A stretch of DNA of 64,000 nucleotides, taken from Neptunicoccus sediminis (lineage in GTDB: Bacteria > Pseudomonadota > Alphaproteobacteria > Rhodobacterales > Rhodobacteraceae). The position numbers and the translations under genes were made by a program. This document shows, in pieces, positions 1 to 64,000 of this stretch (its first letter is position 1; the number at the start of each line of letters is the position of its first letter). The DNA is taken from assembly GCF_001719615.1 (NCBI RefSeq), contig NZ_MDVX01000002.1, positions 372,001-436,000 on the forward strand, in the 5' to 3' direction. The notes beneath the pieces are model-generated. The model made no database searches and was not told the DNA's origin. It saw only the letters and a program-made list of their open reading frames with translations.

Positions 1-2
1 GG

Positions 3-926
3 CGGCAGAGAAACCATGCAAGCGCACAGGAAGGTCGGTTCCATGTTTTGGCCTATGCTGCTTTTGAAGCCCATCGCTCCACGCTGAAGCATGAGGGGTC
101 GGACGGGATGTGGTTCAGCCCGATCAAGAACCATCTTCTGCCGCATCTGGGAATGATGCCGGTCGTCAAGATCGACCAGCATGACATTAAACAGGCCCTT
201 TCCCGTGGCTGGGAGACGTCTCCTGTTACAGCAAAGAAGGCTCTTTCCCGACTGAAGGTGATCCTGAGCTACGCCATCGCAGAAGGCTTTGACGTGAACC
301 TCGGCATCATTGACCAAGCACGCATCCTGCTTGGAGCACCAAGGCACACGGTTACCCATATCGCAGCGCTCGACTGGGCTGAGGCGTCTGCCTTTTATCA
401 ATCCCTTGGAGAGCTCGCACCCGCAGAACTGGCGCTTCGCATGCTGATGCTGACAGGTGTGCGTTCGGATGCGGTCAACAATATGCGGCTTGAGCAGATC
501 ACCAAGGACATCTGGACGGTGCCTGTAGAGCATGTCAAAGGCCGCAAAGGTTTCACCAAGCCCTTCCGCGTACCTCTGTCCAATGAGGTCCTGCGGGTGA
601 TCGATCTCGCCCGAGCGATTGAGCAGAACGGTCATCTCTTTCCCAACAGCCGCGGCGGTCCACTGAACAAAATGTCCATGCGCAACTACATGGTCGAGCG
701 CGGCCTAGAAGCCCGACCACACGGTTTCCGCTCTACATTGCGCACATGGCTGTCCGAACGGACAGAATGCGCACGGGAGGTGGCTGAGGCCTGCCTCGGG
801 CACTTTGCCGTCAATGATGTGGAGGATGCGTACAACCGTGCTGATTATCTGGAACGCCGCAAACCATACTTGGCGGATTGGGCGAGTTATTTGATTGGGG
901 GTGGTTGCAAGAATGCAACAGATTAA
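3..926 (+). CDS. Tyrosine site-specific integrase, 5'-truncated by window edge
   Basis: This is a tyrosine recombinase expected to integrate and excise the surrounding element. The frame is open to the left edge: codons from position 3 continue straight into the protein, so the gene starts outside the window and the TTG at 48 is only the first apparent start. The catalytic set is visible. The first Arg is in TGVRSDAVNNMRL, a Lys is in VKGRKGFTKPF, and the HxxR box is HGFRSTLRTW. The second His is in CLGHFAVNDVEDAYNRADY, whose Tyr (in EDAYNRADY) is the likely nucleophile. The N-terminal part looks like a SAM-like core-binding domain. It appears intact apart from the edge and is the gene that marks the region as integrative. 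Confidence 0.85.
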   Translation, partial: RQRNHASAQEGRFHVLAYAAFEAHRSTLKHEGSDGMWFSPIKNHLLPHLGMMPVVKIDQHDIKQALSRGWETSPVTAKKALSRLKVILSYAIAEGFDVNLGIIDQARILLGAPRHTVTHIAALDWAEASAFYQSLGELAPAELALRMLMLTGVRSDAVNNMRLEQITKDIWTVPVEHVKGRKGFTKPFRVPLSNEVLRVIDLARAIEQNGHLFPNSRGGPLNKMSMRNYMVERGLEARPHGFRSTLRTWLSERTECAREVAEACLGHFAVNDVEDAYNRADYLERRKPYLADWASYLIGGGCKNATD

Positions 927-1081
927 GTTGGTGCTTTGTATTCGAAGTTCGAAGCAAAACGGCTTGGCTCGCATCTTCGTAGAAGACATAAGGTTTTATT
1001 CAACTCACGCGATTGCCTTTGACAACTAAACGATGGAAAAGATTGAGACAAGTTCTGACAGTTAATAGGAGCGGATTAAAG

Positions 1082-1864
1082 TTGAGAAAAGTTTTCGAAC
1101 CTGTGATTTTTTACGGTGATCCACATGGAGACTGGCAACCCTTGTTGGATGAAATCGATGAAAAGACAGATACTGTTTTCATCATGGGCGATCTAGCAGA
1201 AGCAAAACGGCATCCCGAACATTTGGATAGCGCACGTGAAGCTCTTCGAATGCTAATTTCTAAAGGCATCAGAGTGCGCTTCATCGTAGGCAATCATGAT
1301 ACCGACACTGACGCAATTCATGCGCTCGTCTTCGAGGAGTTTCGTGAAATGCTATTGGAGTGCCAAGTTTTAACCATTGGCCAATCGCAGTTTAGGGTAG
1401 CCGGACTGGGCGGAGTCATTAGGGGTAAAGTTTGGACAGGGGATGACGAACCTACCTTTTATTCTCCCGCCGATCTGATGGCAGTGACACCGAAGCATGA
1501 ACGCTTTCGAGGAGGACTCCCGCGGAAACAACAAGGTACAATTTTCCCGTCCTCAGTAGCCACTCTTGCACAGAGGGGCACTGATATCTTGCTTACGCAT
1601 GAGGCGCCGAGTTGCCATCCTCGTGGTTTCGGATTCATCGATGATTTAAGTCAGAGTATGGGAGCCAGCCTTATTGTCCATGGCCATCATCATGTTGCCT
1701 ATTCCGACAGGCTTAATAACGGTGTACTGGTCCGGGGCCTAGGACGGGCTGAAGTTTGGAAGCCCAATCTCACTGACATGCTGAGCCAACAAAAAATGAT
1801 TATGGCTGGCCGGGACAGCCTGAGCCAGCGTTGGGAAGTCTACGACAAGCTCAAAGACTGCTGA
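1082..1864 (+). CDS. Calcineurin-type metallophosphoesterase
   Basis: This is a 260-residue metallophosphoesterase-fold protein. The metal-binding motifs occur in order: GDPHGD near the N-terminus, FIMGDLAE, GNHDTDTD, a His in LLTHEAP, and VHGHHHVAY near the C-terminus. I chose the TTG start at 1082 because AGGAG lies at 1067-1071 with 10 bases of spacing; an upstream TTG at 1013 in the same frame has no better support. The substrate cannot be told from sequence: the fold covers protein phosphatases, nucleotidases and nucleases. It sits as cargo between the integrase and transposase debris. A role in defence or in the element's own biology is only a guess. Confidence 0.75.
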   Translation: MRKVFEPVIFYGDPHGDWQPLLDEIDEKTDTVFIMGDLAEAKRHPEHLDSAREALRMLISKGIRVRFIVGNHDTDTDAIHALVFEEFREMLLECQVLTIGQSQFRVAGLGGVIRGKVWTGDDEPTFYSPADLMAVTPKHERFRGGLPRKQQGTIFPSSVATLAQRGTDILLTHEAPSCHPRGFGFIDDLSQSMGASLIVHGHHHVAYSDRLNNGVLVRGLGRAEVWKPNLTDMLSQQKMIMAGRDSLSQRWEVYDKLKDC

Positions 1865-1977
1865 AAAAGAGCAGATGATCTAAACTCGGCCGTGATAAAT
1901 ATGGTATATTGAAGGAATTCGCGGAATGTGACGCCGAGACACCAACATTCCTAATGACCTGCTCCCCATTGAGTCCG

Positions 1978-2145
1978 CTAGTTTAGGTTAGCTCTTTTCA
2001 GGTTTTGGTCCTTCATTGACCGGTTAGCATTTTCCGCCGGCGTCCGGCCAGTGAGGCTTGTGTGTGGCCGGTGGTGGTTGAAGTCCTTCCGTCAAGCAGC
2101 AATTAGATCACGGGCATGGCGCAGCGGTTCAAAAGTTTTCTGTTT
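1978..2145 (-). pseudogene. IS3-family transposase OrfB, C-terminal remnant
   Basis: Read on the minus strand, this encodes the C-terminal end of an IS3-type DDE transposase. It reads TFEPLRHARDLIAA, then an in-frame TGA, then RKDFNHHRPHTSLTGRTP, and ends in a KDQNLKRANLN tail before TAG at 1980-1978. The RPHxSLxGxTP signature and the KDQN-ANL ending are characteristic of this group. The TGA stands where a Trp codon (TGG) is expected, so even the fragment is interrupted. Nothing transposase-like continues upstream of about 2145. It is a dead fragment flanking the AbiC-like gene. Confidence 0.75.
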
Positions 2146-2298
2146 GGTTTTTAAGATTTTAAATTGTCAAGTAAGAACAAAAAGCGTGACGAGTTTATAT
2201 TTTCCCAACCCACACTTTACTTTTGGTAGAGCTTTAGTCTAGTGCAATCGCTCCAAAAAGCTTAAAAATACAATGACTTCAAGGCAATGAATTGAAAT

Positions 2299-3369
2299 AT
2301 GAAAAGTTTCCTGTTTAGCCCATTTGCAGCATTTTTATTATTTTCCACCTTCGTCGTGACATGGTTCTTATATGGAATATTGCCTGAAGAATGTGGGAGC
2401 AATATAGCTTACTGCCCTTTCAATGGTCCTGCAGCCCGATGGGTTTCAAGAGTTGCAAATTTCAAAGCTCAGGAATTCGGGCCGTTCGAAGCGTTGATGG
2501 GGGCTCTAGCGTTTGCTGGTCTAGTTTTGACCCTCATTATGCAACAACATGAACTTCGACTAGCCCGCAAACAATCAGAAGCACAGACAGAGATATTCTA
2601 TCAGCAGAGGTTTGAAACAAGCTTTTACCAATCGATCGATCAGTTCCGAACCTTTCACGCAGACTTTAATACGAAAGTTGATACTACCACGCAAATGCTT
2701 GCGCAGTTTTATGGGATCGGTGCCCTGCAAGCTAGTAAGCAGCGGCCAATCGACCTAGGAAGCGGTATCGAGGTATTGAATGGAGTTGCCCGAGCTGTTC
2801 TACAAGCCTACCTTGTTTATAATTGGGATAATGAAGAGTTGACGGATTTGCCTCACGACCCAGTACCAACTTCATCTATTGAAATAGGGAAGCATTCTCA
2901 CCTTCGGGGGCAAAGCAAAGAAGCTCTTATGACAACGCTCGAAAAGATGGAGCAGGAAAATAGCGGTAGCCTGGCAGCCCATTTCGATGACATTGGCAAA
3001 ATAGTCATTTGGCTCGGCGGAAGCCTTTATCCGCTTGTGAAAAGAGTGAGAGGGATATTAAAAATTTTGTATGCGGAAGCACCGTCTAAAAGGCTTCAGT
3101 ATATTGATTTCCTGCAAGTTGAGCTAAAACCTGCCGAACTTGCGATTATAGCAATCTGCGCTCTTGAAGAAGCCCCCTACGGTAGATCGACGGACCGCGA
3201 CTCGCCTAGTTTTCGCGAGCTGGTCAAAGGTAGTGGGCTCTTGAACGACTTTCCAATTGTTATGGCGGAGTTGTTTCGTTCTCTACTTACACAGCACCAA
3301 TGGGTGACGTTGGTTGATGAATGTGGGTTGCGAGTAGCCACAGCTCGGAGCGCCAACCAAAGCAGATGA
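2299..3369 (+). CDS. Two-helix membrane protein resembling putative AbiC-type phage abortive infection proteins
   Basis: This 356-residue protein has a hydrophobic N-terminal helix (about residues 5-27) and a second one (about 66-82). The second runs directly into a charged helix, MQQHELRLARKQSEAQTEIF, then RFETSFYQSIDQFRTFH. The layout of two membrane helices, a coiled segment and a cytoplasmic domain starting near an F-x-x-x-F/Y-x-Q motif matches what I recall of the putative AbiC (phage abortive infection) family. I cannot confirm that without a profile search. The rest is mostly alpha-helical and unrecognised. It lies in the mobile region with transposase fragments on both sides and has a low-GC look, so recent transfer is likely. 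Confidence 0.5.
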   Translation: MKSFLFSPFAAFLLFSTFVVTWFLYGILPEECGSNIAYCPFNGPAARWVSRVANFKAQEFGPFEALMGALAFAGLVLTLIMQQHELRLARKQSEAQTEIFYQQRFETSFYQSIDQFRTFHADFNTKVDTTTQMLAQFYGIGALQASKQRPIDLGSGIEVLNGVARAVLQAYLVYNWDNEELTDLPHDPVPTSSIEIGKHSHLRGQSKEALMTTLEKMEQENSGSLAAHFDDIGKIVIWLGGSLYPLVKRVRGILKILYAEAPSKRLQYIDFLQVELKPAELAIIAICALEEAPYGRSTDRDSPSFRELVKGSGLLNDFPIVMAELFRSLLTQHQWVTLVDECGLRVATARSANQSR

Positions 3370-3518
3370 TTTTAAACCATATATGATGGAAGTATTACAA
3401 GGCAAAGTGCTTCCTCAGTAGCTAAAACGAATAAGTGACTTTCAGCTCCGCGAGAATCGGACACTGACTTAAGCTGAAATTTATAATCTGCTGATCTTCA
3501 ACTCGGAGGAGATTAGGG

Positions 3519-3630
3519 ATGTCAACACGGAAGCAGTGTCATCCAGAATGCAGCGCTAAGGTAGCTTGGTAAGCTTAAAAAGGTGAAGAGCCGCCCGGTC
3601 GATTAGGACTACGTCATGTTACCGGCAAGT
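3519..3630 (+). pseudogene. Degenerate IS3-family OrfA 5' remnant
   Basis: A well-placed GGAGGAG (3506-3512) precedes ATG at 3519, which opens a 17-codon frame, MSTRKQCHPECSAKVAW. Reading through two in-frame TAA codons (3570 and 3576) continues as KGEEPPGRLGLRH. This follows the usual OrfA opening (MSxRKxYSPEFKAKVALEALKGE...) if each stop is read as a mutated Glu or Leu codon. I infer a decayed orfA start. It points right, whereas the OrfB remnant at 1978-2145 points left, so the two are not one collapsed element. Confidence 0.4.
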
Positions 3631-3654
3631 GTTTGGGTATTCCCCCTCTAATTT

Positions 3655-3735
3655 TGAGGCTCAGGTCAGCAAGAAACACACACCTAATTTTAAAATTAAT
3701 CTTGCTACTTCTCTCCATATACGCCCCCTTAACTC
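3655..3735. other. Candidate origin of transfer (oriT) upstream of mobC
   Basis: About 150-230 bases before mobC there is a structured AT-rich stretch. A 7-bp inverted repeat, AGCAAGA (3668-3674) and TCTTGCT (3700-3706), encloses a perfect 14-bp palindrome, TAATTTTAAAATTA (3685-3698). Ten bases further on comes CATATACGCCCCCTTAAC (3716-3733), which loosely resembles the GCGCCCT nick regions of IncQ and Ti-type origins. Placement next to mobC and the relaxase gene fits an oriT. The nick-site match is imperfect, so this is an inference. Confidence 0.35.
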
Positions 3736-3886
3736 TGCCTAACCACCTGTTTTCCCAGAGACGTTGTTCTGGGGATAGCGAGCCATGTTTTTGCACTGCA
3801 AAAACGCTCGCCTTCCCTCGCGGCGCTCGAGTCGGATGCGGTGCGCGCTGTGCTTGCACCTGGTCTGCCAACTGGTGGGAATGGAT

Positions 3887-4255
3887 ATGGGAACCAAGGG
3901 CAAAGGCGGGAGGCCGCGTGTAAGGAACAAGCGGGATCATCAGATCACCGTGCGGTTGACCGAGCGCGAATATCGCAAGCTTCAAAAAGCGGCCTCAGGG
4001 TGCAGTGTCGCGGCTCTGGTGCGGGATCGGTTGCTTGGCCTACGCAAAGAGACTTCACCGCAGGTTCCTTTGATGAATCGGCAGGCGTGGATTGATCTCA
4101 GCCGGACGGCCTCGAACCTCAACCAGATGAGCTATCACCTGAACACCGGCGGTCGTCCCGAGGTCGACCGCATTCTGCCCCTTCTGTCTTTGTTGCAGCG
4201 GGATCTCGAACAGGTCCGCGCCAGGCTGATCGGGGGCGGTCATGGCCATCGGTAA
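3887..4255 (+). CDS. mobC: MobC-like relaxosome accessory protein
   Basis: This basic protein of about 122 residues should bind near the transfer origin and help the relaxase open the strands. The N-terminal half has a ribbon-helix-helix-like stretch (HQITVRLTEREYRKLQKAA). The C-terminal half carries the family's helical region with a conserved Asn-rich pattern (SRTASNLNQMSYHLNTGG). I prefer ATG 3887, which has GGTGGGA six bases upstream, over ATG 3881 and a longer ORF from 3785 whose extra residues look non-native. It overlaps the relaxase start by 14 bases, so the two are translated as a unit. Confidence 0.8.
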   Translation: MGTKGKGGRPRVRNKRDHQITVRLTEREYRKLQKAASGCSVAALVRDRLLGLRKETSPQVPLMNRQAWIDLSRTASNLNQMSYHLNTGGRPEVDRILPLLSLLQRDLEQVRARLIGGGHGHR

Positions 4256-5762
4256 CCTGACCAAAGGTGGAAGTGCAGCCGGACTGGTGGAATATCTGCT
4301 GGCAGAACACGACCACAAAGGCGAGGTCCGGCACCGCGCTGATATTGTCGGGGGAACGCTCGGCTTTGAAGAGGACGCCGCCAAGACCCACCTGGACGCT
4401 TTCAAGACCCTGCGCCCCAGCCTGAACCGGAACATGGTCCATCTGTCAATCTCTCTGACGCAAGAGGATCGGGAACTCAGTGACCAAGAATGGGCACAGA
4501 TTGGCGACCTCTGGGCCGAACGGATGGGCTTTGAAGGCTATATGACCGTCTGCCACGGGGATCACATCCACATCGCAGCCAGCCGCATTCGGCTCGACGG
4601 CAGTGTGGTCAGCGACTCCCATGATTACCGCCGCAGCGAAGCCGTCATCCGTGAGATTGAAGAGCGCTTTGATCTGGTCCGCGTGGAACCGTCCCATCTG
4701 CTGGATCCGAACAAGGCGCGGGATCATATCGCAGCACCGAAACGCGGTGAGTTCGAGATGGCCCATCGGGGTGTGATCTCCACCAAGGCCCAGTTGCAAA
4801 GTCTGCTGAAGGATCTCACCTCTGCACCGATCACCGCCACCGACTTCGTAGAAGCGTTAGAGGCCTGCGGCGTGGATGTACGCCCGAATGTCTCCGAGAC
4901 GACCGGCAGGCTGTCCGGCTTCTCCTTTGGCCTTGAGGGGCATCACATATCCGCCTCCAAGCTCGGCCGCAGTTTCACCTTAAAGAATTTAACAGAAAGA
5001 GGATTTTCCTATGAGCCAGACAGAGACTTTCCGGCAGTTGTCGCAGCAAAAGAGCGCAGCCTTGGCCGCGCCACTACAGGAGGCATTAGCACAGACCCGC
5101 GCATCGAACACACAGACGCAGGCGCGGATCGCCGAGATGCCGGCGCTGATGGAGCGCGCGTTGCACCCGACATTCAAGTCACTGCATCGGGTAGAGAAGA
5201 CCTTCCCAACACAAAGGGAGAGCGCGGACCGGATCAGGCAGGACTTAAAAGCACTGGCGAACCGCCAATCGGAAACACAAAAACAGCAGAAATCCCTGGG
5301 CAGCCTGATCAACAAACGGGCAAAGGAAATGCAATCGGCTCAGCGCAGGCTGCTGATAGTGCAGATCGCCCTCGGGATACCCCAGCTGGGGATGCTGGGC
5401 ACGCTCATAGCGTTCTGGATTGGAGCTTTCTAGACGGGGATGGCTGGGAGGCCTTGTTCCGGTTCTTCAAGAACTGGAGCCGCAGCATCAAGGCCTTACT
5501 GGGACGCCCGCAGAAACCGCTCCCTGTTCCGCCACCCCTGACGCCTGCAAAGAGGTCTCAGTGGACAACACAAGGCGCACCTGACCATCGAAAACGCTCA
5601 GATGGCAGAACGGACCAAGAGTTCGACCTGCCTGCGCAGGAAGCACCCTCCGCTTATGAAGTTGACGAAGGAGAGGTGATCGACGAGTCGGAAGTTCTTT
5701 TCGAGCCGGAAGAGCCAATGCCCGACGATGAAAATGAAACAGGGCCCGCGTTCGGGCCCTGA
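4242..5762 (+). CDS. Relaxase / mobilization nuclease (MobA/VirD2 family)
   Basis: This relaxase of 506 residues is expected to nick the element's oriT, stay covalently bound to the 5' end and lead the strand into a helper conjugation pore. Tyr18 in GLVEYLLAEH is the likely nucleophile. His67 (NMVHLSISL) and the His triad motif CHGDHIHIAASRI (His105, 108, 110) match the metal-binding site of the Relaxase Pfam family. The catalytic domain covers about residues 1-250. Residues about 255-390 are a low-complexity Asp/Gly/Pro/Thr-rich linker, exactly where a second gene runs in another frame. The C-terminus is acidic. A 9-bp perfect hairpin overlaps its stop codon. Confidence 0.85.
   Translation: MAIGNLTKGGSAAGLVEYLLAEHDHKGEVRHRADIVGGTLGFEEDAAKTHLDAFKTLRPSLNRNMVHLSISLTQEDRELSDQEWAQIGDLWAERMGFEGYMTVCHGDHIHIAASRIRLDGSVVSDSHDYRRSEAVIREIEERFDLVRVEPSHLLDPNKARDHIAAPKRGEFEMAHRGVISTKAQLQSLLKDLTSAPITATDFVEALEACGVDVRPNVSETTGRLSGFSFGLEGHHISASKLGRSFTLKNLTERGFSYEPDRDFPAVVAAKERSLGRATTGGISTDPRIEHTDAGADRRDAGADGARVAPDIQVTASGREDLPNTKGERGPDQAGLKSTGEPPIGNTKTAEIPGQPDQQTGKGNAIGSAQAADSADRPRDTPAGDAGHAHSVLDWSFLDGDGWEALFRFFKNWSRSIKALLGRPQKPLPVPPPLTPAKRSQWTTQGAPDHRKRSDGRTDQEFDLPAQEAPSAYEVDEGEVIDESEVLFEPEEPMPDDENETGPAFGP
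5011..5433 (+). CDS. Nested MobB-like membrane-anchored mobilization protein in the +1 frame of the relaxase gene
   Basis: This 140-residue ORF lies wholly inside the relaxase gene in another frame. ATG 5011 has a purine-rich AGAAAGAGGA about 8 bases upstream. The product is Gln/Ala-rich and helical, probably a coiled coil over residues 1-110, and ends in a basic turn and one membrane helix (LLIVQIALGIPQLGMLGTLIAFW). Over the same DNA the relaxase frame is a featureless linker, which suggests the nested frame is the constrained one. RSF1010 mobB is likewise encoded out of frame inside the relaxase gene mobA and has a membrane segment that aids transfer. Similar architecture makes an analogous role likely, though I see no sequence identity I can vouch for. 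Confidence 0.7.
   Translation: MSQTETFRQLSQQKSAALAAPLQEALAQTRASNTQTQARIAEMPALMERALHPTFKSLHRVEKTFPTQRESADRIRQDLKALANRQSETQKQQKSLGSLINKRAKEMQSAQRRLLIVQIALGIPQLGMLGTLIAFWIGAF
5740..5761 (+). terminator. Hairpin at the relaxase stop codon
   Basis: A perfect 9-bp stem, CAGGGCCCG (5740-5748) and CGGGCCCTG (5753-5761), has a CGTT loop. The 3' arm ends on the first two bases of the relaxase TGA stop. No T-tract follows, so it may be a weak or factor-dependent terminator, or an mRNA-stabilising hairpin between the convergent relaxase and AlpA genes. Confidence 0.5.
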
Positions 5763-5820
5763 AACTAAAGTGTATAGACTTGCTGGTTGGGTACCTGCGG
5801 TTCAACCGAACTACACGCCG

Positions 5821-6003
5821 TCAGACGTCCTCTCTCGTGTCCAGCCAGCGCTGCAGGTCACTCTGCCGCCAACCCACAAGGCGGGCGGTCAGTTTGACCT
5901 GAGAAGGAAACTCCCCGCTCTGTATCCGGCGGTAAATCGTAGACCGGCTCAAACCCGTCAGGTGCATCACTTCCTTCTGCCTCAAAATGCGATCAATCGT
6001 CAT
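5821..6003 (-). CDS. AlpA-family HTH regulator (excisionase-like)
   Basis: This 60-residue protein is almost entirely one MerR-like winged helix-turn-helix. It contains LRQKEVMHLTGLSRSTIYRRIQSGEFP, followed by the basic wing LVGWRQSDLQRWL, the hallmark of AlpA/phage-type regulators. Such proteins act as transcription activators of integrase genes or as recombination directionality factors. It faces the mob genes and lies in the same element as the integrase, so a role in excision control is likely. The short size is normal for the family. Confidence 0.85.
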   Translation of the reverse strand: MTIDRILRQKEVMHLTGLSRSTIYRRIQSGEFPSQVKLTARLVGWRQSDLQRWLDTREDV

Positions 6004-6285
6004 GTATTTTCCTTTCTAAACGATTTATCACAACCTAGCAGGACATGTTTAAAATCAGGTTCAAAGGTGGGGTGGAAATGCGGACAGGGTAAAATTTTTG
6101 GGCTGAAATTGGATTTTTGCTGCGCTCCATAACAACAGCAGCTTTGCGCAGGATGGCGACCTTTGCAAAGTCTGCGCTGTTTCCCGACAGCAGACGTTCA
6201 TGCCGATTGAGGCGAACGGCGTCTCAGCACGCGGAGGCGACCTTTATTCGGCGGGATCTGGCGTTGTTTGCATCCAAAAACAGCG

Positions 6286-7041
6286 CTAAGCTCGCCTATC
6301 TTCGGGCGATTCGAAATTGAGATTGTCCCAGAACTCAGCTGCGTTCCGACGCTGCATTTTTTCGAGGCCCTCCCAGTCGAAACTTGTGCCATTCAATGCA
6401 AGGTGAAGCTGATCAACTGCACATTTCGCGTGTTGGATCGCGCGATTTTCCATTCCAAGCATGAAGCTGACCTGTCTGCCATTTCGTGCGTTGTCCGAGA
6501 GGTTGTGAGCAATAAAATTATCTCTAAATGGTCGAAGTTGATCCTTGATGAGCAGACGTTCGGCACGATCTACAATCTTCTGCGCGACGCACACTCTGCG
6601 ATACACAAGCTGCTCTTCTTTCCGACCGCACTCCTCGTTGTAATTCGTCCAGTGATCCGCAAGCAACTTTCTTATCTCGGGGTCATCTTCCGAAGTCGAT
6701 CTGCGCGGCTCGCCCTGAGTTGCATGGTAAAGGTGTGTTTCGCGTGCGACTTTCCGAACTGTCTCCTTGTTTGAAATCGCGTTAATAACTGTATGCAGGC
6801 TGACACGATCGTTCGCTGCTTTGTCAAACAAGGAACACACACGGACAACTGAGAAATATAGCAAGGTATTTTGCAACTCTTTAAACGCATGCGCAGCATA
6901 GGAACGGGATATTTGACCAACAAGGCGCGACGAGTAGACTGCATGCCGCGTGTTCTCGTTTGCAGCTTTAGCCCCAATCACCAGATCAATCAGTTTGTTC
7001 GTGTATTGTTTCGCCCGTTCAATCTGATCGTCGTCCGCCAT
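6286..7041 (-). CDS. Uncharacterised protein with HEPN-like R-x5-H motif (AbiU2-like)
   Basis: This 251-residue, mainly alpha-helical soluble protein is not one I recognise with certainty. Its C-terminal third contains LRPFRDNFIAHNLSD. The Arg-x5-His in RDNFIAH (Arg173, His179) fits the R-x4-6-H RNase signature of HEPN domains, and the overall layout is reminiscent of AbiU2-type abortive-infection proteins. I chose the ATG at 7041 because GAGGAG lies 4-5 bases upstream; an in-frame ATG at 7053 lies within that Shine-Dalgarno. It sits just beyond the AlpA gene at the edge of the mobile region, with no antitoxin-like partner evident. Confidence 0.5.
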   Translation of the reverse strand: MADDDQIERAKQYTNKLIDLVIGAKAANENTRHAVYSSRLVGQISRSYAAHAFKELQNTLLYFSVVRVCSLFDKAANDRVSLHTVINAISNKETVRKVARETHLYHATQGEPRRSTSEDDPEIRKLLADHWTNYNEECGRKEEQLVYRRVCVAQKIVDRAERLLIKDQLRPFRDNFIAHNLSDNARNGRQVSFMLGMENRAIQHAKCAVDQLHLALNGTSFDWEGLEKMQRRNAAEFWDNLNFESPEDRRA

Positions 7042-7702
7042 CGCTCTCCTCATGCATCGCCATTCATGCCCTTGCGTCCATCCCCAGTTCAGAGTTTTGC
7101 CAAATCTAAATGGGATGAGCTACCATATCAGTATCGACGAAAGCACCCAATCGTTCCTACCACTTGAAAGCCTATAACTCGAAGGAATTTTCCACAATTG
7201 GATTTGACCGATCTGTCCGCACATACGCCACTCGACTGACCTTGCGCGACGGTCCGGTCTCACAAGCCCCAGAGCTTCGCGCCATGGATCGCTTTGGGCT
7301 GGAAGCAGTCATCCGGTGTGATCGCTCAAACCGATGGCGGGGCATTTTGCGCAAAAACCACACGCTGCATTGCCGCAAGTCAGCTTGGAGCCCGAAGTAA
7401 CCAATGCTGCGAATTGCATGCTGGCTGCTTTTCATTGGCATGCCGAAAATGTGTCAAAGTCAAAAACAGTTCGGCCACAGGATTGAGAAAATGACTATAG
7501 ACTTCTTGTTGGACGTCGGACGTTGACAAAAAACGACAGTGTCTGAAAAACATGCGGCTGCGCAATGAAACCGTGGCGTTCCGCATCCTCAAAATAACGC
7601 TTGCCCGTGGTCTGATGCAGGGAAAACCGCCAGAATGTGTTAAAATCCTCAGTAGCGAGGCAATCGTACATCCGAGAGCCGCGACAGCAGGAGGAAATAT
7701 AA
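7042..7702. other. Gene-poor interval
   Basis: About 660 bases without a convincing gene. Short overlapping frames exist on both strands, but none has a plausible ribosome-binding site together with recognisable protein sequence. The interval could hold the right junction of the mobile element; I found no direct repeat of the left region to prove it. The last 20 bases carry the AGGAGG ribosome site of the ABM gene. Confidence 0.5.
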
Positions 7703-7999
7703 ATGATAATCCGCATATTTCAGGTCGTCACTAGGTCCGGCAAAGAAGCCGAGTTTGGACGCTTCTTCCACGAAACCGCAATCCCGTTGATGAGGGGAAC
7801 AAAGGGCATCGTGCAGGTGCTTCCTGGTGCGCCGCGTGCGGACTCGCCAAGAGAATTCAGCTTTGTGATGGTATGGGAGAGCCTGGAGGCGCTGAAGGCC
7901 TTTGTTGGTGACGATTTCCAGACCCCGCACATCGACCCGGCTGAGGCGGAATTGGTCGAGTCCCGGACAATCAAGCATTATGACCTAGTGGAAGAATGA
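7703..7999 (+). CDS. Antibiotic biosynthesis monooxygenase (ABM) domain protein
   Basis: This 98-residue protein has the size and pattern of single-domain ABM ferredoxin-like proteins. It opens with a beta strand MIIRIFQVV, continues with GKEAEFGRFFHE and a central FSFVMVWESLEALKAFVG, and ends in a final strand IKHYDLVEE. Members act as cofactor-free oxygenases or as small regulatory dimers, and the substrate here is unknown. GGAGG is well placed before ATG 7703. It is followed 137 bases later by a flavoprotein gene in the same direction; shared transcription is possible but not shown. Confidence 0.75.
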   Translation: MIIRIFQVVTRSGKEAEFGRFFHETAIPLMRGTKGIVQVLPGAPRADSPREFSFVMVWESLEALKAFVGDDFQTPHIDPAEAELVESRTIKHYDLVEE

Positions 8000-8135
8000 C
8001 GCTTGGACATCACACACCCGGATTACTCTGTTTTAACGGGACGGAGCGTGCCGGAACAGCAATGTCGCCGACGCCAGCTTTGAGAAAAGCCGCGCATGCC
8101 TTAGCCTTTGTTTCCAAATTGATCGGGAGGCCGAA

Positions 8136-8765
8136 GTGCTGGAGATAGATGAACAGATCGAGACGGTCGAACGTCTAAGAGAACTTTTACCCACGGAGGG
8201 ATTTACGAATACCTTCCTTAAGGTTGGTGATCGGTTGAACGATGTCGCGCGCAAATTCATTGCACATGCGCCATTCGTGATCGTCGGAACAAAAGCATCT
8301 AAGGGGCTGATCGACGTCTCGCCAAAAGGCGATCCAGCGGGCTTTGTCGAGGTCTATGATGACAACACACTGATAATCCCTGACCGGCTTGGCAATCATC
8401 GGGTAGACGGATTTCAGAACCTTCTGGAAGACTCAAACATAGCGCTTTTGTTCATTGTGCCTGGCCATGGCGATACCCTGCGCATTGCAGGTAAGGCACG
8501 TATTGTGCGGGATGCGGTAATCAGCAAGCGTCATGCGATCAACGGGAAAGAACCGTTGCTGGCGCTTGTGATCGATGTCGAGGAAGCGTTCATGCACTGC
8601 TCAAAGTCGCTCATAAGGTCGCGTTTATGGCATCCGGATCACTGGCCACAACGCAAGTCAGCCCCAACGCTCGCAGAATGGGTGATCGCGACAGTCGACA
8701 GGGACCAGACGCTTGGCGAGGTCGAAGAGGACCACAGCGCCGATGAAAGCGCGCGCCTTTACTAA
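8136..8765 (+). CDS. PPOX-class FMN-binding flavoprotein (pyridoxamine 5'-phosphate oxidase-like)
   Basis: This 209-residue split-barrel flavoprotein resembles the MSMEG_1061-type FMN-dependent PPOX family. The run FVIVGTKASKGLIDVSPKGDPAGFV is followed by TLIIPDRLGNHRVDGFQNLLED and then by ALLFIVPGHGDTLRIAGKARIV, which is the typical phosphate-binding and barrel layout. The C-terminus holds the family motif HCSKSLIRSRLW. GTG 8136 is used, with GGGAGG upstream. Members are thought to reduce F420- or flavin-linked substrates; the actual substrate is unknown. The 209-residue length is normal. Confidence 0.8.
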   Translation: MLEIDEQIETVERLRELLPTEGFTNTFLKVGDRLNDVARKFIAHAPFVIVGTKASKGLIDVSPKGDPAGFVEVYDDNTLIIPDRLGNHRVDGFQNLLEDSNIALLFIVPGHGDTLRIAGKARIVRDAVISKRHAINGKEPLLALVIDVEEAFMHCSKSLIRSRLWHPDHWPQRKSAPTLAEWVIATVDRDQTLGEVEEDHSADESARLY

Positions 8766-8820
8766 GCGAATGACAGCGCGTTCCACAGAACTTGGCATAG
8801 ACGGCGCCTGAAAGCGGACC

Positions 8821-9654
8821 TCAAGCTGCGACTGCGGCGGTCACAATAGCGGGGATCGGCACAGTCCATTGAGGTCCAGACCCATGTTTCTCCAACACCT
8901 TGGAAACAACCGCCGACCGGATTGCCTCAGCATGTTCCGGTGGCTGAGAGCGCAATAGCGCGCCGCCTCTGGCCGTTCCCTCCAAGAAAAAGTCATAAGG
9001 CGCACCGGGGTCATCGACCCGCCACTCTGACGCAACCAAGGACTGGCGACAGTCGGTAAATCCGGCGGCTTTTAGCACCGGAAATGCCAATGCAGGATCA
9101 GCATAGTCATTCGCGCCGGGTCCCGGAGGCAGGGCAACGTCCGGGTCTCCAAACAGCTCAATTGCGCCAAATACATAGCCAAGGGCAGTATCAACTTCTG
9201 GGCCACACCAGACGGAAAATGCCAAACGACCGCCAGGGCGAAGGACGCGGCGAGCCTCGGCAACAACTTTAGGTGGGTCTGGAACATGCGGCATACCAAA
9301 GCCAATAGTGACAGCATCAAAGGACGCGTCGTCAAAATCCAAGTCCATCGCGTCGCCTTCTATGAACATTGCCTCTGGTACATTGGCGCGCGCCATGTCC
9401 AGCATTGCAGGCGAGAAATCGAGACCTGTTACTCGAGCGCCTGCTCTTGCAAGCCCAGCGGCCACATTTCCGTGCCCACAACACAGGTCGAGCGCTTTGG
9501 TGCCGGTCTCAGTTTCGACGGCTTTAACCAGATGAGGTACAACCATATCCGCTGCTTTTGCAAAAACGTGCGCATAAGATTGCGCCAAATTCTCATCTGC
9601 CCATTCTCGTTTTTCTAGTGCGGCGAAGGTGTCATGCTCTATGAAATTTGCCAT
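8821..9654 (-). CDS. Class I SAM-dependent methyltransferase
   Basis: This 277-residue methyltransferase is of the UbiE/type 11 kind. The SAM-binding motif I is ALDLCCGHGNVAAGLA, followed by the acidic VTGLDFSPAMLDMA and a post-motif region, VTIGFGMPHVPDPPKVVAEARRVLRPGGRLAFSVW. I start it at ATG 9654, directly after AAGGAGG, instead of at the longer frame from 9702 that would overlap the upstream gene. It is the second of two adjacent methyltransferase genes on the minus strand, 23 bases apart, which are probably one operon. The substrate is unknown. Confidence 0.8.
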   Translation of the reverse strand: MANFIEHDTFAALEKREWADENLAQSYAHVFAKAADMVVPHLVKAVETETGTKALDLCCGHGNVAAGLARAGARVTGLDFSPAMLDMARANVPEAMFIEGDAMDLDFDDASFDAVTIGFGMPHVPDPPKVVAEARRVLRPGGRLAFSVWCGPEVDTALGYVFGAIELFGDPDVALPPGPGANDYADPALAFPVLKAAGFTDCRQSLVASEWRVDDPGAPYDFFLEGTARGGALLRSQPPEHAEAIRSAVVSKVLEKHGSGPQWTVPIPAIVTAAVAA

Positions 9655-9677
9655 ATGCGCCTCCTTTATTTGGTGTG

Positions 9678-10463
9678 TTATCGCACCCCACGTACGGCCC
9701 ACGCGCGCGCCGCGAGTAAAATCCTTCCGTCCGGGTCTGTCGGCAACGTCTCTTTTATTCGCGTCCTCAGCCGTTCTCGCTCGGACTCACCCAATGAAGC
9801 ACAATACCCGGGGGCAGGTGCGACCCCGGACAGGAATGGGGTCCAGTAGTCATCGAAATTCTCAAACGGTGTCACGATATCGATAGGTGCAGTGACAACG
9901 TCGCAAAGGCCGGCGCTCGTGAACAACGCGGCCAGCGCATCTGGGCGGCAAATTGGAAACCGGACCCCTTCATCTTTCTCACGCGCTGCAGGGTCGAGGG
10001 CAACTGCTGCGTCCCAGAAATGTCTCATGAACTGAACATGCCCAGAATAGTCCCAAACATAAGCCGCGACAGTTCCGCCTTCATCGACACAGCGGAGCAA
10101 CTGCGCCATTGCGTGCTCTTTGTCTGGAATGAAGTTCATCACGAGGCCCGAAACAGCCACATCAATTGTGCCATCACCGACAGGAATAACGTCGCCGGAC
10201 CCTTGCATAAATTGCGCCCGTTCGTCTGTGATACCGTCGCGAGCTAGCGCCAAAAACCGGTCTGAGGGTTCGACACCGATTACCGATCTTGGTGCACAGT
10301 TTCGCAGTACCCGGGATGTCAGAGCTCCGGTTCCGCATCCAAGGTCCAGCCAGCGCTGTCCCTGTGGCATATCCAGCCAAGACAGGAACTTCTCGCCGGT
10401 CTTGCGGCTCCACCGACCGACATACATCTCATAGGCGTCGCCATCGTTCCATTTGTCCTGCAT
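9678..10463 (-). CDS. Class I SAM-dependent methyltransferase
   Basis: This 261-residue protein has motif I RWLDLGCGTGALTSRVL, then SVIGVEPSDRFLALA and DVAVSGLVMNFIPDKEHAMAQLLRCVDEGGTVAAYVWDY, so the Rossmann methyltransferase core is complete. The C-terminal half probably makes the substrate lid. It is related in fold, but not closely in sequence, to its downstream neighbour, so they are unlikely to be a recent duplication. No substrate can be assigned. It is transcribed away from the RidA pseudogene, with about 220 bases between them as the promoter region. Confidence 0.8.
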   Translation of the reverse strand: MQDKWNDGDAYEMYVGRWSRKTGEKFLSWLDMPQGQRWLDLGCGTGALTSRVLRNCAPRSVIGVEPSDRFLALARDGITDERAQFMQGSGDVIPVGDGTIDVAVSGLVMNFIPDKEHAMAQLLRCVDEGGTVAAYVWDYSGHVQFMRHFWDAAVALDPAAREKDEGVRFPICRPDALAALFTSAGLCDVVTAPIDIVTPFENFDDYWTPFLSGVAPAPGYCASLGESERERLRTRIKETLPTDPDGRILLAARAWAVRGVR

Positions 10464-10682
10464 GGCATTGCTCCAATTTCTGATCAGCGTTTTCAGGGCA
10501 AATCGTGAAAACGCAGCCCGGTCTTTTCTGGGCTTCTGAGGGGTTTTCGTCGCGCAAAGCGTGCCTCAAAATGCAAACGTTTTGGGTCGAACAGGATTGC
10601 CCAATCGGTATCCTTATCAGGTTGCAGCGTAGCAAATTTATTGTATTTGGGCTAGTTTGATAACGAATAGGAGCCGTGTCGC

Positions 10683-11069
10683 ATGCGACAGCTGATATCG
10701 AATGGGAACCCGATGGAGGAGATTGTAGGCTTTAGCCGTGCTGTCCGCGTTGGCTCTTTCATCGCCATCGGCGGCACTGCACCGGTCGATGCAAGTGGCA
10801 AAACAGTTGGTGTCGGAGATGTTTTCGCCCAAACGACACAATGCTTCGAGATCATTAAAGCGGCGCTAGAGCAGGCCGGTTCCGGGCTTGATGACATTGT
10901 TCGAACGCGAGTCATCTTGACAGATATTGGCACATGGAAAGAGGCCATCGAGGCCTGAAAGAAGTACTGCGTTCATAGCCGTCCAGTTGACACAATCATG
11001 GCTGTTACCCGGTTTGTGAACCCGGAATGGATCGTCGAAATCGAAGTGGATGCAGTTGTTGCTGAATAG
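10683..11069 (+). pseudogene. RidA-family protein interrupted by an in-frame TGA
   Basis: The first 91 codons encode the N-terminal two thirds of a RidA/YjgF-type enamine deaminase, including a GGTAPVDASGKTVG-like loop and DDIVRTRVILTDIGTWKEAIEA. A TGA (10956-10958) follows. Without any frame change the sequence continues as KKYCVHSRPVDTIMAVTRF and VNPEWIVEIEVDAVVAE to TAG at 11067-11069. That is the expected C-terminal part, including the RP and the P-E-W-I/L-V-E-I-E ending. A single nonsense change therefore separates two otherwise well-kept halves. Recoding is possible in principle, but I see no sign of a selenocysteine element. Confidence 0.75.
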
Positions 11070-11197
11070 CAAAATGTGACAATGCTCGTAGGTTTTTGAC
11101 ACGCGAGAATTGGCTACGGTTTTTGTCAGCTCCACCTCGCATCAAAGTGGTAGGGGGCGAACTAGCGGCTTCTTTGAATTCAGGATAAAGTCGAGTT

Positions 11198-11683
11198 ATG
11201 CATGTATTTCGAAACGCACTTCCAGCAGATGCCAATCGTTGCTTCGAAATCGAGAACTCAGCTTACGAGGGGGACGAGGCGGCCACTCATGAGAAGATTG
11301 CGAAACGTATTGAAACCTATCCCGATGGGTTTCTGATCCTTGAGGTGAAAGGGCATGTGGTCGGGTTCATCAACTGCGGGTGTGCATACGAAGTCGAAAT
11401 ATCTGACGAAGATTTCAAGGAGCTGGTGGGACATGACCCAGACGCGCCGAATGTTGTCATCATGTCAGTAGTCGTCGATTCCTTGCATCAGGGACAAGGT
11501 CTATCAAAGGCGCTGATGTATGAGTTCGAGAAGCGAATGAGACGCATGGGAAAGGCCACTATTCACCTCATGTGCAGGGAGCATCATGTGCCGCTATATG
11601 AGAAGTTCGGATACCGCTATCTACAGCCCTCGGCCTCGGAACATGGTGGGATGATCTGGCATGAAATGTTGATGACACTGTAA
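11198..11683 (+). CDS. GNAT-family N-acetyltransferase
   Basis: This 161-residue single-domain acetyltransferase resembles arylalkylamine N-acetyltransferase-like GNATs. The opening MHVFRNALPADANRCFEIENSAYEGDEAA is the substrate-side helix. The acetyl-CoA motif A is IMSVVVDSLHQGQGLSKALMYEF, with the QGQGLS pyrophosphate loop, and motif B is VPLYEKFGYRYLQPS. The acceptor is unknown; small amines are a reasonable guess. It lies 129 bases after the broken RidA gene, in the same direction. Confidence 0.8.
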   Translation: MHVFRNALPADANRCFEIENSAYEGDEAATHEKIAKRIETYPDGFLILEVKGHVVGFINCGCAYEVEISDEDFKELVGHDPDAPNVVIMSVVVDSLHQGQGLSKALMYEFEKRMRRMGKATIHLMCREHHVPLYEKFGYRYLQPSASEHGGMIWHEMLMTL

Positions 11684-12146
11684 GACCCAATCGGTCAGGC
11701 TACGTGAATTTGTTGGAACCCATGCTTTTTGGCGTAATGCTGCGAAGCGGCCTTCGGTGCTGACGCAACGAAAGTCGGTTCTCCGCCAAATGGTGTCGGA
11801 CTACACGGTAAGGCACTTAAAAAAGTACTTTCCGCCAGTGCATGAGGAAGGGCGTCCGAGAAACGTAGTGAATGAGTTTCCGACTCCAATGCGAAGCAAT
11901 TCTTCAGTCGCGAATAGTAAGATAAAATTGTAGATGCTTTTTGTATCTGATGCACTCCGACTAACTAATATTATGCATTATGGCCTTGACGATATGACCG
12001 CCGGAGGCACAGGCCAGCAACGGGCCCTTCACCAGTTTGTGACGCGCAAGCCTCCCTGCTGCCAGCTTGCTCAAACTGTCTATTCGCGCTAACACCTGCC
12101 CCACACCGTTTCAGGTGATGACCACCAACAGGCAACAGGCGACCAT
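11684..12146. other. Intergenic region between accessory and core DNA
   Basis: About 460 bases with no gene I can support. A possible 86-codon minus-strand frame (11695-11955) has no recognisable features. Because metA-linked genes follow, I looked for SAM riboswitch patterns and found none that convinced me. The region marks a change from accessory genes to core genes. Confidence 0.5.
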
Positions 12147-12998
12147 ATGCTTTATAATTCCGCACAAGACTGGCGTGAGGCACCGCAAAAGCGGGTGATG
12201 CTCTTTGGCATGTCGGGCCTTGGGAAAACCTTTGTCTCGAATACCCTGCGGGATGCGGGCTGGTTCCATTACTCGGTCGATTACCGCATCGGCACCCGTT
12301 ACATGGGCGAACATATTGTCGATAACTTCAAAGCCGAGGCGATGAAAAATCCGTTTCTGGCGGATTTGCTGCGCAATGACAGCATCTATATCGGCTCCAA
12401 TATCACGTTTGAGAATCTCTCGCCCCTGTCCACCTATCTGGGTAAACCGGGCAATCCGGATCTGGGCGGCATTGCGTTTCGTGAATATACCCGCCGTCAG
12501 GCGCTCCACGCCGAGGCGGAAACCCGTGCGCTGCATGATACGGTGCATTTCATCAACCGCGCCAAGAACATCTATGGTTATGACAATTTCGTCTGCGACA
12601 CCTCCGGTTCGATGGTGGAAGTGATCAACGCCGAGAGCCCTGCCGATCCGGTTATGTCCGAATTGTGCGAACATGTGCTGCCGGTCTGGATCGAAGGCGC
12701 GGAGAGCCATATCGAAGAACTGGTGCGCCGTTTTGCCAAAGCGCCCAAACCGATGTATTACAAACCGGATTTTCTGGAACAGCTCTGGTCCGAATATCTC
12801 GCCAATAACGCGCTGAGCGAGCCGGAAGTGAACCCCGATGATTTCATCCGCTGGGGCTATCGAATGTTGTTGGACCATCGCCTGCCACGGTACCGCCAGA
12901 TTGCGGAGCGCTGGGGCGTCACGGTCAAGGCCGATGACATGGCGATGGTCCGTTCCGCCGGTGATTTCAATGAACTCATCGCCCGCACGCTCGCCTGA
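12147..12998 (+). CDS. P-loop ATPase-like protein paired with metA
   Basis: This 283-residue protein has a Walker A-like loop, MLFGMSGLGKTFVSN (GMSGLGKT), near residue 20. It is followed by DAGWFHYSVDYRIGTRYMGEH and, further on, DNFVCDTSGSMVEV. The layout is that of a small nucleotide kinase-like P-loop protein, but I do not recognise a defined family. It ends 30 bases before metA in the same direction, so the two genes probably form an operon. A link to methionine metabolism is suggested only by this neighbourhood. Confidence 0.65.
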   Translation: MLYNSAQDWREAPQKRVMLFGMSGLGKTFVSNTLRDAGWFHYSVDYRIGTRYMGEHIVDNFKAEAMKNPFLADLLRNDSIYIGSNITFENLSPLSTYLGKPGNPDLGGIAFREYTRRQALHAEAETRALHDTVHFINRAKNIYGYDNFVCDTSGSMVEVINAESPADPVMSELCEHVLPVWIEGAESHIEELVRRFAKAPKPMYYKPDFLEQLWSEYLANNALSEPEVNPDDFIRWGYRMLLDHRLPRYRQIAERWGVTVKADDMAMVRSAGDFNELIARTLA

Positions 12999-13028
12999 GT
13001 TACACAATAATTACGTTGGACGCATAAA

Positions 13029-13949
13029 ATGCCTATAACGATCCCCTCCACCCTGCCCGCCTTTGATGTTCTCCAAAGCGAAGGCGTCATGGTGATGACA
13101 GATGATGACGCCGCCCGTCAGGATATCCGCCCGTTGCAAATCGGTCTTTTGAACCTGATGCCCAAGAAAATCGCGACAGAGACCCAGTTTGCGCGTCTGA
13201 TCGGTGCGACGCCGCTGCAAATCGACCTGACCCTGATCCGCATGACCGAACACCAGTCCAGAAACACCTCACAAGATCATATGGAGGCGTTCTACCAGTC
13301 GTTTCAGGACGTAAAACACCGCAAGTTTGACGGGCTGGTGATCACGGGTGCGCCGATCGAGCACATGCCTTTTCCGGATGTCAGCTACTGGGACGAGATG
13401 GTTGAGGTGATGGAGTGGACACAGACCAACGTGCTGTCCACTTTTGGCGTCTGCTGGGGCGGCATGGCGATGGTGAACCATTTCCACGGTGTGAAAAAGC
13501 ATATGCTGGATCACAAGGCGTTCGGTTGTTTCCGCCACAAACGGGTGGCCAGCGGCTCGCCCTATCTGCGCGGCTTTTCCGACGATCTGGTGATCCCTGT
13601 ATCCCGCTGGACAGAGGTGCGTCAGGACGAACTGGATAATGCCGGTCTGAAAACCCTGATTACCTCGGATCAGTCCGGCCCCTGTCTGGTGCAGGACGAT
13701 GCCCACCGTGCGCTTTATGTGTTCAACCATTTTGAATACGACCGTGACACGCTCAAGCAGGAATATGACCGCGACGTTGCTAATGGCACGCCGATCAATG
13801 TGCCGATGAACTACTACCCAGAGGATGATCCTGCGCAGCCGCCGTTGAACCGCTGGCGCAGCCACGGGCATCTGCTTTACGGCAACTGGATCAACGAGAT
13901 CTATCAGACCACGCCGTTTGATATTTCCAAAATCGGCACGGCTGAATGA
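13029..13949 (+). CDS. metA: Homoserine O-acyltransferase MetA
   Basis: This 306-residue MetA-family enzyme activates homoserine with succinyl- or acetyl-CoA in the first step of methionine synthesis. The conserved blocks are [37 protein letters not shown] and the nucleophile loop [15 protein letters not shown] with its catalytic Cys. [19 protein letters not shown] follows, with the His and Glu of the triad. Length is normal for the family. Whether it uses succinyl- or acetyl-CoA is not safe to call by eye. Its stop overlaps the start of the following hydrolase gene (ATGA). Confidence 0.93.
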
Positions 13950-14893
13950 TCCGCAAACTGGCCACAACCGCCGGAGTCGCCCTTGCGCTCGGCTCCGGTG
14001 TGGCCAGTTTCAAAAGTGCACGCAATGATGCCCGCGCAGAGCGGGACTACCCGCCGCAAGGCCGGTTTGTCACGATCAACGGCACCCGCGTGCACTACGT
14101 AATAGAGGGCGCAGGCCCGCCGCTGGTGTTGATCCACGGCGCGGGGGGAAACCTGCGGGATTTCACCTTTGGCCTGTCAGGAAAACTGGCGCAAGATCAT
14201 ACGGTTATCACCTTTGATCGTCCCGGCCACGGGTTTACCGATATTCTGCATGAACGGGGCGAGACCCTTGCAGAACAGGCCGCATTGTTAAAGGCGGCGA
14301 CCGATGCGCTTGGCTACCCAAAGGCGATTGTCGGGGGGTATTCTTTTGGTGGTGCTGTGGCGCTGCGGTGGGCGCTTGATTACCCGACAGCAACCCAAGG
14401 TCTGTTGTTGATGAACGGGGTTTCAAATCCGTGGGTTTCGCCCCCGTCAAAGCTGTATGCGCTGGCCGCCGGTCCTGTCACCGGTCCGCTGCTCGGGACG
14501 ACCCTTTCGGCTTTTGCGCCCCGTGCTATGGTAGAGGAAACCCTGACCTCTATTTTTGCGCCCAACCCCGCGCCCGAAGGTTATCTGGAACACATCGGCG
14601 CCCCCCTGACCCTGCGCAAGATCACCCTGCGGGCCAATGGCCGTCAGGTGCATGGTCTGTTGCCCCAGATAGAGAGCCAATCCCTGCGCTATCACGAATT
14701 ACACATGCCGGTTGAAATCATTCACGGCGCAGAGGATGTGACCGTGCCGCCCTCGATCCATGCCGACGTACTGGCCACGCAATTGGAAAACGTGACCTAT
14801 ACCAAGGTTAAGGGCGTCGGCCATTCGGTCCACCACTACGCGCAGGATGACATCCTTGCCGCTGTAAAACGACTGTCCCGTTCGCCCGCCTGA
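13946..14893 (+). CDS. Alpha/beta hydrolase
   Basis: This 315-residue alpha/beta-hydrolase has an N-terminal hydrophobic stretch (about residues 5-20) that may act as a signal or anchor. The oxyanion loop is [14 protein letters not shown] and the nucleophile elbow is [14 protein letters not shown]. The acid is probably the Asp in [12 protein letters not shown], and the His lies in [13 protein letters not shown]. The substrate is unknown. The start overlaps the metA stop by four bases, so translation is coupled. Its link to methionine synthesis is unclear; it may simply share the transcript. Confidence 0.85.
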
Positions 14894-14960
14894 CCACCGG
14901 CCAAGCGTTGCACTTCCTAAACGGCAGCGCCATAGTCGGTCCAAAACGAGTGAGGACAAG

Positions 14961-15836
14961 ATGGCCCAGACAGACAAACCTTTCGACGGCGCGATTACCA
15001 AGTTTTTTGAACAAGACGCGCCCCAATCCATCCGCGATGCCATCAGAGACGGCAAGAAGAACGAAATCCTCAACCCCGATTATGCCTATGACAGACGTAT
15101 GAACAAAGGCGACTATGAGGAAACGCTGGAGGATCTTCAGGTTGAACTGGTCAAGATGCAGGCTTGGGCTGCGGATACCGGCGCACGGGTTGCTGTGGTT
15201 TTTGAAGGGCGCGATGCGGCTGGCAAGGGCGGCACAATCAAACGGTTCCGCGAAAATCTGAACCCGCGGATTGCCAAAGTCATCGCCCTGCCCAAACCCT
15301 CGGACGAGGAACGCAGCCAGTGGTATTTCCAGCGCTACGTCAAACACCTGCCCTCTGCCGGACAGATCGTGCTGTTTGATCGAAGCTGGTATAACCGCGG
15401 TGTGGTGGAAAAGGTCTTTGGCTTTTGCACCGATGCCCAGCGGGACCATTTTTTCGCGCAGGTGAATGATTTTGAGTCCATGCTTGTGGATGACGGGGTG
15501 ATCCTCGTGAAAATCTGGCTGACCGTGGGCCGCGCCGAACAATTGCGCCGGTTTCTGGATCGCGAAAGCGACCGGCTGAAACAGTGGAAACTGTCGGGCA
15601 TAGATGTGACCGGCCTTTATAAATGGGACGAATACACCAAGGCGATTGTCGAAACCTTTGAGCGCTCCCACAGCGAGCATGCGCCCTGGACCGTGATCCG
15701 CTCGGACGACAAACGCCGCACCCGTCTGGCGGCGATCCGGCGTGTATTGTCCGAAATTCCTTATGACGGGCGGGACGACAGTATTGTGCAATCGCCTGAT
15801 CCCAAAATCACCGGCGGGCCGGATATGTTGTTGTAA
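14961..15836 (+). CDS. ppk2: Polyphosphate kinase 2
   Basis: This 291-residue PPK2 enzyme transfers phosphate between polyphosphate and nucleoside diphosphates. Walker A is [18 protein letters not shown] and Walker B is [18 protein letters not shown], both diagnostic. [17 protein letters not shown] matches the family's lid region and W-KWDEYTKA the C-terminal block. The size fits the one-domain class that mainly makes GTP or ATP from polyphosphate. It is transcribed alone, with a start about 65 bases after the hydrolase gene. Confidence 0.92.
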
Positions 15837-15879
15837 TCGCTCAAATGTTCGCGCCGTTGATCTCGACCATTTCACGGCG

Positions 15880-16584
15880 GTGCACCTTGCTGCACCGCTA
15901 TCCCCGCTTGAACCGGCGCAATCTAGTCGCTATCTCCCTTCGGAACTTCACAAAAAGGCAGCGCAGGATTTGGCCCGCAAAGGATACCATCACGGCAATC
16001 TGAAAGAGGCTTTGGTCGAGGCGGCAATTGCCCTGATCGAAGAAAAAGGCCCGACCGGATTTACGATGGCAGAGGCGGCAAAACAGGCCAATGTCTCTGC
16101 CGCCGCCCCCTATCGGCATTTTTCCGGCCGAGAGGAGATCATCGCGGAAATCGCGCGGCAAGGGTTCGGGATCTTTGCCGATCTGATGGCGTTTGCCTAT
16201 CAAAAAGGCCAACCCTCCGCCCTCTCCGCGTTTGAATCGACGGGCCGCGCCTATCTTGCCTTTGCCCGTAAATATCCCGGCTATTATATTGCCATGTTCG
16301 AAAGCGGCGTTCAGATCAACGCCAATGCGGAACTGGCTACCGTGGCCAACCGCGCAATGAACGTGCTGACACAGGCGGCGGAAGACCTCTGCGCGCACCT
16401 GCCTGCCGACAAACGCCCGCCCGCAAGTATGATCAGCCACCACGTCTGGGCGCTGTGTCACGGGATGGTGGAACTGTTCGCACGGGGCGAGCCGGGCACC
16501 CGGTCCCCGTTTTCCGCCGAAGACCTGCTGGAAAGCAGCATGGGCATATACCTGCGCGGTCTGGGTGTGTTGGACAAGGATTAG
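15880..16584 (+). CDS. TetR/AcrR-family transcriptional regulator
   Basis: This TetR regulator has the N-terminal HTH KGYHHGNLKEALVEAAIALI, then GFTMAEAAKQANVSAAAPYRHFSGREEI, followed by a C-terminal ligand domain with WALCHGMVELFARGEPG. The start is uncertain. GTG 15880 gives 234 residues, while TTG 15970, just before the conserved ARKGYHHGN block, gives 204. The long frame from 15742 runs inside ppk2 and is unlikely. Nothing shows its ligand. The next gene downstream, a DUF2852 protein, is preceded by an AT-rich region with inverted repeats that could be an operator. Confidence 0.85.
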   Translation: MHLAAPLSPLEPAQSSRYLPSELHKKAAQDLARKGYHHGNLKEALVEAAIALIEEKGPTGFTMAEAAKQANVSAAAPYRHFSGREEIIAEIARQGFGIFADLMAFAYQKGQPSALSAFESTGRAYLAFARKYPGYYIAMFESGVQINANAELATVANRAMNVLTQAAEDLCAHLPADKRPPASMISHHVWALCHGMVELFARGEPGTRSPFSAEDLLESSMGIYLRGLGVLDKD

Positions 16585-16675
16585 CCTCGCCCCTTGCTGC
16601 CCAAAGGCTTAGGGAGCGCTTTTTTGCAAAAAATTTCGCCCCGCCCTTGAAAATCCGCTCCGAGCTCCAAAATAT

Positions 16676-16703
16676 GTAAATGTAATTAACATTCACATTA
16701 CAC
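16676..16703. promoter_or_regulatory. AT-rich inverted repeats before the DUF2852 gene
   Basis: TGTAAT (16681-16686) and ATTACA (16697-16702) form an inverted repeat with a 10-base spacer. Inside it AATGT and ACATT (16679-16693) form a second one. The block lies 20-45 bases before ATG 16724. It could be an operator for the upstream TetR protein, but only position supports this. Confidence 0.3.
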
Positions 16704-16723
16704 AACTCGAAAGGACACTCCTT

Positions 16724-17131
16724 ATGGCAACGCCCTTAAACTGGTTTTCCACCACCGAAAGCTGGCTCGATGATCGGGGCAGAGGGGCATGGCTGGCCGC
16801 TATGATTCTCGGCTTTATCATTTTCTGGCCCCTCGGGCTGGCAATCCTCTTTTACATGATGTGGAGCAATCGTATGTCAGGTTCATTCTTCTGTAGCCGT
16901 TCAACCAAACCCGCCACCCGCCGCATGACCAACACGCAGTCGTCCGGTAACGCAGCCTTCGACGCCTACCGCGACGATACGTTGAAGCGGTTGGAGGATG
17001 AACAAAACGCTTTCCAAAGCTTTCTGCAACGTCTGCGGGATGCCAAAGACAAGACAGAGTTCGACCAGTTCATGAACGAACGGGCCCGCGATGTGGCTGC
17101 ACCGGCTTCACCCGAACCCAAAACCGTGTAA
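16724..17131 (+). CDS. DUF2852 membrane protein
   Basis: This 135-residue protein has a single membrane segment, AWLAAMILGFIIFWPLGLAILFYMMW (about residues 26-51). A soluble tail follows, rich in Arg, Asp, Glu and Gln (FDAYRDDTLKRLEDEQNAFQSFLQRLRDAKDKTEFDQF), likely a helix or coiled coil. This is the layout of the DUF2852 family common in Alphaproteobacteria. Its function is unknown. AAAGGA precedes the ATG. Confidence 0.8.
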   Translation: MATPLNWFSTTESWLDDRGRGAWLAAMILGFIIFWPLGLAILFYMMWSNRMSGSFFCSRSTKPATRRMTNTQSSGNAAFDAYRDDTLKRLEDEQNAFQSFLQRLRDAKDKTEFDQFMNERARDVAAPASPEPKTV

Positions 17132-17207
17132 ACCTGCGCGGGAACCGAGACTCCTTGACACTGCGTTGCTCTTGCAAAAGAGCAGCGCACCCCACATATG
17201 AGCGATC

Positions 17208-17648
17208 ATGCACACGACCCATCATCCCGACCCCCGACTCGATACACAGTTTTACGACGGCGTTCCGGCCAAACGGCTTGTAGCCTGGGTGCTGGACCTG
17301 ATCGTTGTGATCGGCATCTGTCTGGCCTGCATTATTGCAAGCCTCGGGCTGATGGCGTTTTTCATCCCCCTTCTCGCTCTGGCGGCGAACTTTTGCTACC
17401 GCAGCTTCTGCCTGCACAAATGGTCGGCAACCCTTGGCATGCGGGCCTTGGGGATTGAGGTGCGCAACACAAACGGCGACCGTCTGACCACGACGCAGGC
17501 CCTGTTCCATACCGGCCTGTTTATCTTCATTTTTATGTCGGTTCTGGGCATTTTCGCCAATATCCTGTCGATCCTGTTGAACGACAAAGGACAGGCGCTA
17601 CATGATTTGCTGCTTGGAACAGTTGTTATAAATTGTCCGGCAGATTGA
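17208..17648 (+). CDS. RDD-family membrane protein
   Basis: This 146-residue protein has about three membrane helices: LVAWVLDLIVVIGICLACIIASLGLMAFF, LLALAANFCYRSF and LFIFIFMSVLGIFANILSILL. The R-x3-D-x2-D-type RDD signature is visible as the Arg/Asp around KRLVAWVLDLIVV and the DKGQALHDLLLGTVV C-terminal block. The family is linked to ion exchange or transport, but this member's role is unknown. A TGCG-loop-CGCA hairpin with a GCTCTT/AAGAGC stem lies just upstream (17162-17189). Confidence 0.8.
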   Translation: MHTTHHPDPRLDTQFYDGVPAKRLVAWVLDLIVVIGICLACIIASLGLMAFFIPLLALAANFCYRSFCLHKWSATLGMRALGIEVRNTNGDRLTTTQALFHTGLFIFIFMSVLGIFANILSILLNDKGQALHDLLLGTVVINCPAD

Positions 17649-17732
17649 CACCGACCCCGTCAGAATAGCGGGTTGCAAAATTATGCGGTCCCGCGCTAGG
17701 CTCTGTTTTGGACCGCTGCCCAAGGAACTGTT

Positions 17733-18566
17733 ATGCGCCATACGCTGCCACTGGCACCCCAGTTTTACGTGACCGCACCACAGCCCTGTCCCTATCTGGA
17801 CGGCAGGGTTGAACGCAAACTCTTTACAGCTCTGCAAGGGGATCACGCCTCGGTGCTGAACGACGCCCTGTCCAAACAGGGGTTCCGCCGGTCGCAAAAC
17901 GTGCTCTACCGCCCGTCCTGTGCGGAATGTAACGCCTGCCTGTCTGCCCGTATCCGCGTGGAGGATTTCAAACCGCGCCGCAGTCACCGCCGGATTTTGA
18001 ATCGCAACAGGGATCTGTCCCGCCAGGCCACCAGCCCGTGGGCCACAGAGGAACAGTTTGACCTGTTCCGCACCTATCTTGGCGCGCGTCACGCGGATGG
18101 CGGAATGGCGGATATGGATGTGTTTGAATTTGCCTCCATGATTGAAGAAACGCCCGTGCGCAGCCGTGTTGTGGAATACCACAGCCCGCCCACCGGACGG
18201 CAAAACCGGCGGGAACTGACAGCGGTTTGTCTGACCGATGTGCTGGAGGATGGCCTGTCGCTGGTCTACAGCTTCTTTGACCCCGATCTGCATGCCCGTT
18301 CGCTTGGCACTTATATGATCCTCGATCACATCGAAATCGCACGGGAAGCCGGCCTGCCCTATATTTATCTCGGCTATTGGGTGCCGGGCAGCCCGAAGAT
18401 GCAATACAAAGCCAGTTTCGGCGCGCTTGAGATTTTCATGAACGGCGAGTGGCAGACTCTCGACAAGCCGGAAGAGTTTGAACTCGACACTCATCCGCTT
18501 GCTCAAGACCCCATCCCCGAGCAAGTGGCCGGAATCGATCTGCCGGATGCGCTGACAAAATCCTGA
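17733..18566 (+). CDS. bpt: Aspartate/glutamate leucyltransferase Bpt
   Basis: This 277-residue aminoacyl-tRNA-protein transferase adds an amino acid to N-terminal Asp or Glu and so creates an N-degron for ClpAP. The opening [22 protein letters not shown] with [12 protein letters not shown] and the Cys-rich [19 protein letters not shown] match the ATE N-domain. [24 protein letters not shown] and [22 protein letters not shown] match the C-domain. Bacterial homologues of this length transfer Leu (Bpt) instead of Arg; the assignment follows family knowledge. Confidence 0.9.
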
Positions 18567-18687
18567 GCACAGATGCTTCGGACCGTCTATCCTGTGATTC
18601 AGTGATAAACGGCTATGCGCCAGACTCTGCGCAAAGCCACATCAGTTGTGCTCCGTAACCCTGTGAAAACATTGCCAATGCCCTGAA

Positions 18688-18719
18688 ACAAGAAAAGCGG
18701 CCCCGAAGGACCGCTTTAT
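18688..18719 (-). terminator. Terminator after the tRNA-Asp pair
   Basis: Downstream of the tRNA genes on the minus strand, a stem AAAGCGG (18717-18711) with CCGCTTT (18700-18694) is followed by TTCTTGTTT. This is a plausible intrinsic terminator for the tRNA transcript. Confidence 0.6.
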
Positions 18720-18739
18720 CTGTATCAGACCGTTTGGGG

Positions 18740-18816
18740 TGGCGCGGTTGACGGGGCTCGAACCCGCGACCTCCGGCGTGACAGGCCGGCACTCTAACCA
18801 ACTGAGCTACAACCGC
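18740..18816 (-). tRNA. tRNA-Asp (GTC)
   Basis: The minus strand reads GCGGTTGTAGCTCAGTTGG and so on, with anticodon loop CTGTCAC (anticodon GTC), a T-loop GTTCGAG and an encoded CCA end. The acceptor stem GCGGTTG pairs with CAACCGC. It is one of two near-identical copies 46 bases apart. Confidence 0.95.
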
Positions 18817-18862
18817 ACGAGGTACATACATACCGAGGCGTTTGCCTTCCCAAGCGTTTCAG

Positions 18863-18939
18863 TGGCGCGGTTGACGGGGCTCGAACCCGCGACCTCCGGC
18901 GTGACAGGCCGGCACTCTAACCAGCTGAGCTACAACCGC
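18863..18939 (-). tRNA. tRNA-Asp (GTC), second copy
   Basis: This copy matches the one at 18740-18816 except for one D-stem base (CAGCTGG in place of CAGTTGG). Acceptor stem, GTC anticodon, T-arm and encoded CCA are all intact. On the minus strand it is the upstream copy, so both are probably cut from one transcript. Confidence 0.95.
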
Positions 18940-19184
18940 GTACTGAATCTGCGCCCTACAGCGTAAGGCGTGAGCGGGGTTTTAGGGGGCTATGTTTACC
19001 CCGTCAAGCGCTTCTGCACCCAAGTTTGATATATTCTTCGAGAAAGATTTTCGCGCGCCCGTTTTCCCCTTGTTTTGTGCCTTTTCGATCTGCCCCTTTC
19101 CCCGCACGAAGGGTCGTTAATCCCCTAGACACAGATGTCCGGCCCTGCTTTGAGGGTGGCACGCCGTAATTCAAGGGCCACCCA

Positions 19185-20057
19185 ATGCCAAAATCCCGCG
19201 CCACCCTGTTGATCCTGCTCGGAGCCACCGCCATGAGCCTTGCCGCCCTGTGTGTGCGGTTGATTGAACAGGCGGACGGGTTTCAGATTCTCGCCTACCG
19301 TTCGGTAACACTGGCGGGGATGATTGCTGTCATGGCGTGTTTGCGACGACGAATCGGCCCGCTGCGGTTTCTGGCGACGCTGGATCGCAAGGATTGGGCG
19401 CTGGGGGCGATTCTGTCGCTTGCCTTTACCTTTTATATTTTTGCACTGCTGAACACCTCTGTCGCCTCTGCCTTGTTCATCCTTGCATCATCCCCGTTGT
19501 TTGCCACCCTGCTCGCTTGGGGGTGGTTGGGGGAGCGCCCGCGCCCGCTGGTGTGTGGCATCATTGTGGTCGCGGTGTTGGGAATCGCGCTGATGGCCGG
19601 AGAGGGACTCGCCCTCGGGCAGACGCTCGGCAATCTTTTCGCCCTCAGCTCTGCCGCATTCTTTGCCTTGATGCTGGTCACGGCGCGGGCGGGCGGCAAA
19701 GAGGATGTGCTGGGGGGGACATTTCTGGGCGGCGTGCTGGCGGGTCTGCTCGCCGCTGGATGCGCATTCCTGCTTGGCGACGGGTTGTCCATCCCGCTCC
19801 GCGATCTGGTGATCTGCGCGATCATGGGGGCGTTTACCATTGGCGTTGGCATCGGGCTTGTCACATGGGGCGCACCCTATGCCCCCGCCTCCGAAGTGTC
19901 CCTGCTGGTGCTGCTGGAATCCGTTCTGTCGCCTCTCTGGGTCTGGGGGCTTCTGGGGGAGGCGATGACCGCGCGGGAGATCCTCGGGGGGGCTGTGGTC
20001 ATGGCCGCTGTCGCCACGCTTGCGGTATTATCGGCGCGATCGGGAACACAGGCCTGA
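19185..20057 (+). CDS. EamA/DMT-family transporter
   Basis: This 290-residue integral membrane protein has about ten hydrophobic helices in two EamA repeats. The first repeat begins LLILLGATAMSLAALCVRL and the second begins around LGNLFALSSAAFFALMLVTARAGG. Features typical of the drug/metabolite superfamily are LAYRSVTLAGM and LLVLLESVLSPLWVWGLLGEAMTAREILGGAVVMAAV, the latter with the conserved Glu-Pro/Ser-Leu region. Substrates range from amino acids to nucleotide sugars, and none can be assigned here. Confidence 0.85.
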   Translation: MPKSRATLLILLGATAMSLAALCVRLIEQADGFQILAYRSVTLAGMIAVMACLRRRIGPLRFLATLDRKDWALGAILSLAFTFYIFALLNTSVASALFILASSPLFATLLAWGWLGERPRPLVCGIIVVAVLGIALMAGEGLALGQTLGNLFALSSAAFFALMLVTARAGGKEDVLGGTFLGGVLAGLLAAGCAFLLGDGLSIPLRDLVICAIMGAFTIGVGIGLVTWGAPYAPASEVSLLVLLESVLSPLWVWGLLGEAMTAREILGGAVVMAAVATLAVLSARSGTQA

Positions 20058-20199
20058 CTGTTGTGCCAATGCGCCAAAAAAATTGTTATCTTTCATTTGT
20101 GTTAAAATGAATTCCCTTTCGTTTGGTTAACCGTGTAAAGCTCGGCCCAACCCGCAGATCTATTCTAGTATTTCTAAGTAACTTGTGCCGAGACCGACC

Positions 20200-21975
20200 A
20201 TGACGACCCTGCTTTCCCAATGCCTGCGTATAGATCTTGGTATTCCCGCCGTACAATTCATCCTCGCAACCTCGCTTGTTGTAGCAGCGCTGGCCTTTTG
20301 GATCCGTGGCCATCGCAGTTTGCCGGGCAGTAAGTGGTTCATCCTCGGGATTGTATTTATGTTGTGGTGGCTCGCGACGGTCGGGTTTGAAATTTCCAGC
20401 GCAGGAAAATCCTGCAAGCTCTTTTGGGCCAAGGCCGCATGGCCCGGTATCGTCTTGTTACCGACCTTCTGGTCATTCTTCCTGTTCGAATACACCCTGT
20501 CGCGCCCGGTCCCCCGGCGCATCGTCGTCTTATGCAGCTTTGTCATGCCGGCATTTGTCTTTGCGCTGGCGGCCACCAATCCACTGCACGGGCTGTTCTA
20601 TAGTGCGGGAACAACCCTGCGCACCGATGCAATATTTCCTTATGTTTACTATGAACACGGGCCGTATTTTTACTTTTCCATTGCCTATCTTTACGTCCTG
20701 ACGATGGGCTGCACGCTGATTGCGGGGCGGGCCGCGCTTCGCGCTGATCCCTCGGTGCGCAGCTTTTTTGTCAAATTGTTTCTCACTACGATTATCCCGA
20801 TCGTCAGCAATGTTCTGCACGTGGGTTTTGATTTTAAGATATTCGATGTGGACCCGACGCCGTTTTCCTTTGCGGTTTCGGTGATCCTGATTTTCTGGCT
20901 GATTACAGACCGACGCTGGATCGATATGAATGCCATCGCGCGGGATCTGTTTTTCTACAACTCCCGCGATCTGGTCTTTGTGCTGGATCGTGACGGCACT
21001 TTGCACAATACCAATCAATCGGCGCGGGATTTCATCACCCGTTATGACCAGACCCTGAAAACCCCGCCTCAGGACTTGCCCGCTTTTGGTCCGGTGTTCC
21101 GCCAGTTGATCGACCGGACCACCCTGCCGGAGAACGTGGATATTCCCCATGATGGCAAGCATTTCGTCGCGCGGGCCTATCCGATTGCCTTGGGACAGGG
21201 ACAGCCGCTGCTGGGCTGGGCAGTGGCCTTTGTTGACATCACCACCCAGAAACAGACCGCAGATCGGGCCATTGCCGCGGAGCGTTCTCAGGCACAGTTT
21301 CTGGCCACTGTCAGCCATGAATTGCGCACCCCGCTGACCGCGATTAACGGTTCCTTGTCGCTGCTGACCAACAGCAAGGCTAAAATCTCGGACACGCAAG
21401 CGGATAGCCTGATGCGGTTGATGACCAAAAACGCGGCATCGCTGGCCGCCTTGGTGAATGATTTGCTCGACACGCAGGCGCTGGCCAGTTCGGACTTCAA
21501 TCTCAACAGAGAAGCTGGCGACCTTCAGGAAATCCTCGGGGACGCGATTGCAAGCATGGCGACCTTTCTGCCCGAGAAGAACGTCACGCTGGCCTATAGC
21601 CCGCTTGATCCGCCGGTGCCGGTTTTTGCCGATAGCGTCCGCATCCGGCAAGTGATTGTTAACGTGTTATCCAACGCAATGAAATTCTCGGACAGTGGCA
21701 CAGAAGTAGGGATTTCCCTGAAAACCACAGCTGACACGGCGACGATTTTCATCAAAGACAATGGCCGTGGCATTCCCCCGAACTCTGAAGATAAAGTGTT
21801 CGGCCGTTTCTCGCAGATTGCCGAGGGCGATGAGCGCAAGATCACCGGAAGCGGTCTGGGGATGCACATCTCCCGTCAGATCATGCTGCAACATGGCGGT
21901 ACGATCACCTACGAAAGCACGCTTGGCGCAGGCACGACCTTTGCGATTTCCATACCGCTTGATCAGGCTGCCTGA
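20200..21975 (+). CDS. Sensor histidine kinase with N-terminal 7TM domain
   Basis: This 591-residue kinase begins with about seven hydrophobic helices (residues 10-235), as in the histidine kinase N-terminal 7TM family. A PAS-like domain (about 250-355) follows. Then comes HisKA with the phospho-acceptor in FLATVSHELRTPLTAING, and HATPase boxes NVLSNAMKFSD, DNGRGIPPNSEDKVFGRFSQ and GSGLGMHISRQIML. ATG 20200 is preferred over GTG 20185. No response regulator gene is adjacent, so it is an orphan kinase. The stimulus is unknown. Confidence 0.88.
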   Translation: MTTLLSQCLRIDLGIPAVQFILATSLVVAALAFWIRGHRSLPGSKWFILGIVFMLWWLATVGFEISSAGKSCKLFWAKAAWPGIVLLPTFWSFFLFEYTLSRPVPRRIVVLCSFVMPAFVFALAATNPLHGLFYSAGTTLRTDAIFPYVYYEHGPYFYFSIAYLYVLTMGCTLIAGRAALRADPSVRSFFVKLFLTTIIPIVSNVLHVGFDFKIFDVDPTPFSFAVSVILIFWLITDRRWIDMNAIARDLFFYNSRDLVFVLDRDGTLHNTNQSARDFITRYDQTLKTPPQDLPAFGPVFRQLIDRTTLPENVDIPHDGKHFVARAYPIALGQGQPLLGWAVAFVDITTQKQTADRAIAAERSQAQFLATVSHELRTPLTAINGSLSLLTNSKAKISDTQADSLMRLMTKNAASLAALVNDLLDTQALASSDFNLNREAGDLQEILGDAIASMATFLPEKNVTLAYSPLDPPVPVFADSVRIRQVIVNVLSNAMKFSDSGTEVGISLKTTADTATIFIKDNGRGIPPNSEDKVFGRFSQIAEGDERKITGSGLGMHISRQIMLQHGGTITYESTLGAGTTFAISIPLDQAA

Positions 21976-21999
21976 TCCGCAAACGGCTGGTCCATCCGC

Positions 22000-22311
22000 T
22001 TAGCCAACGGGTTTGGCGCAATATAGCCCATGCAGGGTTTCGAGCACCGCCGCAGCCTCTGCGCTGGTCAGACTGTAGTAAATCGTCTGCCCGCTGCGGC
22101 GTCCTTCCACCAGCCCCGCCTCTTTCAACCGCTTGAGTTGTTGGGACATTTTGGGCTGTGACACATCACAGGCCTGCGCCAGATCCCCGACCGACCGCTC
22201 CCCTTCTACCAGACGGCAGAGAATTTGCAGACGCGCCTCTGACGCCAACATCGCCATCAGATTTGCCGCGCCTTGAATGTCACCGTCCAGAAAGTCGTCA
22301 GGAATATTCAT
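22000..22311 (-). CDS. BigR/SqrR-type ArsR-family persulfide sensor
   Basis: This 103-residue winged-helix repressor has the recognition helix CDVSQPKMSQQLKRLKEAGLV and the wing EGRRSGQTIYYSL. Cys32 (QILCRL) and Cys98 (LYCAK) are exactly 66 residues apart, the spacing of the disulfide/tetrasulfide pair Cys42-Cys108 in BigR and Cys41-Cys107 in SqrR. A third Cys (48) lies in the HTH. I start at ATG 22311, which has GAGG seven bases upstream; GTG 22317 is less well placed. It is divergent from sulfur transporter and persulfide-oxidation genes, which it most likely represses until sulfide or persulfide appears. Confidence 0.85.
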   Translation of the reverse strand: MNIPDDFLDGDIQGAANLMAMLASEARLQILCRLVEGERSVGDLAQACDVSQPKMSQQLKRLKEAGLVEGRRSGQTIYYSLTSAEAAAVLETLHGLYCAKPVG

Positions 22312-22346
22312 ATGCACCTCATTGAATATACGTTAGGATGAATATA
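22304..22346. promoter_or_regulatory. Repeats in the BigR-type divergent promoter region
   Basis: TGAATATA occurs twice as a direct repeat (22323-22330 and 22339-22346). An inverted copy, ATATTCA (22304-22310), faces the first with a 12-base gap. The repeats span the start of the repressor gene and its upstream region, and contain the ATTC/GAAT half-sites reported for SqrR-type sites. They are a likely operator for this repressor. Confidence 0.5.
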
Positions 22347-22405
22347 TAGAATCAACAGAATCGGACAAGCCCAAAAGCTATGTGTCCCGAAAAAGGAGTT
22401 TGACT

Positions 22406-22840
22406 ATGGAAACGGAATTCACCCCATGGCTGTCATTGGGCGGCGGTATGATGATCGGGGCCTCTGCGGTTTTGCTGATGGCTACGAATGGCCGGATCGC
22501 CGGGATCAGTGGATTGACCTCAAGCATTTTTGCCCGCTCCACCGACGGAGAAGCACGCGGCGTCTCGGCGTTATTCGTGCTGGGTCTGCTGCTGGCAGCG
22601 CCGATCTGGGTGCTGGTTTCGGGCAGTTGGCCCGAGCAATGGGTGCCATCCAGCCCGCTGTTAATGACCGTGGCCGGCCTGCTGGTCGGCTTTGGCGCGG
22701 CCTATGGCAACGGGTGCACCTCGGGTCATGGGGTATGTGGCATCAGCCGCGGGTCTGCCCGTTCCATTCTTGCCACCCTCACCTTCATGGCCACAGCCTT
22801 CCTGACCGTTCTGGTTTCACGTCACATCATAGGGGGCTGA
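22406..22840 (+). CDS. YeeE/YedE-family sulfur transporter, first half
   Basis: This 144-residue membrane protein has four or five helices. The family motif GNGCTSGHGVCGISRGSARS carries the Cys pair that binds the sulfur species in thiosulfate importers of the YeeE/TsuA type. AAGGAG precedes ATG 22406; an upstream in-frame GTG at 22382 is less likely. The gene is half the size of one-piece YeeE proteins and is followed one base later by its partner. Together they resemble PmpA-PmpB pairs. It probably moves thiosulfate or a related reduced sulfur compound. Confidence 0.85.
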   Translation: METEFTPWLSLGGGMMIGASAVLLMATNGRIAGISGLTSSIFARSTDGEARGVSALFVLGLLLAAPIWVLVSGSWPEQWVPSSPLLMTVAGLLVGFGAAYGNGCTSGHGVCGISRGSARSILATLTFMATAFLTVLVSRHIIGG

Positions 22841-22841
22841 T

Positions 22842-23285
22842 ATGAAACAGATATTTGCATTACTGTCCGGCCTGATCTTTGGCTTTGGCCTGATTGTTTC
22901 AGGCATGTCCGATCCTGCCAAAGTCCTGAACTTTCTGGACCTCTTCGGCACGTGGGACCCCAGCCTAGCCTTTGTGATGGGGGGCGCCATTGCGGTGACA
23001 ACACCGGGATTTTACTGGCTCACCCGTCAGCGCAACCAGCCGTTGTTTCACACCAAATTTCACATCCCGACCCGATCCGACATCGACGCCAAACTGCTTG
23101 GCGGTGCGGCGATCTTTGGTGTTGGCTGGGGATTGGGCGGCTTTTGCCCCGGCCCTGCCCTGACCTCTCTGCCGATTATGGCAAGCGGCACCCTGATTTT
23201 TGTCCCTTTCATGCTGATCGGTATGTGGCTGGCGCGGAATACGCCCGATCTGGGCCGCGCCAAACAGCAAGGGGCGCGCTCATGA
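22842..23285 (+). CDS. YeeE/YedE-family sulfur transporter, second half (DUF6691)
   Basis: This 147-residue membrane protein is the second half of the split transporter. Its motifs are FGFGLIVSGMSDPAKVLNFLD and GVGWGLGGFCPGPALTSL; the Cys in GFCPGPA is the conserved sulfur-contacting residue. It has about four helices. The gene starts one base after the stop of the first half and overlaps the hydrolase start that follows, so the three are tightly coupled. Confidence 0.85.
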   Translation: MKQIFALLSGLIFGFGLIVSGMSDPAKVLNFLDLFGTWDPSLAFVMGGAIAVTTPGFYWLTRQRNQPLFHTKFHIPTRSDIDAKLLGGAAIFGVGWGLGGFCPGPALTSLPIMASGTLIFVPFMLIGMWLARNTPDLGRAKQQGARS

Positions 23286-24199
23286 CCGACCCGCTCAACA
23301 CCCCCGTGGTGCGCCACGCGCCATCAAACGGGCCAACCAGTCCGGACGTTTGGGGCATTTACGAACCCGATACCGGATCCATCCAGTATATTTGCGCCGA
23401 CCCGAAAACGCGCAAGGCTGCGCTGATTGATGTGGTGTGGAACTTTGACCCCAAGAACTATCGGTTTAGCACGCAGAGCATGGATCAAGTGCTTGATATT
23501 GTGAAAGAAAACGGCCTGAGTGTGGAGTGGGTGCTCGACACCCATCCCCATGCGGATCACGTCATGGCCTCGGCCCAGTTAAAGGCGCGGACCGGTGCCC
23601 CCAACGCCATTGGCGCATTGGTGCCGGATATTGCGGCGATTTGGGCGGATCTTTACAACCTGCCGGATGCGTTTGAACCAACGCGGGATTTCGACCGGCT
23701 GTTTGCCGAAGGGGAACGGTTTTCCATTGGCGAACTGGAGGTCGAGGTTATGCTGTCGCCCGGCCACACACTCGGGTCCGTCAGTTATGTCTGCGGCGAT
23801 GCAGCCTTTGTACATGACACGCTGATGCAACCGGATGCGGGAACCTCGCGCTCTGACTTTCCGGGCGGTGACACGGCTGCTTTATGGGATTCAATCCAGA
23901 GCATTCTGGCCCTGCCCGCCGAAACGCGGCTTTTTATCGGCCATGATTACGGCACGAAAGAGCGCAAAGAACCCATGTGGGAAGCAACCGTTGCACAGCA
24001 TAAGGCGCAGAACATCCATGTGAAAGACGGCACCAAGCGTGAGGATTATATCGAACGCCGCCAGACCCGAGATGCCACGCTGTCCTTGCCGATGCGTATC
24101 CTTGCGGCCTTGCAGATAAACCTGCGGGGCGGACGGTTGCCGCCGGTTGAAAACGACGGCAATGCCTATCTGAAATTGCCGGTAAACCGCTTCGATTAA
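23282..24199 (+). CDS. MBL-fold hydrolase, persulfide dioxygenase-like (ETHE1/Blh type)
   Basis: This 305-residue metallo-beta-lactamase-fold protein has the motif LDTHPHADHVMASAQLKART, a His in LSPGHTLGSVSYVCGDAAFVHDTLM and a late His in LFIGHDYG. This is the mononuclear iron pattern of ETHE1-like persulfide dioxygenases and of Blh from BigR operons. It would oxidise glutathione persulfide to sulfite. ATG 23282 overlaps the preceding stop (ATGA); the longer frame from 22952 is a shadow. Placement behind a persulfide-sensing repressor and sulfur transporters supports the role. Confidence 0.85.
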   Translation: MTDPLNTPVVRHAPSNGPTSPDVWGIYEPDTGSIQYICADPKTRKAALIDVVWNFDPKNYRFSTQSMDQVLDIVKENGLSVEWVLDTHPHADHVMASAQLKARTGAPNAIGALVPDIAAIWADLYNLPDAFEPTRDFDRLFAEGERFSIGELEVEVMLSPGHTLGSVSYVCGDAAFVHDTLMQPDAGTSRSDFPGGDTAALWDSIQSILALPAETRLFIGHDYGTKERKEPMWEATVAQHKAQNIHVKDGTKREDYIERRQTRDATLSLPMRILAALQINLRGGRLPPVENDGNAYLKLPVNRFD

Positions 24200-24265
24200 G
24201 CCCGCCAACCCCGTGATGCGGTGCGGCTGCAGGCCGCCCGCCCCTCCCCGTGAACCGGACACAGT

Positions 24266-26002
24266 ATGATGACCCAGAATTTATTTTCCCGATACCTGCC
24301 GATCCTTGACTGGGGTCGGCGTTATGACCGCGATCGGTTTGTCGGGGACATCGTGGCGGCTGTTATTGTGACGGTCATGCTGATCCCCCAGTCGCTGGCC
24401 TATGCGCTGCTGGCCGGTTTACCACCAGAGGCGGGGCTATATGCCTCTATCGCGCCAATCCTGCTTTATGCGGTCTTTGGCACCTCGCGGGTGCTTGCGG
24501 TCGGGCCGGTCGCTGTGGTCTCGCTCATGACGGCGGCGGCGGTGGGAAACATCGTGGACAGCGGCACGGCGGGGTATATCGCTGCAGCGCTGACGCTGGC
24601 GTTTCTGTCTGGCCTGATGCTTCTGACGCTGGGGGTGTTGCGGCTGGGATTTCTGGCGAATTTCCTGTCCCATCCGGTGATCGCAGGGTTTATCACTGCC
24701 AGCGGCATCCTGATCGCTGCCAGCCAGTTGCGTCATATTCTGGGGGTCGAGGCCAAAGGCCACACATTGATCGACATTTCGACAAGCCTGTGGTCCAATC
24801 TTTACGCCGCCAATCCGATCACCATACTTCTAGGCATAAGCGCCACCGCCTTTCTGTTCTGGGTGCGTAGCGGCTTGAAACCCCTGCTGGAGAAAACCGG
24901 CCTGCCGCCGCTGCTGGTGGACATCGGGGTAAAAACCGGTCCGGTGCTTGCCATTGTTGCCACAACCCTGTCGGTTTGGGGATTTGAACTGGCCGATCGG
25001 GGCGTGGCCATTGTCGGGGTTGTGCCCCAAAGCCTGCCGCCGCTGACCCTACCCTCGTTTTCGCCGGATCTGATCTCGCAACTGCTGGTTCCCGCCCTGC
25101 TGATCTCGATCATCGGCTTTGTCGAGAGCATCTCTGTCGCCCAAACCCTTGCGGCCAAGAAACGCCAGCGGATTGATCCGGATCAGGAACTTATCGGCCT
25201 TGGCGCAGCGAATATCGGGGCCTCTTTGACGGGCGGCTTTCCGGTGACGGGCGGATTTTCCCGCTCTGTTGTGAATTACGATGCAGGGGCGAAAACGCCG
25301 GCTGCGGGGGCATTCACCGCAATCGGTCTGATGCTGGCAGCGCTGTTTCTTACGCCGCTGATCCACTATCTGCCCAAAGCCACCCTTGCCGCGACCATCA
25401 TCGTCGCAGTGCTGAGCCTTGTGGATTTCTCGATCCTCAAACGGGCATGGGCCTTTAGCCGCGCGGATTTTGCCGCTGTTGCTGCAACGATCCTGCTGAC
25501 CCTTTTGCTGGGCGTAGAGGTCGGCGTCACCGCCGGTGTCCTGACGTCAATCCTGATCCACCTTTACAAGACCTCGCGTCCGCACATGGCGGTTGTAGGC
25601 CGCGTTCCCGGCACCGAGCATTTTCGCAACGTCCGTCGGCACACCGTAGAAACCCAGCCCCATGTGCTCTCGCTTCGGGTGGATGAGAGCCTCTACTTCC
25701 CGAACGCGCGGTTTCTGGAAGACCAGCTCTCCCGCTATGCGGCTGACGTAGAGGAACTCACCGATGTTGTCCTGCTGTTTACGGCTGTGAACGAAGTGGA
25801 CCTATCCGCGTTGGAATCGCTTGAGGCAATCAACACCCGACTGCGGGAATCCGGCATCCGCCTGCATCTGAGCGAAGTCAAAGGTCCGGTGATGGATCGT
25901 CTGAAACGCAGCCATTTTCTAGATGAGTTAACCGGCGAGATTTTCCTCAGCCCGCACGAAGCGGTTCAAACCCTAGACAAATCATCGGCCACAACCGCCT
26001 GA
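24266..26002 (+). CDS. SulP-family anion transporter with STAS domain
   Basis: This 578-residue transporter has about 10-14 helices over residues 25-420 and a cytoplasmic STAS domain over about 440-565. The SLC26/SulP signature AAVIVTVMLIPQSLAYALLAGLPPEAGLYAS is clear, and GASLTGGFPVTGGFSRSVVN matches the second conserved block. It lies 66 bases after the persulfide-oxidation gene, in the place where other BigR operons have a TauE-type sulfite exporter. It may therefore export sulfite or sulfate made by that enzyme, although SulP proteins are usually importers. The last 37 bases overlap the convergent LysR gene. Confidence 0.88.
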   Translation: MMTQNLFSRYLPILDWGRRYDRDRFVGDIVAAVIVTVMLIPQSLAYALLAGLPPEAGLYASIAPILLYAVFGTSRVLAVGPVAVVSLMTAAAVGNIVDSGTAGYIAAALTLAFLSGLMLLTLGVLRLGFLANFLSHPVIAGFITASGILIAASQLRHILGVEAKGHTLIDISTSLWSNLYAANPITILLGISATAFLFWVRSGLKPLLEKTGLPPLLVDIGVKTGPVLAIVATTLSVWGFELADRGVAIVGVVPQSLPPLTLPSFSPDLISQLLVPALLISIIGFVESISVAQTLAAKKRQRIDPDQELIGLGAANIGASLTGGFPVTGGFSRSVVNYDAGAKTPAAGAFTAIGLMLAALFLTPLIHYLPKATLAATIIVAVLSLVDFSILKRAWAFSRADFAAVAATILLTLLLGVEVGVTAGVLTSILIHLYKTSRPHMAVVGRVPGTEHFRNVRRHTVETQPHVLSLRVDESLYFPNARFLEDQLSRYAADVEELTDVVLLFTAVNEVDLSALESLEAINTRLRESGIRLHLSEVKGPVMDRLKRSHFLDELTGEIFLSPHEAVQTLDKSSATTA

Positions 26003-26940
26003 GGTATTTCGTCAAAGGGGGCAAGCAGATGCGCTACCTCGTCGCGCAACCAGATATGGGCGGGGCTGGCAGAATGACGGCGGTGCCAGACCATGATGAT
26101 CTGCGTAATATCAATCGGCATCGGGGGGCGGTAGACCGCTAGATTTGCCGCCGGAGCAATGCGTCTGGCAAAGGCCGTTGGCAATAGCGCGATCAGATCA
26201 GAGCCAGCCACCGCGCGGTAAACCCCTGAAAACACGGGCATTGTCATGACCACACGGCGCGTCCGTCCAATTTTCGCCAAAGCCGCATCGCCCATCCCCC
26301 GGATATTTCCCTGCGTGGAAAACAACACATGCCCGAGGTCGCAATAGAGGTCGATTGGAACCACCGCGCCCGGCTGCACCCCTGCCTGTTCAAACTGCGG
26401 ATGCCCGTTGCGGGCAATGACCGAAAAACCGGATCGGAACATCTCGCGGCTTTCGGCCCAGTCCGGCAAGGCAATGCGGGGCAGAAGTGCGACGTCAATC
26501 TCGTGTTCCTCTATCATGTTGATGTCACTGTCCTGCACAAAGTCCACCAGATGTACGCGCATGGCAGAGGCAACGGATTGCAGCCGCTCTGCAAGGCTTG
26601 GCATCAGCATCTCAGCGAAAAAATCACTCCCCGATATTTTGAAATTGCGTTCCGAGCGGGTGGGATCAAAGCGCGCCCCTCCCTGTAGCAGGGTTTCCAT
26701 CTCGTCCAGCAGGTTGCGCAGCGGGGTCTCCAGTGATTTGGCGAACTGGGTCGGTGCCAGCCCCTGCCCCTGCCGGAAAAACAACTTATCCCCCAAGGCG
26801 AGCCGCAGCCGGCCAAGCGCTGCGGAAACAGCCGGTTGAGACAACCCCACCAGTCGGGCCGCCCGCACGGTGGAATTTGTGCGCAGCAGCGCGTCGAGCA
26901 CCCGCAGCAGGTTCAGGTCGAAGTTGGATAAATTCACCAT
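25966..26940 (-). CDS. LysR-family transcriptional regulator
   Basis: This 324-residue LysR regulator has the HTH NLLRVLDALLRTNSTVRAARLVGLSQPAVSAALGRLR at residues about 8-45 and a type-2 periplasmic-binding-like effector domain after it. I start at ATG 26940 (MVNLSNFDLNLL); the longer frame adds AT-rich sequence unlike a protein N-terminus. It overlaps the end of the SulP gene tail to tail. It is divergent from the small membrane protein and Rieske oxygenase genes, which are its likeliest targets. The effector is unknown. Confidence 0.88.
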   Translation of the reverse strand: MVNLSNFDLNLLRVLDALLRTNSTVRAARLVGLSQPAVSAALGRLRLALGDKLFFRQGQGLAPTQFAKSLETPLRNLLDEMETLLQGGARFDPTRSERNFKISGSDFFAEMLMPSLAERLQSVASAMRVHLVDFVQDSDINMIEEHEIDVALLPRIALPDWAESREMFRSGFSVIARNGHPQFEQAGVQPGAVVPIDLYCDLGHVLFSTQGNIRGMGDAALAKIGRTRRVVMTMPVFSGVYRAVAGSDLIALLPTAFARRIAPAANLAVYRPPMPIDITQIIMVWHRRHSASPAHIWLRDEVAHLLAPFDEIPQAVVADDLSRV

Positions 26941-27129
26941 GTAAATAATATATATATTATTAAACGATTTTTCATATGCCGTGATTTTTACTAGATTATA
27001 GTCGATAAAAGCATTTTTTTCGGTCTGACGGTATTTTCCCATCATTTTACCCCCGTCAGAACCTCAGTCAATTTTCAACGCCCTGTGGACAGCCAGCGCG
27101 ACCGCGGGGCCCGTCAAAGGAGATTTATC

Positions 27130-27519
27130 ATGCGCGGCGTTTCTCTTGGGTTTCTGGTTCTTGCCATTCTTTCGGCGGTTTGCGGGATGGTTTGGGGCAT
27201 TGTAATGTCTGCTACGGCGGATCATTCGCTTGCGCCCGCCCATGCTCATCTCAACCTGCTTGGTTGGGTGACGATGGCGATTTTCGCGTTTTACTACCAC
27301 CTTGTCCCCAGCGCGGCTGAAGGCGTGTTGCCCCGTGTCCACCTTGGCCTTGCTGCGGCCGGATTGGTCGGCATTGTACCGGGCATTGTCATGGCATTGC
27401 AGGGACAGGGCGACGGATTGGCCAAGATCGGTTCAATCCTGACCTTGCTGTCGATGGTGGTGTTTCTTGTGGCCGTGCTGCGCGACAGGCGCCAAGGCTA
27501 TTCGCAACCGGCACAATAA
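27130..27519 (+). CDS. Small four-helix membrane protein with HAHLNLLGW motif
   Basis: This 129-residue protein has four hydrophobic helices. Between helices 1 and 2 is APAHAHLNLLGWVTMAIFAFYYHLVP. The His-x-His and later Tyr-His recall the heme-ligand region of heme-copper oxidase subunit I, and stand-alone proteins of this kind are known but poorly characterised. AAGGAG precedes ATG 27130. A role in electron transfer or heme binding is only suggested by the motif. It sits between a LysR gene and a Rieske oxygenase. Confidence 0.6.
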   Translation: MRGVSLGFLVLAILSAVCGMVWGIVMSATADHSLAPAHAHLNLLGWVTMAIFAFYYHLVPSAAEGVLPRVHLGLAAAGLVGIVPGIVMALQGQGDGLAKIGSILTLLSMVVFLVAVLRDRRQGYSQPAQ

Positions 27520-27610
27520 CGCGGGACAACGGGTCGGACAAACTGCGGCTTAGCCTGTCGCTAATCAGGTGTTTGGAAAAGACAGCTTCAAAAGCGGGAT
27601 AATCTGCCCC

Positions 27611-28774
27611 ATGCTCGGGGCGCAACCCCAATCAAGGACGTTCGCCGTGAAAGATGCAGCCCGCGAGTTGAAGGAAAATGTTTCTCTGGCCTTTGAAAAG
27701 GCCCGTGCCATGCCGCCATCGGTTTACACCTCCGAAGCGTTTCTGGAGCAGGAACTCTCGGCCATTTTTGCCAAGGACTGGTTTTGTGTCGGGCGGGCCG
27801 ATGCCCTGTCAAACCGTGGCGATTACACCACGCTAGAGCTTGCCGGGCAGCCCATCATTGTTTTGCGCGACCGTGAGGGTGCATTAAAGGCCATGTCCAA
27901 CGTCTGCCGCCACCGTATGTCCACCTTGCTAGAGGGCAGCGGCAACACCCGCAGCATTGTCTGCCCCTATCACGCATGGACCTACAATCTTGACGGTTCC
28001 CTGCGCGGTGCACCCGCGATGACGCGAAACGAGGATTTTTGCAAATCGGATTATAAACTGCCCGAAGTGCGCTGTCAGGAATGGCTCGGCTGGGTGTTTG
28101 TCACCCTGAACCCCGACGCACCGGATGTGGCCGTGCAACTGGCCCCGGTGCAAGAACTGATCAGGGATTACAATATGACCGGCTACACCCAGACCTTCTT
28201 TGAAACCCATCGCTGGAACACCAACTGGAAGGTGCTGGCCGAGAATTTCATGGAAAGCTATCACCTGCCGGTCTGTCACGCGGGGACCATTGGTGGCCTG
28301 TCAAAACTGGATGAAATGATCTGCCCGCCCGGTGAAGAGACATTTAATTACCACACAATACTGAAGGATGACTCGCTGCGCATCGCTATGGCCCATCCAT
28401 CGAACACCCGGATGACCGGAGAGCGGCGGCGCACGACCTTTTTGCTGGCGATCTACCCCAGCCTGCTGATCACCCTGACGCCCGGATATTTCTGGTATCT
28501 CTCCCTGCATCCCGACGGGGTCGATCACGTCCGCATCAGCTTTGGCGGTGGCATGTCCGATGATTATGCCAATGATCCGGACGCGCAGGAGAATTTCGTC
28601 GCGTTGAAAAAACTGCTTGATGACGTGAATACAGAGGACAAGGGCTGTACCGAAAAAGTCTACAAAGGGCTATCGTCCCACGGGGCAACCCCGGGACATC
28701 TGTCCCATCTGGAACGGCCGAATTACGAATTCGCTCAGTACATCAATCGCCGGATAGAGGCCGCAGCAGGCTGA
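27611..28774 (+). CDS. Rieske-type aromatic ring-hydroxylating oxygenase, alpha subunit
   Basis: This protein of about 387 residues has an N-terminal Rieske [2Fe-2S] site, VCRHRMSTLLEG with CPYHAWTYNLDG, and a C-terminal mononuclear iron site, AENFMESYHLPVCHAG, whose ExxxxYHxxxxH gives the two His ligands. The length fits single-component-type alpha subunits such as demethylating oxygenases of quaternary amines or methoxy compounds. No reductase or beta subunit gene is nearby, so electrons must come from elsewhere. I chose ATG 27611; an in-frame GTG at 27569 would add 14 residues. The substrate is unknown. Confidence 0.85.
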   Translation: MLGAQPQSRTFAVKDAARELKENVSLAFEKARAMPPSVYTSEAFLEQELSAIFAKDWFCVGRADALSNRGDYTTLELAGQPIIVLRDREGALKAMSNVCRHRMSTLLEGSGNTRSIVCPYHAWTYNLDGSLRGAPAMTRNEDFCKSDYKLPEVRCQEWLGWVFVTLNPDAPDVAVQLAPVQELIRDYNMTGYTQTFFETHRWNTNWKVLAENFMESYHLPVCHAGTIGGLSKLDEMICPPGEETFNYHTILKDDSLRIAMAHPSNTRMTGERRRTTFLLAIYPSLLITLTPGYFWYLSLHPDGVDHVRISFGGGMSDDYANDPDAQENFVALKKLLDDVNTEDKGCTEKVYKGLSSHGATPGHLSHLERPNYEFAQYINRRIEAAAG

Positions 28775-28799
28775 GCCTTTGGCGCTAAACGCCAAGAGA

Positions 28800-30038
28800 T
28801 CAGGCAGCTTGCGCCTTGTACGGCATCCGGAAGGTAAAGGTAGTTGTCCCGTCTGCACATTGCAGGTCGATCAGCCCGTCATGGGCCGCCGCAATCGTAG
28901 ACGCGATATAGAGCCCAAGCCCGAGCCCCTCTCCCCGTGCGTGACTGCCACGGCGGAAGGGGTGGAACAGATCCTGTCGCAAATCCTCGGGCACGGGTTC
29001 TCCCTGATTGGAGACGCTGATCGCAATCCCCGACGCATCGCACACGCCATGCAGCTTTATCGGCGTTCCGGGTGTTCCGTGGCGCACTGCATTGGACAAC
29101 AGATTTGAAATCGCCTGCGCAACACGTGGGGCATCGCAGAACAAAGGCCGGTCAAAAGACAACACAAGCTCTACGTCTTGCGTGGTCGCCGCGCGGATTT
29201 CCTCAACGATTTGGGTCAGGGATTGGGCCAGCGGCGCATCCGCGGTCGCTTCGATCTGGATACCGCCCCCCAGACGGGCCTTCGCGTGCATCATGATATT
29301 GTCGATCAGATCGCCCATACGCAGCAGCGATGCTTCCATCACCGGCACCAGTTTGCGCGCATCATCAGGCAGCGGCTGTTTGGCAAGCAGGCGGAAACCG
29401 GACTGCAACGCCGCCACCGGATTGCGCAGGTCATGGCCAAGCACCGCAACGAATTCATCCTGAATCCGCGCCAATTCCCGTTCCTGTTCCACCAGCTTTT
29501 CCTGCGTCTCCAGACGTTCTTCGGTTTCAAGGCTCTTGCCGATGGCGTCTGCAAACATTTCCAGCATCGCAACCACACGCGGGTGTTTGACATTGCGCGG
29601 CACCGTATCAATCGCACAGAGCGTGCCAAAGAAACTGCCGTCACTGCGGTGAATGGGAATCGAGGCGTAGCTGACGATGCCGAATTGGGCGGCAATCGGA
29701 TGGTTGAGATAGACCGCATCCGTGGCCACATCGTTAAACAGAACCATCTCGGAGGTGTCCCGCACCGTCTGGCAAAAGGTTGACTGGATCTCGATCTCGT
29801 CCCCCGCGGCCAGCCCGAAGTTCACCTCGTCCACCGTGCGACAGGCCACCCAGCGTTCATTGGTGACGCGGGCAACCGCGGCAAAGCGCATATTTGTGGC
29901 CAGCATCACGGTTTCGAGAATCGTGCCCACAAGATCACTTCCGGCGAGCTTCAGGATGTCTTCCTGAAAGTCATGTTCACCATCCAGAAAGGCTGCATGG
30001 TCCTGTATGACGGCCTGTCGCAGTTTAGCGTCACTCAT
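28800..30038 (-). CDS. GAF-domain sensor histidine kinase
   Basis: This 412-residue soluble kinase has a GAF domain at about residues 35-175 (ATNMRFAAVARVTNERW, with FCQTVRDTSEMVLFNDV). HisKA follows, with the phospho-acceptor in AVLGHDLRNPVAALQSG, then an HATPase with NLLSNAVRHGTPG and GEGLGLGLYIASTI. No membrane segment is visible. ATG 30038 has GGAGGG upstream. In related proteins the GAF domain often binds a bilin or another small ligand, but I see no obvious chromophore Cys to argue that here. No partner regulator is adjacent. Confidence 0.87.
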   Translation of the reverse strand: MSDAKLRQAVIQDHAAFLDGEHDFQEDILKLAGSDLVGTILETVMLATNMRFAAVARVTNERWVACRTVDEVNFGLAAGDEIEIQSTFCQTVRDTSEMVLFNDVATDAVYLNHPIAAQFGIVSYASIPIHRSDGSFFGTLCAIDTVPRNVKHPRVVAMLEMFADAIGKSLETEERLETQEKLVEQERELARIQDEFVAVLGHDLRNPVAALQSGFRLLAKQPLPDDARKLVPVMEASLLRMGDLIDNIMMHAKARLGGGIQIEATADAPLAQSLTQIVEEIRAATTQDVELVLSFDRPLFCDAPRVAQAISNLLSNAVRHGTPGTPIKLHGVCDASGIAISVSNQGEPVPEDLRQDLFHPFRRGSHARGEGLGLGLYIASTIAAAHDGLIDLQCADGTTTFTFRMPYKAQAA

Positions 30039-30273
30039 GATGCCCTCCGGCAATGATCAATTGTCGAATTTGACCCAAGCGCGTGGCGTAATCGGACCAA
30101 TTCCCGCGAAGGTTGCCGAGCCAATATGGCAAAGGACTAACAATGTGCAAGACTTTCGCAACGACAATTCGCAAAAACCCGCAACTGGGGCGGCTTTAAC
30201 AAGCCCGCAGGATTAAACAACCACCCCCAAAGCGCAATCGGCGGAAATATGTCATAGACTGCCCCCAAACGCA

Positions 30274-30302
30274 CAAAGCCCCCGCGATGCAGGGGCTTTT
30301 GT
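30274..30302. terminator. Hairpin terminator near tRNA-Val
   Basis: AAAGCCCC (30275-30282) pairs with GGGGCTTT (30292-30299). It lies about 20 bases past the 3' end of tRNA-Val on the minus strand and may work in both directions; the T-run is short on either strand. Confidence 0.5.
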
Positions 30303-30321
30303 TGGTAGTGCTAAAGGTAAA

Positions 30322-30397
<76 letters not shown>

Positions 30398-30409
30398 GAT
30401 AGCGGCCTT

Positions 30410-30805
30410 TTAATCGGCGTTTCCGGGGTCTGCAAGAGAAGAATTACCTTCTTCGTCATCTTTTTTGTCAGACTTCGGATTTTGCAGCATAACCTTATGA
30501 ATTAGCTTGGCATTTTCACCCTCGCCCCGTGCGATACTGCGGATTTTCCCCAGTGGCGGCACTTGCAGGTCGTGGCCTTCGCTCAGGCATTTGTGGAAAT
30601 AGGCCAGAGTCGCATCAACCGCTTCGCGCACTTCGCGTTTGCGCAGGCCGGTGGTAACGGTCACGTGGTTGTAAATATCCTTCTTGCGAATCTTTCCATC
30701 AAATTCCGCGGCCTCTGCCACCGTCTCTACCACGGTTTCTGAATCGCCGGTTTCGATCATCTCTGCGTCCGTCAGGTCTTGGGTCGATGTCTTCGGAGTT
30801 GCCAC
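30410..30805 (-). CDS. HU-family DNA-binding protein
   Basis: This 131-residue protein has an HU/IHF-like fold: IRKKDIYNHVTVTTGLRKREVREAVDATLAYFHKCLSEGHDLQVPPLGKIRSI, followed by a charged tail ending in an Asp/Glu-rich segment. The acidic N-terminal 40 residues and the tail make it longer than the usual 90-residue HU. I start at GTG 30805, with GAGG upstream, because the longer frame from 30886 begins with unlikely sequence. It lies just after lon on the same strand, an arrangement known for HU genes. Confidence 0.85.
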   Translation of the reverse strand: MATPKTSTQDLTDAEMIETGDSETVVETVAEAAEFDGKIRKKDIYNHVTVTTGLRKREVREAVDATLAYFHKCLSEGHDLQVPPLGKIRSIARGEGENAKLIHKVMLQNPKSDKKDDEEGNSSLADPGNAD

Positions 30806-30930
30806 GCTGTTGCCTCGTTTATTTGCAAAATGGGTATTGGATTGCTTTGGGGAAGTATTGGGCCAAATCACCAGCGCCACAACCATTAATACGGTTGTGG
30901 CGCCAGAATGTTTTCAAATCGTCGTGCCGC

Positions 30931-33342
30931 TTAATGGGCGACGGTCGGTTTGTCCCCGTCCGATGCCCCTTTCAGGGCTGCGGCTGCGGCGGCTTCTTCC
31001 GCGGCCTCGTCCCATTCGATGGCCTCAGGCTCGCGTACGAGGGCGTGTTTAATCACCTCGCGCACTGTGCCCACCGGAATGATCTCCAGCCCTGCCTTCA
31101 CGTTGTCAGGGATTTCCGGCAGATCCTTCTGGTTGTCTTTGGGGATAAGAACCGTTTTGATCCCGCCCCGCAGCGCCGCCAGAAGTTTTTCCTTCAACCC
31201 GCCAATCGGCAAGACATTCCCGCGCAACGTGACCTCGCCAGTCATGGCGATGTCCTTGCGAACCGGAATCTGTGTCAGCACCGACACGATAGATGTCACC
31301 ATGCCAACACCGGCGGAAGGACCGTCCTTCGGGGTTGCCCCTTCGGGAACGTGAACGTGGATGTCGATCTTCTCGAACTCAGTCGGTTTCACACCCACAT
31401 CAGGGCTGATCGAGCGCACGAAAGAGCTGGCCGCGTCGATGCTTTCTTTCATCACATCGCCAAGCTTACCCGTGGTCTTCATCCGCCCTTTGCCGGGCAG
31501 TTTCAGCGCTTCAATCGACAGCAGTTCCCCGCCCACAGATGTCCAGGCCAGTCCGGTGACAACACCCACCTGATCCTCTTCTTCTGCCAGACCGTATTTG
31601 AACCGTTTGACCCCCAGAAATTCTTCCAGATTGTCTTTGGTCACAACTACAGCCTTTTCAGCACCTTTGACGATCTGGGTCAGGGCCTTACGGCAGAGTT
31701 TTGCCAGTTCCCGTTCCAGATTACGCACGCCCGCTTCACGGGTGTAGGTGCGCACGATGTCGAGCAGCGCGGCGTCTTGAACTTCAAACTCGCCCTTGCG
31801 CAGGCCGTGATTCTTGATCTGCTTGTTGATCAGATGCTGCTTGGCAATCTCGGTCTTTTCGTCCTCGGTGTAGCCGGACAGCGGAATGATCTCCATACGG
31901 TCCAAAAGCGGGCCGGGCATGTTGTAGCTGTTCGCCGTGGTCAGGAACATCACGTTCGAGAGGTCATACTCCACTTCCATATAGTGATCGGTAAAGCTGG
32001 CGTTTTGCTCCGGATCGAGCACTTCAAGCATGGCAGAGGCCGGATCACCACGGAAGTCCTGACCCATCTTGTCGATTTCATCGAGCAGGATCAGCGGGTT
32101 CGTGGTTTTCGCCTTTTTCATGGCCTGAATGATCTTACCGGGCATAGAGCCGATGTAGGTCCGACGGTGGCCGCGAATTTCGCTTTCGTCGCGCACACCC
32201 CCAAGGGAAATGCGGATGAACTCACGCCCTGTCGCCTTGGCCACGGATTTACCCAGCGAGGTTTTACCCACGCCCGGAGGACCGACGAGACAGAGGATCG
32301 GGCCTTTCAGCTTGGCGCTACGTTGCTGCACCGCAAGATATTCGACGATCCGTTCCTTGACCTTCTCCAGACCGTAGTGATCCGCATCAAGCACGTCCTG
32401 TGCTTTGTTCAGGTCTTTTTTCACGCGGGATTTCACGCCCCACGGGATCGACAGCATCCAGTCGAGATAGTTGCGCACAACAGTGGCTTCGGCAGACATC
32501 GGAGACATCTGTTTCAGCTTTTTCAGCTCGCCTTCGGCTTTTTCCTTGGCTTCTTTGGACAATTTGGTTTCCGCGATGCGGCTTTCCAGTTCGGCCAGTT
32601 CGTCGCCGCCCTGCTCACCATCGCCCAGTTCCTGCTGGATCGCCTTCATCTGTTCGTTCAGATAGTATTCACGCTGGGTGCGCTCCATCTGGTTTTTGAC
32701 GCGGGATTTGATCTTTTTCTCAACCTTGAGAACAGACATCTCGCCCTGCATCAGACCGAAGACCTTTTCCAGCCGCTCTGACAGGTCCAGTTCTTCCAGC
32801 AGTTCCTGCTTCTGGTCCACGCGCACGTTCAGGTGGCCCGCAATGGTATCGACCAGTTTCGCGGGGCTGTCGCTCTCGGCGGCGGCGCTCAGGGCTTCTT
32901 CGGGCACATTTTTGTTCAGCTTCGCATAGCGGTCGAATTCCTTGGCCACCGCATTGCCCAGAGCCTCAAGTGTTTCAGGCTCGCGTACGGATTCATCAAG
33001 GATGTCAGCGTTGGCTTCAAAATAGTCCGGATTGTCCAGATACTCGGTAATGCGCACACGCTCACGGCCTTCGACGAGCACTTTCACAGTGCCATCGGGC
33101 AGTTTGAGCAGTTGCAGAACCGATGCCAGAACGCCGGTTTCATAGATACTATCTTCGCTTGGCTCGTCCTCGGAGGGGTCGATCTGGCTGGACAGAAGGA
33201 TTTCCTTATTGTCGGCCATCACCGCTTCGAGTGCGCGAACCGATTTTTCACGTCCAACGAAAAGTGGAACGATCATGTGTGGAAACACCACGATGTCGCG
33301 CAGGGGAAGTACTGGGTAGGAAACGCTGCTCGCGTTGGTCAT
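30931..33342 (-). CDS. lon: ATP-dependent Lon protease
   Basis: This 803-residue Lon has all three domains: an N-terminal substrate-binding LON domain (VLPLRDIVVFPHMIVPLFVGR), an AAA+ domain with Walker A GPPGVGKT at 354-361, and a serine-lysine protease domain with PKDGPSAGVG (Ser676) and GGLKEK (Lys717/719). It degrades misfolded proteins and short-lived regulators in the cytoplasm. The C-terminus has an Ala/Glu-rich tail. A CTTGAC box on the minus strand (33450-33445), about 105 bases upstream of the start, could be part of a heat-shock type promoter, but I cannot fix its -10. Confidence 0.97.
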   Translation of the reverse strand: MTNASSVSYPVLPLRDIVVFPHMIVPLFVGREKSVRALEAVMADNKEILLSSQIDPSEDEPSEDSIYETGVLASVLQLLKLPDGTVKVLVEGRERVRITEYLDNPDYFEANADILDESVREPETLEALGNAVAKEFDRYAKLNKNVPEEALSAAAESDSPAKLVDTIAGHLNVRVDQKQELLEELDLSERLEKVFGLMQGEMSVLKVEKKIKSRVKNQMERTQREYYLNEQMKAIQQELGDGEQGGDELAELESRIAETKLSKEAKEKAEGELKKLKQMSPMSAEATVVRNYLDWMLSIPWGVKSRVKKDLNKAQDVLDADHYGLEKVKERIVEYLAVQQRSAKLKGPILCLVGPPGVGKTSLGKSVAKATGREFIRISLGGVRDESEIRGHRRTYIGSMPGKIIQAMKKAKTTNPLILLDEIDKMGQDFRGDPASAMLEVLDPEQNASFTDHYMEVEYDLSNVMFLTTANSYNMPGPLLDRMEIIPLSGYTEDEKTEIAKQHLINKQIKNHGLRKGEFEVQDAALLDIVRTYTREAGVRNLERELAKLCRKALTQIVKGAEKAVVVTKDNLEEFLGVKRFKYGLAEEEDQVGVVTGLAWTSVGGELLSIEALKLPGKGRMKTTGKLGDVMKESIDAASSFVRSISPDVGVKPTEFEKIDIHVHVPEGATPKDGPSAGVGMVTSIVSVLTQIPVRKDIAMTGEVTLRGNVLPIGGLKEKLLAALRGGIKTVLIPKDNQKDLPEIPDNVKAGLEIIPVGTVREVIKHALVREPEAIEWDEAAEEAAAAAALKGASDGDKPTVAH

Positions 33343-33643
33343 GTTATCGTCCTTTAATTAGCAAGAAGCATCAGGCCCCGGATCACCAGCAACACACCGC
33401 TTCTTCTGTTATCGGTCTTGTATGTGGTATCTGATAGCAGGATCGTCAAGCACCGCCGAATTTATTGGAAACCATTCTGACGCGATGTGATAAGGCGTGC
33501 AAGTACACAGGCGCGAAAAACTCCGTTTCTTAAAGCTATCTATTGCAGCAGTGTATGGCACTGCCTAGTATTAAAGGCATATCTGGAATTTTCCGGCTTA
33601 CAAGCTGTGCCACGCCATTACCGCAATCCAAAAGAGGCCTGTA
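33343..33643. other. Divergent intergenic region between lon and the BLUF gene
   Basis: About 300 bases holding the promoters of both genes. Apart from the CTTGAC box noted for lon and the AAAGAGG ribosome site (33631-33637) for the BLUF gene, I see no gene, repeat or clear operator. Confidence 0.5.
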
Positions 33644-34078
33644 TTGTATTATCTAATTTATCAAAGTTCGGCCCTGATTCCGCGCAACTCTGGTGAACAT
33701 GACGCCATTCTTATTGCAAGCTATCGTTGCAACAAACGGGATGACATCACAGGCTTTCTCCACCGCGAGCAGGATTACTTCGTGCAATATCTCGAAGGGC
33801 CGAAAGACAAGATCATGGACCTGATGGGCCGTTTGGAAAAAGACTGGCGGCACGAGAATATTGACGTGCTCGACGAGGGAAAACTGAACATGCGGCGGCT
33901 GCCGGACTGGCAGATGGGCATGGTAGAGCAAGGCACCTTTGCCATCAGCGACCTACTTGAAATCGAGGATACAAAGCTTGCCATCAAATCCGCCGATCCG
34001 TTTGATCTGGTGGTGTTTATGGTGGCAAACGCGGGCCTGCTGCGCCAGATATTTGAGCCGGGAACAGATGTGACATAA
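33644..34078 (+). CDS. Single-domain BLUF blue-light photoreceptor
   Basis: This 144-residue protein is a flavin-binding BLUF domain plus a short helical C-terminus. Tyr6, Asn30, Gln48 and Trp89 have exactly the spacing of AppA Tyr21, Asn45, Gln63 and Trp104, the residues of the light-driven hydrogen-bond switch. Supporting text is RCNKRDDITGFL and YFVQYLEGPKDK. It starts with TTG, with AAGAGG seven bases upstream. There is no output domain, so signalling must go through a protein partner not evident nearby. Similar short BLUF proteins occur in photosynthetic and marine Alphaproteobacteria. Confidence 0.85.
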   Translation: MYYLIYQSSALIPRNSGEHDAILIASYRCNKRDDITGFLHREQDYFVQYLEGPKDKIMDLMGRLEKDWRHENIDVLDEGKLNMRRLPDWQMGMVEQGTFAISDLLEIEDTKLAIKSADPFDLVVFMVANAGLLRQIFEPGTDVT

Positions 34079-34122
34079 ACCACGGCTTTCCCCGTGACAG
34101 GTCCGCCTGAAAGCTTCCTAAT

Positions 34123-35253
34123 CTAGAGAATCTCCAGATCGCCCTCTGCCCGACGGGCATGAAAGCGGGTCACAAAATCGTCAAGCGTCCCGCCGGCAAT
34201 TGCCCCCCGCAGCCCTGCCATCAGTTCCTGATAGTAATGCAGGTTGTGCCACGTCAGCAGCATGGAACCGATGATCTCTTGGGATTTAATCACATGGTGC
34301 AGATAGGCGCGGGAATAGTTTGCGCAGGCCGGACAGGAGCATTCCGCATCCAAAGGGCGCGGATCATCCTTGTGGCGGGCGTTGCGCAGATTAATCGCGC
34401 CCATACGGGTTTGCGCCTGCCCGGTACGTCCCGAACGGCTCGGCAATACGCAGTCGAACATGTCCACCCCGCGCTGCACCGCGCCGACAATGTCATCCGG
34501 CTTGCCCACGCCCATCAGATAGCGGGGTTTATCCTCGGGCAGTTGACCGGGCGCATAATCGAGACAGCCAAACATTGCCTCCTGCCCCTCCCCGACTGCC
34601 AGACCGCCGATGGCATAACCGTCAAATTCTATGCTGCGCAGGGCCTCGGCGCTTTGGGCCCGCAAGTCTTCTTCCAGACCGCCCTGCTGGATGCCGAACA
34701 GCGCATAGCCCGGACGATCCCCGAAGGCATCCCGCGAGCGCTGCGCCCATCGCATGGAAAGCTGCATGCTTTCCTCAATCCGTTTGCGATCCGCAGGCAG
34801 CGCGGGGCATTCGTCGAAACACATAACAATGTCGCTGCCCAGCAGCTTCTGGATTTCCATAGAGCGTTCCGGCGTCAGATTATGTTCCGACCCGTCAATA
34901 TGGCTGCGGAACTTCACGCCTTCTTCGGTCAGCTTGCGCAAATCAGTCAGGCTCATGACCTGAAATCCGCCACTGTCTGTCAGGATCGGACGGTCCCAAT
35001 TCATAAAGCGGTGCAACCCGCCGAGATTGTGAATCCGTTCCGCACCCGGACGCAACATCAGGTGGTAGGTATTGCCCAGCAGAATATCCGCTCCGGTCGC
35101 GCGGACGTTCTCGGGCATCATCGCCTTGACGGTGGCCGCCGTGCCGACGGGCATGAAGGCGGGCGTGCGAATTTCACCCTTGGGTGTTGACACAACACCT
35201 GTGCGGGCGCGACCTTGGCGGGCGGATATGGAAAAACCGAATGTGTTAGACAT
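34123..35253 (-). CDS. tgt: Queuine/preQ1 tRNA-ribosyltransferase
   Basis: This 376-residue TGT exchanges G34 of GUN-anticodon tRNAs (Asp, Asn, His, Tyr) for preQ1. Signatures are [32 protein letters not shown] with the catalytic Asp region, [19 protein letters not shown], the nucleophile loop [13 protein letters not shown], and the zinc site [16 protein letters not shown]. The length is normal. It is divergent from the RimB-RimK fusion gene with about 65 bases between them. Confidence 0.96.
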
Positions 35254-35319
35254 AGCGCCCCTCTACCGCTATGGCCCGTAATTTCAAGCGTAAAGTGACA
35301 GTCAGGCAGGGGACAAAAG

Positions 35320-36717
35320 ATGGCAGAAGAAGAAAACACCACCGACACACCGTTCGTTCTGGGCTGGGAAGAATGGCTTTCCCTGCCCGATCTCGGCCTG
35401 CCTGCGCTAAAGGCCAAAGTGGACACCGGCGCGCGGACCTCTGCCCTGCACGCCTTTAATATCGAAAAATTCGGCACGACCACGCGCCCGAGGGTACGCT
35501 TTGGCATTAACCCGATCCCCGAACGCGACGACATAGAGGTAATCTGTTCGGCCGATGTGATCGACCAGCGCGAAGTCACCAGTTCCAACGGAGAGCGGGA
35601 ATCCCGCATTGTGATCGCAACCAACGTGCGGTTTGGCGACCAGTCCTGGCCCATCGAGGTCACTCTGACCGACCGCAAGAACATGGCCTACCGGATGCTT
35701 CTGGGGCGCCAGGCGTTTCCCTCCGGCACCACGATTAATCCAACCGAAGGGTTCAACCAGCCGGAACTGTCGTTTGATTTGTACAAGAAAACGCTGACAA
35801 ACGTGCCAAAACGCCCCTTGCGTATCGCAATTCTGACAAGAGAGCCGAACAATTATTCCACCCGCCGACTGATCGAAGAGGCGGAATCCCGCGATCATGT
35901 GATCGAAACCATCGACACCACGCGCTGCTATATGAACATCCGCACCACAGCACCCGAGGTCCATTACGACGGCAAGATCCTGCCCCGCTATGATGCGATC
36001 ATCCCGCGCATCGGTGCCTCGATCACGTCCTACGGCACCGCTGTGGTGCGCCAGTTTGAAACTATCGGCACCTATTGTGTGAACGGCTCTGACGGGATCA
36101 CCTCCAGTCGGGACAAACTGCACGCGCACCAGATCCTTGCCAGCTACAAGATCGGCACGCCGACGACGGCTTTTGCCTCTTCTCCGAAAGACACGCAGAA
36201 CCTGATTTCCATCGCAGGCTCCACGCCGCTGATCGTGAAACTGCTGGAAAGCACCCAAGGCAAAGGCGTTGTTCTGGCGGAGACCCAAAAAGCGGCGGAA
36301 AGCGTGATTTCCGCCTTTCGCGGTCTGAAAGCGGATTTTCTGGTGCAGCATTTTGTTAAGGAGGCCGCCGGAGAAGACGTGCGTTGTCTGGTGATCGGCG
36401 GCAAGGTGGTTGCTGCCATCCGGCGCAAGGCCGCCGCCGGTGAATTCCGCTCCAACCTGCATCAGGGCGGTGTGGCCGAACCGGTCAAGATCACCAAAGC
36501 CGAGCGGGAAACCGCGATCAAGGCTGCGCGGGCGATGAAACTGAATTTTGCCGGCGTCGATCTTTTGCGCTCTTCAGAGGGACCGAAAGTTCTGGAAGTG
36601 AACTCTTCACCGGGGCTGGAAGGCATCGAAAAAGCCAGCCAGCGCAATGTAGCAGGCAAGCTGATGGACCATATTGAACGCAGCGTGCGCCCGACCCGCA
36701 CCCGCAAGTCCCTGTAA
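35320..36717 (+). CDS. rimK: RimB-RimK fusion: retropepsin-like protease domain joined to S6 glutamate ligase
   Basis: Residues 1-150 are a RimB-type retropepsin-like domain with the active-site motif KAKVDTGARTSALHAF (Asp35-Thr-Gly) and MLLGRQAFPSGTTINP. Residues about 165-465 are RimK: an N-terminal RIAILTREPNNYSTRRLIEEA domain, then an ATP-grasp with VKLLESTQGKGVVLAE, RCLVIGGKVVAAIRR and LEVNSSPGLEGIE. RimK adds glutamates to ribosomal protein S6, and in pseudomonads RimB is a separate protein of the same operon. Here one polypeptide carries both, with no sign of frameshift or a second start. Confidence 0.88.
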   Translation: MAEEENTTDTPFVLGWEEWLSLPDLGLPALKAKVDTGARTSALHAFNIEKFGTTTRPRVRFGINPIPERDDIEVICSADVIDQREVTSSNGERESRIVIATNVRFGDQSWPIEVTLTDRKNMAYRMLLGRQAFPSGTTINPTEGFNQPELSFDLYKKTLTNVPKRPLRIAILTREPNNYSTRRLIEEAESRDHVIETIDTTRCYMNIRTTAPEVHYDGKILPRYDAIIPRIGASITSYGTAVVRQFETIGTYCVNGSDGITSSRDKLHAHQILASYKIGTPTTAFASSPKDTQNLISIAGSTPLIVKLLESTQGKGVVLAETQKAAESVISAFRGLKADFLVQHFVKEAAGEDVRCLVIGGKVVAAIRRKAAAGEFRSNLHQGGVAEPVKITKAERETAIKAARAMKLNFAGVDLLRSSEGPKVLEVNSSPGLEGIEKASQRNVAGKLMDHIERSVRPTRTRKSL

Positions 36718-36854
36718 CCGCGCCTTAAATCCGCGTCGCCCAAGTGGATCGGCGCGGGGCGGAATCGCCGCAGGGAAGCTATCCTTGCAATCTGGACACC
36801 CAGACTTAGATTCCATATAAGAACCGTCAGGAATAAAAAAGCAGGCCCGTTGCC

Positions 36855-37217
36855 ATGAACGCCGAAAATCCCCATCTCGAAGGTCAACCACTGATCAAGC
36901 CGTCCACAACGGACCATCCGTTGCACGAGGCCATCACCGAGGCATGTCGCACTGTGCATGACCCTGAAATTCCGGTGAACATCTTTGATCTGGGCCTGAT
37001 CTACACCATCGAAATCGACGATGCAGGCGTTGTGGACATCCTGATGACACTGACAGCACCGGGGTGTCCGGTTGCCGGTGAAATGCCCGGATGGGTTGAA
37101 GATGCCGTGATGGCTGTTCCCGGCGTGCAGACTGCGAATGTGCAGCTGGTCTGGGAGCCTCAGTGGGGCATGGATATGATGTCCGACGAAGCGCGGCTTG
37201 AACTGGGCTTTATGTAA
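36855..37217 (+). CDS. sufT: SufT-like DUF59/MIP18 iron-sulfur assembly protein
   Basis: This 120-residue protein is almost all one MIP18/DUF59 domain. It contains ACRTVHDPEIPVNIFDLGLIYTIEID, then LMTLTAPGCPVAGEMPGWVEDAVMAVPGV with the conserved Cys in APGCP, and VQLVWEPQWGMDMMSDEARLELG. The C-terminal block is typical of SufT, which helps mature Fe-S proteins. It stands apart from a suf operon; a second Fe-S factor lies 1.5 kb downstream. Confidence 0.88.
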   Translation: MNAENPHLEGQPLIKPSTTDHPLHEAITEACRTVHDPEIPVNIFDLGLIYTIEIDDAGVVDILMTLTAPGCPVAGEMPGWVEDAVMAVPGVQTANVQLVWEPQWGMDMMSDEARLELGFM

Positions 37218-37227
37218 CTTTTCGACA

Positions 37228-37248
37228 GGTTCACATAAAATTTACACC
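37228..37248 (+). promoter_or_regulatory. Possible Pho-box-like repeat before the phosphodiesterase gene
   Basis: TTCACA (37230-37235) and TTTACA (37241-37246) form a direct repeat with 11-base spacing, the spacing of PhoB half-sites. It lies about 65 bases before a glycerophosphodiesterase gene, a common Pho target. The sequence match to known boxes is loose. Confidence 0.3.
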
Positions 37249-37312
37249 GTATGAGATGCCCTGTCACACTTGGCCCGCACATAGGCGGCACCAGTGAATA
37301 CAGGAGACATCA

Positions 37313-38536
37313 ATGCTGCGTATAACGACACTCGCCTTATCCCTCGTGCCCGCGATTGCAGCGGCACAATCCATACAACTCGGCCCCCGCCCCGCTTATC
37401 TGATTGACCAGATGGCAGAGGGTGCGCTGAAATCCAAGCTGCAATCCTGCGCCGGAATGGATTTCCAGAAGCATGATTTCTCTATCGGCCACCGCGGTGC
37501 GCCGCTGATGTTCCCCGAACATACGAACGAATCCTACAAAGCCGCCGCGCTGATGGGGGCTGGAATTGTTGAATGTGACGTGACATTTACCGCCGATCAG
37601 GAACTGGTCTGCCGCCACGCCCAGAACGATATGCATACCACAACAAACATCGTCGCCACCGATCTTGGCAGCAAATGCACCACACCCTTTGCACCAGCCA
37701 ATGGCGATGACGCAGCACAGGCCGAGTGCCGCGCGTCAGACATCACACTGGCCGAGTTCAAAACCCTGAATGCGAAAATGGACGGGGCCAACAAAAAGGC
37801 CACCACAGCGCTGGAATATCTCGACGGAACCGCTGGCTGGCGCACGGATCTCTATGCCACCAAAGGCACGCTGATGACCCACGCCGAATCCATTGCTCTG
37901 ATGCAGGAATTGGGCGTGAAATTCACTCCGGAACTGAAAGCCCCTTCGGTTGAAATGCCCTTCAACGGCTTCACTCAAGAAGACTACGCGCAGAAGATGA
38001 TCGACGAATACAAAGCGGCAGGCGTTCCGGCTTCGGATGTCTGGGCCCAGTCCTTTAACCTGAGCGATGTGCTCTACTGGATTGAAAACGAACCGGAATT
38101 TGGCAAGCAGGCGGTATATCTGGACGACCGCTACGAAGCCCATGATGACGACGAGGGCCTGATCGACCCGAATGATCCGGCCACGTTCAAGCCGACAATG
38201 GCCGAGCTGAAAGAGATGGGCGTAAACTATATCGCCCCGCCGATCTGGATGCTGCTGACCCTGAAAGACGGTCAGGTTGTGCCAAGCGTATACGCCAAGG
38301 AAGCCAAAGCCGCAGACCTGAAAATCATTGCATGGTCGCTCGAACGTTCCGGCCCGCTGGCCAATGGCGGCGGCTGGTATTTCAAATCCGTCAAGGATGC
38401 GACAACCAGTGACGGCATGTACTTTGAGGCTCTTGATGTTCTGGCACAACAGGTCGGGATCGAAGGCATGTTCTCCGACTGGCCTGCAACCACGACTTAC
38501 TATGCAAACTGCATGGAATTGAACAGCCCGAGCTGA
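37313..38536 (+). CDS. Periplasmic glycerophosphodiester phosphodiesterase
   Basis: This 407-residue GDPD-family enzyme starts with a Sec signal peptide (about residues 1-19, cleavage near AIAAAQS). The active site reads [51 protein letters not shown], with the His-Arg, Glu and Asp ligands of the TIM-barrel metal site and a later [10 protein letters not shown]. It is longer than E. coli GlpQ by about 50 residues, mostly insertions. It would release glycerol phosphate from phospholipid headgroups outside the inner membrane. A strong terminator follows. Confidence 0.9.
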
Positions 38537-38594
38537 TCCCCTGCCCGACTGTCACAGGATCTTTGCCGTTTCGCACAGTCGCGTTACCAATGCG

Positions 38595-38623
38595 CCCCGC
38601 AGTCCGCTGCGGGGTTCTCTTTT
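38595..38623 (+). terminator. Intrinsic terminator after the phosphodiesterase gene
   Basis: A perfect 8-bp stem, CCCCGCAG (38595-38602) and CTGCGGGG (38607-38614), has a 4-base loop and is followed by TTCTCTTTT. It lies about 60 bases past the gene's stop. Confidence 0.8.
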
Positions 38624-38672
38624 AGGGCAGCAGCCCCTATATTAGACCCGTAACAAGCTTCGAAAGACTGAC

Positions 38673-39023
38673 ATGTTTGGAATTCCGGGAAAACAGGCTG
38701 TGTCGATCACCGACAAAGCCGCAGCGCAAATCGTCAAACTGATGAATGCAGGCGACAAAAAAGGCCTGCGCATCGGCGTGAAGAAGGGCGGCTGTGCGGG
38801 TATGGAATACACGATGGAATACGTGGACGAAGTGGACCCGATGGACGAAGTGGTGGAACAGGAAGGTGCCCGCGTGATGATCGCACCAATGGCCCAAATG
38901 TTCCTGTTCGGCACGGAAATCGACTATGAGGTTTCCTTGCTGGAAGCGGGTTTCAAGTTCAACAACCCCAATGTTACCGAGGCCTGCGGCTGCGGCGAAT
39001 CCATCAAATTCGACGGCATGTAG
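38673..39023 (+). CDS. A-type iron-sulfur carrier (HesB/IscA/SufA family)
   Basis: This 116-residue A-type carrier has the three conserved cysteines: one in VKKGGCAGMEYTMEYVD and two in EACGCGESIKFDGM near the C-terminus. It accepts and passes on Fe-S clusters. The length and the C-terminal CGCGxSxxF motif are standard. Other Suf or Isc genes are not adjacent. An intrinsic terminator follows the stop. Confidence 0.92.
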   Translation: MFGIPGKQAVSITDKAAAQIVKLMNAGDKKGLRIGVKKGGCAGMEYTMEYVDEVDPMDEVVEQEGARVMIAPMAQMFLFGTEIDYEVSLLEAGFKFNNPNVTEACGCGESIKFDGM

Positions 39024-39026
39024 AGC

Positions 39027-39049
39027 CGCGCCCTGTCGGGCGGTTTTTT
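39027..39049 (+). terminator. Intrinsic terminator after the A-type carrier gene
   Basis: CGCCC (39029-39033) and GGGCG (39038-39042) form the stem, with a TGTC loop and TTTTTT after one G. It starts three bases past the stop codon region. Confidence 0.75.
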
Positions 39050-39166
39050 GTCCCATTCTGCATAAGGCGGACGCCAATACCCTTGGTGTCCCGCTGCTTT
39101 TGCGGTAAATGATCCCGAAATGCCCGTGCAAAGGGGCGCAAATTCAACGGGATGGGACGCAACGAC

Positions 39167-39910
39167 ATGCCTAAAAAACTCGCCGCCGGTAACTGGAAAA
39201 TGAATGGTCTGCGTCAGGCTCTGGACGAGGTCCGAGCCCTGCACGATGCCTGCCCCGATGCGGCCTGTGACATTGTCATCTGCCCCCCTGCCACACTGAT
39301 CCGGTCTATGGTTAAGGTCTGCGATGACATGCAGATCGAAGTGGGCGGTCAGGACTGCCACGAAAATTCCGCCGGTGCCCATACCGGCGATATTTCCGCC
39401 CCGATGCTGGCGGATACGGGTGCCAGCTATGTGATCCTCGGCCATTCCGAACGGCGGGCCACTTATGGTGAAACCGATGCGCTGGTACGGGCCAAAACCC
39501 TTGCTGCATGGGACTCCGGTCTGACTGCGATTGTGTGCATCGGGGAAACGCTGGAGCAGCGCGAGGCGGGTCAAACCCTAGAGGTCGTCGGACGCCAGTT
39601 GCAGGAGTCCACACCCGATGGTGCGAGCCCCGAAACCCTTGTGATCGCCTATGAGCCTGTTTGGGCCATTGGCACCGGCAAGACCCCGACACTGGAGGAA
39701 ATTGGCGAGGTTCACGGATTTATCCGCGAGGCGCTGGTTAAACGGTTCGGGCCCGAGGCGCAGGACATGCGGATCGTCTATGGCGGTTCCATGAACCCGA
39801 AGAACGCCCGCGATATTGCCGGAATTGCCAATGTGGACGGCGGGCTGGTGGGCGGCGCCTCTTTGAAGGCATCGGATTTTTACCACATCGTAAAAGCACT
39901 CGACGGCTGA
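39167..39910 (+). CDS. tpiA: Triosephosphate isomerase
   Basis: This 247-residue TIM interconverts dihydroxyacetone phosphate and glyceraldehyde 3-phosphate. The substrate Lys is in KLAAGNWKMNGL, the electrophile His in VILGHSERRATYGE, the catalytic Glu in VIAYEPVWAIGTGKTP, and the phosphate loop in IVYGGSMNPKNA and DGGLVGGASLKASDF. I use ATG 39167 (MPKKLAAGNWK); ATG 39152 would add five residues. It is a single-gene unit facing the convergent DUF6456 gene three bases away. Confidence 0.96.
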   Translation: MPKKLAAGNWKMNGLRQALDEVRALHDACPDAACDIVICPPATLIRSMVKVCDDMQIEVGGQDCHENSAGAHTGDISAPMLADTGASYVILGHSERRATYGETDALVRAKTLAAWDSGLTAIVCIGETLEQREAGQTLEVVGRQLQESTPDGASPETLVIAYEPVWAIGTGKTPTLEEIGEVHGFIREALVKRFGPEAQDMRIVYGGSMNPKNARDIAGIANVDGGLVGGASLKASDFYHIVKALDG

Positions 39911-39913
39911 TCC

Positions 39914-41020
39914 TCATCCAATCAGGCGAGAGTCGCTTCCGGTCTGTGTTTCGTAATAGTCCTGCAGCCGTTGCAATGCGATGCGCAGGACGATCTTGCC
40001 TGATCGCGCCGACCAGCCGAGCTTTTTCTCTGCCGTTTCCAATCCTTCGAGAAAGCAGCAGCAGCGCAGGGCAATGTCATCCAGCCCCGGCCCGAGCGCA
40101 GTCAGCGCAGCGCTCAGCCGGTCCTGTGCGGCATTGGAACCGCCGGCGTTGCTGTTAAAACTGCCCCGCTGCCCGCCGGTCAGAAAACGATCCCAGTTCT
40201 GCCCGACACGCGGTCCCATTTGCGCCAGTTCAAAGTCCTCTCGCAGACGATCCCCCGCCGCAATCAGTTCTCCGTTCAGGAAAGGACGACCGGATCGGTC
40301 CTTTTTGCGCCCGAGTACGGTTAACGGGCTTTCGCGCAGATTAACGCGTTTGCGCTCCATCCCGCGGTCGGGGTCGTGGATCACCCGCTCCCCCCATTCT
40401 TTGTGTTGCTCGCTGTAAACGGTCGCAGATTCGCCAGCTCCGCTTTGCGGCCTGCCACGGATCGTATCCTGCGCAATGGCGCGTTTCAACGCCGCCCGCC
40501 CCGCTTCGGTGATTTCATAAAGCGAAATCCGGCCGGTTTTCACGCAGCGCAGCCAGTCTTTGATCACGGAAGATCCGGCAAGATGGGCGTTCACAACCGC
40601 TGTCCGGCTTTGGGTTTTGTCGGGATTGGTGCGCATCACCATCGCCTTTTTCAACCCTTTGGACACCACCAGTTGCGCTCCGGACTCTCCCAGCCGCCGC
40701 AGCAGGGTCTTTTCCCCGTCCGTCAGGGTTTCAGGTCCCGTCCCCGATCCCGCAGGCCGGAGCGGTTCGACCCGTTTCTCCCCCCGCACCACGGCGCTGT
40801 TAAGGTATTGGTCAAGCACCGGATCATCCCGCATGGTTTCGATCTTGCGGATGCGACGCATGATGGTGGACGGATGCACATTCTTGTCCTGTGCGATTGA
40901 ACGGATGCTCTCTCCGTTAACCACATGGGCCAGATAGCTGGCTGCGGCTTCTTCGAGGTTTCCTCGTGGTTTTACTGTCTCTGTCTGTTTGTGTTGTCTC
41001 TGCATTCGCTTGGATTCCAT
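39914..41020 (-). CDS. DUF6456 helix-turn-helix protein
   Basis: This protein of about 368 residues has an N-terminal HTH of the GcrA/sigma-70-like kind, ESIRSIAQDKNVHPSTIMRRIRKIETMRDDPV. A C-terminal DUF6456 domain follows, with LRCCCFLEGLETAEKKLGWSARSGKIVLRIALQRLQDYY. Such proteins are typical of Rhodobacterales and probably bind DNA, but their targets are unknown. Residues 1 and 6 are both Met, so the start could be five residues later. It is divergent from the DUF6477 gene, with a DnaA box in the gap. Confidence 0.8.
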   Translation of the reverse strand: MESKRMQRQHKQTETVKPRGNLEEAAASYLAHVVNGESIRSIAQDKNVHPSTIMRRIRKIETMRDDPVLDQYLNSAVVRGEKRVEPLRPAGSGTGPETLTDGEKTLLRRLGESGAQLVVSKGLKKAMVMRTNPDKTQSRTAVVNAHLAGSSVIKDWLRCVKTGRISLYEITEAGRAALKRAIAQDTIRGRPQSGAGESATVYSEQHKEWGERVIHDPDRGMERKRVNLRESPLTVLGRKKDRSGRPFLNGELIAAGDRLREDFELAQMGPRVGQNWDRFLTGGQRGSFNSNAGGSNAAQDRLSAALTALGPGLDDIALRCCCFLEGLETAEKKLGWSARSGKIVLRIALQRLQDYYETQTGSDSRLIG

Positions 41021-41089
41021 GTTTTGCTTACCCTGAAATAGCGAGGGCTTAAGCCACTAGGGGTTGATTTGTTGAAAACTTAGTTAAAG

Positions 41090-41098
41090 TTATCCACA
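41090..41098. promoter_or_regulatory. DnaA box in the DUF6456/DUF6477 divergent region
   Basis: TTATCCACA is a perfect match to the DnaA box consensus. It lies between two divergent genes and close to the start of the DUF6456 gene. Only one box is seen, so this looks like DnaA-linked regulation more than an origin. Confidence 0.5.
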
Positions 41099-41212
41099 AA
41101 ACACAGCTATTGTTTCCAAACGATAAATTCAGGTTTACCCACCGCTCTGTGAAATCCGTTTCGCGCAACGGTTGTTTCTTTGTGGTTAAGCAAGGTGTGA
41201 AAGGAATTTATT

Positions 41213-41515
41213 ATGACCGAATCACACCAAATATTAAGCAATTTGCGCCGCCCGAAGATCCTGATCAGTGCGGCCCGATTGGGGCTGGCCCATTACCGGC
41301 GCGACGCAGATCTGCGCTCTATTACAGGCAGCAACCGCACACCCGACCGCGCCTTCGCAATTGAAACGCTCTTGCGTCACGAGGCCTTGCTGGAATCCGA
41401 ACGTAAGGACGGTGCGGCAAGTTACAGCATCCAGAAACACATCCGCGTGTTAACGGCATTGTTGGGCGAGTTCCGTCTGCCGCTGCCCGATCTCAGGGTC
41501 GTCAAACCCAACTGA
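41213..41515 (+). CDS. DUF6477 protein
   Basis: This 100-residue protein is short, basic and helical: LRRPKILISAARLGLAHYRRDADLRSIT, then PDRAFAIETLLRHEALLESERKDG, and a C-terminal VLTALLGEFRLP. This matches the DUF6477 family of Rhodobacteraceae, whose function is unknown. AAAGGA lies nine bases before the ATG. The conserved pairing with the DUF6456 gene suggests related roles. Confidence 0.75.
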   Translation: MTESHQILSNLRRPKILISAARLGLAHYRRDADLRSITGSNRTPDRAFAIETLLRHEALLESERKDGAASYSIQKHIRVLTALLGEFRLPLPDLRVVKPN

Positions 41516-41533
41516 TCCGGAAAAACAGCTCTG

Positions 41534-42541
41534 TCAGGGGGCCAGTTCGACAGTGTTGGTGCGTTCATGCAAGGTTATGTCACCGCGCAACACCCGCACT
41601 GTCATTTCATAACGGCCCTCTGTCCAGCCACCGGCGGGCTGGCGTTTACCGGCAAAGGCGAACCACTGCGCCTGCGGCTTGCCCAGACCGTCCTGTGTGA
41701 TATCAACAATCGTTCCGCTCGGGCCGTCCAGCACCAGTTGCAGCCGGTCGCCTTTTTGTCCGTTTACCGCCAGCCCGAAAACCACAAGCGGCGCGTCTTT
41801 TCTGATGGTGAAATCAGACCAACGCCCGTCCGCCACGTCCCGCAGATCCAGCGCCCGATCCGCAAGCCCAAGGTCGATCACCTTGACCGGCTGATAGGTG
41901 AACGCCTGCGCAAAACCATCGTCCCAAAGCGTGCCGTTGGCATTGTAGGTGCATGTATCGTCGCCGGATTCTGGCGCGAAAGGGTCAACGGGCACCCCGT
42001 CCTTGCGCACCGACAGATGCAGATGGGGGAATTGGGTCTTTCCCGACAGGCCCACTTCGCCCAAGGGGTCGCCCGCTTTGACCTGTTGGCCCTTTTCCAC
42101 GCGCACCGAGCCGAGTTTCATGTGGCAATACTGGGTTTCCCACCCCTCGCCATGGCGCAAAACAACACCGTTACCACATTCCTTGCCTTCTACCGCTTCC
42201 CTGTCTTCGGGCAGCACGATGCGGCGGTCTGTCATGGAATCCCGCAACCCCATCACCACCCCGTCCGCCGCGGCCAGAACGGCAACGCCTGCATCCATCA
42301 TCGGGACGGACACGCGGAAATCAGTGCCTTTGTGCCCGTCGTAGCTGGCACCGCCACAGGCAAAGTCGCGGCTGCCTTCGCCCGCGTCATGATCCATGAA
42401 CTGCTGGATTTCACAGGTCTCGCCCAAGCTGCAATCAATGGGCTGGCGGAACACCGGATCTGCGCTTGCGCCCGTGCTGCCACTTACGGCAAGTCCAAGG
42501 AAAACCGCTTTGGCCAGTCGCTTTAAGATTTCAGACATCAT
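41534..42541 (-). CDS. M23-family metallopeptidase (secreted)
   Basis: This protein of about 335 residues starts with a signal peptide (LAKAVFLGLAVSGSTGASA). It has a peptidase M23 domain over about residues 65-190: a zinc His in YDGHKGTDFRVSVP and the HLHLSVR pair in KTQFPHLHLSVRKDG. The C-terminal 130 residues form a beta-rich domain of unknown role. M23 enzymes cut peptidoglycan cross-bridges or act as LytM-type activators. Both Zn motifs are intact, so it is probably active. Confidence 0.87.
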   Translation of the reverse strand: MMSEILKRLAKAVFLGLAVSGSTGASADPVFRQPIDCSLGETCEIQQFMDHDAGEGSRDFACGGASYDGHKGTDFRVSVPMMDAGVAVLAAADGVVMGLRDSMTDRRIVLPEDREAVEGKECGNGVVLRHGEGWETQYCHMKLGSVRVEKGQQVKAGDPLGEVGLSGKTQFPHLHLSVRKDGVPVDPFAPESGDDTCTYNANGTLWDDGFAQAFTYQPVKVIDLGLADRALDLRDVADGRWSDFTIRKDAPLVVFGLAVNGQKGDRLQLVLDGPSGTIVDITQDGLGKPQAQWFAFAGKRQPAGGWTEGRYEMTVRVLRGDITLHERTNTVELAP

Positions 42542-42617
42542 TCGCCAATTGCCCTTTAATTCCGCTTGGAAACAGTGTGTAGTTTTTTCAATCCGAATAC
42601 AAACACCGAAAGGCCGT

Positions 42618-44003
42618 ATGATGTCACTCGACTCCGTTCTCGCCCATATTGACGCCGATCAGGACAAGGCTCAGGACCGTTTGCTGGACCTGCTGCGCAT
42701 CCAGTCGATCTCAACCGATTCCGCCTATAAAGAGGAATGCGACAAGGCCGCAGACTGGCTGGTTCAGGATCTGGAGAGCCTTGGCTTTGACGCATCCAAA
42801 CGCCCGACACCCGGCCACCCGATGGTTATCGGCCATCAGGACGGGGACGGCATTCACGTCACGTTCTACGGCCACTATGACGTGCAACCCGTTGATCCGC
42901 TTGAGCTTTGGGACAATCCCCCGTTTGAACCCGCCATAGAAGACACCCCCAATGGCAAGGTCATTCGCGGGCGCGGGTCGTCTGATGACAAGGGCCAGTT
43001 GATGACTTTCCTAGAGGCCTGCCGCGCATGGAAAGCCGTGACCGGATCGTTGCCCGTGAAGGTTTCGATCTTTTTTGAAGGCGAAGAGGAATCCGGCTCG
43101 CCCTCCCTTGTGCCCTTTCTCAAGGAGAACGCAGAGGAACTGAAATCCGACATTACACTGATCTGTGACACCGGCATGGTGACGCCGAAAACCCCGTCGA
43201 TCGTGACCATGTTGCGCGGGTTGGTTGGCCAGCAAGTGACAATTACCGGACCAAGCAAGGATTTGCATTCCGGCATGTTCGGCGGCCCCGCCCGCAACCC
43301 GATCCGTGTGCTGAACAAGGCACTGGCCGCCCTGCATGACGACGATGGCGCTGTCACCCTGCCCGGTTTTTATGACGGTGTGCCCGAACTGCCCGAACAG
43401 GTGGCCGAGCAATGGCGCAATCTGGACTGGAGCGCGGAGAGCTTCCTTGGCGATGTCGGGCTAAGCGTTCCGGCAGGCGAAAAAGACCGCTCTGCGATTG
43501 AACAAATCTGGTCACGCCCGACCTGTGACGTGAACGGCATTTGGGGCGGTTATACCGGCGAAGGGTCCAAAACCGTGATCCCGTCCCAAGCCCACGCAAA
43601 GGTCAGCTTCCGGCTGGTTGGCACGCAAGACCCCCATAAAATCCGCGCCGCGTTTCAGGACCATATCCGCACGCATCTGCCCGCAGATTGCAGCGTGGAT
43701 TTTATCGACTACGGCGCTGCTCCGGCATCCAATATGGAAATCAACCACCCCGCCTTTGAAGCCGCCCGCACGGCGCTTTCGGACGAATGGGAAAACGACG
43801 GGGTTTATGTGGGCTGCGGCGGTTCCATCCCGATTGCAGGACACTTTCAGAAGATCCTTGGCACAGAGTCCATGCTGATCGGGTTCGGGCAGGATGATGA
43901 CCAGATCCACAGCCCCAACGAAAAATATGACCTGCGCTCGTTTCACAAAGGCATCCGCAGTTGGGCGCGGATCCTTGATTCCCTGTCCCGCAACGCCGGA
44001 TAA
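42618..44003 (+). CDS. M20/M25/M40-family dipeptidase
   Basis: This 461-residue zinc peptidase of the M20 family is close in layout to dipeptidases of the CNDP/PepV-like group. Metal ligands and catalytic residues are in VTFYGHYDVQPVDPLELWDNPPFEP, RGRGSSDDKGQLMTFLEA and VSIFFEGEEESGSPSL. A dimerisation domain follows, and the last ligand is probably in QIHSPNEKYDLRSF. I start at ATG 42618, just after GAAAGG, instead of at the 74-codon longer frame overlapping the M23 gene. Confidence 0.9.
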   Translation: MMSLDSVLAHIDADQDKAQDRLLDLLRIQSISTDSAYKEECDKAADWLVQDLESLGFDASKRPTPGHPMVIGHQDGDGIHVTFYGHYDVQPVDPLELWDNPPFEPAIEDTPNGKVIRGRGSSDDKGQLMTFLEACRAWKAVTGSLPVKVSIFFEGEEESGSPSLVPFLKENAEELKSDITLICDTGMVTPKTPSIVTMLRGLVGQQVTITGPSKDLHSGMFGGPARNPIRVLNKALAALHDDDGAVTLPGFYDGVPELPEQVAEQWRNLDWSAESFLGDVGLSVPAGEKDRSAIEQIWSRPTCDVNGIWGGYTGEGSKTVIPSQAHAKVSFRLVGTQDPHKIRAAFQDHIRTHLPADCSVDFIDYGAAPASNMEINHPAFEAARTALSDEWENDGVYVGCGGSIPIAGHFQKILGTESMLIGFGQDDDQIHSPNEKYDLRSFHKGIRSWARILDSLSRNAG

Positions 44004-44028
44004 GACGGCTTAAAGGGCGCCGCCGCTG

Positions 44029-44304
44029 TCAGGAAATGCGGCGCGCCCGTCCGCCCTGCCGCCCCAAGGGACGGTCCATCTTTTGCAGACCCTCGCGCAA
44101 AACCTGCGTCATGGCATGATCAGGGGCGTTGCCTGCATATTCATCGAGCAAGCTGTGCAGCATGGCGGTCATATCCGCGCCAAGCTGCGTTCCCATTGCC
44201 CAGTCCAAAAAGATGCTGCGGCATTCTTCCGGTCCAATATCAAGGCGATACGCCTCGTAGATCAGGCCGCGGGGGTCGATATCCAGATTGCCTTTGAAAA
44301 CCAT
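44029..44304 (-). CDS. Small conserved protein of unknown function
   Basis: This 91-residue protein has a strong ribosome site (AGGAGAC upstream of the ATG). It reads like a compact helical protein: IDPRGLIYEAYRLDIGPEECRSIFLDWAM, then ADMTAMLHSLLDEYAGNAPDHAMTQVLREGL, with a basic tail. I do not recognise a named family. It lies downstream of glnE on the same strand with a 64-base gap, so it may share its transcript. Confidence 0.65.
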   Translation of the reverse strand: MVFKGNLDIDPRGLIYEAYRLDIGPEECRSIFLDWAMGTQLGADMTAMLHSLLDEYAGNAPDHAMTQVLREGLQKMDRPLGRQGGRARRIS

Positions 44305-44368
44305 TGTACTGTCTCCTGTTCGCCCTTCCGGTTAGCAGCCGCTCCGGTGAAAAACAATTCCATAGACG

Positions 44369-47194
44369 TCACTCCGGAGTCAGAATCCGCGCAATCACCG
44401 TTTCCGCCTGGGAACACTGCGTCAGAATCGCTTTTTCCAGTGCCTCGGCACTGTCAAAACCGGCAAAGCCGACCACAAAACCCATTCCATCGGTGCCAAG
44501 CTTGTCCGGATCGAACCGCCCCTCGATCACCAGCCGCTGCGCCTGTTGCACGGTACAAAGCAGACGGTGCACCTCTGCCAGCGCTGCCACCTCGGGATTT
44601 GATGCAGCAGCAAGCTGCTTGCGGGGATCACGGGCGTCGCTACCCTCTAGAAGTGCAACCATCTGGGCTATCAATTCAATATCGAGAATGCCGCCCGCGA
44701 TGTCTTTGACCTCCCAGACCGAGGCGCGGCTGCCCTTGGCCGCCGCCAGCCGCGCACGCATGGCGGCCACGTCCTCGCGCACCAATTCGGGCCGGCGTTC
44801 CTTGGCAATGACCATGTCGCGCACAGCATCCACCTTGGTGCTGTCACCCGCGATCACGCGCCCGCGGGTCAGGGCTAGATGCTCCCATGTCCAGGCTTCG
44901 TCCCGTTGATAGGCCGCAAACCCGTTGACAGAAGTTGCCACCGGCCCCTGCCGACCGCTCGGGCGAAGGCGCATGTCCACCTCGTAGAGTTCGCCTTCCG
45001 CCATCGGGGAGGACAGCGCCATGATCATTCCCTTCGTCAGCCGCGCGAAATACTGGGGCGCGGACAACCCCTTACGCCCGTCCGACTGATCGCCGTCCAC
45101 ATCATAGAGCAGGATCAGGTCCAGATCGCTGCTGGCGGTCATCTGACGGGAGCCAAGCTTGCCCATCGCCAGAATGCTGACAGATTGCTGCGCAAACCGA
45201 CCGTAACGGCGGATAATATCCGCTTCGATCCACGGTAAAAGCACGCGGATCACAGCGGTGGCAAGATCGGAATAGGCCCGCTCGACCTCTTCCAGTCCGG
45301 CCAGACGGCGCAGCATTAGAACACCGATGCGGAAATGCTGTTCCTTTTGCCAGCGCCGCGCCGTATTCAGCGCATCCTCGTAATCGCTCACGCCGCGCAG
45401 GGCTGCCTCTGCCCCTGTGACATAGCGTTCGGCATCGGGCAGATCGCCAAAGAAGGTGCCGCTTAGCACTGCATCAAAAACACCTGTGTTGCGGGCCAGA
45501 TACTGCGCAAGGCCGGGGGCCGTGGAACAAATATCCAGCAGCAGATCGAGTATCTGCGGGTTTGCCTCGAACAAAGAAAACAACTGCACACCGGCAGGCA
45601 AACGGCGGATGAAGGAATCAAGCTGGCGCAGGGTAAAATCCGGCCGTTTCACCCCCGCGATGCGGCGTTCGATTTCGGGGCGCAACCGCTCGAATATCTG
45701 GACAGACCGGCGCGAGCGCAAGGCAGGCAGCGCCGCCCAACTGTCCATCTGCTCGCGCAATTCCGGATCAAGGACAACCCCCTCCTCCGCCGTTTCTCCG
45801 TTGGAAACGGGGTTGTAAAGGGTTTCGATCCGGTCGTGTACGCCTTGCAAACGGGCGGTTTGATCGGCCAGAAACGCCGCCACATCGGACCAGCCCGACA
45901 GGTTGGCAACCTGCGCCAGCCCCTCTCCACTGGTCGGCATCACATGGGTCTGGGCATCCCGCAACATCTGGATGCGGTGTTCTGTGGTGCGATGCATGCG
46001 GTAAGCGGCACTCAGGGTTGCGGCCACCTCTTCGGGCACCCAGCCCTTTTGCGCCAGCCCCGCCAGCGCGTCGAGCGTGCCCGCACTGCGCAATTCCGGA
46101 TCGCGCCCGCCTGCGATCAACTGCTGGGTCTGGGCAAAAAACTCGATCTCGCGAATACCGCCCCGCCCAAGTTTCATATCGTGACCTGCAATTTCGATCG
46201 GACCGCCCAGCCCCTTGTGCTCGCGGATACGCAGCCGCATGTCATGAGCGTCCTGAATGGCGGCGAAATCCAAGTGGCGGCGCCAGACAAACGGCGTGAT
46301 CCGTTGCAAAAACGCAGCCCCCGCCGCTTTGTCCCCCGCACAGGGCCGCGCCTTGATAAAGGCGGCCCGCTCCCATGTGCGCCCCTCGCTTTCATAGTAG
46401 CGTTCCGCCGCATCCATCGGCACGCACACCGGCGTGACTGATGGATTTGGCCGCAGGCGCAGGTCGGTGCGGAACACATACCCCTCCGCTGTCACCTCTG
46501 ACAGAAGTTTGGTCATATTGCGCGTGGCCCGCTGGAAGGCCATGCGCACATCATCAATATGCGCATCGGCATGACGCTCGTCGTCGAACAGCACAATCAG
46601 GTCGATATCCGAGGAATAATTCAGTTCGTAAGCGCCCATCTTCCCCATCGCCAGTACCGCAATTCCGGCGCAGTCGGCGATGTCTTCCGGCCCGCAACCG
46701 GGCAGTTTTTTTCGCGCGATCAAGGTCGCAATCTGCGAGCGTAACGCCGTGTCAGTGGCAAAATCCGCAAAGCGGGTCAGTCGGTCCGTCACCTGCTCCA
46801 GCGTCCAGACGCCGCCCAGATCACAAGCCGCCAGCAACAGGGCAACCCGCCGTTTTGCCTGACGCAAGGCAACTCCCAGACCCACAGCATCCTGCGGATC
46901 GACCGCCGCCAGCACCCCGTCGAAACAGGCCTCCGGCAGCTCTTTCAGCGCGGTCTCAAACCAGTCCGCCTCCCGCTCCAGCAAACCGCGCAAATAGCTG
47001 CTGGTCGCAGCCATTCCGCCCACGAGATCACGGGTCTGAGCGCTCTGATCCGCAAACCGGTCGAGCACCTCCGCGGCGAGTTCGGGGTTATAGGGGACGG
47101 GCGCTGATTTTAGCTGTGTTTCCAAGGTCATATCCGGACCTTGCGCGGATCGCACAAAACCGTCAAGTCGCAGTTGCATCCCTTTGCGTTTCAT
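44369..47194 (-). CDS. glnE: Bifunctional glutamine-synthetase adenylyltransferase/deadenylyltransferase
   Basis: This 941-residue GlnE adenylylates glutamine synthetase when nitrogen is plentiful and reverses it under the control of PII. Two nucleotidyltransferase domains are visible. The N-terminal deadenylylase has MGKMGAYELNYSSDIDLIVLFD and the C-terminal adenylylase has MGKLGSRQMTASSDLDLILLYD; both keep the G-S-D-x-D metal motif. RLRPSGRQGPVATSVNGF is a further family block. The length is typical. It is divergent from the YbaK-like gene. Confidence 0.96.
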   Translation of the reverse strand: MKRKGMQLRLDGFVRSAQGPDMTLETQLKSAPVPYNPELAAEVLDRFADQSAQTRDLVGGMAATSSYLRGLLEREADWFETALKELPEACFDGVLAAVDPQDAVGLGVALRQAKRRVALLLAACDLGGVWTLEQVTDRLTRFADFATDTALRSQIATLIARKKLPGCGPEDIADCAGIAVLAMGKMGAYELNYSSDIDLIVLFDDERHADAHIDDVRMAFQRATRNMTKLLSEVTAEGYVFRTDLRLRPNPSVTPVCVPMDAAERYYESEGRTWERAAFIKARPCAGDKAAGAAFLQRITPFVWRRHLDFAAIQDAHDMRLRIREHKGLGGPIEIAGHDMKLGRGGIREIEFFAQTQQLIAGGRDPELRSAGTLDALAGLAQKGWVPEEVAATLSAAYRMHRTTEHRIQMLRDAQTHVMPTSGEGLAQVANLSGWSDVAAFLADQTARLQGVHDRIETLYNPVSNGETAEEGVVLDPELREQMDSWAALPALRSRRSVQIFERLRPEIERRIAGVKRPDFTLRQLDSFIRRLPAGVQLFSLFEANPQILDLLLDICSTAPGLAQYLARNTGVFDAVLSGTFFGDLPDAERYVTGAEAALRGVSDYEDALNTARRWQKEQHFRIGVLMLRRLAGLEEVERAYSDLATAVIRVLLPWIEADIIRRYGRFAQQSVSILAMGKLGSRQMTASSDLDLILLYDVDGDQSDGRKGLSAPQYFARLTKGMIMALSSPMAEGELYEVDMRLRPSGRQGPVATSVNGFAAYQRDEAWTWEHLALTRGRVIAGDSTKVDAVRDMVIAKERRPELVREDVAAMRARLAAAKGSRASVWEVKDIAGGILDIELIAQMVALLEGSDARDPRKQLAAASNPEVAALAEVHRLLCTVQQAQRLVIEGRFDPDKLGTDGMGFVVGFAGFDSAEALEKAILTQCSQAETVIARILTPE

Positions 47195-47208
47195 CGCAAA
47201 AATCTCCC

Positions 47209-47679
47209 ATGAGCAAGAGTCTGAAACGGGTCCAACGCCACGCAGAGTCGCTTGGCCTAAATATCACTGTGGTGGAAACCGCAATCGACACCCATACCGC
47301 AGCGCAGGCAGCGGAGTCGCAGGGTTGCACGCTGGATCAGATCGCGAAATCCATCATCTTTCGGGGCGAAACCAGCGGCGCAGCCATCCTGTTCCTGACC
47401 GCAGGCGGCAACCGCGTGGACGGGGATCAGGCGGCGGCGCTTGCGGGCGAGCCGCTGGGCAAGGCGGATGCCGCCCTGATCCGCAGCCAGACCGGTTTTG
47501 CCATCGGCGGTGTCTCTCCCATCGGCCACCTGAACCCGATCAGAACCTTTATCGACCCGCGCCTGCTGGAGTTCGATGAAATCTGGGCCGCGGCCGGAAC
47601 CCCGCGCCATCTGTTTGCAATCAACCCACAGGTCTTGCAACAGGTCACACGGGCACAAACCGCGCCGTTTACAGGGTAA
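47209..47679 (+). CDS. YbaK/EbsC-type aminoacyl-tRNA deacylase
   Basis: This 156-residue single-domain editing protein of the YbaK/ProX type removes a wrong amino acid (usually Cys or Ala) from tRNA-Pro. The conserved Lys and GG loops are in TLDQIAKSIIFRGETSGAAILFLTAGGNRVD, and GFAIGGVSPIGHLNPIRTFID carries the GxSPxG motif. ATG 47209 is used; the long frame from 46441 is antisense to glnE and not real. It is in the free-standing size class. Confidence 0.88.
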   Translation: MSKSLKRVQRHAESLGLNITVVETAIDTHTAAQAAESQGCTLDQIAKSIIFRGETSGAAILFLTAGGNRVDGDQAAALAGEPLGKADAALIRSQTGFAIGGVSPIGHLNPIRTFIDPRLLEFDEIWAAAGTPRHLFAINPQVLQQVTRAQTAPFTG

Positions 47680-47758
47680 CCTCTGCTCTTTTTGGGACCA
47701 ATATCCGCGGGTGAATTGCGCCAAAGCGCAAGAGGGCCGGCAGGCCCTTAAACCGCCC

Positions 47759-48937
47759 CTAAACCGCGCTATCCAGAAACGCCAGAACAGAACGGGCCGC
47801 CCGCAGACCCGGATCTTCACCGCCAAGTCCAAGCGCCTGCATGGTTTGCGCACAGACCTCTTTCTGTGCCGCTGCAACCTGCCTGTCCTTAAGCAGCGCA
47901 AGCAGCGCCGGTGCGATCAGGTCGGGCGTGCAGGCTTCAAACAGAAACTCGGGTATTTCACGGGTTTGCGTAACGATATTAATCAGGTTCGCCGTGTCAA
48001 TTTGCGCCAGTTTCTTGACCATGCGCGTGGTCAGATAATTTGCCTTATACCCCACCACCATCGGACAGGACGCCGCCGCAAGTTCCAGCGCGACCGTGCC
48101 CGAGGTCGCAAGCGCTGCGTCGCTAAGCGCGAAAACCATCCGCTTGCGATGCTCGTTTTCCGCCACGCCCAATCCGCGCGGATCGAGCACCAGCGGCGTC
48201 ACTTCCCAGGTTTCCACCATCCGCTTGGCCTGATCGACCACGGCTCCGGCAGCGGGCAAGATGAATTGCACGCCCTCGACATGGATGGCAATCCGGCGGG
48301 CAACCTCGCCGTGGATCGGCCCCATACGCGTCAGTTCCCCCTTGCGCGAGCCGGGCAACAGGCAGACCACAGGCAACTCCGGATTTATCCCCAGCTCCTT
48401 TGCAAAAGCTGCCGTTTCCGGCTCTGCGGGCTGACGTTCTGCCACGATCGGATGACCAACGAAATCGCAACTCATCCCTGCGGCTGTCATGTAGGGTGGC
48501 TCAAACGGAAGCAGTGCAAGCACATGATCCACATGGCGGGCCATTTTTTCCGCCCGCTCCGGACGCCACGCCCAGACCGAGGGGGCAACGTAATGCACAA
48601 CCTTCAAATCAGGATGGCTCTGTTTCAGCTTCTCGGCCACGCGCAGGCAGAAATCGGGACTGTCGATGGTGATCAGCACATCCGGCGCAAATGCCTGTGC
48701 CGCGGCAACCGTCTGCTTGATCCGGCGCAACAGTTTGGGGATGCGGGGCAGAACCTCCAGCAGTCCCATGACCGACAGATCCGCCATATCAAACAGACTG
48801 TCCAGCCCTTCCGCCGCCATCGCATCGCCGCCCACCCCTTGAAAGGAAATCTCCGGCGTCAGACTGCGCAGTCCGGCCATCAGCGCACCGCCCAGCTTGT
48901 CACCCGACGGTTCACCGGCGAGGATAAAGACCTTCAC
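47759..48937 (-). CDS. lpxB: Lipid-A-disaccharide synthase
   Basis: This 392-residue glycosyltransferase (GT-B fold) joins lipid X to UDP-diacylglucosamine in lipid A synthesis. Its opening VKVFILAGEPSGDKLGGALMAGL is diagnostic, as are YVAPSVWAWRPERAEKMARHVD, LPVVCLLPGSRKGELTRMGP and TSGTVALELAAASCPMVVGYK. The start is GTG 48937, which overlaps the lpxI stop (GTGA); the longer upstream frame is a shadow. It is the last gene of the envelope cluster. Confidence 0.95.
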   Translation of the reverse strand: MKVFILAGEPSGDKLGGALMAGLRSLTPEISFQGVGGDAMAAEGLDSLFDMADLSVMGLLEVLPRIPKLLRRIKQTVAAAQAFAPDVLITIDSPDFCLRVAEKLKQSHPDLKVVHYVAPSVWAWRPERAEKMARHVDHVLALLPFEPPYMTAAGMSCDFVGHPIVAERQPAEPETAAFAKELGINPELPVVCLLPGSRKGELTRMGPIHGEVARRIAIHVEGVQFILPAAGAVVDQAKRMVETWEVTPLVLDPRGLGVAENEHRKRMVFALSDAALATSGTVALELAAASCPMVVGYKANYLTTRMVKKLAQIDTANLINIVTQTREIPEFLFEACTPDLIAPALLALLKDRQVAAAQKEVCAQTMQALGLGGEDPGLRAARSVLAFLDSAV

Positions 48938-49818
48938 GACCCTGATCCTTCTGGCCCGGCTGCGGCGCCCTCGCGCCCCACCCCGACCAGAAACAGGCCC
49001 AATTCGTCCGCTTTCGCAATCGTCTGTTCCAACCCAAGCACAAGAACACCTCCGGCCTGTACCGCCACACCGGCCAGTCCGGCCTGTGCTGCGGCCTCCA
49101 TCGTGGCGGGGCCAATGCTCGGCAGATCGGTGCGCCAGTCCTGTCCGGGCTTGGGCAGCTTGCACAACACGCCCTTCGCGCCTTTCTTGTCGAGCCGGAA
49201 AGCCTCGCCCGTTTCGGCCACAAAGCGTAACATGGCGTCTGTGCCCTGAATGCTCTCAACCGCAAGGCAAATCCCCTGCGCCACGACTGCGCCCTGCCCC
49301 ACATCCAGCCGCCCCGAGGCTTCGGCAATGTCAAAACCCCGTTTGATGTCTATCCAATCCGCTTTGGACAGTTTCGCGACCGTCTGCACGCCACTTGGGG
49401 CAAGCAGCGTTGCAAGCACATCATGGGCGCCGATAACCTCTATTCCTTCGGATTGGAAAATGGCGGTGATGGTGCGCAGGGTTACATCATCCCCTGCCTT
49501 CATCGCCGGCAGCAGGCTCGGGGCGAGCCGCAGGAATTTCCAGTCGAATTTCAAAGGCCGCAACTGGGGGCGTTGCATGGCACCGGCAAAGGTCACATGG
49601 TCGAAACCGCGCTTTTTCAACGCTTTGAACATGCGGGCAGGCTTTTCAAATTCTGCCTCGATCACCGGGAGACCTTTGGTCCATTCCGGCGAGAACCCAG
49701 CAAAAAGCACCAGAACATAGTCCCGTCCGGATCGCTGGCATTCCTCGGCCAGCAGCTTAGGCAAATCCCCGTCGCCCGCGACAATTGCCAGCGGTTTCAG
49801 ATCCGACGCCGCGCTCAT
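48934..49818 (-). CDS. lpxI: UDP-2,3-diacylglucosamine pyrophosphatase LpxI (DUF1009)
   Basis: This 294-residue LpxI cuts UDP-2,3-diacylglucosamine to lipid X, the role LpxH has in E. coli. Recognisable blocks are LAIVAGDGDLPKLLAEECQRSG, KRGFDHVTFAGAMQRP, ILQS/FQSEGIEVIGAHDVLATLLA, and KLPKPGQDWRTDLPSIGPATME near the C-terminus. The placement between lpxA and lpxB is the usual one in Alphaproteobacteria that use LpxI. The stop overlaps the lpxB start. Confidence 0.92.
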   Translation of the reverse strand: MSAASDLKPLAIVAGDGDLPKLLAEECQRSGRDYVLVLFAGFSPEWTKGLPVIEAEFEKPARMFKALKKRGFDHVTFAGAMQRPQLRPLKFDWKFLRLAPSLLPAMKAGDDVTLRTITAIFQSEGIEVIGAHDVLATLLAPSGVQTVAKLSKADWIDIKRGFDIAEASGRLDVGQGAVVAQGICLAVESIQGTDAMLRFVAETGEAFRLDKKGAKGVLCKLPKPGQDWRTDLPSIGPATMEAAAQAGLAGVAVQAGGVLVLGLEQTIAKADELGLFLVGVGREGAAAGPEGSGS

Positions 49819-49822
49819 GCCC

Positions 49823-50629
49823 CTAGCCCGCTTTGGGCGTCGTCATGTGGCGGCTGCTCTCGTCCAGAATGAAATCCGTCACATCCTGAACCAGCGCATT
49901 AGAGGCGTATTCCAGTTGCAGGCTCGCAGCCCGCTCCTTAAGCGAACCTGTGCCGTTAAACAGCAGCCGGAAGGCACTGCGCATTCCGTTGATGGTGTTC
50001 TTGTCATAGCCTCGCCGCTTTAGCCCGACAAGATTCAATCCTTCCAGCGTGGCCCGATCGCCAAGCACGGTGCCGTAAGGGATCACATCCGCCGCCACAG
50101 CCGCCAGACCACCGATCATGGCGCCCTTACCGATGCGACAGAACTGGTGGACGCCGGACAACGCGCCCATCACAACATTATCTTCGACGATGCAATGCCC
50201 GCCAAGCGAGGCGTTATTGGCCAGAATCACATGGTTGCCGATGATACAGTCATGACCGATATGGACGCTCATCATGAACAGGCCATCGTCGCCCACTTTG
50301 GTCAGACCGCCGCCCCCTTCGGTGCCCGGATTCATCGTGACATGCTCGCGGATGCGGTTGCGTTTGCCGATTTCAAGCTTGGTGCGCTCGCCGCCAAACT
50401 TCAGGTCCTGCGGTATATGGCCGATGCTGGCAAAGGGGAAGATGACGGTTTCATCGCCAATTTCGGTCCAGCCTTCGACAACGGCGTGGGATTTCAGTTC
50501 AACCCCGCGTCCAAGTGTGACCTCCGGCCCGACCACGGCAAAAGCGCCGATCTTGCAATCGGGGCCGACGACCGCGCCCTCTTCGACCACCGCCATCCGG
50601 TGGACTGTTGCAGTTTCATGGACAGCCAT
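49823..50629 (-). CDS. lpxA: UDP-N-acetylglucosamine acyltransferase
   Basis: This 268-residue left-handed beta-helix enzyme adds the first acyl chain of lipid A. Hexapeptide repeats run from about residue 18 to 185. The catalytic His is in MMSVHIGHDCIIGNHVILANNASLGGH, and GLNLVGLKRRGYDKNTINGMR marks the start of the helical C-domain. It is separated by four bases from lpxI and two from fabZ, so translation is likely coupled. Confidence 0.95.
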   Translation of the reverse strand: MAVHETATVHRMAVVEEGAVVGPDCKIGAFAVVGPEVTLGRGVELKSHAVVEGWTEIGDETVIFPFASIGHIPQDLKFGGERTKLEIGKRNRIREHVTMNPGTEGGGGLTKVGDDGLFMMSVHIGHDCIIGNHVILANNASLGGHCIVEDNVVMGALSGVHQFCRIGKGAMIGGLAAVAADVIPYGTVLGDRATLEGLNLVGLKRRGYDKNTINGMRSAFRLLFNGTGSLKERAASLQLEYASNALVQDVTDFILDESSRHMTTPKAG

Positions 50630-50631
50630 TT

Positions 50632-51108
50632 TTACTGATCCTCTGGTGGAACCATCATTGCGTTGAATTCGGCTTCAGCAACAACCTTGCCATCTACCAT
50701 CGCCTCACCGGAGAAGCGCCACAGTTTGCCACGACCACGGATTACCTTGACGTGCAGTTCCAACTGATCACCCGGTGTAACAGGCTGGCGGAACTTGCAT
50801 TTGTCGATGGACAGGAAATACACCAGCATGTCGTTGTCGATCATGTCGAGCGTCATCACCACCAGAACAGCGGCCGTCTGGGCCATAGCTTCGACGATAG
50901 TGACGCCGGGCATGATCGGGCTTGCGGGGAAATGACCCTGAAAATGCGGCTCGTTATAGGTGACATTCTTGATGCCAACGGCGCTTTTGTTCAGGTCAAC
51001 GTCCTTGACACGGTCGATCAACAGGAACGGATACCGATGGGGGATCATCCGTTTGATCTCTTGAATATCCGCGGTTAACAACGTGTTGCCGGTCTCGCCG
51101 TCTGCCAT
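50632..51108 (-). CDS. fabZ: 3-hydroxyacyl-ACP dehydratase FabZ
   Basis: This 158-residue hot-dog dehydratase of fatty acid synthesis has the catalytic His in [14 protein letters not shown] and the catalytic Glu in [36 protein letters not shown] is the third conserved block. It directly precedes lpxA, the usual order, which balances 3-hydroxyacyl-ACP use between lipid A and membrane lipids. lpxD, which often lies just upstream, is absent here. Confidence 0.95.
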
Positions 51109-51196
51109 TATTTCTTCCTTTGTTTTAGAAAACCAACCTTAGCCTGCCTCTTGCTGCGGTTCCAGAGGAACCACCGTTAGATCAGCGTGCCAAAGC

Positions 51197-51778
51197 CTAT
51201 TCGATGGATATTTCACCCGCTGCATAGGCGGAATTCATCCGTTCTATGACAATGTTTGTAACATCGCCGCCCTGACTCATCCAAACCGCGCTTTCGTCCA
51301 GCACGAAGACGATGCCCTGTTCCTGCATCAACTGGGCGATGATGCTTTCCGCCTGCCGGAAAAACCGGAACCGCATGGATTCCAGCGTTCTGGCCAGATC
51401 GACGGATTTCTGGTCCTGTTCCCTGCGGGTCTTTTTAACCTTGGCGTCGAACGCCTCGGCCATGGGCGCAAAGTCTTCCGCGCTCATGGTTTTGCGCAAG
51501 TCTGTGAGGTCGAGTTCTTCCTGTTCCAGCGTCGCGGCAAGCGTTTCGTTTTCCGAAACCAGTGCGGTTTGCAGTTCGGCCAGAACCGAAGAGAGATGCC
51601 GCCCGAGATCGGACCGCTGGATCAGTGCCTCGCGGTTGATGCTGACGATCGGCAAGGACTGGCTATAAAGCGGAAAATCCCGCGTCTGCGCCAGCGCGGT
51701 CGTCGACCCGCCTGCCATTAGCAGACAGGTTGAAAGAACCGCGCCAAGACCCAGCGTCCTGCCTGTCATCCACATCAT
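51197..51778 (-). CDS. OmpH/Skp-family periplasmic chaperone
   Basis: This 193-residue protein has a signal peptide (about residues 1-30, ending STTALAQT). A small beta core, LPIVSINREALIQRSDLGRHLSSVL, follows, and then a long charged coiled-coil hairpin (ETLAATLEQEELDLTDLRKTMSAEDFAPMAEAFDAKVKKTRREQDQKS) and a C-terminal strand, GIVFVLDESAVWMSQGGDVT. This is the Skp layout: a trimeric holdase for outer-membrane proteins. It follows bamA by three bases. Confidence 0.9.
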   Translation of the reverse strand: MMWMTGRTLGLGAVLSTCLLMAGGSTTALAQTRDFPLYSQSLPIVSINREALIQRSDLGRHLSSVLAELQTALVSENETLAATLEQEELDLTDLRKTMSAEDFAPMAEAFDAKVKKTRREQDQKSVDLARTLESMRFRFFRQAESIIAQLMQEQGIVFVLDESAVWMSQGGDVTNIVIERMNSAYAAGEISIE

Positions 51779-51781
51779 CCC

Positions 51782-54163
51782 TTAGAAGCGGGTGTCGATG
51801 GTAAAGTTGAACGACTCCGTCTTGTCTACACCACGGACATATTCAATCGGCTTGGCAAAGTTGAAGCGAAGCGGCCCGAGCGCCGTATCCCAGAACAGCG
51901 AAACCCCGATGGCAGAGCGCAGTTCAAAATCAGAGGAAGACGCTGTTGTGGTCACGCCCCCTGCCGTTGCCGTGGTGTTATCAAGCCCCCAGAGACTGCC
52001 GACATCAAAGAACAACCCCCCGTGGATGCCGTATTCTTCCGGCAGCCCGATTGGAAAGCTCGCCTCCAGACGGGCCAGCGCGTAAAAGTTGCCGCCAAGT
52101 GCCGCATCAAAGTTGGTTCCGGGATTGTTCGGGTCCGCCGACACATCCCGTGGGCCGATCCCGAAGGCTTCAAAGCCGCGCAGGGTGTTGCCGCCCAATT
52201 GGAACCTGTCGATGATACTCGTCGAATTGCCCCCGAAGCTCTTGAGATAACCGCCTTCAAGCTCGGCAGACAGGACAACCTCTTCGTTGAAGATATTGCG
52301 ATAGCCTTTGGCGTTGGCGACGGCCTTATAGTATTTGCTGTCCCCGGCCAGCCCTGCCAGTGTCTGGTCGATGCTGAAGATAAATCCGGCTGTAGGATCA
52401 ATCGGAGAGTTCCGCCGGTCATAGGTGTACCCCAGCCCCACCCCGAAGGAAGAGCGCCGGCCTGCTTCGGCCTGAATCAACGGAGAGGAACCGGTGTCCG
52501 GGATCACCTCGTCGCTGGCAAACAGCAGCGAGGTGTTCAGTCGGGAATATTCGCCAATCGGGAATGCCAGACTGGGGCGGAAACTGAAACGGCTTGTGTT
52601 GAAATCCAGATCATCATCATTCGTGGTCCGGTACACAAAGTTCAAAGACCCCGCCAAATCCCGATCAAACATCTTGGGTTCGGTGAACCTGAACGAAAAT
52701 TCGCGGTTGTCGCTGGTGGTGCTGATGGACAGGCCAACCGACTGCCCCCGCCCCAGAAAGTTGTCTTCGGTCAGGGTGACGTTACCGCTCAGGCCGGAAT
52801 CCGTGCCAAAACCGACACCAAAGCCCAGCGTGCCGGTGGATTGTTCTTCCACGTTCACGTCAATCACAACCTGATCAGGGGCCGAGCCTTGCCGCGATTG
52901 CACCTCTACGTTGGAGAAATAGCCGAGCGCACGAATGCGGTCCGCAGCTTCCTGCACTTTACGCGGATTGAAGGGATCGCCTTCAACGGTTTCAAATTCA
53001 CGCCGGATCACACGGTCAAGCGTGGTGCTGTTGCCCTCAATGTCGATCCGCTCCACAAAGCGCTTTTGACCGCGGGCAAGCTCAAAGTTTATATCGAGCG
53101 TGCGGGTGTCGTCGTTGCGGGTCACAACCGGACGGGCCTGAACAAAGGGCAGCCCCTTTTGCGCGGCGATCACGTCCAGCCGCTCCAGCGTGGTGTTAAC
53201 CAGTTCGGGGTTATAGGTCCGTCCCTCGTTGATTTTCATGGCGGACTGGAAATCTGCGATATTCACGTCCTGCTCCGGACTGGAGAGGGACAGTTTGCCA
53301 AAGCTGTACTGCTGGCCTTCCTGCACCTGAAAGTTTACGCCGAAAGAATTCCGTTCCCGCGCAAAATCAGCAGAAGAGGACAGGACCTGCGCGTCGATAT
53401 AGCCCCGTTTCAGATAGAAGTTCCGCAGCTTTTCCTTGTCAAATTCCAACCGCTCCGGAATGAATGTATCCTTGCGCACCAATGTGCGGAACAGCCCCGC
53501 CTGTTTGGTTTCCAGCGCCCCACGCAAACGACGGTCCGAGAACTTCCGGTTGCCGGTAAAGCTGATGCGGTTGACCTCAATCACGCGACCCTCGCGCACT
53601 TCAAACACCAGATCCACTCGGTTGTCAGAGCGGCGGATGATCTTGGGGTCGATCCGTGCAGCCAGACGACCGGCCTGTGCGTATGCCTCGGTCAGGGCCT
53701 GCGTATCCGCTTCGGCCTGTGCCGGCGAATAGGCCCGCCGTGGTGTGGACCCGATCAGCCCGATCAGGTCTTCGTCCTTCAGCCGGCGGTTGCCTTCGAT
53801 CGCAATGGCATTGATTGTCGGGTATTCGGCAACGTCAATAACCAGACGCCCGCCTTCGGGTCGGACATCAACCGTTTCAAACAGACCGGAGGCATAGAGG
53901 TTCTGGACGGCTGTGTTGATCTGTCCGGGTGTCACGCTGACGCCCGCAGACACACCTGCGATAGAGCGGACCGTATCCGCAGCAATCCGTTCGTTCCCTG
54001 AAACATCCACCCGCGAGAACCGCGCGGTGGCCTGCGCATAAGCCATAGAACTTTGCAGGGAAATAACACTGTTCACCGGCACCACCGCAACGCCAAGCGC
54101 CAAAGCTGCACCACCGAGTTTCAAATTGCGTTTCATGCGCAATGACATCCGTGAAGTCTTCAT
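51782..54163 (-). CDS. bamA: Outer-membrane protein assembly factor BamA
   Basis: This 793-residue Omp85 protein begins with a signal sequence (KRNLKLGGAALALGVAVVPV to AYAQ). Five POTRA domains cover about residues 50-410 (the first around RFSRVDVSGNERIAADTVRSIAGV), and the C-terminal half is a beta-barrel with the family motif near FQLGGNTLRGFEAFGIGPRD and a terminal Phe. It folds and inserts outer-membrane proteins. ATG 54163 is chosen over TTG 54181. It lies between rseP and skp in the envelope cluster. Confidence 0.95.
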   Translation of the reverse strand: MKTSRMSLRMKRNLKLGGAALALGVAVVPVNSVISLQSSMAYAQATARFSRVDVSGNERIAADTVRSIAGVSAGVSVTPGQINTAVQNLYASGLFETVDVRPEGGRLVIDVAEYPTINAIAIEGNRRLKDEDLIGLIGSTPRRAYSPAQAEADTQALTEAYAQAGRLAARIDPKIIRRSDNRVDLVFEVREGRVIEVNRISFTGNRKFSDRRLRGALETKQAGLFRTLVRKDTFIPERLEFDKEKLRNFYLKRGYIDAQVLSSSADFARERNSFGVNFQVQEGQQYSFGKLSLSSPEQDVNIADFQSAMKINEGRTYNPELVNTTLERLDVIAAQKGLPFVQARPVVTRNDDTRTLDINFELARGQKRFVERIDIEGNSTTLDRVIRREFETVEGDPFNPRKVQEAADRIRALGYFSNVEVQSRQGSAPDQVVIDVNVEEQSTGTLGFGVGFGTDSGLSGNVTLTEDNFLGRGQSVGLSISTTSDNREFSFRFTEPKMFDRDLAGSLNFVYRTTNDDDLDFNTSRFSFRPSLAFPIGEYSRLNTSLLFASDEVIPDTGSSPLIQAEAGRRSSFGVGLGYTYDRRNSPIDPTAGFIFSIDQTLAGLAGDSKYYKAVANAKGYRNIFNEEVVLSAELEGGYLKSFGGNSTSIIDRFQLGGNTLRGFEAFGIGPRDVSADPNNPGTNFDAALGGNFYALARLEASFPIGLPEEYGIHGGLFFDVGSLWGLDNTTATAGGVTTTASSSDFELRSAIGVSLFWDTALGPLRFNFAKPIEYVRGVDKTESFNFTIDTRF

Positions 54164-54239
54164 ACTGTCCCAAACCCCCAAGGTCTTAATCGAACCTTAT
54201 AATTTTTCTACACCCTTTCTAATCGAACCGTTCCCGAAA

Positions 54240-55583
54240 TCAAAGGCGCATAATGTCGTTAAAGGTGGCGAAAATCATCAACATCAGCAAGAGCGAAAGC
54301 CCCAGTCCCATTGCAACCTGTAGGGCGCGGTCGCTTGGTGGGCGCCGGAAAATCGCCTGATAGGCAAAAATCACCAGATGCCCGCCGTCCAGGATCGGAA
54401 TGGGCAGCAGGTTCATCAACCCGATTGCGGTAGAGATAAAGGCGATCATAAAGACCAGTTCCAACGGTCCTTGCGAGGCACTGTCACCGGAGGCCACAGC
54501 AATCCCGACCGGACCTTGCAGGTTCTTGACCGACAGACCGCCTGTCACCAGTTCGCTGATGGTCCGCACAAAGGTTTTGGCCAGATGCCAGACCGACCCG
54601 ACACCCGCATCCAACGCACCAAGCAGCCCGACGGTTTCATAGACAGGGGCCACCGACAGCCCTGCCCCGATACCAATCATCATCCGCTCGCCAAAGCTGC
54701 CGTCCGCTTTTTCATAAGCCATAGAGCGCGGGGTGATCGAAAGGTCCACAACCTCGGCATCGCGCAATACCTTCATGGAGACTTCACGAGAGGTCATTTG
54801 CTGCACAAGGGTTTGCAATTCAAAGAAAGAGGCAATCGGTTTGCCGTCCATTTCAATCACAAGATCATCCTTCCGCACACCGGCCTTTGCCGCAGGCGTC
54901 ACCGGATTAACCGAGGATACGATCGGCAGCCACGGGAACGGGCCGCTCACCGTCAGTTCTTCGCCGTTGCGCACCACGCCATACATCGGGGTGCTGTTCT
55001 CATCGGCGCGGTATTTGAAATCTTCAAAGTCCTTCCAGACCGTGACAGGCTGGCCGTTAAAGCTGCGGATTTGGTCGCCCGCTTGCAGGCCGATGCGCTC
55101 ACCCGGGGCGGATTTGACTTCGCCAACCACCAGATCGGGGGATGGGCGGCCGGATCCGATTGCGATCAGGCCGAAGATCACGATGGACAGGATAAAGTTG
55201 GCCCCGGGGCCGGCAAAAACCGTCAGGGCGCGTTTCCACAGGGCGGCTGCCTCGAATGTGCGGGCGCGCAGGGACTCTGGCATAGCCTCGATTGCGCTGC
55301 GATCCGCACCGCCGCTGGCAGCATTCGCGTCGCCCAGAAATTTAACAAACCCGCCAAAGGGCAAGGCGGCAATCTGCCAGCGGGTGCCCCGTTTGTCGGT
55401 CCATGTCTTTAACACCGGACCAAAGCCCATAGAAAACGCCTCGGCGTGGATGCCGCACCAGCGCCCTACGATGTAGTGACCGAACTCGTGGATGAAAATC
55501 ACGATACTTAACACGATAATGAACGGCACCAGAAAGGTCAGCGTTCCCCCGATCAGTGGCACATAGGACAGGAAATCGAACAT
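54240..55583 (-). CDS. rseP: Site-2 intramembrane metalloprotease RseP
   Basis: This 447-residue protease has the zinc motif IVIFIHEFGHYIVGRW in the first membrane helix and the second metal site NLLPIPILDGGHLV near the C-terminus. Two PDZ-like regions (about 125-280) include VGEVKSAPGERIGLQAGDQIRSFNG. It cuts anti-sigma factors and leftover signal peptides in the membrane. It lies between dxr (3 bases upstream) and bamA. Confidence 0.94.
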   Translation of the reverse strand: MFDFLSYVPLIGGTLTFLVPFIIVLSIVIFIHEFGHYIVGRWCGIHAEAFSMGFGPVLKTWTDKRGTRWQIAALPFGGFVKFLGDANAASGGADRSAIEAMPESLRARTFEAAALWKRALTVFAGPGANFILSIVIFGLIAIGSGRPSPDLVVGEVKSAPGERIGLQAGDQIRSFNGQPVTVWKDFEDFKYRADENSTPMYGVVRNGEELTVSGPFPWLPIVSSVNPVTPAAKAGVRKDDLVIEMDGKPIASFFELQTLVQQMTSREVSMKVLRDAEVVDLSITPRSMAYEKADGSFGERMMIGIGAGLSVAPVYETVGLLGALDAGVGSVWHLAKTFVRTISELVTGGLSVKNLQGPVGIAVASGDSASQGPLELVFMIAFISTAIGLMNLLPIPILDGGHLVIFAYQAIFRRPPSDRALQVAMGLGLSLLLMLMIFATFNDIMRL

Positions 55584-55586
55584 AGA

Positions 55587-56744
55587 CTAAAACCCTTTCT
55601 GCGCGGCTTCCACCGCTCTCACACGCGCAATTGCATCTGCGTCAATCACGTCTTTTATGCTGAGTGTATCATTGCCGGCCACATCTGTCTGCGCCAGTAC
55701 CGCGCGCACCACGCGGGCCATATCCAGAAACCCGATCCTGCGGTCCAGAAACAGATCGAGTGCAGCCTCTTTTGCTGCATTGAACGCCGCGCCAGCCAGT
55801 CCGCCCATCTGCATGGTTTGGCTGGCCAGCTCAAGGGCCGGAAATTGCGCCGGATCAGGATGCTGAAAGCTGAGCGCACCAAGCGCCCCGAAGTCCAGAC
55901 GCTCCAGCGGCAGGTCCACCCGGTCCGGCCAGTTCAGCGCAAACCCGATCGGCCCGCGCATGTCCGCCGGACCCAGATGGGCCATGATCGCCCCGTCCGC
56001 AAACCCCACCATCGAATGGATGATGGATTGGGGGTGGATGATGACTTCGATCTGGTCGGGCGTCACGTCGAACAGGGCGTGGGTTTCCAGAACCTCCATC
56101 GCCTTGTTGAACATGGACGCGCTGTCGATTGAAATCCGCTGCCCCATATCCCAGTTCGGATGGGCCATCGCCTGTTCCGGTGTGGCCGTTTCCAGCGCCT
56201 TGGGGTCCGAGTGCAAAAACGGCCCGCCCGAAGCGGTGAGAATGATCCGCTCCACCTCTTTATCCGCGCCGCCGATACACTGCAAAATCGCGGAATGCTC
56301 GCTGTCCACAGGCAACAGAAGCGTGTCGTTCTCGGCGCAAACCTTGGTGAGCAAAGCGCCCCCGCAAACGAGGCTCTCTTTGTTAGCAAGGGCGAGGGTT
56401 TTCGTGTTACGGGCAATGGCCAGACTGATCTCCAGACCGGCAAAACCCACAACCGCCGACATCGCCCAATCCACCGGCACAGCCGCCGCCGCAAGCACAG
56501 CATCCCGTCCGGCGCTGGCTTTGATGCCACTGCCCGCTAATGCGTCCCGTAGATCGGGCAGCAGATTTTCTTGCGCAATAACGGCATGTTCGGCCCGCAA
56601 CGCCCGCGCCTGTCGTGCCAGCAAATCCACATTTGCGCCACCGCTCAGGGCGACCACATCGAATTCATCGGATCTACGGGCGATCAGATCAAGGGTATTC
56701 TGCCCGACCGATCCTGTCGCCCCGAAAACGGACACACGGCGCAT
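55587..56744 (-). CDS. dxr: 1-deoxy-D-xylulose 5-phosphate reductoisomerase
   Basis: This 385-residue enzyme of the MEP isoprenoid pathway starts MRRVSVFGATGSVGQNTLDLI, the NADPH-binding motif. LANKESLVCGGALL and LLPVDSEHSAILQCI are the metal and substrate loops, and ASGGPFLHSD and HPNWDMGQRISIDSASMFNKAMEVLE are also conserved. ATG 56744 shares one base with the cdsA stop (TGATG). A longer frame from 56801 is a shadow inside cdsA. Confidence 0.96.
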   Translation of the reverse strand: MRRVSVFGATGSVGQNTLDLIARRSDEFDVVALSGGANVDLLARQARALRAEHAVIAQENLLPDLRDALAGSGIKASAGRDAVLAAAAVPVDWAMSAVVGFAGLEISLAIARNTKTLALANKESLVCGGALLTKVCAENDTLLLPVDSEHSAILQCIGGADKEVERIILTASGGPFLHSDPKALETATPEQAMAHPNWDMGQRISIDSASMFNKAMEVLETHALFDVTPDQIEVIIHPQSIIHSMVGFADGAIMAHLGPADMRGPIGFALNWPDRVDLPLERLDFGALGALSFQHPDPAQFPALELASQTMQMGGLAGAAFNAAKEAALDLFLDRRIGFLDMARVVRAVLAQTDVAGNDTLSIKDVIDADAIARVRAVEAAQKGF

Positions 56745-57532
56745 CACACCAGCCCCAAGGCTCCGGCGCCGCCAAGGGCAAGCACCAGTCCTAGCGCACA
56801 TGAGGCACCGATGGTTCCGTCAAACCGGTCCCACAAGCCACCATGTCCGGGGATAAGATTGCTGGAGTCCTTTATTCCGGAGCGGCGTTTCATCGAGGAT
56901 TCCAGCAGATCGCCAATCTGTGCGGCAACAGCCACCAACACCGACAACAGCACAATCCCCGCACCGCCAAGCCCCGCGCTATAAGCGATAAACCCAACCA
57001 AAGCGGCCAGAACCCAGCCGCCGACCGTACCGGACCACGTCTTTTTGGGGCTGATCCGTGGCAGGATCTTTGGCCCGCCGATCATCTTGCCGGCAAAATA
57101 GCCACCCACATCAGAGGCAACCACGACCACCAAAAGCCACAGCGTCCAGCCGATGCCGAACTCGCTGCGCAAGATCTGCAGCGTATAGCAGCCCGCAGTA
57201 ATCGCGACCGCCGACAGAAGCACCGCTAGCGGACGCTTGTGACCAAGGAACACCGCACCAAGCAGCAAAACCGCCAGCACCACGGTCCAAAGCACCGGCA
57301 GGAACATGGCCGACAACACCAAAGCGGCCAGCAACAGGCCGAACACATAGTTGATCAGAACCGGCGTGGCGTGCATCCGGCTGGTTTCCCAGCCAAGCAG
57401 TCCCGCAGCAATTACCAGCAAAACGCCAAAGGCATCGCCGCCCACCCAGACCAGCGCCAGACCGATGAACACCAGCGCCAGCGCAGAGATAATCCGTGTG
57501 CGCAGGTCCGAAAAATCCGCGCCGTTTTTCAT
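56744..57532 (-). CDS. cdsA: Phosphatidate cytidylyltransferase
   Basis: This integral membrane enzyme of 262 residues has about seven helices and makes CDP-diacylglycerol. The family signature is in the C-terminal part: RISPKKTWSGTVGGW and the later DLLESSMKRRSGIKDSSNLIPGHGGLWDRFD, with the metal-binding Asp residues. ATG 57532 overlaps the uppS stop by four bases (ATGA). It follows uppS and precedes dxr as in many proteobacteria. Confidence 0.95.
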   Translation of the reverse strand: MKNGADFSDLRTRIISALALVFIGLALVWVGGDAFGVLLVIAAGLLGWETSRMHATPVLINYVFGLLLAALVLSAMFLPVLWTVVLAVLLLGAVFLGHKRPLAVLLSAVAITAGCYTLQILRSEFGIGWTLWLLVVVVASDVGGYFAGKMIGGPKILPRISPKKTWSGTVGGWVLAALVGFIAYSAGLGGAGIVLLSVLVAVAAQIGDLLESSMKRRSGIKDSSNLIPGHGGLWDRFDGTIGASCALGLVLALGGAGALGLV

Positions 57533-58257
57533 TTCGCTACGGCCGCACCAAAGCGGCGGTCCCTTGATCGGTACTGGTTCAGCGTCTTGACCAACTCGGC
57601 CACGGTAAAGTCGGGCCATGCGGTGTCGGTAAAGACATATTCGGCGTAACAGGACTGCCACGGCAGAAAGTTGGATGTGCGGCATTCACCGGAGGTGCGA
57701 ATGATCAGATCAGGGTCGGGCAAATCAGAGGTATCAAGGAAATTGCCGATCATCTGCTCGGTCACATCTGCCGGATCAATCATGCCCATCTTGGCGGCTT
57801 TGGCGATCCGCCCCACAGCGCGGGTGATTTCATCCCGCCCGCCGTAATTCAGCGCGATGGTCAGCTTCAGTCCGGTGTTGGTTTCCGTCAGCTTTTCCAG
57901 CTCGTCCATAAGGGAACGCAGTTTGCGGTCCAGCGGTTTGCGGTCCCCGATAAAGCGCACGCGCACATTATCATCATCAAGGGTAGCAGCCTCGCCGCGG
58001 ATGTAGCGTTTGAACAGGTTCATCAGCCCTGTCACTTCCCGTTCGGAGCGTTTCCAGTTTTCGGTGGAAAATGCAAAAACGGTGAGAAAGCCGATGCCGT
58101 AATCAGGTGCCGCGCGCACAACCTCGCGCACACGATCCACCCCTTTGACATGGCCTTTAAGCCGCTCCAGCCCACGCGCGGTTGCCCAGCGCCCGTTGCC
58201 ATCCATAATTACCGCAACGTGATCCGCTTGGGCCACAGGGTCTGTTTTCTGCATCAT
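57529..58257 (-). CDS. uppS: Undecaprenyl diphosphate synthase
   Basis: This 242-residue cis-prenyltransferase makes the C55 carrier for peptidoglycan and O-antigen. Conserved blocks are HVAVIMDGNGRWATARG with the catalytic Asp, FLTVFAFSTENWKRSEREV, ALNYGGRDEI, and DPDLIIRTSGECRTSNFLPWQ. The Met codons at residues 1 and 2 make the exact start uncertain by one residue. It overlaps cdsA downstream. Confidence 0.95.
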   Translation of the reverse strand: MMQKTDPVAQADHVAVIMDGNGRWATARGLERLKGHVKGVDRVREVVRAAPDYGIGFLTVFAFSTENWKRSEREVTGLMNLFKRYIRGEAATLDDDNVRVRFIGDRKPLDRKLRSLMDELEKLTETNTGLKLTIALNYGGRDEITRAVGRIAKAAKMGMIDPADVTEQMIGNFLDTSDLPDPDLIIRTSGECRTSNFLPWQSCYAEYVFTDTAWPDFTVAELVKTLNQYRSRDRRFGAAVAK

Positions 58258-58301
58258 TTGCCTGCCATATCAGACCTTGCCTGCGCGCCGGCGGAACCGG
58301 T

Positions 58302-58865
58302 CTACACCTGCATGATCTCTGCTTGTTTGGCCTCAAGAGCCTTATCAATATTTTCAATTGCCGCATCGGTCATGGTCTGGATTTCTTCGGACCAGATTTT
58401 CTGGTCGTCTTCGCCCATGCCGTTGTTTTTGGCTTTCTTGACCTGATCCATACCATCGCGGCGCACGTTGCGTACAGCAACACGTGCCTGTTCGGCGTAA
58501 TTGCCGGCAACTTTGGCGAGATCCTGCCGACGTTCCTCGTTCAACTCGGGGATTGGCAGGCGGATGGTCATACCGTCCCCGACAGGGTTGATGCCAAGGC
58601 CGGAGTTGCGGATCGCTTTTTCCACAGCGTTGATCAGACCTTTGTCCCAGACCGTCACGGTAATCATGCGGGGTTCGGGCACATTGATGGTGCCGCACTG
58701 GTTCAGGGGCATCATGGAGCCGTAAGCATCCACCATCACCGGCTCCAGAATAGAGGCCGAGGCCCGTCCGGTGCGCAGCGAGGCGAACTCGGTTTTCAGC
58801 GCAGTCATTGCGCCATCCATGCGACGTTTCAGACCGTCTACATCAATTTCAATATCGTCACTCAT
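58302..58865 (-). CDS. frr: Ribosome recycling factor
   Basis: This 187-residue RRF splits post-termination ribosomes together with EF-G. Typical sequence includes [61 protein letters not shown] and [19 protein letters not shown]. Length is standard. It lies 23 bases after pyrH. Confidence 0.96.
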
Positions 58866-58888
58866 AGCTCTGTCTCCAAGCGCGGGTC

Positions 58889-59623
58889 TCAGCCCACTTT
58901 CGTATAGGTGCCTTCGCCGCGCAAAATACCGGCAAAGCCGCCGGGTTCATCCAGCGAGAATACCACAATCGGTTTGTGGTTGTCCCGTGCCAGTGCAATC
59001 GCGGAGGCGTCCATGACCTTCAGATGCTTTTGCAGCACTTCGTCGTAGGACACTGTATCATAGCGTACGGCATCTGCATGTTTTTTCGGGTCTTTGTCGT
59101 AAACACCGTCGACCTGTGTGCCCTTAAAGATGGCCTCGCAGGACATTTCGTTGGCCCGCAGGGTCGCGGCGGTGTCGGTGGTGAAATAAGGATTGCCGGT
59201 GCCTGCTGCAAACACGCAGACCCGTTTCTTTTCCAGATGGCGCACCGCACGGCGGCGGATGTAGGGTTCGCAGACCTGATCCATCGGAATGGCGCTGATC
59301 ACGCGGGTAAACACCCCGAGACTTTCCAGCGCACCCTGCATGGCCAGCGCGTTCATCACAGTTGCCAGCATGCCCATGTAATCGGCGGTGGTCCGCTCCA
59401 TACCCTGCGCACTGCCCTGTAGACCGCGAAAGATGTTGCCGCCGCCGATTACCAGACAGATTTCTACACCGAGATCGTGGACCGATTTGATTTCATTGGC
59501 AATTCTCTCGACGGTGGGGGGATGCAAGCCGAACCCCTGATCACCCATCAACGCTTCGCCGGAAATTTTCAGAAGGACACGTTTATATGTCGGTTTCTGC
59601 TCGTCATGCGATGCGTCAGCCAT
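58889..59623 (-). CDS. pyrH: UMP kinase
   Basis: This 244-residue bacterial UMP kinase of the amino acid kinase fold phosphorylates UMP to UDP. Blocks are [81 protein letters not shown], and [28 protein letters not shown] 59623 has GAGGAA upstream; the much longer frame is a shadow. It is the first gene of the minus-strand envelope cluster. rpsB and tsf, which often precede it, are absent: the next gene is divergent miaA. Confidence 0.96.
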
Positions 59624-59755
59624 GCGCGATTCCTCGATTTTTGTGCTTCGGCGCAAACTGTCCCAAAATCGCGCGTGATTCAATGGCAAATTGCGCCTCG
59701 ATCCCCTAAGAGAATTTCCGAACCCGACCCTATAGACAGCGATGTTGCGAAAGAT

Positions 59756-60688
59756 ATGACACAAAGCGATGCACCGATCCTGATTGCGGGCCCTACAGCT
59801 TCGGGCAAATCCGCACTGGCCTTGCGACTGGCGGCCCTGACAAACGGTTGCGTGATCAATGCGGATGCTTTGCAGGTGTATGACTGCTGGTCTGTGCTGT
59901 CCGCCCGCCCCGACAAAACCGAGATGGCACAGGCCCCGCATTGGCTCTACGGGCATATCGGCAAATACGACAGCTATTCAACGGGGCACTGGCTGCGGGA
60001 TGTGGAATCCTGTTTGCAAAAGGCCCGCGCCCAAGGTCTGCGCCCGATCATTGTCGGGGGCACGGGGCTGTATTTCGGCGCACTGACACAAGGGTTGGCG
60101 CCCATTCCGCCGGTCCCCGAGGCCATCCGCGCCGCCGGAAACGCCCTGCGGGAGCAATCGGGCAAAGAGGGTTTCATCGCAGAACTGACGGCAGAGGACC
60201 CCGAAACGCTGGCCGGACTGGATGCAAATAATCCGGCACGGCTGCAACGGGCGTGGGAGGTGCTGCGCGCCACGGGCAAGGGTTTGTCCCGCTGGCAGGC
60301 CGACACCCCGCCCCCGCTGGTTGCACCGCACCGCGCGGTGCGCCTGCATCTTGATGCCGACCGCGACTGGCTGGCAGAGCGGATCGGGCGACGGTTCGAT
60401 CAGATGATGGAACTGGGGGCGCTGGAAGAGGTCAAAGCCTATGTTGCGGATGGCTGGGATGGGACGCTCCCCTCGGCGCAGGCCATCGGCGCAAAAGAAC
60501 TGGTCGCCCACCTGCACCAAGAACTCGATTTACCCTCTGCCATTGAGAGCGCGAAAATCCAGACCCGCCAGTATGCCAAGCGCCAGCGCACATGGTTTCG
60601 CAAGAGAATGGCGGACTGGACACCGCTTGATCCGCAAAAAGAGATTACAGAACAGGCGCTTGTCAAAATAGCTTCAACCTTTTCTTGA
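59756..60688 (+). CDS. miaA: tRNA dimethylallyltransferase MiaA
   Basis: This enzyme of 310 residues adds an isoprenyl group to A37 of tRNAs reading UNN codons. It shows P-loop [38 protein letters not shown], the family block [22 protein letters not shown] and a C-terminal [20 protein letters not shown] 59756 starts the protein; the longer frame runs antisense into pyrH. It is divergent from pyrH. Its substrate, dimethylallyl diphosphate, comes from the MEP pathway that includes the nearby dxr. Confidence 0.94.
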
Positions 60689-60766
60689 TTCGATTTCCGG
60701 TTTGGGCTTTAGTATCGGGATACCGTATTAATTTTTCTTATTTTCGACGCCTGAAGCGAGCCTATT

Positions 60767-61585
60767 ATGGATGATGATACACCAACACTGATCCGCGACA
60801 CAGAGCAACGGGTCTTTGTCGGCTCGCTTGCTGGTACGCTGCGCTCCAGCCATCCCGAACTGCGCCTTGACAGTGTGAACGGCCTGCACAAGTTCTTCTG
60901 GATTTCCAAGGGCAACGGACGCTGTATGATCAACGGGGTTACACGCTCCTTCGGGCCGAATACGGTGATTTTTATCCCCCATGACGTGCCCCACCGTCTG
61001 GAGCTTTCGTCGAATGTTTACGGCGTTGTGGTCACGGTTGATCCGAATGTCGCGGTGGTATTGCCGGATCATTCGGTGTTCATGCCGATTCTCAATCTGA
61101 TGGATCAGAAACAGATCGCCAACCGCTTTGACCGAATCTCGGCAGAGTTCAACACCTCGGGGATCGGGCGCAATCTGGCGGTAGAATATCTTGTGGGGCT
61201 GCTGTCAGTTCATCTGGCGCGCATGGCCCAGAAGCATTTCAAGGAACCCCAGACCAACGCCGCCCAGCGCCTGATGGAAGCCTTCGTCAACATGCTGGAA
61301 AAGGATTACCGCACCGGACGCACGCTGGCGGATTATGCGCGGGTGCTCGGGGTGACGCCAACCCATCTGACGCGGGTGTGTCAGCAGGTAAACGGCAAGT
61401 CTGCCTCACGTTTGATACAGGAACGGGTGCTGGCAGAGGCCCGTATGATGTTAAGCAATACAGATCACAAGATACTGGAAATCTCCAACCAGCTTGGCTT
61501 TTCATCACCGGCCTATTTCACACGTCTGTTTTCTGCCAAACAGGGACAAAGCCCCAAAGCCTACCGCCGGACCGCGCAGAAATAG
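60767..61585 (+). CDS. AraC-family transcriptional regulator
   Basis: This 272-residue regulator has an N-terminal cupin-like sensor domain (GRCMINGVTRSFGPNTVIFIPHDVPHRLELS, about residues 45-85). The C-terminal double HTH is RTLADYARVLGVTPTHLTRVCQQVNGKSASRLIQERVLAEARMML, then ILEISNQLGFSSPAYFTRLFSAKQGQSPKAYR. It lies upstream of a peptide transport operon, with a pair of 21-bp-spaced direct repeats between them, so it likely controls that operon. The ligand is unknown. Confidence 0.88.
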   Translation: MDDDTPTLIRDTEQRVFVGSLAGTLRSSHPELRLDSVNGLHKFFWISKGNGRCMINGVTRSFGPNTVIFIPHDVPHRLELSSNVYGVVVTVDPNVAVVLPDHSVFMPILNLMDQKQIANRFDRISAEFNTSGIGRNLAVEYLVGLLSVHLARMAQKHFKEPQTNAAQRLMEAFVNMLEKDYRTGRTLADYARVLGVTPTHLTRVCQQVNGKSASRLIQERVLAEARMMLSNTDHKILEISNQLGFSSPAYFTRLFSAKQGQSPKAYRRTAQK

Positions 61586-61682
61586 TAAGGACCGGCTTGC
61601 CCCGCCACCGCGGAGCCAAAGCGCATCCAGAGTTAAGTCTGTGGTGAGCTGAATTCACCCGAACGTGAGTATTCTGATTCCG

Positions 61683-61716
61683 TAATGTCGCGAAAACGAC
61701 ACCTAATGTCGTTTTC
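61683..61716. promoter_or_regulatory. Candidate AraC-type operator before the peptide ABC operon
   Basis: TAATGTCG occurs at 61683-61690 and again at 61704-61711, exactly 21 bp apart and in the same direction, like AraC half-sites on one face of the helix. The second copy also joins a perfect 9-bp inverted repeat, GAAAACGAC (61692-61700) and GTCGTTTTC (61708-61716). It lies about 180 bases before the binding-protein gene and 100 after the AraC gene. Part of it could also act as that gene's terminator. Confidence 0.5.
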
Positions 61717-61897
61717 CTCCCCTTAAAAACCACGCAAAGCGAGTGTCCTGTTAAGACGGCGGAGGGTAGCATCGTTACAGCATTCACAATCATAAGCGGC
61801 AAATCGGACGGCACCGCCGGCCTCTGGTTTGGGCAAAACCGCAATTCGTGCTATACTCAATAAAACAAAAAAAACTTGGTCTATCAGGGAGAAACAT

Positions 61898-63559
61898 ATG
61901 ACCTCGACTCGCTCTAAACTGCATCCGGCAGTGGAAATGTACGCAGAGGAACACAAGGCGGGGCTGTTGTCCCGACGGGAGTTTTTGTCGCGTGCCACAG
62001 CGCTGGGGGTGACAGCCGCTGCCGCTTATACGCTGATCGGCACCCCGATGGCCGAGGCTGCGGCCCACGGTGCCAAGCCCAAGATGGGTGGCACGATGCG
62101 CATTCAGATGACCTGTAAGGCGCTGAAAGATCCCCGCGCCTACGACTGGTCCGAAATCGCGAACTTCACCCGTGGCTGGCTGGAATATCTGGTCCAGATC
62201 AATGCCGACGGTTCGTTTGAGGGGCGTCTTCTGGAAAGCTGGGAGGCCAATGAGGATGCAACAGAAATCACCCTCAACGTGCGCAAGGGCGTAAAGTGGA
62301 ACAATGGCGATGATTTCACCGCCGAAGACGTCGCCCGCAATATTCGCGGCTGGTGTGACAAGGCCATGGAAGGCAATTCCATGGCCGGACGTATGGCCAC
62401 GCTGATCGGGGAAGACGGCACGGCTGCCGAAGGCGCGATCACGGTAGCGGATTCCCATACTGTGATCCTGAAACCGTCCGATCCCGACATCACCCTGATC
62501 CCGGGCATGGCGGATTATCCGGCGGCGATTGTCCATTCCTCCCATGATCCTGAAAACATGGTTGGCAATCCGATCGGCACCGGCCCTTACATCCCTGAAT
62601 CCTTTGAAGCAGGTGTGAAAGGTGTCGTTGTGCGCAACGAGGACCACACCTGGTGGGATGCAGAGGCCAACGGCCCCTATGTAGACCGGATCGAATACAT
62701 CGACTTTGGCACGGAACCTGCCGCTTGGGTCGCCGGGGCGGAATCCGAAGAATACGATATGGGCTATCGCACAGACGGCGAGTATATCGAAATCTTCGAA
62801 ACGCTGGAGGGCTGGAACAAATCCACCACAGTGACCGCCAACACCATCGTTGCCCGCTGCAACCAAGTGGCCGAAGTGGACGGTATGGTGCCCTATAAGG
62901 ACAAACGTGTCCGCAAGGCACTGGCGATGGCGGTGGACAATGCGGTTGTGCTGGAGCTTGGCTTTGCCAATAACGGCGTGCCTGCGGCGAACCATCAGGT
63001 CGCGCCGATCCATCCGGAATACGCCGATATTGGCCCCCATGTTGCCGACCCCGAAGGCGCCAAGGCGCTGATGGAAGAGGCTGGCATGGCCGATTTCGAG
63101 CACGAGCTGATCTCGCTCGACAGTGACTGGCGCAAGGATTCCACGGATGCCATTGGCGACCAGATCCGTCAGGCGGGGATCAACATCAAACGCACGGTCC
63201 TGCCCGGCTCTACCTTCTGGAACGACTGGGCGAAATATCCGTTCTCGACCACCAACTGGAACCAGCGCCCGCTGGGGATTCAGGTGCTGGCCCTTGCCTT
63301 CCGCTCCGGTGAGGCGTGGAACGAAAGCGCCTATGCCAACCCCGAATTTGACGCGGCTGTGACAGAGGCAATGGCGATTGCCGATGCGGACAAGCGGCGC
63401 GAGGTTATGGCCCGTCTGGAACAAATGCTGGTTGATGACGGTGTGATCATCCAACCCTACTGGCAAAGCGTCAGCCGCTTTTACAAGGACGGCGTGGTCG
63501 GGGCAGACATGCACCCCTCCTTTGAAATCCATGTCCATAAGCTCGGCTTTGCGGCCTGA
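61898..63559 (+). CDS. Tat-exported peptide/dipeptide ABC transporter substrate-binding protein
   Basis: This 553-residue SBP family 5 (DppA/OppA-type) binding protein has a twin-arginine signal: [15 protein letters not shown] at residues 24-38, then an Ala-rich hydrophobic stretch and cleavage near AEAAA. The body has the family pattern [53 protein letters not shown] and [20 protein letters not shown] precedes ATG 61898. A terminator with a weak read-through possibility lies after it, followed by a permease gene. The ligand is probably a peptide or similar cation. Confidence 0.92.
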
Positions 63560-63572
63560 TAGAAAACGACAA

Positions 63573-63600
63573 AAGGCCAGAGCATCGCTCTGGCCTTTTT
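63573..63600 (+). terminator. Strong hairpin after the binding-protein gene
   Basis: An 11-bp stem, AAGGCCAGAGC (63573-63583) and GCTCTGGCCTT (63587-63597), with loop ATC, is followed by a T-run. It lies between the binding protein and the permease gene. Such attenuating hairpins keep the binding protein in excess over the membrane components. Confidence 0.85.
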
Positions 63601-63716
63601 CGTCAATCGCTACAGTTGTCTGACGATCAACCAACAATAAACCACAGGCCCGGACCCCGCTGACCCGCAATCAGGCAGCCAAATCAAGGCCACAGGACCA
63701 AGCAACAGGGAAATCT

Positions 63717-64000
63717 ATGGGAAGATTTATTCTCCGGCGAACAGGGGTCATGCTGCTGACAGCCCTGTGCCTGACTTTCATCGTGTTTTTCATGACGAAC
63801 CTTTATCCGAACCTTGAAAAACTGGCGAAAACCGAAGGCAATATGCGGATGACCGACGAACAGGTCGAAAGCTGGCTGGTAAATCGCGGATATACCCAGA
63901 ACGTTTTTCTTAAGTACGGCCAGTGGCTTGGCGTAATGCCCTCACCCAAAATCGAAGTCGACGGAGAGATCCACACCCGCTGTTCCCGCCCCGGAGTACC
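63717..64000 (+). CDS. Peptide ABC transporter permease (DppB-like), 3'-truncated by window edge
   Basis: This is the first 94 codons of an inner-membrane permease, open at the right edge. The start MGRFILRRTGVMLLTALCLTFIVFF is the usual DppB-type N-terminus: a basic segment and the first membrane helix. The following soluble region contains MTNLYPNLEKLAK and NVFLKYGQWLGVMPSP, as in larger DppB variants. AGGGAA lies before ATG 63717. It belongs to the same transporter as the binding protein just upstream. Confidence 0.85.
   Translation, partial: MGRFILRRTGVMLLTALCLTFIVFFMTNLYPNLEKLAKTEGNMRMTDEQVESWLVNRGYTQNVFLKYGQWLGVMPSPKIEVDGEIHTRCSRPGV

Follow-up and report, generated by a model that had tools for sequence, protein, structure and literature searches.

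Accessory mobilization genes which overlap a MOBP relaxase gene are known from the ColE1-type plasmids, where they encode MbeB and MbeD, the ColE1 MbeD being an entry-exclusion or partner-selection protein. In RSF1010, mobB is located inside mobA/repB in another frame, as described in passages of PMC2200642, and an overlap of both mobB and repB with mobA is mentioned in a section of PMC5572225; overlapping mobA-mobB-mobC genes likewise appear, for the Paracoccus MOBP5 plasmids, in a portion of PMC3832669. The locus described here belongs to the window (the whole 64,000-nucleotide stretch of Neptunicoccus sediminis DNA that was analysed) and shares with the IncQ MobB (RSF1010/R1162 and pDN1; PF17511, Mobilization_B) the nesting in mobA in the +1 frame. 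In the IncQ1 plasmid pDN1, mobB starts 748 bases into mobA, while the nested gene of the window starts at 769, which corresponds to the IncQ MobB position near codon 245–257. The pDN1 MobB has a C-terminal hydrophobic segment (2.44), like the window protein, but its relaxase is typed as MOBQ, while the relaxase of the window has a MOBP-type domain and is without the primase part. The following features were recognised in the locus:

3720..6151 (approximate ends), plus strand: mobilization cassette (hairpin, mobC, mobA/mobB, AlpA-like), recurring in the genome
3778..3811, plus strand: inverted repeat GCGAGC..TTTTTGCA-C-TGCAAAAA..GCTCGC upstream of mobC, a candidate oriT hairpin
3881..4255 (approximate start), plus strand: mobC/NikA-like relaxosome protein (PF21983, 36.7 bits, cut-off 27)
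4242..5762, plus strand: relaxase (mobA), 506 aa (PF03432, MOBP type by that family)
4998..5003, plus strand: putative ribosome-binding site AGAGGA, with a 7-nt spacer to the ATG at 5011 and equivalents in the 12 compared rows
5011..5433, plus strand: predicted nested gene, mobB-like, 140 aa (140 codons plus TAG), in the +1 frame relative to the relaxase
5353..5409, plus strand: putative membrane (hydrophobic) segment of the nested protein, residues 115–133, by hydropathy
5821..6003, minus strand: small DNA-binding protein of the AlpA family, with which the repeated cassette ends (PF05930, 71.7 bits)

The relaxase matched PF03432 with 61 bits at a cut-off of 24.6, and its residues 104–111 (CHGDHIHI) form what we take to be the metal-binding histidine motif. 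A preliminary description of this DNA had proposed a 140-codon out-of-frame reading frame nested wholly in the relaxase gene, with its own ribosome site and one C-terminal membrane helix, over a stretch where the relaxase frame is a low-complexity linker. All these elements were recovered: the coordinates, length and frame proved exact (5011–5433, fully inside the 506-codon gene at 4242–5762), AGAGGA is present seven bases 5' of the ATG, hydropathy gave a single hydrophobic segment with the maximum at residues 115–133 (Kyte-Doolittle mean of 1.81 over 19 residues), and the relaxase frame over 5011–5433 was again read as a low-complexity linker. The start site is written in relaxase codons: AGAGGA comprises the codons of Arg253-Gly254 in the relaxase motif Arg253-Gly254-Phe-Ser-Tyr257-Glu (AGA GGA TTT TCC TAT GAG), and the nested ATG starts within the Tyr257 codon (TAT GAG).

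The mobC-like protein scored 15.7 bits against PF05713, which is below the cut-off, and a start near 3881 is more likely for it than the beginning of the open frame at 3785, because 3785 falls inside the hairpin repeat. The hairpin sequence GCRAGCCATGTTTTTG was found in 11 of 17 sources, namely five copies of this genome, Oceaniovalibus and five Donghicola loci (one of them with a poorer second arm); the two Acidithiobacillus loci had only GCGAGCCATGTT, and L025–L028 gave no match. A nic-site search near mobC, with the C31 row disregarded, found no sequence common to the relatives. The AlpA-family protein has no claimed part in the nested-gene system. The cassette at 3720–6151 matched six other places in the genome (L032, L033, L034, L035, L036 and L038) with 85–92% identity, two of them in full length and four partially, and three of the cassette breaks showed the same insertion-sequence-like end. 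Just outside the cassette, on the minus strand at 6286–7053, an AbiU2-like HEPN protein is encoded (PF18734, 56.5 bits), possibly the product of an abortive-infection gene. The genome also contains a VirB4-like gene with a frame of 740 codons and, at the edge of a contig, a fragment of a coupling protein, and a transfer machine may therefore be present.

Two further full copies of the locus in the genome (contigs C3 and C44), which together with the window make three intact copies, had the nested 140-aa frame with 86–87% identity and without stops. The nested protein was present in only two of 394 family genomes, its own genome included. As a direct query it gave no match in plasmids or in the first genome scan, and neither did the nested proteins of two relatives (L045 and L052) in plasmids, which is why the relatives were found via the relaxase. 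Scanning of genomes with the relaxase alignment produced eight loci, one from Oceaniovalibus, five from two species of Donghicola and two from two species of Acidithiobacillus, all eight with a nested frame, a ribosome site and a nested start at relaxase codon 254–256 (in the numbering of that comparison); a viral-contig scan with the relaxase alignment gave no match. The frame, the ribosome site and the start were kept in 12 out of 12 rows compared, which included the three intact copies, Oceaniovalibus, Donghicola, Acidithiobacillus and Aestuarium, the nested start taken for the latter being the annotated one with a ribosome site and not the upstream in-frame ATG. The N-terminus M-S-[KQE]-x-E-x-[FL]-[RK] was common to the three copies and the eight scan loci, and the Aestuarium protein begins with MTKIQNLK. 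The hydrophobic segment was found in the window protein and in seven of the 11 other relatives: it was clear in Oceaniovalibus, Acidithiobacillus and Aestuarium, weak in a single Donghicola member and absent from four Donghicola nested frames of 89–93 aa.

Altogether, 29 intact relaxases were examined. The nested frame was present in 18 of them (the window, C3, C44, L045–L052, L025, L024, L029, L030, L031, L062 and L053) and absent from 11 (L026–L028, L057–L061, L063, L014 and L015), the latter comprising three Sulfitobacter, four cyanobacterial, two actinobacterial and two distant relaxases from the window's family and class. The proportion of 18 out of 29 is not a frequency, since the plasmid records were hand-picked (15 from 60 listed of 444 hits, plus one from another search). 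The length threshold for a nested frame was 85 in the 12-row comparison and 60 and 40 in the others. The count does not include the relaxase fragment L013 or the broken copies of this genome, and L022, L023 and L044 (genome G095), identical in relaxase DNA to L047, L048 and L050 of Donghicola mangrovi, were counted once.

The nested frame is under purifying selection beyond that acting on the host frame. The preliminary description had pointed to stops in homologues, or to a lack of depletion of changes, as signs against a nested gene; none of the 12 rows (the window, C3, C44, L045–L052 and L025) had a stop in the nested frame, and the changes altering the nested protein were depleted in all eight pairs tested (P 0.0001–0.016, random placement). 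In this placement test the relaxase effect and the type of base change were held fixed and the changes were placed at random, with unmatchable changes (at most one per test) skipped, using three pairs within this genome and five within Donghicola (L048–L049 was left out). The controls, which used the +1 frame of the upstream part and the +2 frame of the overlap, showed no depletion in 16 out of 16 tests (P 0.37–0.96). The tested pairs are kin from the same genome or genus, and the eight are therefore best read as two independent groups. In the pairs L049–L047 and L049–L046, three and one of the single changes, respectively, would make a nested stop when placed alone, while the real sequences are without a stop.

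The positions of the differences were compared as well. In the pairwise comparison of the three intact copies, 37 of 47, 41 of 52 and 49 of 60 differences upstream of the overlap fell at relaxase third positions, against 11 of 40, 11 of 34 and 14 of 45 within the overlap, where the commonest position of difference was the nested third (16/40, 16/34 and 20/45). Against Oceaniovalibus, 78 of 176 overlap differences were at the nested third position, again the most variable one. In distant Donghicola comparisons the nested third position was not the most variable (for example, 55, 50 and 48 differences at positions 1, 2 and 3), and in the C3–C44 pair the C-terminal tail had a lower substitution density than the overlap (0.086 versus 0.106). 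The nested omega among the three intact copies was 0.53, 0.38 and 0.43, calculated from the relaxase-altering changes alone, since sites at which a change would be silent in both frames are nearly absent; the relaxase omega among nested-altering changes was 0.88, 0.56 and 0.72. Over the overlap, 25 of 28 ungapped pairs had a higher identity in the nested than in the relaxase frame, one pair had the same identity in both and two had a lower one in the nested frame, with values over the same bases of 45% versus 31% against Oceaniovalibus and 97% versus 88% between two Donghicola mangrovi copies. The earlier suggestion that the relaxase linker serves mainly to make room for reading of the second gene can be retained in part: the lower conservation of the relaxase frame in those 25 pairs and the short length (334–338 codons) of the three Sulfitobacter relaxases without a nested gene speak for it, while against it the relaxase frame is open throughout in all intact genes examined and SFLDGDGWEALFRFF, the relaxase stretch directly 3' of the overlap, shows conservation among the copies and, almost completely, in Oceaniovalibus.

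The relaxase residues at the nested start were kept as well. Arg/Lys-Gly, and Tyr followed by a codon with initial G, were present in all 12 rows with the nested gene, and since the codons of this motif make the ribosome site and the start, one stretch serves both proteins. In seven relaxases without a nested gene whose codons were read, the start stretch was spelled differently. The four cyanobacterial sequences among them kept Arg-Gly-x-x-Tyr, written CGN GGN ... TAC, while two of the three Sulfitobacter relaxases were without the tyrosine there and one had TAC a codon later, the tyrosine being TAC in all five that have it.

A link to MobB came from plasmids. In plasmids of Serratia and Plesiomonas, a gene in the same position carries the annotation 'IncQ-type mobilization protein MobB', and these two proteins pass the cut-off of the Pfam Mobilization_B model (50 bits versus 27); for the same-position frames of the Klebsiella IncQ2 and Komagataeibacter plasmids, the annotation is 'hypothetical protein'. 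The MOBP-like relaxases of all four groups have the nested start at an offset of 736–763 bases and a nested start motif M[ST]K.ET.R, and they share with the window the hydrophobic segment and a mobilization gene upstream. Unlike in the window, their relaxase frames have 719–760 codons and their nested proteins 161–227 aa, and a RepB-type primase gene is annotated further on in three of the four. The nested frames of Donghicola, Oceaniovalibus, Aestuarium and Acidithiobacillus are direct relatives with the same start site and a similar N-terminus, and differ from the window in that four Donghicola members are short and without the hydrophobic segment and the Acidithiobacillus relaxase frames have 789–805 codons. 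The analogy with RSF1010 mobB drawn in the preliminary description was supported by same-position annotated MobB genes in related relaxases, and the precedent is wider, including IncQ2-like and other MOBP plasmids.

The window protein itself did not match any Pfam MobB model, PF17511 included, with E up to 1, and PF17511 was absent among the 25 of 51 families listed for the 11 members of set A4. NCBIfam was uninformative, because it gave no MobB model even for annotated MobB proteins. Weak matches of the nested protein to MotA_ExbB, ClpV1, SMC, Rad50 and others were rejected as below the cut-off. In a profile comparison (hhalign), the window's group matched the IncQ-like group with E 1.8e-7 and probability 93.7, the alignment being limited to the N-terminal 63 columns and the MobB-side profile having two rows out of four that themselves reach PF17511; a repeat gave E 4.6e-8, compared to 0.032 for the reversed profile and 0.30–0.99 for 20 column shuffles. 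The same-position annotation in the relatives and the N-terminal profile link together argue for the nested gene of the window being a diverged mobB, the tie to MobB resting on the N-terminal profile, position and architecture. The window protein was without a match to models of the ColE1 MbeB/MbeD or Paracoccus MOBP5 kind. The overlapping-gene arrangement is known; the window's sequence branch appears not to have been recognised before, and the titles and abstract openings listed in searches of the open-licence literature (two of the lists covering 20 of 27 and 20 of 183 entries) contained nothing pointing to this branch or to a start site built from a relaxase motif.

The open length by itself was weak evidence, being within chance for the three intact copies (P 0.10–0.18). 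In 5000 synonymous shuffles with the relaxase protein and codon usage fixed, the nested codons were stop-free in 9.8% (window), 18.4% (C3) and 16.3% (C44), and an equally long +1 segment anywhere in the gene occurred in 25, 36 and 44% of the synonymous shuffles and in 19–23% of codon permutations. The absence of stops between the three copies was not significant either (1.1–2.0 expected per pair, P of none 0.11–0.31). The ORF-length statistics were dropped as evidence, the three intact copies being not separable from chance. Such shuffles favor a by-product, i.e., a low-complexity relaxase linker that is merely open in +1 and codes for nothing, but this is largely refuted and in our opinion very improbable in view of the depletion of nested-altering changes with matched controls, the conservation of the start, ribosome site and N-terminus from Rhodobacterales to Acidithiobacillus and the annotation of same-position genes in plasmids. 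It is because of this comparative evidence, and not because of its length, that the nested frame goes far beyond chance. The conserved relaxase third positions in the overlap might also be expected from a nucleic-acid element, such as an RNA structure or a recombination or replication site, with the bases and not a nested protein being conserved; the depletion, however, follows the effect on the nested codons, and the nested third position is the most variable one in the three intact copies and against Oceaniovalibus, which leaves such an element hardly credible.

A real nested gene might also have another job than MobB, for example entry exclusion or partner selection like the ColE1 MbeD, or regulation of the relaxase. 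Only over the N-terminal 63 columns does the protein resemble annotated MobB, four relatives are without the hydrophobic segment, one relative (L025) gave a match to MbeD models, albeit far below the cut-off (E about 0.7), and a MobB-like function of the nested protein would be assigned by analogy. We consider another job unlikely, since the position and architecture are those of MobB and the window protein had no match to the MbeB/MbeD models with E up to 1. The nested frame is, with good probability, a real protein-coding gene representing a diverged mobB, and its product is most likely a small membrane-anchored mobilization helper.

From these features we infer its translation, topology, contact with the relaxase and effect on transfer. 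Ribosomes would enter the relaxase mRNA at the nested gene's own ribosome site and produce a small inner-membrane protein with one C-terminal membrane segment and a probably cytoplasmic N-terminal part. Most likely, this protein would bind the MobA relaxosome or position it at the membrane, perhaps as a tether, and would thereby make mobilization by a type IV secretion system provided in trans more efficient. The nesting would couple the supply of MobB to the relaxase transcript.

Gene tables, although incomplete, suggest that one gene of the pair is often missed in annotation: the nested gene but no relaxase is given for Serratia, Plesiomonas and Aestuarium, and the relaxase but no nested frame for Pseudomonas (L062). 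The latter record, plasmid p2 of Pseudomonas aeruginosa, has, from relaxase codon 249 onward, a mobB-like frame of 145 aa in which the hydrophobic segment is strong. Three plasmids (L024, L025 and L029), for which the incomplete tables give the nested gene but no relaxase, are classified in PLSDB as 'non-mobilizable', yet a relaxase frame with a nested mobB is present in them.

As to the origin of mobB, a tentative possibility, which we hold to be less likely than not, is overprinting in proteobacterial relaxases, with the old Arg/Lys-Gly-x-x-Tyr motif, whose codons can be written as a ribosome site (AGA GGA) and, by TAT before a G, as an ATG, as a ready-made start for a new +1-frame gene, after which the linker would have grown and lost constraint in making room for it. 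The motif would then be older than the nested gene, and under overprinting the cyanobacterial plasmid relaxases, with CGN GGN ... TAC and without a nested frame, would represent the prior state. The locus appears to add an unrecognised branch of a conserved overlapping-gene pair, present in bacteria of the family of Donghicola, and, since the start-forming motif is common to relaxases that contain the nested gene and those that do not, the origin of mobB becomes testable.
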